Below are positions 1 to 36,424 of a stretch of DNA of 36,424 nucleotides, one piece after another. The notes below the pieces were generated by a model. It ran no database searches. It was not told the DNA's origin and saw only the letters and a program-made list of their open reading frames with translations. The position numbers and the translations under genes are program-made. Within the stretch, counting starts at the first letter, position 1. Every line of letters begins with the position of its first letter. The stretch covers positions 1 through 36,424 of the forward strand of contig NCRB01000028.1 of the NCBI GenBank assembly GCA_002894665.1, in the 5' to 3' direction. This stretch comes from Salinivenus iranica (GTDB lineage: Bacteria; Bacteroidota; Rhodothermia; Rhodothermales; Salinibacteraceae).

Positions 1-1484
1 CCTTCGACGACCCCTACCGCCCCCACTTCCACTACACGCCCCCTCGGCACTGGATGAACGACCCCAACGGGCTCGTCTACCACGAGGGGACGTACCACCT
101 CTTCCATCAGTACAATCCGGAGGGGAACCAGTGGGGCCACATGAGCTGGTACCACGCCACGAGCCCCGACCTCGTGCACTGGACGCACCAGGGCGTGGCC
201 CTCGCGGAAGAGGACAACGAGATGATCTTTTCGGGGAGCGCGGTGGTGGACCGCCACAACACCGCCGGCTTCGGCGTCGAGCACGGCCCCTCACCCCTGG
301 TGGCCGTGTACACGAGCCACTACACCCGACCGGACGACTCGGTGAACCAGGCCCAGTCGCTGGCCTACAGCGTCGACGGGGGGCAGACCTGGACAAAGTA
401 CGAAAACAATCCGGTGCTCGACCATCCCGACCCGGAGTTTCGGGACCCCAACGTGTTCTGGTACGAGCCGGAGGAGAAGTGGATAATGGCGGTGGCACTC
501 CCGGAACAGCGAATCATCCAGTTCTACGCATCATCGGACCTCAAGAACTGGACGTATCGCAGCGACTTTGGCCCCGCCGGGAGCACGGTGGGCATCTGGG
601 AGTGCCCGGCGCTCGTCCACATGCCGGTGGACGGACCGCCGGACCGCACGCGCTGGGTGCTCTCGGTGGACGTGGGATCGGGCGCCGTGGCGGGCGGATC
701 CGGCAGCCAGTACTTCGTGGGCCGCTTCGACGGCACGACGTTCACGCCGGACGACACGTCTCTCGACGATGCGCCCCACTGGGCGGACTACGGCCCGGAC
801 TTCTACGCGGCCATCCCCTGGAATAACGTGCCGCCCTCGGACGGCCGGGCCCTGTGGCTGGGCTGGATGAACAACTGGACCTACGCGGAGGCCCTCCCGA
901 CCTCCCCGTGGCGGAGCGCGCAAACCGTGGCCCGCGCCCTCTCCCTGCGGCCGATCGACGGACGCCTGCGGCTGACGCAGCGCCCCGTCGCCGAACTGGA
1001 GTCCCTTCGCACGCATCCGGTCCACCTGGAGGGGCGGACGCTCGACGACGAGACTGTGCCTCTCACGGCGGACGACCGTTCCGGACGGACGCGTGAGCTC
1101 ATCGCCGACTTTGCTCTCCGCGACGCCGACACGGTGGGACTTCACGTTCGCGCCGGAGCAGACGAACGAACCGTCGTCGGGTACGACGCGACGAACAATG
1201 TCGTCTTTGTCGACCGTACGCGCTCGGGGGCCATCGACTTCGCCGACGGCTTTGCGTCCCGAACCGCCGCTCCCCTCTCGCCCATCGACGGCCGCGTGAC
1301 GCTGCGGGTGCTGGTAGACCGATCGTCCGTCGAGGTGTTCGCCAACGAGGGGGCACGGGTCCTCACACATTGTATTTTTCCTGACCCGGGCAGTGACGGA
1401 GTGGCCGCCTTCGCCTCGGGCGGCTCGGCCCGGCTCGTCTCCCTCGACACCTGGTCGCTCCGCTCGATCTGGCCAAACCAGTAG
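1..1484 (+). CDS. GH32 fructan/sucrose hydrolase (levanase/exo-inulinase type), 5' partial
   Basis: Hydrolyses terminal beta-fructosyl bonds in sucrose, levan or inulin. The frame is open to the left window edge; at least 17 codons lie before the Met at 54, so the start is outside the window. Counting that Met as residue 1, the three GH32 catalytic motifs are present: WMNDPNG (nucleophile Asp3), FRDPN (transition-state Asp131) and WECP (acid/base Glu183). The early WGHMSW stretch and FSGSAV are also typical of the exo-acting levanase/inulinase branch. The second half (from about residue 300) is the usual C-terminal beta-sandwich, ending with SSVEVFANEG. No signal peptide can be judged because the N-terminus is missing. 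A sugar kinase follows after 36 bp, suggesting an operon that releases and then phosphorylates fructose. Family is certain; exact substrate is inferred. Confidence 0.95.
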   Translation, partial: FDDPYRPHFHYTPPRHWMNDPNGLVYHEGTYHLFHQYNPEGNQWGHMSWYHATSPDLVHWTHQGVALAEEDNEMIFSGSAVVDRHNTAGFGVEHGPSPLVAVYTSHYTRPDDSVNQAQSLAYSVDGGQTWTKYENNPVLDHPDPEFRDPNVFWYEPEEKWIMAVALPEQRIIQFYASSDLKNWTYRSDFGPAGSTVGIWECPALVHMPVDGPPDRTRWVLSVDVGSGAVAGGSGSQYFVGRFDGTTFTPDDTSLDDAPHWADYGPDFYAAIPWNNVPPSDGRALWLGWMNNWTYAEALPTSPWRSAQTVARALSLRPIDGRLRLTQRPVAELESLRTHPVHLEGRTLDDETVPLTADDRSGRTRELIADFALRDADTVGLHVRAGADERTVVGYDATNNVVFVDRTRSGAIDFADGFASRTAAPLSPIDGRVTLRVLVDRSSVEVFANEGARVLTHCIFPDPGSDGVAAFASGGSARLVSLDTWSLRSIWPNQ

Positions 1485-1520
1485 TCGTCTGTCCCTCTCG
1501 CGCACCCGATTCGTGTTCCC

Positions 1521-2432
1521 ATGAGCGACGAAATTCTGTGTGTCGGTGAAATTCTCTGGGACGCGCTCCCCGAGGGGCTCTTCTTGGGCGGCGCCCCCCT
1601 CAACGTGGCGCGGCATCTGCACGTCCTCGGCGAGGAGGTGGCCGTCGTGAGCCGGGTGGGGAACGACCCGCTCGGAGCAGAGGCGCGCCGGCGCCTGCGG
1701 GCACAGGGTCTCGCCGACGCCCTCGTACAAATCGACGATTCCCTGCCCACCGGCTTCGTAAGGGTGGCCCTGGACGACGCCACCGGCGAGCCCGACTACG
1801 AAATCGTGGAGCCGGCCGCCTGGGACGCCATCGCCTTCACAGACGCCCTCCAACAGCACGCAGAGGGGGCCGCTGCGCTCGTGTTCGGCAGCCTCGCCCA
1901 ACGGGCCGCCCCCTCCCGCAACACCATCCAGCGCCTGTGCAAAACCGACGCCCTGCGGGTCTTCGACATCAACTTGCGGCCGCCCTACGTCGATCGCGCC
2001 GTCGTCGAGCACTCGCTGCGGGCAGCCGACGTGGTCAAGCTGAACGAGGCGGAACTGTCGCGGCTGCGAGACTGGTTTGGCCTCGCGGCGGCCCCCGAAG
2101 CGGCGATGGACGACCTGGGCACGACGTTCGGGTGCCGGGCCGTGTGTGTGACGACGGGCGAGGCAGGCGCGTGGCTGTGGGAGGACGGCGCGTGCTCGCA
2201 CCAGGCCGGGTACGCCGTCCAGGTGCAGGACACGGTGGGGGCGGGCGACGCCTTCCTGTCCGCCCTCCTGTCCGGGCTCCTCGACGGGCGCGGCGGCGCG
2301 CCACTGCTGAACCTCGCCAATCGGCTCGGGGCGTTCGTCGCGTCGTACTCCGGGGCCCTACCGGACTACGAGGTGAACGGGCTCGACGACATCGGCCGTC
2401 TTCCCCTTTCCGCCCCCTGCTCTCCCGACTGA
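1521..2432 (+). CDS. PfkB-family carbohydrate kinase, probable fructokinase
   Basis: ATP-dependent cytosolic sugar kinase of 303 residues, a normal length for the ribokinase/PfkB fold. The N-terminal GEILWDALPEG and GGAPLNVA segments form the substrate-binding face (PfkB signature 1 region). DTVGAGDAF at residues 237-245 is PfkB signature 2, with Asp243 as catalytic base and GAG as anion hole. FDINLRPPY and VVKLNEAEL are the usual central motifs. It starts 36 bp after the GH32 gene on the same strand, so fructose is the most likely substrate. Other PfkB sugars cannot be excluded from sequence alone. The ATG at 1521 begins directly at the first beta strand (MSDEILCVGE), and nothing upstream suggests a longer protein. 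Confidence 0.9.
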   Translation: MSDEILCVGEILWDALPEGLFLGGAPLNVARHLHVLGEEVAVVSRVGNDPLGAEARRRLRAQGLADALVQIDDSLPTGFVRVALDDATGEPDYEIVEPAAWDAIAFTDALQQHAEGAAALVFGSLAQRAAPSRNTIQRLCKTDALRVFDINLRPPYVDRAVVEHSLRAADVVKLNEAELSRLRDWFGLAAAPEAAMDDLGTTFGCRAVCVTTGEAGAWLWEDGACSHQAGYAVQVQDTVGAGDAFLSALLSGLLDGRGGAPLLNLANRLGAFVASYSGALPDYEVNGLDDIGRLPLSAPCSPD

Positions 2433-2653
2433 CGACGGCTCCCGCGTGCCTTCGTTCGAACGTTCGTCTCATCGCGAGCCGGCGCCGCAAGGGGGGCGTC
2501 CCCCTCCGGAATCGGCTCGGGATCATCCGTCCGATCGTCTAGTTTCGATCTCGTACGACCGGTGAAGAGGTTGCCCCCCGGTCGCTGCGGACACCCTTCT
2601 TCCGCACTTGTCCCATGAACCGGCGGCCCCATTTGCCGCCGCCCCCTTTGCCC

Positions 2654-4186
2654 ATGAGCTCCGCCGTCCACGACCACTGCGGCATCTTCGGCATCTTCAA
2701 TCACCCCCAGGCCGCCCGGCACACCTACTACGGCCTGCACGCCCTGCAGCATCGCGGCCAAGAATCGGCCGGCATCGTCACCTCCACCTACGACGAACAG
2801 GAGCAGGCGCCGGTGATGCCGGTCCACAAGGACTTCGGCCTCGTGCTCGACGCGTTCGACGACCCGGACATCTTCGACAAGCAGCTGCTGGGCGACGCCG
2901 GGATCGGGCACAACCGCTACTCCACGAGCGGCGCCGCCTCGAATCGGGCCAACATCCAGCCCTTCGTGGTGCACCACCGCAACGGGAACCTCGCCCTGTC
3001 GCACAACGGCAACCTGTCCAACGCCCGCGAGCTTCGCAAGAGCTTCAGCGAGCGCGGCACCCTCTTCCAGACCACCAGCGACAGCGAGCTCATCCTGCAC
3101 CTGGCGGCACAAAGCCGTCGCCAGAACCACCTCGACCAGATCATCGACGCCCTCATGCAGATCGAGGGTGCCTACTCGCTGCTCCTGCTCACCGACGAGC
3201 ACATGATTGCCGTTCGCGACCCGAACGGCTTTCGGCCCCTGGCGCTGGGCCGGATGGACTCGCCCGGCGCCCGCGAGGGCGATGCGTACTGCGTGGCGAG
3301 CGAGACCTGCGCCTTCGACATGATCGACGCCGAATACGTGCGCGACATCGAGCCCGGCGAGATTTTGGTGGTCGACCGCGAGGGATGCGCCAACGGCGGC
3401 GACTTTGAGAGCCACGAGATCCCCTCGACGTACGGCGTCAGCCAGTGCGTCTTCGAGTACGTCTACTTCTCGCGGCCCGACTCGCAGATCTTCGGCGAAA
3501 TGGTGGACAAGGTGCGCCGCCAGACGGGCGTGCAGCTGGCCCACGAGGCCCCCATCCCCGAGGAGGCGTCGGACGACGAGAAGACGCCCATCGTGGTGCC
3601 GGTGCCCGACTCCGCCAACACCTCCACGCTCGGCTTCGCGGAGGAGTGCCAGGACATGGGACATCGCTGCCGGTTCGATCTCGGCCTCATCCGCAACCAC
3701 TACGTCGGCCGCACCTTCATCGCCCCCGGCCAGGATCGCCGCGAAATGAAGGTGCGCTGCAAGTTCAACACCGTGCAGGGCCTGCTCGAAGACCGCACGG
3801 TGGTGGTGATCGACGACTCGATCGTGCGCGGCACCACCGCCCGCTACCTCGTGGACATGCTCCGCGAGTCCGGCGCCAAGAGCGTGCACTTCCGCGTCTC
3901 CTCCCCGCCGGTCATCAGCCCGTGTTTCTACGGCATGGACTTCCCCGATGCCGACGAGCTGCTGGCAAACAAATTCGACGATATCGACGCCATGCGCGAC
4001 TACCTAGGCGTCGACTCGCTGGCGTACCTGTCCGTGGAGGGCCTCATGACGGCCGTCACCCGCGCCAACGACAGCGACCTCGGCTACTGCAACGCCTGCT
4101 TTACGGGCAACTACCCGGTGCCGGTGGACAAGGACATGAGCAAGCACGACTTCGACCGGCCGGCCCCGGCCCCACGAACGCGGTGA
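2654..4186 (+). CDS. purF: Amidophosphoribosyltransferase (glutamine PRPP amidotransferase)
   Basis: First committed step of purine synthesis: PRPP plus glutamine gives phosphoribosylamine. The N-terminal nucleophile glutaminase begins at CGIFGIF. From the ATG at 2654 the Cys is residue 9, which implies removal of a short propeptide. An upstream in-frame ATG at 2615 adds a proline-rich 13-residue stretch and looks less likely. NRYSTSG and SHNGNL are glutaminase motifs. VVVIDDSIVRGTT is the PRPP-binding loop of the transferase domain. The cysteines that bind the 4Fe-4S cluster in Bacillus-type PurF are all there: CVFEYVYF, SPCFYG and CNACFTG. It belongs therefore to the iron-sulfur, self-processing class. 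It stands alone here, with no other pur genes nearby, and converges on ggt. Confidence 0.96.
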   Translation: MSSAVHDHCGIFGIFNHPQAARHTYYGLHALQHRGQESAGIVTSTYDEQEQAPVMPVHKDFGLVLDAFDDPDIFDKQLLGDAGIGHNRYSTSGAASNRANIQPFVVHHRNGNLALSHNGNLSNARELRKSFSERGTLFQTTSDSELILHLAAQSRRQNHLDQIIDALMQIEGAYSLLLLTDEHMIAVRDPNGFRPLALGRMDSPGAREGDAYCVASETCAFDMIDAEYVRDIEPGEILVVDREGCANGGDFESHEIPSTYGVSQCVFEYVYFSRPDSQIFGEMVDKVRRQTGVQLAHEAPIPEEASDDEKTPIVVPVPDSANTSTLGFAEECQDMGHRCRFDLGLIRNHYVGRTFIAPGQDRREMKVRCKFNTVQGLLEDRTVVVIDDSIVRGTTARYLVDMLRESGAKSVHFRVSSPPVISPCFYGMDFPDADELLANKFDDIDAMRDYLGVDSLAYLSVEGLMTAVTRANDSDLGYCNACFTGNYPVPVDKDMSKHDFDRPAPAPRTR

Positions 4187-4320
4187 GGCGACGGGAGGCG
4201 AATAGGGCTCCGCAACGACGTCGCCTCTGGGCTGTGCCGGGGGCGTCGGCAGGATGTATGTCAGTAGACACGCAGACGGGAGCAGTGTCCCGGCCCGGCG
4301 TCACTCAGTCGCCGCCCTGG

Positions 4321-4384
4321 TTGCGTAGGGCGGACGGTTGGGCCTCCCGTTTCGTGCGCCCTACGCAATACGCCCTACGCAATG
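4321..4384. repeat. Inverted/tandem repeat between convergent purF and ggt
   Basis: TTGCGTAGGGCG at 4321-4332 is the reverse complement of CGCCCTACGCAA, which occurs twice as a 14-bp tandem repeat (4357-4368 and 4371-4382). Either downstream copy can pair with the upstream arm to give a 12-bp perfect stem. The last copy reaches almost to the ggt stop codon. There is no T-run, so it is not a classical intrinsic terminator. It may still act as a transcript end or processing hairpin for both convergent genes. Confidence 0.6.
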
Positions 4385-4386
4385 CG

Positions 4387-6171
4387 CTAAAACCCCACCG
4401 CCGCGCCCGTCCCCCGCGGGTCCGACCCGCCGTAAAAGACGCGGGCCGAGTCGGACGGATGCTGCACGTGAAGGCCCTGCGCGCGGCCCCACCGCACGTA
4501 CGATCCGAAGACGCCCTTCGTCACCGGCCAGCCGCGCGCCTCCAGGTTGCGGATGGCGTCCTTGGACAGGGCGTATTCCTCGTAGCTCAGGGTGCGCGGC
4601 TTCCACTGATGATGGATTCGCCCGGCGGTCACCGCCTCCTCGATGTCCATCCCGTGGTCGATCACGTTCATAATCACCTGCGCCGTAGTCGTGATGATTG
4701 TCGAGCCGCCCGGCGCGCCCACCACGAGGTCGAGCCGCCCCTCCGGATCCTCCACGATGGTGGGCGACATCGACGACACCATGCGGCGGTCCGGCGCCAC
4801 CAGGTTCCGCTTCGTGCCCGAGAGGCCGAACTGATTCGGCACGCCCGGCTTCAGCACAAAGTCGTTCATCTCGTTGTTCATGAAGAAGCCCGCGCCGTCC
4901 ACCACCACCTTCGAGCCGTAGCCGCTGTTGATGGTGGTCGTCACGCTCACCGCCATGCCGCTGCTGTCGGCGACCGAGTAGTGCGTCGTCTCCATCGACT
5001 CGCTTGCCAGCGCGGGCTGCCCCGCCTCCACCGAATCGCTGGGCGTGATGCGCGTGGAATCGAACGACGCCATCCGGTCCTGCATGTAGTCCTTCTGGAT
5101 GAGCCCCTCGGTGGGCACCTCCACGTGGTCCGGATCGCCAAGCCACTTGGCGCGATCGGCAAAGACGCGGCGCATGGCCTCGCCCAGGTAGTGCACCGTG
5201 GCGCTGGAGTTGAAGCCCATCCGGTCGATGTCCTTCCTCTCCGCCGCGTTCAGGAGCTGTGCAATCGCCACGCCGCCGGAGGAGGGCGGCCCCATCGAGT
5301 GCACCTCGTAGCCGCGGTAGGTGGCCGTCACCGGCTCGCGCTCCACCGCCCGATACTCGGCCAGGTCCTCCCGGTCGATCAGCCCGTCGTGTTCCTGGAA
5401 CTGATCGGCGATGAGGTCGGCAGTGTGCCCCTCGTAGAACTCGTCGCGCCCCCGGTCGCGGATGCGGCGGAGTGTGGCGGCGAGTTCCTCCTGCACAAAC
5501 AGTTCCCCGGCGCGGTACTGTCGGTCCGCACGGCCTTTCGTGAAGTACTTCTTCGTGGCCGAAAACTCGGCGAACGTCTCGTAGCGACTGTTCAGGTCCT
5601 CCGCCAGGGAGTGCGGGAGCGGGAAGCCCTCCGCGGCCAGCCGAATGGCGGGGGCCATCACCGTTTCGCGGTCGAGCGTGCCGTGTTCGTCGAGCGCCTT
5701 GAGGAGGCCCGCCACGGTGCCGGGCACGCCGGAGGCGAGGTAGCCGCGCCGGCTCCGCTCGCGCACGGCATTGCCCTCAGCGTCGAGGTACACGTCCTGC
5801 GTGGCGCCGGCGGGTGCATCCTCGCGGTGGTCGATCGTCGTGACCGAGCCGTCGGACTGGCGAATGACCATGAAGCCGCCCCCGCCCAAGTTGCCCGCGT
5901 AGGGGTGCACCACGGCCAGCGCAAAGCCCGTCGCCACGGCCGCATCGACGGCGTTGCCGCCCTGTTCCAGCATCGCCACGCCGGCCGCGGAGGCGCGGCG
6001 CTTGGCCGAGACCACCATCCCGTTCTCAGCGTACTCGGGGGCGGGCGCGACGGACGCAGGCGCGGGGGCGGAACGGGGCGGAGACGCCCCGGTCCCGGAC
6101 GCAACCGCGAGGCCGCTGAGCGCAAGGAGGAGTGCGAGGCCGAAAGCACGAACGGACGAGACGGACGGCAT
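4387..6171 (-). CDS. ggt: Gamma-glutamyltransferase, exported
   Basis: Cleaves the gamma-glutamyl bond of glutathione and similar peptides, usually in the periplasm. The 594-residue precursor begins with a signal peptide (hydrophobic core FGLALLLALSGLAVASG, residues 10-26). The fold motifs are clear: GMVVSAKRRASAAG, GGNAVDAAVA, and IDHREDAP with the Arg116 that binds the glutamyl carboxylate. Ntn-hydrolase self-cleavage falls before the TTHYS motif: Thr395 is the predicted catalytic N-terminus of the small subunit. GAPGGSTIITTTAQV near the C-terminus is conserved in the small subunit. Length is normal. It is divergent from the serine hydrolase across about 90-180 bp, and convergent with purF. 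Nothing in the context reveals a special substrate. Confidence 0.95.
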   Translation of the reverse strand: MPSVSSVRAFGLALLLALSGLAVASGTGASPPRSAPAPASVAPAPEYAENGMVVSAKRRASAAGVAMLEQGGNAVDAAVATGFALAVVHPYAGNLGGGGFMVIRQSDGSVTTIDHREDAPAGATQDVYLDAEGNAVRERSRRGYLASGVPGTVAGLLKALDEHGTLDRETVMAPAIRLAAEGFPLPHSLAEDLNSRYETFAEFSATKKYFTKGRADRQYRAGELFVQEELAATLRRIRDRGRDEFYEGHTADLIADQFQEHDGLIDREDLAEYRAVEREPVTATYRGYEVHSMGPPSSGGVAIAQLLNAAERKDIDRMGFNSSATVHYLGEAMRRVFADRAKWLGDPDHVEVPTEGLIQKDYMQDRMASFDSTRITPSDSVEAGQPALASESMETTHYSVADSSGMAVSVTTTINSGYGSKVVVDGAGFFMNNEMNDFVLKPGVPNQFGLSGTKRNLVAPDRRMVSSMSPTIVEDPEGRLDLVVGAPGGSTIITTTAQVIMNVIDHGMDIEEAVTAGRIHHQWKPRTLSYEEYALSKDAIRNLEARGWPVTKGVFGSYVRWGRAQGLHVQHPSDSARVFYGGSDPRGTGAAVGF

Positions 6172-6347
6172 ACCAAAACCAGAGGATCAGGGAGAAGACG
6201 GAAGATGTCCAACGTAGGCGCGCCCCGCCCAAATAGCAATCTGTCTCCGCCGTAAGGACCGTGGCCGAGCCTCTTCCCCGCCCCGAACACGCCCTGTTCT
6301 CCGGGGTACCCGCCCTTCAAGCCCCACCTCCCGATCCTCTTCCCGCT

Positions 6348-7481
6348 GTGCCTCCCCGTCGCCGAACGACATTTCCCCGCACGCTCATTGTGGCCCTCGT
6401 TGGGGCGACGATCCTCGCCGCCGCCCTCCTCACGCCCCCCGCCGCCCACGGCCAGCAGACCGTCACGTGGCGCGCCCATCCGCCCGCGGCGCACGGCTTC
6501 GATTCCATCGCACTCGCCGATGCGGTGGCCCGGGCCGACACCCTGGCGCCGCCCCTCACCAGCCTGCTCGTGGCCCGTGGGGACACGACGGTCGCGGAGA
6601 TCTACTTCGACGGCATGACGCCCACGCAGGGAGCGAACCTGAAGTCCGCTAGCAAGAGCGTGCTGAGCGCCCTCACGGGCATCGCGATTGAACAGGGACA
6701 CCTCGACGGCCTCCACCAGCCCATCGGCGCGTTCTTCCCCGACCTCCTGGCCGACCAACCGCGCAAGCAGCGGATCACGATCCGCAACCTGCTCACGCAG
6801 CAGGCCGGTCTCGAATCCACCAGCTTCGGCAACTACGGCGCGTGGGTGACGAGCACGAACTGGGTGGCAAACGCCCTTCAGCGGCCCATGGAAGACCATC
6901 CCGGCGGAGAGATGATCTACAGCACCGGCAACACGCACCTCCTGGGCGTCATCCTCGCCAACGCCACCGGCCAACCGCTCCGCACCTTCGCCCAGGAGGA
7001 GCTCTTCGACCCGCTCGGCACCACGATTCGCAGTTGGCAGCAAGACCCGCAGGGCTACTACTTCGGCGGCAACAACATGGCCCTCACGCCGCGCGGCCTG
7101 CTCCGCTTCGGCCAACTCTATCTGAACCGCGGCACCTTCGATGGGCAGCGCGTGCTCCCGGCCGACTGGGTCGACCTCTCCTGGCGCACCTACGTCCGCT
7201 CCACCTACCGCGACCACCAGTACGGCTATCTCTGGTTCACGCACACCTTCGGCGGCGAGGCGGTCGCCTTTGCCTGGGGGCACGGCGGGCAGTACGTGTT
7301 CGTGGTGCCGGCGCTCGACCTGGTGGTGGCCATGACCTCCTCCCTGTCGAACCGACCGGCGGGCAGCGACGGGCACAACCGACGCCTCGTCCGCCTGCTG
7401 TCCGAGCACATCATTCCCGCGGCGCAGGGGGCGGGACGGGGCGCACTGTGGGCCCCGCCCAGGTCCTTTGTCGGGTGGTAA
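6348..7481 (+). CDS. Exported SxxK serine hydrolase (beta-lactamase class C / NylB-like fold)
   Basis: Member of the penicillin-binding-protein-like serine hydrolases. These include class C beta-lactamases, esterases, D-peptidases and 6-aminohexanoate-dimer hydrolase. The GTG at 6348 is preferred because it places RRRTTFPR directly before a hydrophobic signal core and an AHG-Q cleavage region. An earlier GTG at 6261 would add 29 proline-rich residues in front of the signal peptide. Active-site motifs: SASK (Ser nucleophile and Lys), YSTGN (Tyr general base region, as in the NylB-like group rather than the YSN of AmpC) and HGG in WGHGGQY (the KTG equivalent). Length is 377 residues. The substrate is unknown; true beta-lactamase activity is not implied. 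Confidence 0.85.
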   Translation: MPPRRRTTFPRTLIVALVGATILAAALLTPPAAHGQQTVTWRAHPPAAHGFDSIALADAVARADTLAPPLTSLLVARGDTTVAEIYFDGMTPTQGANLKSASKSVLSALTGIAIEQGHLDGLHQPIGAFFPDLLADQPRKQRITIRNLLTQQAGLESTSFGNYGAWVTSTNWVANALQRPMEDHPGGEMIYSTGNTHLLGVILANATGQPLRTFAQEELFDPLGTTIRSWQQDPQGYYFGGNNMALTPRGLLRFGQLYLNRGTFDGQRVLPADWVDLSWRTYVRSTYRDHQYGYLWFTHTFGGEAVAFAWGHGGQYVFVVPALDLVVAMTSSLSNRPAGSDGHNRRLVRLLSEHIIPAAQGAGRGALWAPPRSFVGW

Positions 7482-7671
7482 CCGGCGGGAGACCGTGCCC
7501 CTCTGGCCGGGGGTGCGCCAAAAGCGACACGCCCGCAAGGGAAAAAACCCCATCCACACGTCGGGAAGATCTCCCCACGATGCGCCGAACCGGACCGGGC
7601 CAATGCTGAGGGGGTCGTATGTTTTCGTTGGTGATTCCCCTGTGCCCCCTTCCCCCTTTTCTTACGTTCCA

Positions 7672-9303
7672 ATGACGACCCGTACTTGCTCCCGCAAGGG
7701 CGCCGGCTCGATCCGTATGCTGTGGATCGCCCCGCTTCTTGTGTTCGCCGCCCTGCTGTGGGCGCCCCTCGCCGTCGCCCAGGACCCGGTGGCCCCAACC
7801 ATTCCACAGTCGGAGATTGAAATCCGGCGCGGCGCCGACATCGTGCAGCCCCCCACCGTCTTCTACAAGCGCGTCAACGCCGGCCAGTCCTTCGACGACG
7901 TGGCCGACGAGTCCCTCGGCGTGCTCCGCATCCCGCGTCCCTCGGACCTCGACGCCATCCAGTACACCGACCGCAGCCGCGGCTTTGCGGTGAACCTGCA
8001 GCACGCCATGATTGTGGCCGACGGCCAGATCGTGGACGTGCAGGTGAGCGACCGGGCGGCCCGCGGAGCGGCCGCTGCCTCCGCCGTGGCCCACGAACTG
8101 CTCATCATTCGCCCGCCCGCCGACGACGCCTTCGACGTGACGGTGCCGGACGGCCTGGAGTGTGCCCGGCTGGAGCCCGGCTCCGACGAGGACCGCGGAT
8201 CGCGCGGCCGCCTCTTTGACGACCGCCCCTGCAAGCAGGTCCGCGGCGTAGAGACGGTTGTGGACGTCGCGTCCTGGTACGACGTGTCTCTCACGAACAG
8301 CCTCTCGGGCATCCGCACGGCGGCCGGCTCGTCCCACAACGCCCGCGAGCTGCGCGGATGGCTGCGCAGCCTGGCCCCCGGCGGCGAGCAGGTTCGCTTC
8401 GTGCTCGTGGCGACGGGGCCGACCGTCGAGCGCCCTACCATAGTTACCACGCGCCGCGACACCACCATCCTCGGCCCCACGCTCGCAACCATTGACGGTG
8501 AGTTCCGGATCAATCGGGTTTCCACCTCCGGGTTCGAGTGGATTACGACGGCGGCCGCCCTCGGCGGGCCCAACCGCAGCGACCTGCCCGGCCTCGCGGC
8601 CCCTCGGTACCAGGCCACTCGCCTCAAGGGCGACCTCACCACCACGGTGCGGTGGAACGCGACCCCCGAGCAGCGCTACGAGCTAAGTCTGTTTGGCAGC
8701 ACGCAGCCCACGTTCTCCTCACAGGACGTGGGCGACCACCACGACGTGCCCTACGGCGCAAGCGTGGCCGCCCGCTTCGGCACCCCCCAAAAGGTCGGCG
8801 TGGAGCTCCGGCTCGAAGGGAGCTACGAGGACGACCCGTTCCAGCGGAACACCCTGGCGAGCGGCGACCAGCGCGTTCGTTTCCTGCTCGGCCTGGACCG
8901 CGGATCCCTCATCACGGGCCGCACCCACTGGCGCCTGAGCGCCGGCCCCACGTACTTCGTGGACCGAAACGGCATCTGGGAAACCCGCAGCACGGCCCGC
9001 CAACTCGGGTACACCGTCGACGGCGTCTTTAGCCGCGTGGTCCGCACCCGCATCCCGACCCTCCTTACCGTGGGCGGGGGCGTCAACCAGTCGTGGGGCT
9101 ACGTGCAGGACAGCGGCAACACCAACCTGTCGCTGGCCGGCCGCCTGAGCGCCAAGCCGCGCCTGAACATCGGCGGCACGATGGTGGCCCTCGGCCCAGT
9201 CGTGTACCTGAGCCACACCGACAGCGACTACGCGGAGGGTGCCGACTTTACGGAGAACAACGCGCAGTTTGGGGTCGAGCTGATGACCTGGGTTACGTTC
9301 TAA
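7672..9303 (+). CDS. Exported protein of unknown function, probable outer-membrane beta-barrel
   Basis: I do not recognise the family. The ATG at 7672 gives a clean signal peptide (IRMLWIAPLLVFAALLWAPL, then AVAQ cleavage region) and a 543-residue protein; the frame is open further upstream, but without a signal at the front. Residues of roughly 30-230 look like a soluble periplasmic domain with two cysteines (ECARLE and RPCKQV) that could form a disulfide. From about residue 310 the sequence alternates polar and hydrophobic residues in strand-length blocks with Gly/Asn/Asp turns. It ends in WVTF, the terminal aromatic residue typical of outer-membrane barrels recognised by BAM. A hairpin terminator follows about 50 bp after the stop. 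The barrel is inferred from pattern, not from homology. Confidence 0.7.
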   Translation: MTTRTCSRKGAGSIRMLWIAPLLVFAALLWAPLAVAQDPVAPTIPQSEIEIRRGADIVQPPTVFYKRVNAGQSFDDVADESLGVLRIPRPSDLDAIQYTDRSRGFAVNLQHAMIVADGQIVDVQVSDRAARGAAAASAVAHELLIIRPPADDAFDVTVPDGLECARLEPGSDEDRGSRGRLFDDRPCKQVRGVETVVDVASWYDVSLTNSLSGIRTAAGSSHNARELRGWLRSLAPGGEQVRFVLVATGPTVERPTIVTTRRDTTILGPTLATIDGEFRINRVSTSGFEWITTAAALGGPNRSDLPGLAAPRYQATRLKGDLTTTVRWNATPEQRYELSLFGSTQPTFSSQDVGDHHDVPYGASVAARFGTPQKVGVELRLEGSYEDDPFQRNTLASGDQRVRFLLGLDRGSLITGRTHWRLSAGPTYFVDRNGIWETRSTARQLGYTVDGVFSRVVRTRIPTLLTVGGGVNQSWGYVQDSGNTNLSLAGRLSAKPRLNIGGTMVALGPVVYLSHTDSDYAEGADFTENNAQFGVELMTWVTF

Positions 9304-9354
9304 CGCGCCCCTGCTCCGCTCGGCGCCTCCTCCACCATTGCCTCCATCCAGCGA

Positions 9355-9387
9355 GCCGTCTTCTCACGAGGACGGCCCGTTTTTTTT
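9355..9387 (+). terminator. Rho-independent terminator
   Basis: GCCGTC (9355-9360) and GACGGC (9371-9376) form a 6-bp GC-rich stem over a 10-nt loop, followed three bases later by eight consecutive T (9380-9387). It lies 52 bp after the stop of the barrel-protein gene on the same strand. Confidence 0.85.
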
Positions 9388-9490
9388 GATTTGCCTTCCC
9401 GTGTGTATCGGACGCCCCCAACCAGCATGCCCTGCCTCCCGCCGGTCGCTCGACAGGACCGGCATCGGACGGGGAGCGGCTCGCCCCTTT

Positions 9491-9555
9491 GAATCTGTGT
9501 CGCCTCGACCGGAGGGCCGCCGGCGAGCGGCCCGGAGCGGAGAGGCCTCTCCGGA
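9491..9555. repeat. 65-bp interspersed hairpin repeat, copy 1
   Basis: Aligns without gaps to 10102-10166, differing at only about a dozen of 65 positions. The centre is GGAGGGCCGC, a short loop, then GCGGCCCG. This gives a 7-bp perfect stem (GGGCCGC/GCGGCCC). The flanks GAATC at the left and CCGGA at the right are shared by both copies. No ORF is carried. It looks like a REP-type non-autonomous intergenic repeat. Confidence 0.75.
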
Positions 9556-9607
9556 ACCGGCGCCTACGGTTGGTTCCGAAAGGCCTGTAGAGATGTCTCG
9601 GGCGTCC

Positions 9608-9712
9608 CTACAGGACCACGAGCGCACCGACGAAGAGAATGAGGAAGAAGGCCATGAAGTAGTCGTCGAAGTTCGATGCGTCGTGCGAGCGGAGGGAGTA
9701 GGACGCCTGCAT
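9608..9712 (-). CDS. 34-residue single-pass membrane protein
   Basis: A small ORF not reported by usual length cut-offs. From ATG (9712-9710) to TAG (9610-9608) it encodes 34 residues. The first 18 are polar and acidic (MQASYSLRSHDASNFDDY). The last 16 are a hydrophobic segment, FMAFFLILFVGALVVL, ending at the C-terminus, so it should be a tail-type single membrane helix. Third codon positions are G or C in all but three of 34 codons, matching the genes around it, which argues for real coding rather than chance. It is preceded on the minus strand by a structured leader (9752-9835) and overlaps at its stop with a 7-bp hairpin arm (CCTGTAG 9584-9590 with CTACAGG 9608-9614). I do not recognise the family. 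Size and layout resemble tiny accessory subunits of membrane complexes, but that is only an analogy. Confidence 0.55.
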   Translation of the reverse strand: MQASYSLRSHDASNFDDYFMAFFLILFVGALVVL

Positions 9713-9751
9713 GGTCGGATCGGGCGGATCAATGAGAAAGTTCGAGAGGCA

Positions 9752-9835
9752 GAGGGGCCTCGCGGAAACGCCGAAAACGCCCCTCGTCCTGTGTCCGGGG
9801 GCTTAGACCCCCGATCCGCGGGTTCGATTCGGGGG
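9752..9835 (-). other. Structured segment upstream of the small membrane protein
   Basis: GAGGGGC (9752-9758) pairs with GCCCCTC (9779-9785). CGGGGG (9796-9801) pairs with CCCCCG (9808-9813) over a 6-nt loop. CCCCCGA (9808-9814) can pair instead with TCGGGGG (9829-9835). The second and third pairings compete for the same strand, as in an attenuator or riboswitch-like switch. On the minus strand this would be the 5' leader of the 34-residue ORF, 40 bases before its start. No known RNA family is recognised. Confidence 0.35.
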
Positions 9836-10101
9836 ATGCGATGGGCCGGGGGCTGCACGCGACGAATGGCCGGACGGGGGCGACGAGGAGGGCTGAGACA
9901 AACCGGCCGGGCGCGCAGCGGGCCCTCGTCGTGAATAAACGCGTCGGGACGACCGGTGACCACGGCGAGACGGGTCGGAGGGAAGGTCCCTCCTCCACGT
10001 CAGCATTCCCCCAATTGATTTTGGCACGCCCGAGGAGATGTCTCGACTCGGTTCCCTCGCTCGACACGACCTGTAACGAACGAAAGAAGACCCTCCCTTC
10101 C

Positions 10102-10166
10102 GAATCCACGTCGTCTCGACCGGAGGGCCGCGGGAGAGCGGCCCGACGTGGAGAGACCTCCCCGGA
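10102..10166. repeat. 65-bp interspersed hairpin repeat, copy 2
   Basis: Second copy of the element at 9491-9555, same orientation and same length. It keeps the GGGCCGC/GCGGCCC stem. In this copy the outer arms CCACGTC and GACGTGG also pair, which extends the hairpin. It lies just after the 3' end of the AsmA gene, which ends at 10180 on the minus strand, so it could form a hairpin in that transcript's tail. Confidence 0.75.
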
Positions 10167-10179
10167 CCCGGCAGGCCGA

Positions 10180-13173
10180 TTAGTTGCCGCCGCCCGGCAG
10201 CAGGTTGCGGAGGCGCCCCAGGCCCTCCTCCTTCGCCAGCGCGCGCAGCCGCTCCTGAATCGCATCGCGATTGCCCACCGACACCGAGGGCTCCCGAATC
10301 GTGCCCCCGATGCCCACCTTCACCGGCACCGTCTCGCTGCCCGCCTCGCCCCCGGCCAGCTTCTTCACGAGGCCCGCGAGGGTGCCGTCGCCCCCGCCCG
10401 CCAGGCCCGGAATCTTCGAGTTCTGCAGCCGCGACAGCGGCAGGTTGAGCGTGAGGGCGAGGTCGACACTGCCGCCGAGCCCCAGCTGCCCGCCCACCTC
10501 GCCACTAAACTGCGCCCCCCCGATCGACCACGTCTCCATCTCGATCTGGCCGTTTTGAATGGAGAACGGTCCCCCGAAGCGCCGAAAATCGGTCAGGGAC
10601 GAGAGGTCGAGGCCGAGCGCATTGGTGAGGGCGTTCGCGAGCCCGGACTCCGCGACCAGTCCGCCGTCGGCCACGAGGGACGTGCCGGTGGCCGAGAAGG
10701 CATCGAGCTGCGGCAGGAAGCCCTCGCTGAGGGGCGTGTCCCCGTCAATCGTCAGGTCGAGCGTGCCGTCCACGATGCGGCCGATGGTGGTCCAGTCTTC
10801 GAGAAAGGCGCCCGCCCGCGCCCCGCTGAGGGTGACGTCGTAGTCGAGCGCGAGGGCCTGGGCCTGGGGAACAGCCGCCGCCCCGGCACTGGCCATCAGC
10901 ACCGAGGAGCTCCCCCGCCGGGCCGACGTGGACGCGGTCCCGCGCTGATCGAGCGTCACCGACCCGGCCAGCGTGCCCTCGTAGGTCGTGCCCTTCAGGT
11001 TTTGGAGCTGGAGGCGACGGTCGTCCATCGTCACGTCGAACGCCAGGTCGTCGATGCGCTGCGGGTCGTTGCGAAAGGTGCCGATCTCCACGCGCCCGTC
11101 CACCGCGTAGGGCGGAATCTCCGTCCCGCCGTAGAGCGCCTCCGCCACCGCCTCGGGGTCCTGCCCCTCCACCTGGCTCCCCGAGAGCGACGCCGCAAAG
11201 AGCTGCGAGTAGTACACGTCCGTCTCCTCCGCCTCGGGATAGAGCTCGACAAGGTCGAGGCGGTCGGCCATGAGCGCAAACGTGGCCGACAGGGCCGGGT
11301 CCGTCTCCGCCAGTCCCTCCGACGTCGGAAAGAGATTCCGGGCCGTCGCCTCTAGCTCCATCGTCTGTTCGCCCGTCCGGAGCGAGAAGCGGTCCATCGA
11401 CAGGCCCGTGCCGGTCAGCTCGACGGTCGCCTCGGAAATCTCGATTGGGGCGCGGAACGACTCGTAGGGATACCGGACGTCGGCCAGGTCGACGGTGCCG
11501 GTCGGGCGGAGGGCGTTCGGATCGGCGAGCGGCCCCGAAAAGCCCACGTCGTAGGTGGCCCGCCCCTCCACGCCGCTCGTGTCGTCCACCATCGACGCCA
11601 AGCGACCCAGGTCTGCACCGCCCGCCAGGCGCCCCTTCACCTGCGCATCGCCCATTGGCTCCCGGATCGTCACCTCGCCCGAAAGCGGCTCCTCGAAGAG
11701 CTGCCCGTCAATCGACGCGACGGTGACGGCCGTTTCGGAAAAGGACAGGTCGGCCCCCAGGTCGTGCAGCAGCGCCGCGCCGTCATAGTCGAGCCCCAGC
11801 CCGGCCAGCTGCCCAGTGCCGTCGTAGGTGAGCGCGCCCAGCGGGTCCTCGTCCCCCAGCGGCCCCGCCGCGGCCACGTCGAGGCGCAGGGTGCCGCGCG
11901 GATTGTAGGCGTCGGCCTCGCCCTCCGGCGCAAGGGCCGCGAGGGTGGCCAGGTTGAGCGCCCCCGTAGTGACTGTAAGGTCGAGCGCCGGCGTGTCGCG
12001 CAGGTTCTGCACGGCCGCGTGCCCGGCGAGGGACGCGTCGAGGAGGGTGCCCTCCACGTTGCGGACGGCCGCCGAGTCGAGCGAAAGCGCCAGGTCGGCC
12101 GTGAGGTTACGGACGAGGGCCGTGCCCTGGTAGTCGGCCCCGAACTCCGTGAGCCGCCCGGTGCCGTCGACCCGCAGGGAATCCGTAGCGCCGGTGCTGT
12201 CCGGGAGCGGGCCGGCAATCGTCGCGTTTAGCGAGAGGGCGCCGCGCGGGTTCAGCCCCTCCACCGCCGCGGCCGGCACGAAGCCCGCAATCTCCGCCAG
12301 GTCGGTGTCCCCGGTTTCCACCGAAAGGTCGACCGCAGGCCGCGTGTTGAGGTGCGTGAGGGCCCCGGCGGCCGTGAGCGAGAGGGGCGCCGTCGTGAGG
12401 TCGAGCGCGTGCACGTCGATCCGCCCCTCCGCCAGCGCCGCCCGCACATCGTAGGTGAGCGACGCGTCCTGCACGGCCAGCGTGTCGGCGCGCACGCCGG
12501 GGAGCAGGGCGCGCACCGTCTGGAGGTCCACCGTGCCCGTGCTCGCAATTGCGTCGCCATCCGGCCCCGCGCTCATCCGGGCGTCGAAGCCGAGGCGGGC
12601 GGCCTGCCCCGTGCTCTGATCGTCGTAGTGCAGCTGGGCGTCGGTCACGCGCACGTCGGACAGTGGGATGCCGCCGAGGGGCGGGCCGTCCGCCTCCGCC
12701 TCGGTCGTGTCCGCCGGGCCGCCGAGCGTGTCGAAGTTGGTGACGCCGTCCGCGGCCACCGTGTAGCGGACGCGCAGGCCGTCGAACCCCACGGCGGTCG
12801 GCTCGATGCGGCCGGTGACCAGGGGCCAGAGCGCCACGTCGACGCTCAGGGTGCGGGCCGCCACGGCGGGCTGGGGGCCAAACCGCTCGTCGTTGGCGAG
12901 GCGGAAGCCGGAGACGCGCACGGCGGGCGTCCAGAGCACCTGCAGGCCAATGTCGTCAATCTCGACGGTGCGGCCGGTGGCCTCCTCCAGCGGCGGCACG
13001 ACGTAGCCCTTCAGCTGCTCGGACGTAAAGAGGCGCGGCAGCACGAGCGCGGCGACGAGGACCAGGACGGCGAGCCCCCCGAGCAGGCTGCCGCCCCAGA
13101 TCGCGAGGCGGGTGCGGAGGGGACGAGCGGCGGAGGCGTCCGCCTCTGGGGCATCGGACGGGACATCGGACAT
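10180..13173 (-). CDS. AsmA-family inner-membrane/periplasmic protein
   Basis: A 997-residue AsmA-like protein; the family is linked to envelope biogenesis and bridging lipid transport between membranes. The start at 13173 is chosen because MSDVPSDAPE leads straight into the cytoplasmic tail and the single N-terminal helix (about residues 23-47). An upstream ATG at 13311 would add 46 unrelated residues. Residues 48-90 (FTSEQLKG, then TGRTVEIDDIGL) are the classic AsmA N-terminus. The long middle is beta-rich. Two adjacent repeats begin NPRG at residues 308 and 424, sharing AGPL, DGTG, DY-G-AL and ADL positions. The end, with IPGLAGGG and VKVGIGGTIREPSVSVG, is the typical AsmA C-terminal block. 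It is divergent from the metalloprotease gene. The exact cargo is unknown. Confidence 0.88.
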   Translation of the reverse strand: MSDVPSDAPEADASAARPLRTRLAIWGGSLLGGLAVLVLVAALVLPRLFTSEQLKGYVVPPLEEATGRTVEIDDIGLQVLWTPAVRVSGFRLANDERFGPQPAVAARTLSVDVALWPLVTGRIEPTAVGFDGLRVRYTVAADGVTNFDTLGGPADTTEAEADGPPLGGIPLSDVRVTDAQLHYDDQSTGQAARLGFDARMSAGPDGDAIASTGTVDLQTVRALLPGVRADTLAVQDASLTYDVRAALAEGRIDVHALDLTTAPLSLTAAGALTHLNTRPAVDLSVETGDTDLAEIAGFVPAAAVEGLNPRGALSLNATIAGPLPDSTGATDSLRVDGTGRLTEFGADYQGTALVRNLTADLALSLDSAAVRNVEGTLLDASLAGHAAVQNLRDTPALDLTVTTGALNLATLAALAPEGEADAYNPRGTLRLDVAAAGPLGDEDPLGALTYDGTGQLAGLGLDYDGAALLHDLGADLSFSETAVTVASIDGQLFEEPLSGEVTIREPMGDAQVKGRLAGGADLGRLASMVDDTSGVEGRATYDVGFSGPLADPNALRPTGTVDLADVRYPYESFRAPIEISEATVELTGTGLSMDRFSLRTGEQTMELEATARNLFPTSEGLAETDPALSATFALMADRLDLVELYPEAEETDVYYSQLFAASLSGSQVEGQDPEAVAEALYGGTEIPPYAVDGRVEIGTFRNDPQRIDDLAFDVTMDDRRLQLQNLKGTTYEGTLAGSVTLDQRGTASTSARRGSSSVLMASAGAAAVPQAQALALDYDVTLSGARAGAFLEDWTTIGRIVDGTLDLTIDGDTPLSEGFLPQLDAFSATGTSLVADGGLVAESGLANALTNALGLDLSSLTDFRRFGGPFSIQNGQIEMETWSIGGAQFSGEVGGQLGLGGSVDLALTLNLPLSRLQNSKIPGLAGGGDGTLAGLVKKLAGGEAGSETVPVKVGIGGTIREPSVSVGNRDAIQERLRALAKEEGLGRLRNLLPGGGN

Positions 13174-13596
13174 GACGGGGAAGAGGGGCCAGCCAGAAAA
13201 AGAAGGAACGGACCCCCATGAACCTTCAAGCTCCCCAACCGATCCGTACGCGCAGCCCGCCCCTCCGTGCCGTCCTCTGAACCCGCCCGTGAGTGGCCCC
13301 ATACTCCTCACTCAATGCGCGGCGGCGAGTCGCCCCTCCCCAAGGACTGGGACGCCTTCCTCCCCCTCAGGCGACTCGAGACCTGGGGACCCGCTGGTTT
13401 GAGGCGGAGCGCTCGGGGCCCGCCCGGCCCGAGGGGGACGGGTGGCATTTTAGTCCCCGCACGCATACGTTGTGGGCGGGCGCATAATGGCGCCCGCAAC
13501 AACGGCCGCGCGCTCGTCGTCGTTGGCCCGGCCCCGGGGCAATCGGTTCTTCGCCGGGGACGCTCACTCTCGTTTCCGCAACCCACCTGCATTTTC
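13174..13596. other. Divergent intergenic region between AsmA and metalloprotease genes
   Basis: 423 bp with no gene I can support. The open frame running through it upstream of 13597 has no domain, and its product would bury the lipoprotein signal. It must hold the promoters of both divergent genes, but no confident promoter box was found. The only clear structure is GCGGGCGC (13476-13483) and GCGCCCGC (13490-13497), a perfect 8-bp stem over the loop ATAATG, about 100 bp before the metalloprotease start. Confidence 0.5.
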
Positions 13597-16209
13597 ATGC
13601 GTCTTCGTTCCCTCCTGGGCGCCAGTGCCCTCGCCCTGCTCCTCCTCGCCGGCTGTACGAGCACCGGCGAAACGACCGACCCCTCCGCCTCGTCGACCGG
13701 CGATCCGTCCGCCGAAGCCGCCGACGAGAAAAGCGACTTCGCCAAGGCCATCGCCGAAAGCGACACCCTCGACGGCCTCTTCACCGTCTACCGCGACACG
13801 ACGGACGGCTCGCTGCACATGGCCCTCGACTCCAGCCAGATCGGCGAGGAGTACATCTACTTCACGCACACGGTCGACGGCGTGACCGAGGCCGGCACCT
13901 TCCGCGGCAACTACCGCGACAACACCGTCTTTAAGGTGCGGCGCCACTACGACCGCATCGAGTTCGTGGAGGTGAACACCAACTTCCACTTCAACGACGA
14001 AAGCGCCCTCACCCGCGCGTCGGACGCCAACGTGAGCCCCTCCGTCCTGCACGTCGAAAAGATCGTGGCCAAGGACGACTCCACCGGCCGCCTCCTCATC
14101 AGCGCCGACAACCTGTTCCTCACCGAGTCGCTCACGCAGGTGAAGCCTTCGCCCTCTCCCGGCCAGCCGCCGGGCGGCTTCGACCTGGGCCGCCAGAGCA
14201 AGGAGAAGTCGAAGGTGCAGGGCGTCCACAACTATCCGAAGAACACGGACGTGGTCGTCGACTACGTCTTCGAGAACCAGTACCCCACCAGCTCCGGCTC
14301 CGACGCCGTCACCAACCCCCGCAACGTCACGATCACGCTGCGGCACAGCCTCGTCGAGGTGCCCGACAACGACTTTGAGCCGCGCTTTTCGGACCCGCGC
14401 ATCGGCTTCTTCACCCAGCAGAAGGACGACCTCACGTCCACCAGCGCTACGCCCTACCACGACCTCATCAACCGCTGGCACCTGAAGAAGAAAAACCCCG
14501 ACGCCGAGCTGTCCGAGCCGGTGGAGCCGATTACGTGGTGGATCGAAAACACGACCCCCGAGCGCATCCGGCCCATCATTCGCGACGCGGTGCTGGAGTG
14601 GAACACCGCCTTCCGCGAGGCCGGCTTCAAGAACGCAATCGAGGTGAAGGTGCAGCCCGACACCGCCTCGTGGGACGCGGGCGACATCCGCTACAACGTG
14701 CTGCGCTGGACCTCCTCCCCCAACCCGCCCTTCAGCGGCTACGGGCCCAGCTTCGTGAACCCGCACACCGGCCAGATCCTGGGCGCCGACGTGATGCTGG
14801 AGTACGCCTTCCTGACCAATCAGGTGGCACAGAACAAGCTGTTTGAGGAGGCGGGCCTGCCGCTGGACGCCTCCAGCCAGGTGCCCGCCGAGCTGCCGCC
14901 GCACGCCTGCACACTGCCCGGCTTCCTGCACATGAACACCCTGTTCGGGCGGGCCGCCCTGGACACCGAGACCGCCGACCCGAGCCCCGAACAGAGCGGC
15001 CCCTCGGACCTGGAGGGCGAGATGACGCAGCTCATGGAGGAGGCGCTCCACTTCCTCGCGCTCCACGAGGTGGGGCACACCCTCGGCCTGCAGCACAACA
15101 TGAAATCCTCGCAGCTGCACTCGGCCGATGAGGTGCACAATCCCTCCGTGACACGGGAGGAGGGCCTCGTGGGCTCGGTCATGGACTACCCGGCGGTCAA
15201 CGTCGCCCCGCCCGACGTGGAGCAGGGGCAGTACTACACGACCCGCCCCGGCCCCTACGACGAGTGGGCCGTGGAGTACGGCTACACGCCCAACGCCTCC
15301 GAGGAGACGCTCGACGAGATCCTGTCGCGCTCCACGGACCCCGATCTCGCCTTCGGCAACGACGCGGACGACATGCGCGCGCCGGGCAAGGCCATCGACC
15401 CCGAGGTCATGGTCGGCGACATGTCGAACGAGGCGCTCGACTACGCCGAGGGCCGCATGGACCTGGTGGGCGACCTGATGGACGACCTCCTGGAGAAGTA
15501 CGAGGACCCTGGGCAGTCGTATCAGGAGCTGCGCAACGCCTTCCTCAGCGTCACCGGCCAGCACGCCCAGATGGCCGCCGTCGCCTCGCGCTACGTGGGC
15601 GGCGTCTACGTCGACCGCGCGCTCATTGGCCAGGAGGGCGCCACGGAGCCCTACCGGCCCGTCTCCCTCGAGAAACAGCAGCGCGCCCTCGACCTGCTCG
15701 ACCAGCACCTCTTTGCGCCCGATGCCTTCAACATTGTGCCGGAGGAACTCTACCGCCACCTGCAGCCGCAGCGGCGCGGATTTAACTTCTTTGGGCAGTC
15801 GGAAGACCCGAAGGTGCACGCCCGCGTCCTCGGCATTCAGGAGAGCGTGCTCGCCCACCTACTGCACCCCGACGTGCTGGAGCGCATGACGGACACCCGC
15901 CTCTACGGCAACGAGTACGCCCTTGCCGACTACATGCAGGACCTGACGGATACGGTCTTTGCGGCCGACGCGCAAGGCAACGTGAACACGTTCCGCCAGA
16001 ACCTGCAGGTGTCGTACGTTGAGTCCCTGGCCACGGTCGTGGGCGAGGAGGGCGACGCGCAGTACGACAACGTGGCCCAGTCGGCCGCCCTGCAGAGCCT
16101 GCGGCAGATTGAGCAGATGCTGGACCGCAAGCGCGGCGTGAACGCCGAGACCCGCGCCCATACCAATCACGTGCTGCACCTGATCGACACCGCCACCGCT
16201 ACCGACTAG
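13597..16209 (+). CDS. Zinc-dependent metalloprotease lipoprotein (DUF5117/DUF4953-like)
   Basis: Predicted surface or periplasmic gluzincin/metzincin-type protease of 870 residues. The ATG at 13597 starts a lipoprotein signal: MRLRS, a hydrophobic core, and the lipobox LLAGC, then a Ser/Thr/Asp-rich linker. The zinc site is HEVGHTLGLQH at residues 490-500 (His490, His494, His500, catalytic Glu491). It is followed by GSVMDYPAVN, the Met-turn of metzincins. The N-terminal half carries the beta-rich modules seen in this large bacteroidete family; the C-terminal third is helical. The protein is strongly acidic. No partner protease or inhibitor is adjacent, and the substrate is unknown. Family assignment rests on the extended HExxHxxGxxH site and overall plan. 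Confidence 0.88.
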   Translation: MRLRSLLGASALALLLLAGCTSTGETTDPSASSTGDPSAEAADEKSDFAKAIAESDTLDGLFTVYRDTTDGSLHMALDSSQIGEEYIYFTHTVDGVTEAGTFRGNYRDNTVFKVRRHYDRIEFVEVNTNFHFNDESALTRASDANVSPSVLHVEKIVAKDDSTGRLLISADNLFLTESLTQVKPSPSPGQPPGGFDLGRQSKEKSKVQGVHNYPKNTDVVVDYVFENQYPTSSGSDAVTNPRNVTITLRHSLVEVPDNDFEPRFSDPRIGFFTQQKDDLTSTSATPYHDLINRWHLKKKNPDAELSEPVEPITWWIENTTPERIRPIIRDAVLEWNTAFREAGFKNAIEVKVQPDTASWDAGDIRYNVLRWTSSPNPPFSGYGPSFVNPHTGQILGADVMLEYAFLTNQVAQNKLFEEAGLPLDASSQVPAELPPHACTLPGFLHMNTLFGRAALDTETADPSPEQSGPSDLEGEMTQLMEEALHFLALHEVGHTLGLQHNMKSSQLHSADEVHNPSVTREEGLVGSVMDYPAVNVAPPDVEQGQYYTTRPGPYDEWAVEYGYTPNASEETLDEILSRSTDPDLAFGNDADDMRAPGKAIDPEVMVGDMSNEALDYAEGRMDLVGDLMDDLLEKYEDPGQSYQELRNAFLSVTGQHAQMAAVASRYVGGVYVDRALIGQEGATEPYRPVSLEKQQRALDLLDQHLFAPDAFNIVPEELYRHLQPQRRGFNFFGQSEDPKVHARVLGIQESVLAHLLHPDVLERMTDTRLYGNEYALADYMQDLTDTVFAADAQGNVNTFRQNLQVSYVESLATVVGEEGDAQYDNVAQSAALQSLRQIEQMLDRKRGVNAETRAHTNHVLHLIDTATATD

Positions 16210-16298
16210 CCCGGTCCGCCGTCCGGCGCCGCCGGGCGGCGCCCCTCCTCCGGGGCACGCCCGCCCACCCGCTCTTTTTCTCACTGCCTGCCCGTTCT

Positions 16299-17627
16299 AT
16301 GTTTCGCGAATCGACGATCGACTCTCTCACGTCGATCGCCCCCGAGACTTTCGTTTCCCACTGGGCCGACCCCGCCCACGCCATTCTCGACGTGCGCCCC
16401 ACGGCCGCCTATAACGGTTGGCCCCTGCAAAACGAGCCCCGCGGCGGCCACGTGCCGGGGGCCAAGCACCTGCCCGCCGAGTGGACGCGGTACATGGACT
16501 GGGTCGAAGTGGTCGAGGAGAAGCAACTGTCGCCCGACCAGCCCGTGACGATCTACGGCTACGAGGCCGACACGGCCGAAACCATGGCCGCCAAGCTGTC
16601 GCGCCTCGGGTTCGACGACCTCTGGATCTACGACGGCTTTGCGGACGACTGGGCCGCCGATGCGCGCCGCCCGGTCTCCCGTCTCGACCGCTATCAGCAG
16701 CTGGTGTCGCCCGACTGGCTGCACGGCCTCCTGCACGGCGGCGACGCCCCCGCCGTCAACGGCACCGATACGGTCGTCTGCCACGCCCACTTCGACCACC
16801 GCGCGGATTACGAGGACGGGCACATTCCGGGCGCCCTTCCGCTGAACACGAACTGGCTGGAGTCGCCCGAGACCTGGAACCGCCGCTCGCCCGCCGAGCT
16901 GGAGGACGCCCTCTGCCGCCTCGGCATCCAGCGCGACACCACCGTCGTGCTCTACGGCCGCTTCTCGCACCCAACCTACGAGCAGGAGCATCCCGCCCAG
17001 AGCGCCGGCCACCTCGGCGCCATGCGGTGCGCGGCGATCCTGCTCTACGCCGGCCTCCAGGACGTGAAGATCCTCAACGGTGGTCTCAACACGTGGACGG
17101 AGGCCGGCTACGAGCTGTCGACGGACGACGTGTCTCCCACGCCAGTCAATGAGACCGGCCTCGACGTGCCCGAACGACCCGAGTTCATGCTCGACCTCGA
17201 CGACGCCGAGTCTCTGCTCGCAGCCGAGGACGGCGCCCTCGTGAGCGTGCGCAGCTGGAGCGAGTTCATCGGCGAGCGCAGCGGCTACCACTACATCGAG
17301 CAGACGGGCCGCATCCCCGGCGCGGTGTTTGGAAACTGCGGGAGCGACGCTTATCACATGGAGAACTACCGCAACTTCGACTACACCACCCGCGCCTTCG
17401 AAGAAGTGGCCCGCAAGTGGGGCGAGGCGGCCGTCGTTCCCTCCAAGCACATCGGGTTCTATTGCGGCACCGGCTGGCGCGGCAGCGAGGCCTTCATGAA
17501 CGCCTACCTGATGGGCTGGCCCCGCATCTCGGTCTACGACGGCGGCTGGTTCGAGTGGTGCAACTCCGACCGTGCCTATGAGACCGGCCCGCCGGAGGAC
17601 ACAACCACGGTGGACCCGCGCCTGTGA
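16299..17627 (+). CDS. Sulfurtransferase with three rhodanese domains
   Basis: 442 residues containing three tandem rhodanese-like domains. Domain 1 (about 1-125) shows DVRPTAAYNG and GGHVPGAKHLP. Domain 2 (about 140-275) shows DYEDGHIPGALP and ILNGGLNTWTEAGYE. Domain 3 (about 300-430) shows GRIPGAVFGN and VYDGGWFEW. Only domain 3 has the active-site loop with cysteine, FYCGTGWRGS (Cys389). The equivalent loops of domains 1 and 2 (IYGYEADT and LYGRFSHP) have no Cys, so they are probably inactive structural or binding domains. No signal peptide is visible, so it should be cytosolic. The stop overlaps the next start as TGATG at 17625-17629, so it is probably co-translated with archease. The sulfur donor and acceptor are unknown. 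Confidence 0.9.
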   Translation: MFRESTIDSLTSIAPETFVSHWADPAHAILDVRPTAAYNGWPLQNEPRGGHVPGAKHLPAEWTRYMDWVEVVEEKQLSPDQPVTIYGYEADTAETMAAKLSRLGFDDLWIYDGFADDWAADARRPVSRLDRYQQLVSPDWLHGLLHGGDAPAVNGTDTVVCHAHFDHRADYEDGHIPGALPLNTNWLESPETWNRRSPAELEDALCRLGIQRDTTVVLYGRFSHPTYEQEHPAQSAGHLGAMRCAAILLYAGLQDVKILNGGLNTWTEAGYELSTDDVSPTPVNETGLDVPERPEFMLDLDDAESLLAAEDGALVSVRSWSEFIGERSGYHYIEQTGRIPGAVFGNCGSDAYHMENYRNFDYTTRAFEEVARKWGEAAVVPSKHIGFYCGTGWRGSEAFMNAYLMGWPRISVYDGGWFEWCNSDRAYETGPPEDTTTVDPRL

Positions 17628-18070
17628 TGGCTGCTTCCGCGCCCGACTGGCTCCAGGAGATCGACCACACGGGCGACGTGGGCCTGCGGATCACGGCCGA
17701 CACGGTGCCTCAGCTGTTCGAGCGGGCCGCGACGGGCATGTTCTCGGTGTTGACCGACCTCAACGCCGTGCACCCCACCGACGCGACGGCCGTCTCCGTA
17801 GAGGGGCGCGACCGGGAAGCGCTCATGGTGCGCTGGCTCTCGGATCTCAACTACCACCACACGGTCCACAACCGACTCTTCTGCGCATTTTCGGTGGACG
17901 ACATCGCCCCCACCGCGGACGGCCTGCGGCTCTCGGCCACGGCCACCGGCGAGGCGCTCGACCCGGCCCGCCACACCGTCCACACCGAGATCAAGGCCAT
18001 CACCTTTCACGGGATGGAGATCCGGAAAACGGCCGACGGGTGGACCGTGCAGGTGATTTTCGATATGTAG
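17627..18070 (+). CDS. Archease, activator of RtcB RNA ligase
   Basis: A 147-residue member of the archease family (MTH1598/TM1083 type). Archease promotes guanylylation and multiple turnover of RtcB and acts in the cytosol. The N-terminal EIDHTGDVGLRI, with the metal-binding Asp residues, is the diagnostic motif. ALMVRWLSDL, EIKAITFHGMEI and the C-terminal WTVQVIFDM complete the pattern. The ATG at 17627 shares one base with the stop of the rhodanese gene; a GTG one codon earlier (17624) is also possible. The partner rtcB starts 783 bp downstream on the same strand with only the Uma2 gene between. That neighbourhood supports the assignment beyond sequence. Confidence 0.93.
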   Translation: MAASAPDWLQEIDHTGDVGLRITADTVPQLFERAATGMFSVLTDLNAVHPTDATAVSVEGRDREALMVRWLSDLNYHHTVHNRLFCAFSVDDIAPTADGLRLSATATGEALDPARHTVHTEIKAITFHGMEIRKTADGWTVQVIFDM

Positions 18071-18171
18071 TGGGGCGTGATGCGTGAGGGGGCTCCGTCT
18101 CCTTCTGCAACCTGGACGTGAGCCTGCGCATTTTAACAGGCGACACAATCCGGTTCCATCCGCGCCTCATC

Positions 18172-18783
18172 ATGTCCTCAACAGTCTCTCCCACGGCTAC
18201 AGCCCTCCTCTCGGCCCGCCAGCGGCCCCTCACGGCTGAGGAATACCACCGCATGGCCGAGGCCGGGATTCTCGGAGAGGACGACCGCGTCGAACTGCTC
18301 GATGGCCGCCTTGTCTCCATGTCCCCCATCGGCCCCGCCCACCTCCACTGTGTTAATCGCCTGAACCAGCTGTTCTCGCATCGCCTCTACGCGGAGGCGT
18401 CTCCCTCCGCGTGGATCAGCGTGCAGAACCCCATCCGGCTCGACGACACGAGCGAACCGGAGCCGGACCTCACCCTCCTCCGCCCCAACGCCCCGCAGGA
18501 CGAAATTCCCCGCCCGGACGATGTGATCCTCGTGGTGGAGGTCGCCGAGACGAGCGCCGACTACGACCGCACGGTCAAGCAGCCGCGCTACGCGCGGGCC
18601 GGGATTCCGACCTACTGGCTTGTGGACCTGGAGCAGGAAACGGTGGATGTGGGGTGGAGCCCCACCGGCAATGCCTATTCCGAACGCCGCCGCTACGGCC
18701 GCGGCGACACCGTCCCGCTCCCGCCCCCCCTCGACGGCACCCCGCTTCCGGCCGCCAAGATCCTCGGCGCCTCGGACACGTAG
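18172..18783 (+). CDS. Uma2-family putative endonuclease (DUF820)
   Basis: 203 residues with the Uma2 restriction-endonuclease-like fold. LTAEEYHRMAEAGIL and RVELLDGRLVSM at the N-terminus are standard. EPEPDLTLL supplies the Asp, and ILVVEVAETSADYDR with the following VKQPRYARAGIPTYWLVD supply the Glu and Lys of a PD-(D/E)xK-like site. The ATG at 18172 is preferred over the GTG at 18118, whose 18 extra residues look unlike the family. Uma2 proteins are common as scattered copies in cyanobacteria and halophiles, and their biological role is not settled. Here it lies between archease (101 bp before) and rtcB (69 bp after), so it may simply share the transcript. Confidence 0.85.
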   Translation: MSSTVSPTATALLSARQRPLTAEEYHRMAEAGILGEDDRVELLDGRLVSMSPIGPAHLHCVNRLNQLFSHRLYAEASPSAWISVQNPIRLDDTSEPEPDLTLLRPNAPQDEIPRPDDVILVVEVAETSADYDRTVKQPRYARAGIPTYWLVDLEQETVDVGWSPTGNAYSERRRYGRGDTVPLPPPLDGTPLPAAKILGASDT

Positions 18784-18852
18784 CGCCGTCCGCCCGAAGC
18801 CCTGGGCGCCCGCCCGAGACCGACCGTCTTTCGCCCATCGCGTCCGAGTTCC

Positions 18853-21837
18853 ATGCCCAGCTACACGTTCGAAAAACTCGACGACTACCGCTGGCAGATC
18901 CCAAAGCAGGGCGGCATGCGCGTCCCGGCCCGCCTCTACGCCAGCGAGTCCATGCTGGACGACATTCGGTCCGACGACGCGCCCCAGCAAGCCATCAACG
19001 TGGCCCACATGCCCGGCATCGTGGGCGCCTCGCTCGCCATGCCCGATATCCACTGGGGCTACGGCTTTCCGATCGGCGGCGTCGCCGCGTTCGACCCCGA
19101 CGACGGTGTGATCTCGCCGGGCGGGGTCGGCTACGACATCAACTGCCTCTCGGGCGATAGCGAGCTCCTTCATGCGCACGGCTACACGCGTTCGATTGCG
19201 GAGATGGAATCGACGTGGCCGGACGACGTGCTCCACTGCCACGACCTTGAGGCCCCATCGAGCGACGAGACGTCCATTGCCGCGTACCTGAAGCACCGTC
19301 CCAACCAACCGGTGTATCGCCTCCGCACCACCGGGGGCGACGCGGTCCTGGCCACTGGCGACCACCCGTTCTGGACGCCCGACGGCATGACCAATCTCGG
19401 CGACCTGGCACCGGGCGACCGGATCGCTCGCCACCCGTTCGAGGGCGTGTCCTACGAGGAGCCGTCCGACCGCGTCCTTGTCAGCGAGGCCGATATCCGC
19501 GACGTGCTGGCGGAGCAGGAGAAGGACACCGCCGGGAATGCCGTGGGGCAAGTCCTTCGGTATCTCCGAGGGCGGGACCTCCTTCCGCTCCGGGCGTCCG
19601 ACCCTACGGTGCCCCAGCTCATCAAAATCGCCGGTTTCCTCTTCGGGGACGGGACGCTCTACTTCAGCGGCGACCGGGGGAAGGGAACGGCCTGGTTCTA
19701 CGCCGAACCCGATGACCTGGAGGCGATTCGCACCGACGTGGAAGCGGCCGGCTTCACGCCGTCCCGCATCTACCAGCGTTCCCGCGAACACAGCATCGAC
19801 ACGCCCTACGACCACCACGACTTCGAACGGACGGAGACCTCGTTCAAGGTGGTGAGCACCTCCTTCGCCGCCCTCATGTCGGCACTGGGCGTACCGGTCG
19901 GCGACAAGGCGGCACAGGACTACTCGGTCCCGCCTTGGCTTCACGACGCCCCCCGATGGCACCAGCGTCTCTTCCTGGCTTCCTTCTTCGGGGCGGAGCT
20001 GTCGGCCCCGTCGACGATGACCAACCACGGCCGCACCTTCTACGCCCCGACCCTCTCCCTGAGCAAGCGGACTCAATGGGCCGAAAGCGGACGGCAGTTC
20101 CTCGAGGACCTGGCCTCTGTGATCGAGGCGTTCGGCGTAGAGGCGAAGGCCATCACTGAAGTTGCTCCAGAGAACAGCCCCGACGGTCGGGTGCGGCTTC
20201 GGTTGATGCTCTCATCGCGAACGGACTCGCTGCTCGCTCTCTGGAGCCGGATCGGGTACGCGTACAACCAGAAGCGGTCGTCCCTCGCGATGGCGGCCGT
20301 CGAGTACCTGAAGCAAAAACAGCGGGTTCTCCTCCAGCGCCGGACCGCCGACGAGCAGGCACAGGCCCGATACGCATCGGGCACGGCCCCGTCCGACATT
20401 TACGACGACCTGACCGGCGAGCACGTCAACCGCCGGTTCTTAGAGCGCTCACTGTACGAAACGCGCGACACCGACGTCCGCATCGGATCCTCGTTTCCAA
20501 CGTTCGACACGTTTTGCGAAAACGCGCTCGACGGATTGGGGCAAAGCGGGGTGGTCTGGTCGACGGTCGACTCGATTGAACCCGTCGACCTGGAGGCCGA
20601 AACCGGCGACCCGCACGTGTACGACTTCACCGTCAAGCATGAGGACCACAACTTCGTCGCCGACGGCTTCGTCGTCTCCAACTGCGGCGTGCGGCTGATG
20701 GCGTCGAAGCTCACGAAAGACGACCTCGACCGGCAGGATCAGGAGCGCCTCGTGGATGCCCTCTTCCACCGCGTGCCCACCGGCGTGGGCTCCTCCGGCG
20801 CCCTCCGCGTGGACGCCTCCACGCTCCCGCACGTGCTGCGAAAGGGTGCGCCCTGGGCCGTACAGCAGGGCTACGGCTCCGACGCCGACCTCGACGTGAT
20901 TGAGGAGGGCGGGCAGGTCGACGGCGCCGACCCGGACGCGGTGTCGGGCCGGGCGCGGGAGCGGGGGCTCGACCAGATCGGCACGCTCGGCTCCGGCAAC
21001 CACTTCCTGGAGGTGGGCTACGTCGCCAACATTTACGACGAGCGGGCCGCCCGCGTGATGGGGCTCGACGAGGGCACCGTCACCGCCATCATCCACTCTG
21101 GCAGCCGCGGCTTTGGGTACCAGGTGTGCGACGATGCGCTGCAGGACATGGACCGGGCCATGAACACGTACAACATCGAGCTGCCCGACCGCCAGCTCGC
21201 CTGCACGCCCATCGACTCACCGGAGGGACAGAAATACATCCGCGGGATGCGGTGCGCCATCAACTACGCCTTCGCCAACCGGCAGGTGATGGCCCACAAC
21301 ACGCGTCTCGCCTTCGAGAACGCGCTCGACCTGACGCCCCGCGAGCACGGCCTGCGGACGGTGTACGAGGTGGCGCACAACATCGCGAAGTTCGAGCAGC
21401 ACCGGGTGGACGGGCGCACCCAGGAGGTGTGCGTGCACCGCAAGGGCGCGACGCGGGCCCTGCCGGCGGGCCATCCCCTCGTGCCGGGCCGCTACCAGAA
21501 GGTGGGCCAGCCGGTGCTCATCCCCGGTGACATGGGCCGCTACTCCTACGTCCTGGTGGGCACCGACCGGGCGATGGAGGAAACGTTCGGCAGCACGTGC
21601 CACGGCGCCGGGCGCAAGATGAGCCGCCGTCAGGCCCGCAAGACGGCCGGCCACCGCAACGTGACCGCGGAGCTGGCCAACGAGGGGATCATCGTACGAG
21701 GCGAGAGCGGTCGGACGGTCCGGGAGGAGATTCCGGAGGCCTACAAGGACGTGGCCGACGTGGTGGAGGCCGTGGAGGGCGCTGGGATTTCGAAGCGGGT
21801 GGCCCGCCTCCGTCCCCTCGGCGTCATCAAGGGATAG
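18853..21837 (+). CDS. rtcB: RtcB RNA ligase precursor with in-frame intein
   Basis: Mn- and GTP-dependent ligase that joins 2',3'-cyclic phosphate (or 3'-phosphate) to 5'-OH RNA ends, used in RNA repair or tRNA splicing. The precursor has 994 residues; removing residues 98-610 leaves a normal 481-residue RtcB. The active site is complete in the spliced numbering: Asp95 and Cys98 (GYDIN then CGVR), His204 in SGNHFLE, His235 in IHSGSRG, His329 in VAHNIAK, and the guanylylated His404 in CHGAGRKMSR. The spliced C-terminus PLGVIKG is typical. The start at 18853 fits the family. Archease, its known activator, is encoded upstream. Because the intein separates Asp95 from Cys98, the unspliced precursor cannot form the metal site. 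Confidence 0.96.
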   Translation: MPSYTFEKLDDYRWQIPKQGGMRVPARLYASESMLDDIRSDDAPQQAINVAHMPGIVGASLAMPDIHWGYGFPIGGVAAFDPDDGVISPGGVGYDINCLSGDSELLHAHGYTRSIAEMESTWPDDVLHCHDLEAPSSDETSIAAYLKHRPNQPVYRLRTTGGDAVLATGDHPFWTPDGMTNLGDLAPGDRIARHPFEGVSYEEPSDRVLVSEADIRDVLAEQEKDTAGNAVGQVLRYLRGRDLLPLRASDPTVPQLIKIAGFLFGDGTLYFSGDRGKGTAWFYAEPDDLEAIRTDVEAAGFTPSRIYQRSREHSIDTPYDHHDFERTETSFKVVSTSFAALMSALGVPVGDKAAQDYSVPPWLHDAPRWHQRLFLASFFGAELSAPSTMTNHGRTFYAPTLSLSKRTQWAESGRQFLEDLASVIEAFGVEAKAITEVAPENSPDGRVRLRLMLSSRTDSLLALWSRIGYAYNQKRSSLAMAAVEYLKQKQRVLLQRRTADEQAQARYASGTAPSDIYDDLTGEHVNRRFLERSLYETRDTDVRIGSSFPTFDTFCENALDGLGQSGVVWSTVDSIEPVDLEAETGDPHVYDFTVKHEDHNFVADGFVVSNCGVRLMASKLTKDDLDRQDQERLVDALFHRVPTGVGSSGALRVDASTLPHVLRKGAPWAVQQGYGSDADLDVIEEGGQVDGADPDAVSGRARERGLDQIGTLGSGNHFLEVGYVANIYDERAARVMGLDEGTVTAIIHSGSRGFGYQVCDDALQDMDRAMNTYNIELPDRQLACTPIDSPEGQKYIRGMRCAINYAFANRQVMAHNTRLAFENALDLTPREHGLRTVYEVAHNIAKFEQHRVDGRTQEVCVHRKGATRALPAGHPLVPGRYQKVGQPVLIPGDMGRYSYVLVGTDRAMEETFGSTCHGAGRKMSRRQARKTAGHRNVTAELANEGIIVRGESGRTVREEIPEAYKDVADVVEAVEGAGISKRVARLRPLGVIKG
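19144..20682 (+). other. RtcB intein with LAGLIDADG homing endonuclease domain
   Basis: A 513-residue protein-splicing element occupying precursor residues 98-610. It begins with Cys98 (CLSGDSELL, splicing block A). Block B is TGDH at 168-171, giving the conserved Thr and His. The C-terminal blocks are VYDFTVKHEDHNFVADG followed by VVSN, and then Cys611 as the +1 residue of the extein. The penultimate residue is Ser609 rather than the usual His. The insert carries two LAGLIDADG-like motifs, IAGFLFGDG (259-267, Asp266) and LASFFGAEL (375-383, Glu382), about 116 residues apart. That is right for a monomeric DOD homing endonuclease, and both acidic residues are kept. An intein at this RtcB position is known in Pyrococcus horikoshii. 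Confidence 0.95.
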
Positions 21838-22035
21838 CGCCGTTCCCATGCCCGGCGGTCTCCGCGATGCACCGACGGTCGTGGCGCAGGTCGTCGGCGC
21901 GGATCGGCTGCGTGAGGGCAACCGGGAGGCCGGCACGGAGGGGGCCGAGCAACCGTCGGACCGGAAAGGACGCACGCAAACAGACCGGGGAGAAGCCCCC
22001 GCAACGGCCCCGACCGCCGACGAAGCCGCGCGGCC

Positions 22036-25000
22036 CTACTCCGTGATTTCTACGGCCTCGTCGAACTCGACCCCCACGAGCGTCGATACTCCCTGCTCTC
22101 CCATCGTTACCCCGTACATTCGGTCCGAGAGGGCCATGGTGCGCTGGTTGTGCGTGACGAGAATAAACTGGGTATCGTCCTCGAAGCGGCGGACGAGATT
22201 CATGAACCGCTCCACGTTGGCGTCGTCGAGCGGGGCGTCCACCTCGTCGAGGACGCAGAAGGGACTCGGCTTCACCAGATAGATCGCAAAGAGAAGCGCC
22301 GTGGCGGTCAGCGCCTTTTCGCCGCTGGACAGCTGATCGAGCGTCACGGGTCGCTTGCCCTTCGGCTTGGCGATGATTTCGATGTCGGAGTCGATCGGGT
22401 CGTCCGGGTCTTCGAGCTGAAGCTCCGCCGAGGCCCCCTCGCCGAACAGCTCCGTGAAGATGTCCCCGAAGCTCTCGCGGATCTCGTTGAACGTGTCGAG
22501 GAAGCGCTCGGAGGCGGTCTCGTTGATTTCCGTGATGGTGTCGAGGAGGGTGTCTTCGGCCTCCTCCAGATCCGCCTTCTGCTCCCGCAGAAAATCGAGG
22601 CGCTCCTTCTCTTCCTGGTACTCCTCCAGGGCGAGCGGATTCACGTCGCCCAGGGCATTGATCGTCCCGCGCAGGCTCCGCACCTCGGAACGGGCCTCCT
22701 CCGCGTCAAAGTCATCGGGCACGTCGACGGGCTCGGCCTCCAGGTTGCGCTCGAAGTCCTCCTTCACCGTCTCGCGGAGGTCCTGCAGGCGCGTTTCGGT
22801 TTCGGCCAATTGCACGGCCGCCTCGTTCTTCTTGTCCAGGGCGGCCTCGCGCTCCTGCCGCAGCGTCCGCAGTCGGTCTTCCACCGAGGCCCCCTCCTCT
22901 TTCGTCGCCTGAAGCGCCGTCTCGGCCTCCTCCACAGACGCGTTGTACTGCGTTCGTTCCTCGCGGAGATCGGACAGGGTGTCCCCTAGCTCGTCCTGCT
23001 CCTTCTGGGCCTCCGCAATCGCGTCCGCGAGCTCGTCGATCTCGTCGCTCCGGCGGTCGATTTGCCGGTCCAGCTCCTCGATGCGATCGCGGGTGCGTTC
23101 CAGTTCGCCCTCCAGGTTGTCGACCCGGTTGCGGGCCTCCACCGCCGCCACGTTTGCGTCCCCGTAGGCGTTGGCGGCGCGGCGCTCTCGTTCTTCGGCG
23201 GTCTCGAGTTCCTCCTCGGCGTCGGCGCGCTTCTCACGCAGGGCCGTGACGGTGGCCTCGCCCTCGTCGACCTCGTCGCGAAGGGCGTCCACGGTCCCCT
23301 GCATGTCGTCGAGCTCCGTCGTCACCTCCTCCAGCCGATCGCGAAGCTCGCGGCGCCGGTCGTCGAGCGATTCGCGCTCGTAGCGCAATCGTTCGAGTTC
23401 TTTCTCGGCCTCGTCACGGGCCGCCGCGGCCTCATCCACCGCGGCCTCGTGGGCCGAGAGGTCGACGGCCTCAACGGCCGCCCGGGCCTCGGCGACGGCC
23501 GCTTCCTGTTCGGTGCAGGCCGTACGCAGCTCTTCTAGCTCGCGACGGGCGCGGGCCAGTTGCTCGCGGCGCCCCAGTCGGCTGGCGGCGGGCGAGACGC
23601 TCTCCGTTCGGCTGCCGCCCCGGAGCACCCCGCGGGCGTCGACCCATTCGCCCGTGCGGGCAAACACACGCACCGGCCCCTCCGTCGCCTCGGCCGCGGC
23701 CTCCGCCTCGTCGAGCGTGTCGGTGAGGTAGCAGTTGTGGAGAAGGGTGTCCGCGAGGGGGGCGTAGGAGGAATCGGGCACGCGGACGACCGAGCGGAGG
23801 GACGTGGCGCCCGGCGGGGACGATCCGGTGGCGGGCGGATCGGGGAGGCGGTCGAGCACGATGAACGACGCCTGGCCCTCCTCGGCCTCGCGGAGACGGG
23901 CCACGGCGGCCCGGGCCTCCGGGGGCGTCGCCACGACGATGCACGAGGCCAAATCGCCCAGCGCGGCGTCGAGCGCCACCCGATCGTCGTCGTCACACGC
24001 CAGGAGGTCGGCCACCGTCTGGAGGTCGTCCAGCGGCCCCTCCGTCGCCAGAAACTGCACGGCGTCCGACAGCTCGTCGTAGCTGGACACGAGCCCCTCC
24101 AGCAGATCAACCTCGGCGGCCGCCGCGTCGCGCCTGCGCTCCAGGTCCTGGAGCCGGTCTTCGGCCTCGCGGAGGGCCTCCTCCTTTTCGTCGCGCTCCG
24201 TCCGAGCCGCCGCCCGCTTCTCGCGGGCCGCCCGGTGCTCGGCCTCGGCTTCCTCGAGGGCGGCCTCCGCCTCACGGATTCGATCGTCGAGCCCCTCGGC
24301 CTTTTCGTCGAGCTCGTCCAGCTGCGTGCGGGCCCGGTCGCGCTCCTCCACCAGGAGCTCGCGCCGGTTCGTGACGCGGTCGAGGCGCCGCCGGCGGTCC
24401 GCCTGCTCGTCCTCGGCCGCCTCGGCCTTCGACCGCAGCCGCCGGACGCGCTCCCGGAGGTCCTCCGCGGCAGCGCTGGCGGCGTCCCGCTCCTCGCGGG
24501 CCTCGTCGAGGGCCGCCTCCGCCTCTTCGAGGGCCGGGCGCGCCTGTTCGAGCATCCCTTCGAGGCGCTCCACCTCGTCGGTCAGGGCGTCGCGCTGGTC
24601 GCGGGCCTCGGCCTGGGCCTCGCGGGCCTCCGAACGGTCCTCGCGGGCGCGCTCCAGGCGCTCGTGTTGCAGGCGCTGCTCCGCCTCCAGCTCCTGCAGG
24701 CGCGCCTGGTGGGACTGCAGGGCGTCCCGGCGGTCCTGCAGCGTATCCTCCTGCTCCTCCAGCGTGGCGCGCAACGACTCCAGCGCGCCCTCCGCCTCGT
24801 CCACTGCATCGGCCATCGTCTCGGCCCGCTCGGCGTGCTCGTCGCGCGCCCCCTCCAGGTGCTCCTTCTTCTCCACGAGCTGGTTGTACTCCACCTGCGA
24901 GAGCAGCAGCTCCAGTCGCTCGAGCGTCTCCTGGGCCTCGCGGTACTGCTGCGCCTTGTCGGCCTGCCGCTCCAGGCGCTCCACCTGCGTCCCCACCTCG

Positions 25001-25587
25001 TCGGTCAGGTCGCGGATGCGCTCCAGGTCGGACTGCGTGTTGTCGAGCTTGCGGAGGGCCTGGCGGCGGCGCATCTTGTAGCGCGTAATGCCGGCCGCCT
25101 CCTCGAACATGCGCCGCCGGTCCTCGGTGGAGCCCGAGACGAGCTCGTCGACCATCTTGAGCTCAATCACCGAGTAGGCGTCCGCCGCCATCCCGGTGTC
25201 CATGAACAGGTCCGTGATGTCCTTCAGGCGGCACTGGGTCCCGTTCATCAGGTACTCCGACGTGCCGTCGCGGAAGAGGCGCCGCCCGATGGTGACTTCG
25301 GCGTACTCGGTGGGCAGCACCCCGTCGGTGTTCTCGATCGTAAGCGCCACCTCGGCCATGCCGAGCGGCCGGCGGTCGGCCGTGCCGTTAAAGATGAGGT
25401 TCTCCATCGTATTGGAGCGCAGCACGGTGGGCCGCTGCTCTCCAATCACCCAGCGAATGGCGTCGACGATGTTGGACTTGCCGCACCCGTTGGGCCCCAC
25501 AATGGTGGTGACGCCGGGATCGAAGGTGAGGACGGTCTCGTCGGCAAAACTCTTGAAGCCTTGAAGCTCCAACTTGCTCAGATACAT
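22036..25587 (-). CDS. smc: Chromosome segregation ATPase SMC
   Basis: A 1183-residue SMC protein, full length for the family; it compacts and helps segregate the chromosome with ScpA/ScpB, which are not in this window. MYLSKLELQGFKSF opens the head domain. Walker A is GPNGCGKSN (residues 31-39). The C-terminal head has the ABC signature QLSSGEKAL and Walker B FCVLDEVDAPLDD (around residues 1085-1115). Two long, very charged Glu/Arg coiled coils (about 170-500 and 660-1030) surround a hinge at about 515-655 that includes LASCIVVATPPEARA and a glycine turn VLRGGS. The coils are exceptionally rich in Glu, Asp and Arg. The gene converges on rtcB; 155 bp separate its start from the barrel-protein gene upstream. 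Confidence 0.97.
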   Translation of the reverse strand: MYLSKLELQGFKSFADETVLTFDPGVTTIVGPNGCGKSNIVDAIRWVIGEQRPTVLRSNTMENLIFNGTADRRPLGMAEVALTIENTDGVLPTEYAEVTIGRRLFRDGTSEYLMNGTQCRLKDITDLFMDTGMAADAYSVIELKMVDELVSGSTEDRRRMFEEAAGITRYKMRRRQALRKLDNTQSDLERIRDLTDEVGTQVERLERQADKAQQYREAQETLERLELLLSQVEYNQLVEKKEHLEGARDEHAERAETMADAVDEAEGALESLRATLEEQEDTLQDRRDALQSHQARLQELEAEQRLQHERLERAREDRSEAREAQAEARDQRDALTDEVERLEGMLEQARPALEEAEAALDEAREERDAASAAAEDLRERVRRLRSKAEAAEDEQADRRRRLDRVTNRRELLVEERDRARTQLDELDEKAEGLDDRIREAEAALEEAEAEHRAAREKRAAARTERDEKEEALREAEDRLQDLERRRDAAAAEVDLLEGLVSSYDELSDAVQFLATEGPLDDLQTVADLLACDDDDRVALDAALGDLASCIVVATPPEARAAVARLREAEEGQASFIVLDRLPDPPATGSSPPGATSLRSVVRVPDSSYAPLADTLLHNCYLTDTLDEAEAAAEATEGPVRVFARTGEWVDARGVLRGGSRTESVSPAASRLGRREQLARARRELEELRTACTEQEAAVAEARAAVEAVDLSAHEAAVDEAAAARDEAEKELERLRYERESLDDRRRELRDRLEEVTTELDDMQGTVDALRDEVDEGEATVTALREKRADAEEELETAEERERRAANAYGDANVAAVEARNRVDNLEGELERTRDRIEELDRQIDRRSDEIDELADAIAEAQKEQDELGDTLSDLREERTQYNASVEEAETALQATKEEGASVEDRLRTLRQEREAALDKKNEAAVQLAETETRLQDLRETVKEDFERNLEAEPVDVPDDFDAEEARSEVRSLRGTINALGDVNPLALEEYQEEKERLDFLREQKADLEEAEDTLLDTITEINETASERFLDTFNEIRESFGDIFTELFGEGASAELQLEDPDDPIDSDIEIIAKPKGKRPVTLDQLSSGEKALTATALLFAIYLVKPSPFCVLDEVDAPLDDANVERFMNLVRRFEDDTQFILVTHNQRTMALSDRMYGVTMGEQGVSTLVGVEFDEAVEITE

Positions 25588-25742
25588 GCACCCGGTGCTT
25601 CGTCAGTAGAAAAAACGCAGGGCCCTGGCTCCGGTGGGACGGTACCGACAGATTGGTGTAAGAAAAGAGGGGCCTCGTCATTTTGCAACCCCGCCGCGGC
25701 CCGTTGGGGTGCCGTTGTCCTTGCGGGGTGGGGCCCGCGGCC

Positions 25743-26417
25743 CTAAATGCCGAGTCGCAGCAGGAACGTCCAGGTGCGCGTGGTGGCCGACGAGGGGAAC
25801 GGGGGCGATTCGGAAAAGATGGGATCCTCGATCGTGTTGGGAGGGTCCGCCACGTCCACGAGGCCCCAGGACCGGCGCACGACGAGGTTGAGGCGCTGCT
25901 CTCCAAACTGAACGTGTCCGCCCACGCCCGCCACCACGCCGGCGTCAAACCGGCGGAAGAAGGAGGCGTCCGTGTCGAACGAAACGTTGATCTCGCTCTC
26001 GCTGGGCTGCTGTCGCTCAAACACCTTGAGGCCCCCGAAGCCGCCCGCGAGCCCGTACGGCGTCACCGGGCCCAGCGACGGGGCCTCGGCGTTCAGAAGA
26101 ACCGGCAATTCGATGTACCCGGCCCCGTACTGGATGCCGGTGCTCTGATCGGTGTCGAGGACGGTTCCCTTCTGCGACAGCAACAATTCCGGCCGCAGCG
26201 ACACAGGCCCGTGCTCCCACACCCGCGCCACGATGCCCCCCGTGAATGCATTTCGGGCCGACGGCGCAACCGCCGCGTCCGACGCGGACAACGTGGCCCG
26301 GTTGAGGCCGAGCGTAAACCCGAAGCGCGGGGTGTCGTCCTGCCCCTGAGTGGCCTGCAGTCCCCCGGCGAGAAGCAGACAGCACAGGGCGAGACCAATG
26401 GGGCGAAGCATGGGCAT
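25743..26417 (-). CDS. Small outer-membrane beta-barrel protein (PorT-like)
   Basis: 224 residues with a signal peptide (MPMLRPIGLALCCLLLAGG, cleavage near LQATQG) and a beta-barrel of the PorT/OmpX-like size class found widely in Bacteroidota-related phyla. Strand-like alternations and typical turns run throughout: FGFTLGLNRATLS, LRPELLLSQKG, YIELPVLLN, and YGLAGGFGG. The predicted last strand, TRTWTFLLRLGI, ends in a hydrophobic residue rather than Phe. The role is unknown. The gene starts 49 bp after the end of the small acidic protein gene on the same strand, so the two may be co-transcribed. A second Met two codons in (26411) is an alternative start. Confidence 0.8.
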   Translation of the reverse strand: MPMLRPIGLALCCLLLAGGLQATQGQDDTPRFGFTLGLNRATLSASDAAVAPSARNAFTGGIVARVWEHGPVSLRPELLLSQKGTVLDTDQSTGIQYGAGYIELPVLLNAEAPSLGPVTPYGLAGGFGGLKVFERQQPSESEINVSFDTDASFFRRFDAGVVAGVGGHVQFGEQRLNLVVRRSWGLVDVADPPNTIEDPIFSESPPFPSSATTRTWTFLLRLGI

Positions 26418-26466
26418 GGGGGCGACAAATGGCTTCGTGAAAACCGACGGGCGAGGGGGCGTCCTG

Positions 26467-26862
26467 TTATGCGTCCTCGTACACCAGATCCTTCAGCCCC
26501 GACGGAGGCGTTCGGTCCTCCACAAACGCCCGCCCCTCTGCCTCCCCCTGCTCGCGCAACTCGATGAGGTCCTCTTCCTCGGCCACCGCCCCGTCGAGAA
26601 GAATGCCCGTCGCAATGTCGGCCAGCCGCTGGCCCAGGTCTCCCTCGCGGGGCAGGCCCTGCCGGGTGCCGCGCTCGATGGTGCGCACCGTGTGGTTCCC
26701 GACCGGCACATCGAGCGCCCGGCTCACCCCCACGGCGAAGCCGACCACGTAGGCGGCGGGGCGCGCCTTGAGCAGCGTGGGGGCGTAGTCGCCGGGCAGG
26801 TCGCCCACCTGGAGGCGCAGGCCGTCGGCAACCGTTTCGATGGCGTGTTCGTCGTCGGGCAT
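26467..26862 (-). CDS. Acidic cytosolic protein of unknown function
   Basis: 131 residues from the ATG at 26862 (MPDDEHAIETVADGLRLQ). Longer upstream frames add only Arg/Pro-rich residues without coding character. The protein is strongly acidic and appears helical in its second half, ending with RTPPSGLKDLVYEDA. No signal peptide, membrane helix or catalytic motif is visible. The stretch AAYVVGFAVGVSRALDVPVGNHTVRTIERGT contains a short hydrophobic patch that is more like a buried strand-helix than a membrane segment. I do not recognise the family. It is divergent from the copper ATPase gene across 172 bp and is followed closely by the PorT-like gene. GC-rich third positions support real coding. 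Confidence 0.65.
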   Translation of the reverse strand: MPDDEHAIETVADGLRLQVGDLPGDYAPTLLKARPAAYVVGFAVGVSRALDVPVGNHTVRTIERGTRQGLPREGDLGQRLADIATGILLDGAVAEEEDLIELREQGEAEGRAFVEDRTPPSGLKDLVYEDA

Positions 26863-27034
26863 AGAGGCAGGAAGAAACCGTGGGAAAGAACATCGATCCG
26901 GAGTACCAACGGCCACTCGCCCGCGGCGTTCACCCAGGACGCGGGGCCGCTCCGCCCTCCCGCCCAAATGGATACTCTACGGAACTGGCCCGTTGATTCC
27001 TGCGGCACCCTCTTGATCCGGCCCTCTCCCGCTA

Positions 27035-29428
27035 ATGCCTTCCTCTTCCGGAGCGCTGTCGACGGCCGACTCGTCGGCTGTGGACGCGTCGACCACGACC
27101 TGTACGCTCTGCGACCTGCCGACGCCCGATCCGCCCATTCGGGGCGAGGACGGCGCCCCGTTTTGCTGTACGGGCTGCCGTGAGATCCACCAGACGCTGG
27201 GCGAGTTCGACGCGGAGGCCGCGGCGGCGGTGCGCGACCGGGTGGACGGCGGGGGCCGCTCGTCGGCCTCCGTCCCCGAGGACGCCCGCGAGGCATTTCT
27301 GCACGTCGACGGGATGCACTGCACGGCGTGCGAGGCCTTTCTCGAAACGGTGGCCGAGCGCGCGGAGGGGGTCCACCGTGCGGAGGCCAGCTACGCCTCC
27401 GAGATGGTGCGCCTGCACTACGACCCGGAACGCCACGCCGAAGAGTCCCTGCCGCCCCTCCTCACCCGCGGCGGCTACACGGCCTCCCTCGACCGCCCCG
27501 ACCCGGCGTCGGCCTCCGACACCGTTGCGCGCCTGCTCGTGGGCGGGTTCTTTACGATGATGGTGATGCTGTGGTACATCGTCTTCCTATACCCCGTCTA
27601 CGCCGGAGGCGGGGGCGTCGTCGCGTTGGAGGGCGACTTCGCGCGGTACGCACTCGGCAACGTGGGGGTCGCCACCACCGTGGTGCTCGCCGTGACGGGC
27701 TGGCCGCTCATTCGCAGTGCGGGGGTGAGCCTGCGCGTTCTGGAGCCGAACATGGACCTGCTGGTGACGCTGGCCGCCGGCAGCGCCTACGCCTACAGCG
27801 TCGGGGCCCTCCTGATGGGCGAGACGGAAGTGTATTTCGACGTGGCCGTCGTGATCGTCTTCGTTGTGACACTGGGCCGCTGGGTGGAGGGGCGCGTGCG
27901 GGACCGGGCCGCGGGCCTGCTGGCCGACCTGACGCACGAGCAAGCCGCCTCGGCCCACCGCGTGACCGACGACGGATCGGTGGAACCGGTGGACGTCGAC
28001 GCCCTCGCGCCAGGCGACCGGGTGCGGGTGCGGCAGGGCGAGCGCGTGCCGGTGGATGGGACCGTCGCCCAGGGCAAGGCGACCGTCGACGAGGCGCTCG
28101 TGACGGGCGAGGCCCGCCCCGTGTCGAAGGCCCCGGGCGACGACGTGATTGGGGGCAGCGTGGTGCAAACCCGGGCCTTCGACGTGACGGTGGGCCCCGA
28201 TACCGAAAGCACGCTCGATCGCCTCGTGCGCCTCATGTGGCAGATTCAGGCCTCCACGCCCGGCACGCAACAGGTGGCCGACCGCCTGGCGGCCGTCTTT
28301 GTCCCGCTCGTGCTGGTGCTGGGCGCCGGGACGGTTGTCGTCCAGCTCCTGATGGGCGTGGCCGCGGGGCCGGCGCTCCTCACGGGCCTCACCGTGCTCA
28401 TCGTGTCGTGCCCCTGTGCGCTGGGACTGGCCACCCCGCTGGCCGTGACCGCCGGCATGCGGGCCGGGCTCCGCCACCGCATCGTGGCGAAGCACGCCGG
28501 CGCCTTTGAGACCGCCGCGACCCTGAGCGTGATCGCGTTCGACAAGACCGGAACCCTCACCACCGGCAAAATGGAGGCGTTGGATTCGGCGGGCGCCCCG
28601 GAGGCCCTCCGCGTGGCTCGGGCGGTGGAGCAGTGGGCGTCGCACCCCGTGGCCGAGGCCGTCGTCGCATCCGGCCCCGCCGCCGACGCCTCCGTGACCG
28701 ACGTCGAAAATCACCCGCGGGGCGTGAGCGCGACGGTGGACGGCACCCGCGTCTTCGTGGGCCACCCGGAGGCGTATCAGAATCGCGGCGGGAGGCTGCC
28801 CGCCCCCCTGGCCGAACGGACCCAATCGATCGTCGAGGCCGCGCAGGTGCCGGTGGTCGTCGGGTGGGACGGAGAGGCCCGCGGCCTCTTTGCGGTGGGC
28901 GACACACTCCGCCCCGAGGCCGACGCCGTCCTCAACCGGCTGACGGACGAGGCGCGCCTGGTCGTGTGCACCGGCGACCACGAGGCCGCCGCCGCTCCCC
29001 TCCGCGCCGACAATCGCCTCGCCGAGGTGTTCGCCGACGTGCGCCCCGAGGCCAAGCGCGCCCTGCTGCGCCGCTGGCGGGCCGAGCACGGCCCCGTGGC
29101 CATGGTGGGCGACGGCAGCAACGACGCTCCCGCCCTCGCCGACGCCAACCTGGGCATCGCGTTCGGTCCCACCGCTCTGGCCGCCGACTCCGCCGACCTC
29201 GTGCTGCTCGACGACGACCTCAGCCGCGTCCCCGACGCCCTCGCCCTGGCCCACGCCACGCGCCGCCGCATCCGCCAAAACCTCGGCTGGGCCTTCGGCT
29301 ACAACGCCGTCGCCATCCCGCTCGCCATCGTCGGCTGGCTCAACCCGCTGGCCGCCGCCCTCGCCATGGCCGCCAGCAGCCTGCTCGTCGTGGGCAACTC
29401 GGCCCGCCCCCTCTCCCTCTCCGACTAG
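27035..29428 (+). CDS. Copper-translocating P1B-type ATPase (FixI/CcoI-like)
   Basis: Inner-membrane heavy-metal pump of 797 residues. The N-terminus has a cysteine cluster, CTLC (23-26) and CCTGC (44-48), the metal-binding module typical of the FixI/CcoI/CtpA branch. It is followed by an HMA domain with GMHCTAC (Cys96 and Cys99). Transmembrane helices follow from about residue 160. CPC at 459-461 in IVSCPCALGLATP is the copper translocation site. DKTGTLTTGK carries the phosphorylated Asp503. VTGEA (actuator), SHPVAEA (nucleotide domain) and GDGSNDAPAL (hinge) are all present, so it should be active. FixI-type pumps supply copper to haem-copper oxidases. A ba3 oxidase lies 2 kb downstream on the other strand, which makes that role likely here, though this is inferred. 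Confidence 0.93.
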   Translation: MPSSSGALSTADSSAVDASTTTCTLCDLPTPDPPIRGEDGAPFCCTGCREIHQTLGEFDAEAAAAVRDRVDGGGRSSASVPEDAREAFLHVDGMHCTACEAFLETVAERAEGVHRAEASYASEMVRLHYDPERHAEESLPPLLTRGGYTASLDRPDPASASDTVARLLVGGFFTMMVMLWYIVFLYPVYAGGGGVVALEGDFARYALGNVGVATTVVLAVTGWPLIRSAGVSLRVLEPNMDLLVTLAAGSAYAYSVGALLMGETEVYFDVAVVIVFVVTLGRWVEGRVRDRAAGLLADLTHEQAASAHRVTDDGSVEPVDVDALAPGDRVRVRQGERVPVDGTVAQGKATVDEALVTGEARPVSKAPGDDVIGGSVVQTRAFDVTVGPDTESTLDRLVRLMWQIQASTPGTQQVADRLAAVFVPLVLVLGAGTVVVQLLMGVAAGPALLTGLTVLIVSCPCALGLATPLAVTAGMRAGLRHRIVAKHAGAFETAATLSVIAFDKTGTLTTGKMEALDSAGAPEALRVARAVEQWASHPVAEAVVASGPAADASVTDVENHPRGVSATVDGTRVFVGHPEAYQNRGGRLPAPLAERTQSIVEAAQVPVVVGWDGEARGLFAVGDTLRPEADAVLNRLTDEARLVVCTGDHEAAAAPLRADNRLAEVFADVRPEAKRALLRRWRAEHGPVAMVGDGSNDAPALADANLGIAFGPTALAADSADLVLLDDDLSRVPDALALAHATRRRIRQNLGWAFGYNAVAIPLAIVGWLNPLAAALAMAASSLLVVGNSARPLSLSD

Positions 29429-29491
29429 AAAGGGGCCGTCGCCGGCGAGGCGTTGATCCTTTTCCGTCCCCTCCCTACCTTTTTTGACGAA

Positions 29492-29574
29492 GCTGGGGGT
29501 GTTCGGCGCCGCACGGCGGCCGGGCTGAGAAAGTCCCCTCGAACCTGATCCGGCTCACACCGGCGAAGGAAAGC
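29492..29574 (+). promoter_or_regulatory. TPP (thiamine pyrophosphate) riboswitch
   Basis: The conserved THI-box core is clear and in order: GGGGGTG near 29495, CTGAGA at 29525-29530 (pyrimidine-binding helix), AACCTGATC at 29542-29550 and GCGAAGGA at 29563-29570 (pyrophosphate-binding side). GCT at 29492 pairs with AGC at 29572 to close P1. A GC-rich P3 hairpin lies between. It sits 75 bp upstream of tenA and should turn that gene off when TPP is plentiful. Confidence 0.95.
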
Positions 29575-29609
29575 ATCGCGCCTCGTGTCTGCGTGGGCGC
29601 CCCACCTCT

Positions 29610-29649
29610 GGCTTCGCCTCGTTTGTTCTCGCACCGAGTTCGCGAAGCC
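29610..29649 (+). promoter_or_regulatory. Hairpin abutting the tenA start codon (putative expression platform)
   Basis: GGCTTCGC (29610-29617) pairs perfectly with GCGAAGCC (29642-29649), whose last base directly precedes the ATG. The stem can be lengthened by CTCG/CGAG with a 3-nt bulge. It hides the ribosome-landing region, and no T-run follows. This favours control of translation initiation by the upstream TPP aptamer. How the aptamer would toggle it is not evident. Confidence 0.55.
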
Positions 29650-30375
29650 ATGCCCCCCTCCCTGACGCTCACCGATCCCCTCGACACCCGCCCCTTCCCC
29701 GTCCCTCCGTTCGCCGAGGCGTGCCTCGAGCATGCCCGCGAGGCGTGGCGGAAGGCCGTCGACCACCCGTTCGTGCACGCCCTCGCCGAGGGCACGTTGG
29801 AGGCGGAGACGTTCAAATTTTACCAGATGCAGGACGCCCGCTATCTGGAGGCGTTCGCCGACGCGTCGTCTCTCCTCTCCACCCGCTGCTCGACCCCCGA
29901 CGACACCCTCTGGTTCATCGACGCCGCCCGGCTGGCGCTCGTGGTGGAGGGCGAGCTGCACGAGGGCTACGGCGACAAGCTCGGCTACGGCCCGGAGGAC
30001 CTCCGCGCCCTGAAGCTGACCCCCAACAACCGCGCCTACCAGGACCACATGATCCGGCAGGCCCAGACCGGAACGCTCGTGGAGGGCGTAGCGGCGCTCA
30101 CGCCCTGCCCCTGGCTCTACATTGAGCTGGGGCTGCGTCTGGAACGCGAGATGGGCGACATTCCCGCCGACCACCCGTACGCCGACTGGCTGGCGATGTA
30201 CCGCGACCCGGACTTTTACGAGTACATGGACAATCTGCTGGAGCGGCTTCAACGGTTTGCGGAGGCGACCAACGCAGACGCCCGCGAGCGGGCCCGGACC
30301 GCCTTCACTACCAGCGTGCGCTACGAGTGGATGTTCTGGGAGCAGGCCTGGACCCGGCAGGAATGGCCGGTGTAA
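29650..30375 (+). CDS. tenA: TenA-family aminopyrimidine aminohydrolase / thiaminase II
   Basis: Cytosolic helical protein of 241 residues that hydrolyses degraded thiamine to recover the hydroxymethyl-pyrimidine moiety. Key residues fit the family: Asp62 in YQMQDARYL, Cys153 in LTPCPWLY (nucleophile), and Glu231 in YEWMFWEQAW. Tyr-rich helices fill the rest. The ATG at 29650 is preferred over a GTG at 29593, because the latter would translate the expression-platform hairpin. The TPP riboswitch directly upstream shows it is regulated with thiamine supply. It is not followed by any thi gene here, so it seems to act as a stand-alone salvage gene. Confidence 0.94.
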   Translation: MPPSLTLTDPLDTRPFPVPPFAEACLEHAREAWRKAVDHPFVHALAEGTLEAETFKFYQMQDARYLEAFADASSLLSTRCSTPDDTLWFIDAARLALVVEGELHEGYGDKLGYGPEDLRALKLTPNNRAYQDHMIRQAQTGTLVEGVAALTPCPWLYIELGLRLEREMGDIPADHPYADWLAMYRDPDFYEYMDNLLERLQRFAEATNADARERARTAFTTSVRYEWMFWEQAWTRQEWPV

Positions 30376-30754
30376 CCGCCAGTCGATCGGCACCGCGTCC
30401 GCTCGGGCCCCCGATCCGAACAGGTCAGTTCGGCCCCTGCTGAATGGGGATGTGCCCCCGTGGACCGTGCGGGTCGCGGAGGCCGTGGAGTCGCGTGCCT
30501 GGGGCTCGCCATAGGACAAGTGGGGGCTCCTATTCGAGCCAGACAGTGCATGTCTCGGGGGTCCGCTCGAAGCAACGGTCCAGCTTCTATCGCCTCACGT
30601 TCGAAGCGTGGAGTTGGAGCTCGGGGTACCCGCAATAGTTAGTTCGCGGGCGCGTCAGCCGGGCGCGTGATCGGCGCGCTCCGCTAGCTCCCCTCAGGAC
30701 CGACTCACTGCCTGCACACTAGCACGTGACCCACGTTGCCCCCAATCGTCCAGT
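30376..30754. other. Intergenic region between convergent tenA and the oxidase block
   Basis: 379 bp between two genes that point toward each other. No ORF with a recognisable domain and no clear terminator was seen. Base composition is somewhat less GC-rich than the neighbours toward the right half. A few short GGGGG/CCCCC runs could pair but none makes a convincing T-tailed hairpin. Confidence 0.4.
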
Positions 30755-31318
30755 TTATTGCTGACGCACGGGCACGTGTCCCAAATCCACCGTTCGCGTC
30801 GTCGTCGCCGTGGAATCGGCGGTGAGCGGAGTCGAGGCCGTGATCGTGACCGATGCAGGGCGCTGCCCCACTGGAAGCGTCCACGACGCAGTAAATGAGG
30901 CCGTGTCGGTGGGGGGCCACGTGTGGCTCGGCGCCGAGATAAGTTCAGCCCCACCGTCCAGGGCAAGCCGGTCGAAGGTGACCGTGTAGGACTGGTCGGC
31001 GAGCGAGTCGGGCCGCGCCGTGAGAGCAAACGTCCATTCGTCCTGATACGCACGGACCCGAAGTCGGTGTACCCGCACCGACGGGGCCAGGGCGGGAACG
31101 AGGAGGTCTCCTTCCCGCAGGACTGGGCGGGAGTCCACCGTTTGTTCGGTGGAGTCTTCTTCCTGATCAATGAGGAAGGAGCGAATCAGCGTCATTCCCT
31201 CGATCCCGAACGCAAGCCCGAACGCCAGTGCCAGAAGAATGCGTACCATCCACTTCTCGGTGGTTCCATCCTCTGCAGACGAAGAACCGGAAGAGAAGTC
31301 CGAATCGGGAGTGGCCAC
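30755..31318 (-). CDS. Membrane-anchored protein of unknown function downstream of the oxidase genes
   Basis: The frame runs from 31459, but the first part overlaps a low-complexity ACGCATTACGC stretch and looks non-coding. The GTG at 31318 gives a 187-residue protein: a short Ser/Asp/Glu-rich tail, one membrane helix (MVRILLALAFGLAFGIEG, about residues 24-41, extending to FLI), then about 140 residues of beta-rich extracytoplasmic domain. An ATG at 31249, just at the helix, is an alternative start. The domain has no cysteines or obvious metal ligands. It is the last gene of the ba3 oxidase block on the minus strand, 158 bp after subunit I, so a role in oxidase assembly or stability is conceivable. 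The family is not recognised. Topology resembles FixH-like single-pass proteins, but no FixH motif is seen. Confidence 0.55.
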   Translation of the reverse strand: MATPDSDFSSGSSSAEDGTTEKWMVRILLALAFGLAFGIEGMTLIRSFLIDQEEDSTEQTVDSRPVLREGDLLVPALAPSVRVHRLRVRAYQDEWTFALTARPDSLADQSYTVTFDRLALDGGAELISAPSHTWPPTDTASFTASWTLPVGQRPASVTITASTPLTADSTATTTRTVDLGHVPVRQQ

Positions 31319-31476
31319 AGAGAATCGGTTTGGATTTCTTCCTCCGGCACAACGATGAAAGAGGCATTCGGCCGCCGGAGACGTGTACTCGAATAGGTTC
31401 GTGAGACGTGAATCGTGAGATGCGTGTGGTGCCACCCCCTCACGAGTCTCGCGCTTCACGCATTACGCATCATTCA

Positions 31477-33153
31477 TCACACCGGCGAGGGCGGGGCCCC
31501 CGGAGAAAAGAGGCCGTCCATGACCATATCGACCAGCGGTAGCGTGTAAGCCAGCAGCACTAGCACAATTGCAACCCCGACCCAGAGCTTCATGTTGTCC
31601 AGAATCTTCGGCGAGTGCTCGGCTCCGCTCAACGGTGCCGGCAGCGTGTCGTCAATATTGGCCGCCGTCTCGTCGGCCCGGCTCCAGTTGGCCACCACCA
31701 CGACCAGGAACATGACGAGGGAAATGAACAGGATGGTGCCGCCCACGGCCACCTGCCACTGCATCTCATCTACGGTACCGAAGGGAGGATCGTAATCGAC
31801 GAGTCGATACATCGGCTCCGCCACGCGCCGCGGGATGCCAGCCAGGCCGGCGCGGTGCAGGGCGTTGGACATCAACGTCATGCCAATGAACCACATGTAG
31901 GGCTGCGCCAAGGCCAGCTTGTCGTATTTGAGGGTGCGCCCGGTCAGTTGCGGCAACAGCCAGTACGTGATGGCCATGAACGTGAGGGCCGACGCCGTAC
32001 CCACCGTGAGGTGAAAGTGGCCCGGGATCCAAGCGGTATTGTGGATGAGCATATCGATGTTCAGCGACGCGTTGACCATGCCGCTAAACCCGCCCGCAGC
32101 GAACATGATGCCGGCAAGGGCACAGCCCACAAAGGCAGGCCGGTTCCAGGGCAACGCCCCCATCCAGGCAAAGTAGCCCGATCCACCGCGCTGACGCGCC
32201 CCGTGCTCCATGCTGGAAATGACAGTAAAAGCCGTCATGAGACTGGGCAGCAGAATGAGGAGCGTCGAAATGACGGCCCACAGCTTGTACCCCAGGTCGA
32301 TCCCCGGATCGGCGTACTGATGGTGAAAGCCGATGGGCGTGGACAACAGCAGAAACATGATAAACACGATTCGGGTCAGCGAATCGCTGAAGAGCCGGCC
32401 TCCGGAGAGCTTCGGCAGGATGGAGTACCAGACGAAGTAGGCCGGCAGCAGCCAGAAATAGACCACTGCGTGCCCGAAGTACCAGAAGAGCGTACGGGGT
32501 AGCAGCGGGTCAATGTTTGTCACCAGCCCCAGCGACCAGGGGATGAGGAGCACCACGACCTCGAGCGCCACCCCGAGGGAGGAGATGTACCACATGAGCA
32601 TCGTGAAGAGCACCATGTAGGTCTGCAGGGGGATGCTCTCGTCGGCGTTGTTCTCGCGCCATTTCCAGAAGGACCAGAACCAATCGGCGGCAGCCATCCA
32701 GGATCCGACCACCAGCCCCGCGGCACCGATATAGAAGAGCGGATGGGCCTGCAGCGGCGGATAGAAGGTGTAGAGCACCGCCGCACTGATCTCGCTGCCC
32801 GGAATGAGGCCGCCGACAATCGCAATGGTCGTAAGCGTCGTGCCAACTGTCATCACCCAGAACCAGGTCCAGGTGAACGTCATGTTCTCTGGCTCCCGAT
32901 CAAGGCTTCGGGAGATGCCCCACTGGTAAAGCCCCACGATAAAGAACGTGGTGAACACCAGGGCGAGCAGCACGCCGTGGCCCGTAAGCACGTCGTAGTA
33001 CTGGGTCGACGAAATAATGCCCCGGACGGTATCGGTACGGTGCAGAGCCTGAAGAAGGCCGCCGAAGCCACCGAGGCCCAGGGCCGTAAAGGCGACAAGG
33101 AAAGCCGCCTTAATGACACGCGTTGCTTTCGGGTAGTGGTCAACAAACGTCAT
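31477..33153 (-). CDS. cbaA: ba3-type (B-family) cytochrome c oxidase subunit I
   Basis: Membrane-embedded catalytic subunit of a terminal oxidase that reduces oxygen to water and pumps protons. 558 residues with about 13 hydrophobic helices. The metal ligands are complete: His59 and His381 for the low-spin haem, His379 for the high-spin haem, His228, His277 and His278 for CuB, with Tyr232 four residues after His228 for the cross-link (FGHAVVYFW, GFHHQY, PGHFH). Recalled Thermus thermophilus ba3 positions (233, 237, 282, 283, 384, 386) differ by a constant five, showing close B-type structure. It follows subunit II by 76 bp on the same strand. Confidence 0.95.
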   Translation of the reverse strand: MTFVDHYPKATRVIKAAFLVAFTALGLGGFGGLLQALHRTDTVRGIISSTQYYDVLTGHGVLLALVFTTFFIVGLYQWGISRSLDREPENMTFTWTWFWVMTVGTTLTTIAIVGGLIPGSEISAAVLYTFYPPLQAHPLFYIGAAGLVVGSWMAAADWFWSFWKWRENNADESIPLQTYMVLFTMLMWYISSLGVALEVVVLLIPWSLGLVTNIDPLLPRTLFWYFGHAVVYFWLLPAYFVWYSILPKLSGGRLFSDSLTRIVFIMFLLLSTPIGFHHQYADPGIDLGYKLWAVISTLLILLPSLMTAFTVISSMEHGARQRGGSGYFAWMGALPWNRPAFVGCALAGIMFAAGGFSGMVNASLNIDMLIHNTAWIPGHFHLTVGTASALTFMAITYWLLPQLTGRTLKYDKLALAQPYMWFIGMTLMSNALHRAGLAGIPRRVAEPMYRLVDYDPPFGTVDEMQWQVAVGGTILFISLVMFLVVVVANWSRADETAANIDDTLPAPLSGAEHSPKILDNMKLWVGVAIVLVLLAYTLPLVDMVMDGLFSPGAPPSPV

Positions 33154-33229
33154 TAGAGATACCGGGTCCGTGTCGGAGGATCGTCACGTGAGGGAGGAGC
33201 GGGTTGGCGCGGGGACTACTTCGCCCCCG

Positions 33230-33763
33230 TCAGGCATCCGCATCGACGAGGGTGCTCTCATCAAACTCGTCTTTCGGAACCACCTTGATCTGTCCCTGCA
33301 TCGAGTGATGAGCGGCCCCGCAGTACTCGTGGCAGATGAGACCGTACGTGCCCGTTTCGGGAAAGATGGTTGTAAACGTGGCCACCTGGCCGGGGATGGC
33401 CATAGAGTTGATGTTGGTCCCCACTACTTCGAGCCCGTGAATAACATCCGGACTCGTCAGGTGAAAGGTGACCCGAGTGTCGGCCGGCAGCTCCAGTGCG
33501 CCCCCAGTGCTCGGCTGAAAGAGAAACTTGCGGGCCACCATGTAGACCTCGTATTCGGCCCGTCCGTCTTCGACCTTTCGTACCCCGGGATCGGCAAACG
33601 GCGTCTCGGTCAGGTTCATCGGGTCAACCGTCTTGCCCGAAGGATCGCCGCCCGGCACCTTCAGATCCAACACCGTGAAGCCAAACATCACGATGCCAAT
33701 GAAGCACGCGATCAAAAAGAGAGACAGGCCGATCCAGAGTTTTTCGAACCGGTGTATATGCAT
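33230..33763 (-). CDS. cbaB: ba3-type cytochrome c oxidase subunit II (CuA)
   Basis: 177 residues: one N-terminal membrane helix (about residues 9-32) and a periplasmic cupredoxin domain that accepts electrons at the dinuclear CuA site. Ligands: His109 (DVIHGLEV), Cys144, Glu146, Cys148, His152 and Met155 in CHEYCGAAHHSM. It has the compact single-helix layout of B-type oxidases, unlike the two-helix A-type subunit II, and no fused cytochrome c. An external donor is therefore needed, which fits the HiPIP and cupredoxin genes upstream. It precedes subunit I by 76 bp. The 215 bp upstream, separating it from the IIa gene, show no gene. Confidence 0.95.
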   Translation of the reverse strand: MHIHRFEKLWIGLSLFLIACFIGIVMFGFTVLDLKVPGGDPSGKTVDPMNLTETPFADPGVRKVEDGRAEYEVYMVARKFLFQPSTGGALELPADTRVTFHLTSPDVIHGLEVVGTNINSMAIPGQVATFTTIFPETGTYGLICHEYCGAAHHSMQGQIKVVPKDEFDESTLVDADA

Positions 33764-33978
33764 AGTCTTTTCCGGGTAAGCGGGAAACGTAGATAAGGTG
33801 AAGGCCTCCGCGGCAGCACCGGCCCAATCGAGCCCCCTTGCCTCGCCCGCTGTAGGAGCGGCGCGGAAAGACGAGCGATGGCTGAGTGCCCCCAGACATT
33901 TCTGTTACGTCGACCCGTCCTCAAGGGCACCGGCGGCGTGCGCAGGAGGTCAGCGTGCACAAGAGCCAACTAGCCCCC

Positions 33979-34179
33979 CTAACCGATGATCGAGGGGCGA
34001 CTAGCAAACTCGACAAAGTACATGAGGGCATACAGCACAAGGAGCAGCAGGAAGTACATTCCCGTTACGGCGAGGGTGCCATACGGGTCAAACTCCTCGT
34101 GTGACAGCTCCTTCACAATGTCATCTTGGACGATGTCCTCGTCAGTCGCGTCGGAGGGAGCAGAGACGTCATCGGACAT
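33979..34179 (-). CDS. Small single-helix oxidase subunit (cytochrome c oxidase subunit IIa type)
   Basis: 66 residues from the ATG at 34179: an acidic cytoplasmic tail (MSDDVSAPSDATDEDIVQDD), then FDPYGTLAVTG and one helix, MYFLLLLVLYALMYFVEF. This is the pattern of subunit IIa of ba3 oxidases, in which a lone helix replaces the second helix of ordinary subunit II. A frame extending to 34221 adds 14 residues with no support. The gene is 45 bp after the HiPIP gene and 215 bp before subunit II on the same strand. The assignment rests on the motif and position; the sequence is too short for certainty. Confidence 0.8.
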   Translation of the reverse strand: MSDDVSAPSDATDEDIVQDDIVKELSHEEFDPYGTLAVTGMYFLLLLVLYALMYFVEFASRPSIIG

Positions 34180-34224
34180 AGTTGGATCGACGGTCAAACG
34201 AAACAGGGATGCGCGACACACTGC

Positions 34225-34623
34225 TTAACTGGCCGGAGCCCAGGACGTGCAGTACCCGTTCTCCGTCACGGGACCCGGGAACAGCTCGCAACCTCCGCAG
34301 CCGCTGTCGTATTTGCCCTCTTGGTAAAGCTGGCAGTTTGCGCAGTTCTGTTCTTCGTTAGGTGTCTCTTCGACGTACTGCAGCGACTTTACCATATTGC
34401 TGCGCTGCTTCTTCTCCGCGTCGGAAAGCATGGAAACGTCGGTACAGTCACCGGAGGCGGTCGCACTACTAGTCTGCGTATCGCCCCCACTCTCGTCTCC
34501 GCCGGAGTCACTGCCACCTCCACACGCCGTGAGCAAGGACGTACCCGCTCCCACCGCACCGGCAATCCCGAGCGACTGAAGAAAGCGGCGCCGGGTGACG
34601 TTGTTTTGATTGGTAGAGCTCAT
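34225..34623 (-). CDS. High-potential iron-sulfur protein (HiPIP), Tat-exported lipoprotein
   Basis: 132-residue electron carrier with one 4Fe-4S cluster. The leader has a twin-arginine motif (TRRRFLQ, residues 10-16), a hydrophobic stretch and a lipobox LLTAC (Cys34), then a Ser/Gly/Asp linker. The HiPIP domain shows NCANCQLY (Cys94, Cys97), GCELFPG (Cys112) and GYCTSW (Cys125) as the four cluster ligands. Cys60 and Cys109 are additional. Folded-state export by Tat suits a cluster loaded in the cytosol. HiPIPs donate electrons to haem-copper oxidases in Rhodothermus marinus. Here the gene is 45 bp upstream of the IIa subunit gene, supporting that role for the ba3 oxidase. The ATG at 34623 is chosen since it precedes the Tat signal. 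Confidence 0.93.
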   Translation of the reverse strand: MSSTNQNNVTRRRFLQSLGIAGAVGAGTSLLTACGGGSDSGGDESGGDTQTSSATASGDCTDVSMLSDAEKKQRSNMVKSLQYVEETPNEEQNCANCQLYQEGKYDSGCGGCELFPGPVTENGYCTSWAPAS

Positions 34624-34674
34624 AGGACTGAGAAATCTGGTTCGTCGGAGGATAAAGTTCCTCGTACTGTTCTG

Positions 34675-34704
34675 AACATAGGCAACGGGACCTCTCGTAT
34701 TCAA
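34675..34704 (-). promoter_or_regulatory. Possible promoter of the HiPIP gene
   Basis: On the minus strand TTGAAT (34704-34699) is followed after 18 bases by TATGTT (34680-34675), about 50 bp before the HiPIP ATG. The match to sigma-70 type boxes is modest (four of six each), and promoters in this phylum differ, so this is a weak call. Confidence 0.25.
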
Positions 34705-35347
34705 CTCAACATTCGGTATTCTCGTAGGGCCTTATCTGATGGGGGTGTGGGTAATCCTCCTACGCCCCCAGTTTTTGCCCGTCTTCGCACGGGGAACGGA
34801 CATCTCCCCCATCACCTTCAACGAGATTACAAAAACATAGTCGACATCGAACAGAAATTTGAAGGGGTGTATACTCGCCTGTACTGGGTGTCATTGGGGC
34901 TTGGCTCTAAGATGTCGTGATGCAGTTTATGGCACGCTTGACTAAGGTCCAGGAGGCTCCGACTGCCAAATGGCGAACGAACGTACAGGCCCCAGTACGC
35001 TGTCCTTCGTGCCACCCTCGCATCACCGAACCGACCCAGGCCCCCGAATACCAGGACTCCGAATAGTATCCGCCTCAACGCTGGAAGGAAACGGCCCTCC
35101 CCAGTTCCGACGCACGATCCTGCTCTCGACTTCCATCAACCAAAATTAATTCGTCATGGCTGTTGTCGAGATAAAGGAGCTTTGGACTTTTTGCGGCACC
35201 ACCAAACGCGCCCGGCCCCTTAGAAGAGACCGCCCCTACAAGAGACAAGAGGATGCCGGCAGGCAAGGGAAAAGAACGGCCCCCGTCTCCCACGAATTCA
35301 CCCCGTTGAGCAATCGATCATGAAGAGTGTTCTCCCTGGAGCTCCGG

Positions 35348-35476
35348 ACTCCGTTGATAATATAAGTCGATCCGACATAGCCCCACGGGAGGAGACGTAT
35401 AAGAGGAGCCCCCTCTCGGACCCTTAGATTCTGTTTTGGTTTTAGGTCAGATCAGGAGAGCGATCATCAACGGAGT
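35348..35476. repeat. 11-bp perfect inverted repeat enclosing about 107 bp
   Basis: ACTCCGTTGAT at 35348-35358 is the exact reverse complement of ATCAACGGAGT at 35466-35476. The enclosed DNA codes for nothing I recognise. The right arm ends 31 bp before the first 95-bp direct repeat. It might be the ends of a small non-autonomous element or remnants of one; no target duplication was identified. Confidence 0.4.
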
Positions 35477-35507
35477 GGAAATCGCAGTCTGAACGAGGTC
35501 GGTAGTG

Positions 35508-35602
35508 AGTACTTCGTCAAGTTAATTCTTTGGGGGCCGAATCGAACTCAAAATCCCGAACATCCAGCACGTCATGTCGAGCACGGTCGAGACATCTTCC
35601 TG
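35508..35602. repeat. 95-bp direct repeat, left copy
   Basis: Matches 36330-36424 at 94 of 95 positions, the only difference being T/G at 35526. It begins AGTACTTCGTCAAGTTAA and ends with CGAGACATCTTCCTG. It contains GTCGAGCACGGTCGAGAC, which resembles the CGAGACATCT words near 9591 and 10037. It lies 91 bp beyond the stop codon of the cupredoxin gene. Confidence 0.9.
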
Positions 35603-35693
35603 TCGAGTTGACGGCGTAATGAGGGTGAGTGAAGGGATGGCCCACGGCCCGTCAAGGACGTTCGTAGCCCAGGCGATAAATTAACACCGTCTC

Positions 35694-36263
35694 TCAAGAT
35701 TCGCGGACGTGCATCGTGCCCCGCATGGTCGACCAGTGCCCCGGATACGTGCACACATATCCGTAATCGCCTGTCTCCTCCGGCGTCGTAAACGTGACCG
35801 ACACCGTTTCTCCCGGCCCCGACATGGGCGTGTGGGCAATGATTGCGTCGTCGTCCGGCACGTACTCGTTGTCGGCCCCCGCCTTCGCGCCGGCCTGTCC
35901 CACGCGCTGAAAGACCGCGTCTTCGGTCGAGTTGAGGATCACGACGTTGTGCTGCATCGACGGGCTCGTCGCCGTATTCTCGAAGACGAGCTCGATTTCC
36001 TCTCCCGGCGGGATGGTGAACTCGGTCTCCTTGTACTTCATCTGGTTTCCCTGCGGGTGCAAGGTCACGGTGCCGTCCGAAACGCTGGACCCCGAGGGTT
36101 CTCCGGAGCCGCTGGACGATGAGCCGGAGGAGGAATCGGATCCGCCGCCACAGGCCGCGAGTAGGGACGCCCCGGCCCCAACGGCACCGGCCATGCCGAG
36201 GGAGCGAAGGAAACGACGACGTGTCACGGATTGCGTGCTGTCGGACTTCGTGGTGTCACCCAT
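35694..36263 (-). CDS. Azurin/plastocyanin-like cupredoxin, Tat-exported lipoprotein
   Basis: 189-residue blue-copper protein. The leader carries TRRRFLR (residues 14-20) and lipobox LLAAC (Cys38), followed by a long Ser/Gly linker that would let the domain reach from the membrane. The copper ligands are His105 (MQHNVVIL), Cys171 and His176 (CTYPGHW), with Met180 as axial ligand (C-x4-H-x3-M, as in azurin). The domain is somewhat longer than plastocyanin and has the acidic insert NEYVPDDDAIIAHTP. It is the most upstream gene of the respiratory block and is a candidate alternative donor to the ba3 oxidase. Its leader is nearly the same as that of the HiPIP. The gene is framed by two 95-bp direct repeats. 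Confidence 0.93.
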   Translation of the reverse strand: MGDTTKSDSTQSVTRRRFLRSLGMAGAVGAGASLLAACGGGSDSSSGSSSSGSGEPSGSSVSDGTVTLHPQGNQMKYKETEFTIPPGEEIELVFENTATSPSMQHNVVILNSTEDAVFQRVGQAGAKAGADNEYVPDDDAIIAHTPMSGPGETVSVTFTTPEETGDYGYVCTYPGHWSTMRGTMHVRES

Positions 36264-36329
36264 ACTGTCGAGATGTGGTTGTTCAGAAAACTGATATCGT
36301 GGAACCGAACTTATCGGCCCTCTGACCTA

Positions 36330-36424
36330 AGTACTTCGTCAAGTTAAGTCTTTGGGGGCCGAATCGAACTCAAAATCCCGAACATCCAGCACGTCATGTC
36401 GAGCACGGTCGAGACATCTTCCTG
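36330..36424. repeat. 95-bp direct repeat, right copy (runs to window end)
   Basis: Second copy of 35508-35602, same orientation. It starts 66 bp upstream of the cupredoxin ATG and reaches the last base of the window, so the shared sequence may continue. Its minus-strand TTGACG lies about 80 bases before that ATG and could contribute to the gene's promoter. Confidence 0.9.

Follow-up and report, generated by a model that had tools for sequence, protein, structure and literature searches.

Introduction

A close described counterpart of the protein reported here is AcrZ, the modulator of the AcrAB-TolC system of Escherichia coli, a single-helix inner-membrane protein of 49 residues that is controlled by MarA, SoxS and Rob and for which Pfam holds a model. 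Chromosomal type I toxins are likewise small and hydrophobic, with isolated genes that occur in several copies over a narrow range and are held in check by an antisense RNA antitoxin. Subunit IIa of the ba3 oxidase (CbaD/CoxIIa) is another protein of about 34 residues with one helix; in the consulted part of PMC3128077 its gene is described as lying directly upstream of that for subunit II and its sequence as mostly carrying a PX1-3G(T/A) motif. Whether the MacB-type pumps have microprotein modulators is left open in the consulted parts of a review of MacB (PMC5985334).

Here we describe a 34-residue protein encoded in a contig of Salinivenus iranica (NCRB01000028.1), the whole analysed stretch of 36,424 nucleotides being referred to as the window and its genome as G000. 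As with AcrZ, the protein is very small and is predicted to sit in the inner membrane as a single helix, modelled here from residue 5 to residue 33, and the 13 members of its family, at 34–48 residues, stay within the 50 residues expected of such proteins. As with AcrZ too, control would be shared with an export-type system, to judge from the promoter sequence. In contrast to AcrZ, the control appears to be of the ECF type and the putatively co-regulated permeases are of the MacB/FtsX rather than the RND type, and none of the 13 members matched the Pfam AcrZ model at E up to 10, which gives no sign of homology. The product represents a new microprotein family, met with to date in a single genus; its general kind, the stress-controlled small membrane protein with one helix, is already known.

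The small gene and its product

The minus-strand frame at 9608–9712 runs over 34 codons from an ATG at 9712–9710 to a TAG at 9610–9608 and encodes MQASYSLRSHDASNFDDYFMAFFLILFVGALVVL, which contains neither proline nor tryptophan. An earlier note, made from the letters of the DNA alone, had proposed an overlooked membrane protein at this place, and the list of open reading frames contains the frame and confirms that its last 16 residues are hydrophobic. These residues, encoded by 9611–9658 (minus strand), presumably form a single transmembrane helix and are directly preceded by the juxtamembrane motif DASNFDDY (codons at 9659–9682, minus strand), of which DASNFDD is invariant in all 13 aligned members. 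The note had spoken of a polar/acidic N-terminal half followed by a hydrophobic tail; the tail stands, while the N-terminal part is more aptly seen as starting basic or mixed and turning acidic in the motif beside the membrane. An AlphaFold2 model from the single sequence shows one helix from residue 5 to residue 33 with a mean pLDDT of 87.9 and a pTM of 0.47 and, having been run without an alignment, says only that a helix is plausible.

As the note had stated, the GC content at third codon positions resembles that of real genes, at 0.91 against 0.87–0.93 in the long neighbouring frames. A 178-codon frame at 9729–10265, which overlaps the upstream region of the small gene, has a value of 0.72 and is taken as spurious. 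The isolated position was also described correctly, with the small gene standing alone between a plus-strand frame that ends at 9303 and a minus-strand frame, which we take to be AsmA-like, with its 3′ end at 10180. No obvious Shine-Dalgarno sequence precedes the small gene, which fits the absence of such sequences from Bacteroidetes mRNAs described in the consulted part of PMC7366714.

The gene is flanked by two direct repeats of 116 nt, 75% alike, at 9446–9561 and 10057–10172. A 63-nt probe taken from them gave 33 matches in the genome of the window (E up to 1) and neither copy is present at the matching place in G001, so the repeats look like interspersed elements inserted on both sides of the small gene. 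Elsewhere in the window the plus strand at 18853–21837 holds a frame of 994 residues (..DINCLSGDSELL.. to ..VVSNCGVRLM..), presumably an RtcB RNA ligase interrupted by an intein-like insertion; a shorter frame of 516 residues in G006 (L047, 526–2076) resembles it.

Members of the family and their distribution

A first search of 60 genomes, that of the window included, found an orthologue of 68% identity in G001, further genomes of the genus giving weaker matches. Each true match starts with ATG and carries DASNFDD followed by tyrosine or phenylalanine, then 16 or 20 hydrophobic residues in a row and a stop codon, and matches in G013, G053 and G002 that departed from this pattern were dropped. 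A profile of the 13 members found these in nine of the 13 genomes of the genus with E values from 1.7e-18 to 9.3e-16; a 14th match in the genus (E 0.625) lies inside a long frame and was dropped. In all 13 members the hydrophobic run directly follows DASNFDD[YF] and ends the protein, and the frame in the window has this motif directly before its 16 hydrophobic C-terminal residues. A degenerate DNA pattern for DASNFDD[YF] matched 13 times in the 13 genomes, each time in a family member, and the reversed pattern did not match at all. The frame is conserved among the relatives without internal stops, and since the ATG, frame, motif and stop are kept in 13 of 13 members, the window copy included, chance is indeed an unlikely origin, as the note had argued.

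Beyond the genus, 101 further genomes of the order gave no convincing match (114 searched in all). Two genomes of the order outside the nine owners gave matches with E about 0.05 that were not accepted, and within the taxonomic family, searched at E up to 10, the further matches all had E of 0.6 or worse. A scan of named genomes, in which five of 21 pattern stretches were accepted, placed the family in Salinivenus lutea (two loci), Salinibacter altiplanensis, a Salinivenus MAG and an uncultured Bacteroidetes MAG. The genomes of the genus that have no member are G010 (99% complete), G009 and G012 (83% each) and G002 (62%). Owners occur in each deep group of a tree of the SMC protein from 12 genomes (G002 was left out and G008 entered as a partial protein), and for this reason loss in G010 is likelier than late gain.

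The statement that no known family matches was upheld. Pfam gave nothing convincing for the 13 members, the best match being to a phage holin model (E 0.13, two of 13 members); NCBIfam gave no convincing match for the family members, and the best values in PHROG (E 0.054) and among PDB sequences (E 1.7) were not convincing either. The idea of a holin or other phage protein was set aside, there being no convincing match in PHROG, no match in phages searched with the window protein and no relative in IMG/VR, where none of 50 motif stretches encodes one. A search of plasmids with one of the locus D members likewise gave no match. We found no paper on the motif, and the family is not reported in the parts we consulted of the literature on Salinibacter small proteins, ECF factors and transcriptomes, on PG0214 and EcfO, on AcrZ and on Bacteroides small proteins.

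The members fall into five loci, A (the window and G001), B (G000, G001 and G008), C (G003 and G011), D (G003, G004, G007 and G011) and E (G005 and G006), among which no common neighbours were recognised. Conservation at the same locus, suggested as a check, holds for G001; at the corresponding place in other genomes, nine loci read up to 1.5 kb past the AsmA-like match (one of them a fragment) contain no family frame, and the remaining members lie elsewhere. The neighbours of B in G008 differ from those in G000 and G001, yet leader and frame align. In G007 the divergent neighbour gene is absent and the leader is still conserved, which assigns this leader to the small gene. At locus C, G003 and G011 diverge abruptly soon after the small gene (L041 versus L040), and the break looks as if a deletion had taken out a transporter gene in G011.

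The window also holds frames of 558 residues (31477–33153) and 177 residues (33230–33763) which we take to be oxidase-like. The small protein might belong to a constitutive membrane complex, respiratory or other, for example as subunit IIa of the ba3 oxidase, and 34 residues is the size of that subunit in Thermus according to the consulted part of PMC3128077. The small gene, however, lies more than 20 kb from the oxidase-like frames, its product lacks proline and has no match to the CoxIIa model of Pfam, copies occur at five loci and one 99% complete genome has no family member. Neither gene position nor motif nor family match agrees with subunit IIa, and this reading, which we regard as most improbable, is largely refuted.

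Selection and divergence

Change in the coding sequence is biased towards synonymous sites. At locus D, dN/dS is 0.07–0.22 in five orthologous pairs with dS of 0.19–0.71; it is 0.13 at locus E, 0.22–0.23 across species at locus B and 0.31 at locus A between the window copy and its orthologue in G001. The check by dN/dS that the note had called for therefore came out in favour of the gene, all informative orthologous pairs being below 1. The pairs G000/G001 at B and G003/G011 at C and D have almost no synonymous change and are uninformative. Ratios between loci reach 1.5 (A versus B); owing to codon bias or saturation they cannot be interpreted. At locus E the frame aligns throughout and the flanks have no clear similarity, and stop codons differ among members at the same place.

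That the frame might be a chance one in DNA that is conserved yet untranslated gains some colour from locus A, where the upstream 100 nt are more conserved between G000 and G001 than the frame is, so that conserved DNA at this one locus proves nothing by itself. Against this stand the synonymous bias at D, E and B, the frame kept across saturated synonymous divergence, the differing stop codons at the same place and the dissimilar flanks at E. The comparison shows the family to be under purifying selection at the sequence level; a chance frame is exceedingly improbable, being refuted at the level of comparative evidence, and the small frame almost certainly encodes a real protein.

The A copies of G000 and G001 are 68% identical with a dS of 0.52, while eight neighbouring or nearby genes are 95–99% identical with a dS of 0.05–0.21. 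Of the last 100 aligned nucleotides before the ATG, 93 (93%) are equal in the two genomes. The diverged coding part of the A copy possibly reflects recombination with a diverged allele.

The upstream promoter module

Any exact 5-mer followed by a spacer and a 4-mer common to six leaders (A, B, C, D and two of E) was sought in a de novo two-block search. The single best pair, GAATC-N16/17-GGTC, is present in four of the six leaders, a number reached in none of 200 dinucleotide-shuffled sets, 37 of which reached three. We take this pair to resemble the boxes of ECF sigma factor promoters. In the window, the -35-like box GAATC lies at 9826–9830 and the -10-like box GGTCTAA at 9803–9809, both on the minus strand, and with the start placed by the -10 box the predicted 5′ leader would span 9713–9796 (minus strand).

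Inspection by eye of loci A, C, D and E revealed pairs of YTYRTCG-like repeats exactly 21 bp apart that end 8 nt before the -35 box. In the window they are TTCGTCG at 9860–9866 and, 21 bp away, CCCATCG at 9839–9845, which has one mismatch to YTYRTCG, both on the minus strand within a module match at 9826–9866; eight of the 10 repeat pairs have one such mismatch. The full module, with two YTYRTCG-like repeats 21 bp apart, GAATC or GGACC, a spacer of 16–17 nt and RGTCNRA, is present in 10 of the 13 members, locus C having GGACC instead of GAATC at -35. The three members at locus B are without the repeats, and what remains in them is a looser CAACC-N16/17-GTCNRA.

Taken without the repeats, the boxes are not specific, because the pattern GAATCN{17,18}GTCNRA matched 79 times in four genomes, four of the matches being family sites, and 48 of the 74 inspected non-family matches lie inside long frames by a rough test. 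No shared regulon was recognised among these 74 (of 75, G005:C135 being left out).

The note had also claimed RNA structure upstream, and this did not survive: the presumed leader at 9693–9796 shows no excess folding against 200 shuffles (z -0.23), 79 of which fold as well. Exact and near-exact k-mers in the leaders gave no clear gain over shuffled sequences, and a consensus RNA structure across loci is unsupported, with alifold energies of -0.9 and 0.0 for sets of 9 and 12 rows; energies for single loci were -19.5 to -53.8, without a control. An Rfam search of 9200–10400 returned three matches, all far under the gathering scores. The conserved upstream signal is better read as DNA, a promoter, than as RNA, and on the sequence evidence ECF-type control of the microprotein gene is likely.

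Genes that share the module

The repeats together with the -35 box, one mismatch allowed, matched at 133 places in the 13 genomes, the 10 family sites included, against 13 for the reversed control; the count can be inflated by codon bias and many of the matches look coding. Twenty of the 133 places were inspected, picked by eye for GCATC-like -35 boxes or for recurrence, and 14 of these have regulon genes. The other six (L258, L265–L269), which were coding, unclear or single cases, do not enter the counts. Because the places were picked by eye and the other matches are known as strings, 30 of them also as scanned short loci (L220–L249), the numbers of genomes given for each regulon gene are lower bounds from a set that is not random.

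With distances counted from the last base of the -35 box to the first plausible start codon, the module lies 21–93 nt before a lipoprotein gene (CEPYMS..) in at least nine genomes and 86–239 nt before a permease gene in at least nine. The genomes with lipoprotein and permease sites are G003, G004, G005, G006, G007, G008, G010, G011 and G012; four of the 18 sites, those of the lipoprotein in G004 and G007 and of the permease in G008 and G010, were found by a looser pattern only. The permease of G003 has the Pfam domains MacB_PCD and FtsX and is followed by a second such permease and then by an OEP outer-membrane efflux protein, and in G010 a second permease-like frame follows the module-bearing one. 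The module also stands before the gene of a 172-residue lipoprotein in G000 and before a similar gene in G001.

The lipoproteins of the CEPYMS type have about 394–447 residues and a conserved CEPYMS[LM]TD.. sequence (L250, L253, L256, L257, L260–L264). Those of G003 and G008 (L250 and L256) had no Pfam match, and L250 had no NCBIfam match. G010, where the DASNFDD family is absent, has a 46-residue frame immediately ahead of the lipoprotein promoter (L253, reverse complement, 1367–1507). This frame begins with charged residues and carries a hydrophobic run at its C-terminus, and no module was found before it.

The repeats and -35 box also precede a gene for an ECF sigma factor in at least three genomes, G006, G008 and G010, although in G008 the contig ends within the gene. 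In Pfam, the G010 and G006 sigma factors match Sigma70_r2 and Sigma70_r4; against the model of the PG0214/GFO_1088 family (NF058625, cut-off 130 bits) they score 133.5 and 121.4 bits, respectively, the latter under the cut-off. We know of no description, for this family, of a repeat pair with 21-bp spacing ahead of the -35 box. Such repeats are not mentioned in the portions of PMC7366714 and PMC12596196 consulted. In G010 a protein of 87 residues overlaps the end of the sigma gene, with a match to zf-HC2 just above the cut-off and one to RseA_N below it; no anti-sigma-like protein was seen after the sigma gene in G006.

A promoter module held in common with a sigma factor gene would also suit a feedback element, with the microprotein adjusting the response by binding either the sigma factor or its anti-sigma factor at the membrane. 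By eye the 87-residue anti-sigma-like protein of G010 shows no obvious membrane segment, and it might therefore profit from a separate anchor in the membrane. But no sequence link to sigma or anti-sigma proteins was seen in Pfam, NCBIfam, PHROG or PDB sequences, and the regulon genes persist in G010 and G012, which have no microprotein; we consider feedback unlikely.

A 64-bp matrix built from 23 sites at genes other than the small gene gave scores of 7.8–38.0 bits to 10 of the 13 family leaders, the window site having 32.5. Among 455,930 background positions, from both strands of 80 loci and the window, only the site of the window itself fell in this range, the next being 6.8 bits; the three B leaders fail, at -8.6 to -27.1 bits. 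The test is partly circular, as the sites were found with a pattern derived from the DASNFDD family, and the independent part of the link between family and regulon, as read from the sequences, is the recurrence of sites before the same genes in up to nine genomes. With five family sites included in the matrix, 33 distinct sites, its own training sites among them, exceeded 23 bits, and the next best of 2.0 million positions (overlaps counted) had 17.4. The 33 comprise 10 family, nine lipoprotein, eight distinct permease and three sigma factor sites, two of the 172-residue type and one before a secreted-looking frame in G005. This last site (L258, minus strand from about 2958) scores 27.6 bits, has GAATC at -35 and precedes a frame of about 229–255 residues.

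The genome of the window has seven matches to the module, of which those before the small gene and the 172-residue lipoprotein gene were recognised, with no sigma factor or permease gene located; the other five are known as strings only, and two of them, scanned as short loci, score below 2 bits. A module-bearing family copy occurs together with the module before both lipoprotein and permease genes in G003, G004, G005, G006, G007 and G011. Since G010 and G012 retain lipoprotein and permease sites without a family member, the microprotein is not required for the regulon.

The regulon also bears on a type I toxin, a small hydrophobic peptide silenced by an antisense RNA or by leader structure and encoded by dispersed chromosomal copies. 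The family resembles such toxins in its size, hydrophobic tail, isolation, one to two copies per genome at different loci and narrow range, and, to judge from where the promoters lie, the 10 members with the module have leaders of about 65–150 nt. It differs from them in that the invariant part is the polar DASNFDD and not the hydrophobic stretch, in its ECF-type promoter and in a window leader that folds no better than shuffled sequence; a module common to an ECF sigma gene and an export-type operon is more readily expected of a stress effector. A toxin is therefore an improbable reading.

Discussion

The small gene at 9608–9712 probably encodes a translated single-pass membrane microprotein that acts as an effector in an ECF sigma factor regulon, of the envelope-stress type, of Salinibacter and Salinivenus, as far as comparison of the genomes can tell. 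The earlier note was right about the gene; the family and the promoter module were not seen in it.

In the mechanism that we propose, an ECF sigma factor would transcribe the gene under stress, the short and mostly basic N-terminus would stay in the cytoplasm and the hydrophobic tail would insert into the membrane as a helix. Orientation follows from basic residues by the positive-inside rule, and as these precede the motif and the C-terminus is uncharged, an N-in, C-out arrangement is suggested. The tail would serve mainly as an anchor, and DASNFDD, at the inner face of the membrane, may bind a conserved partner; because the tail residues vary while DASNFDD is invariant, the polar motif is probably the working part.

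The likeliest class of partner would be a membrane complex of the same regulon, for instance the MacB-type permease, much as AcrZ modulates AcrB. As a direct partner this permease is the leading candidate, but a tentative and rather doubtful one. A fuller proposal, in which the protein would be a dedicated modulator of a MacB-type (type VII ABC) exporter, the ECF sigma promoters would need an activator that binds the repeats and the promoter and frame would form a cassette of about 260 bp at varying chromosomal places, is more speculative still and on balance unlikely.

What was a bare 34-codon frame can be tested as a gene, now that its family, the motif that all members keep, its promoter and its likely companions in a regulon have been described. 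Of more interest than the gene itself are this promoter and regulon: a predicted ECF regulon of halophiles with a distinctive promoter, marked by two 7-bp repeats 21 bp apart, would show when the microprotein is made. Were the link to the MacB-type permease true, it would be evidence that such pumps too have microprotein modulators.
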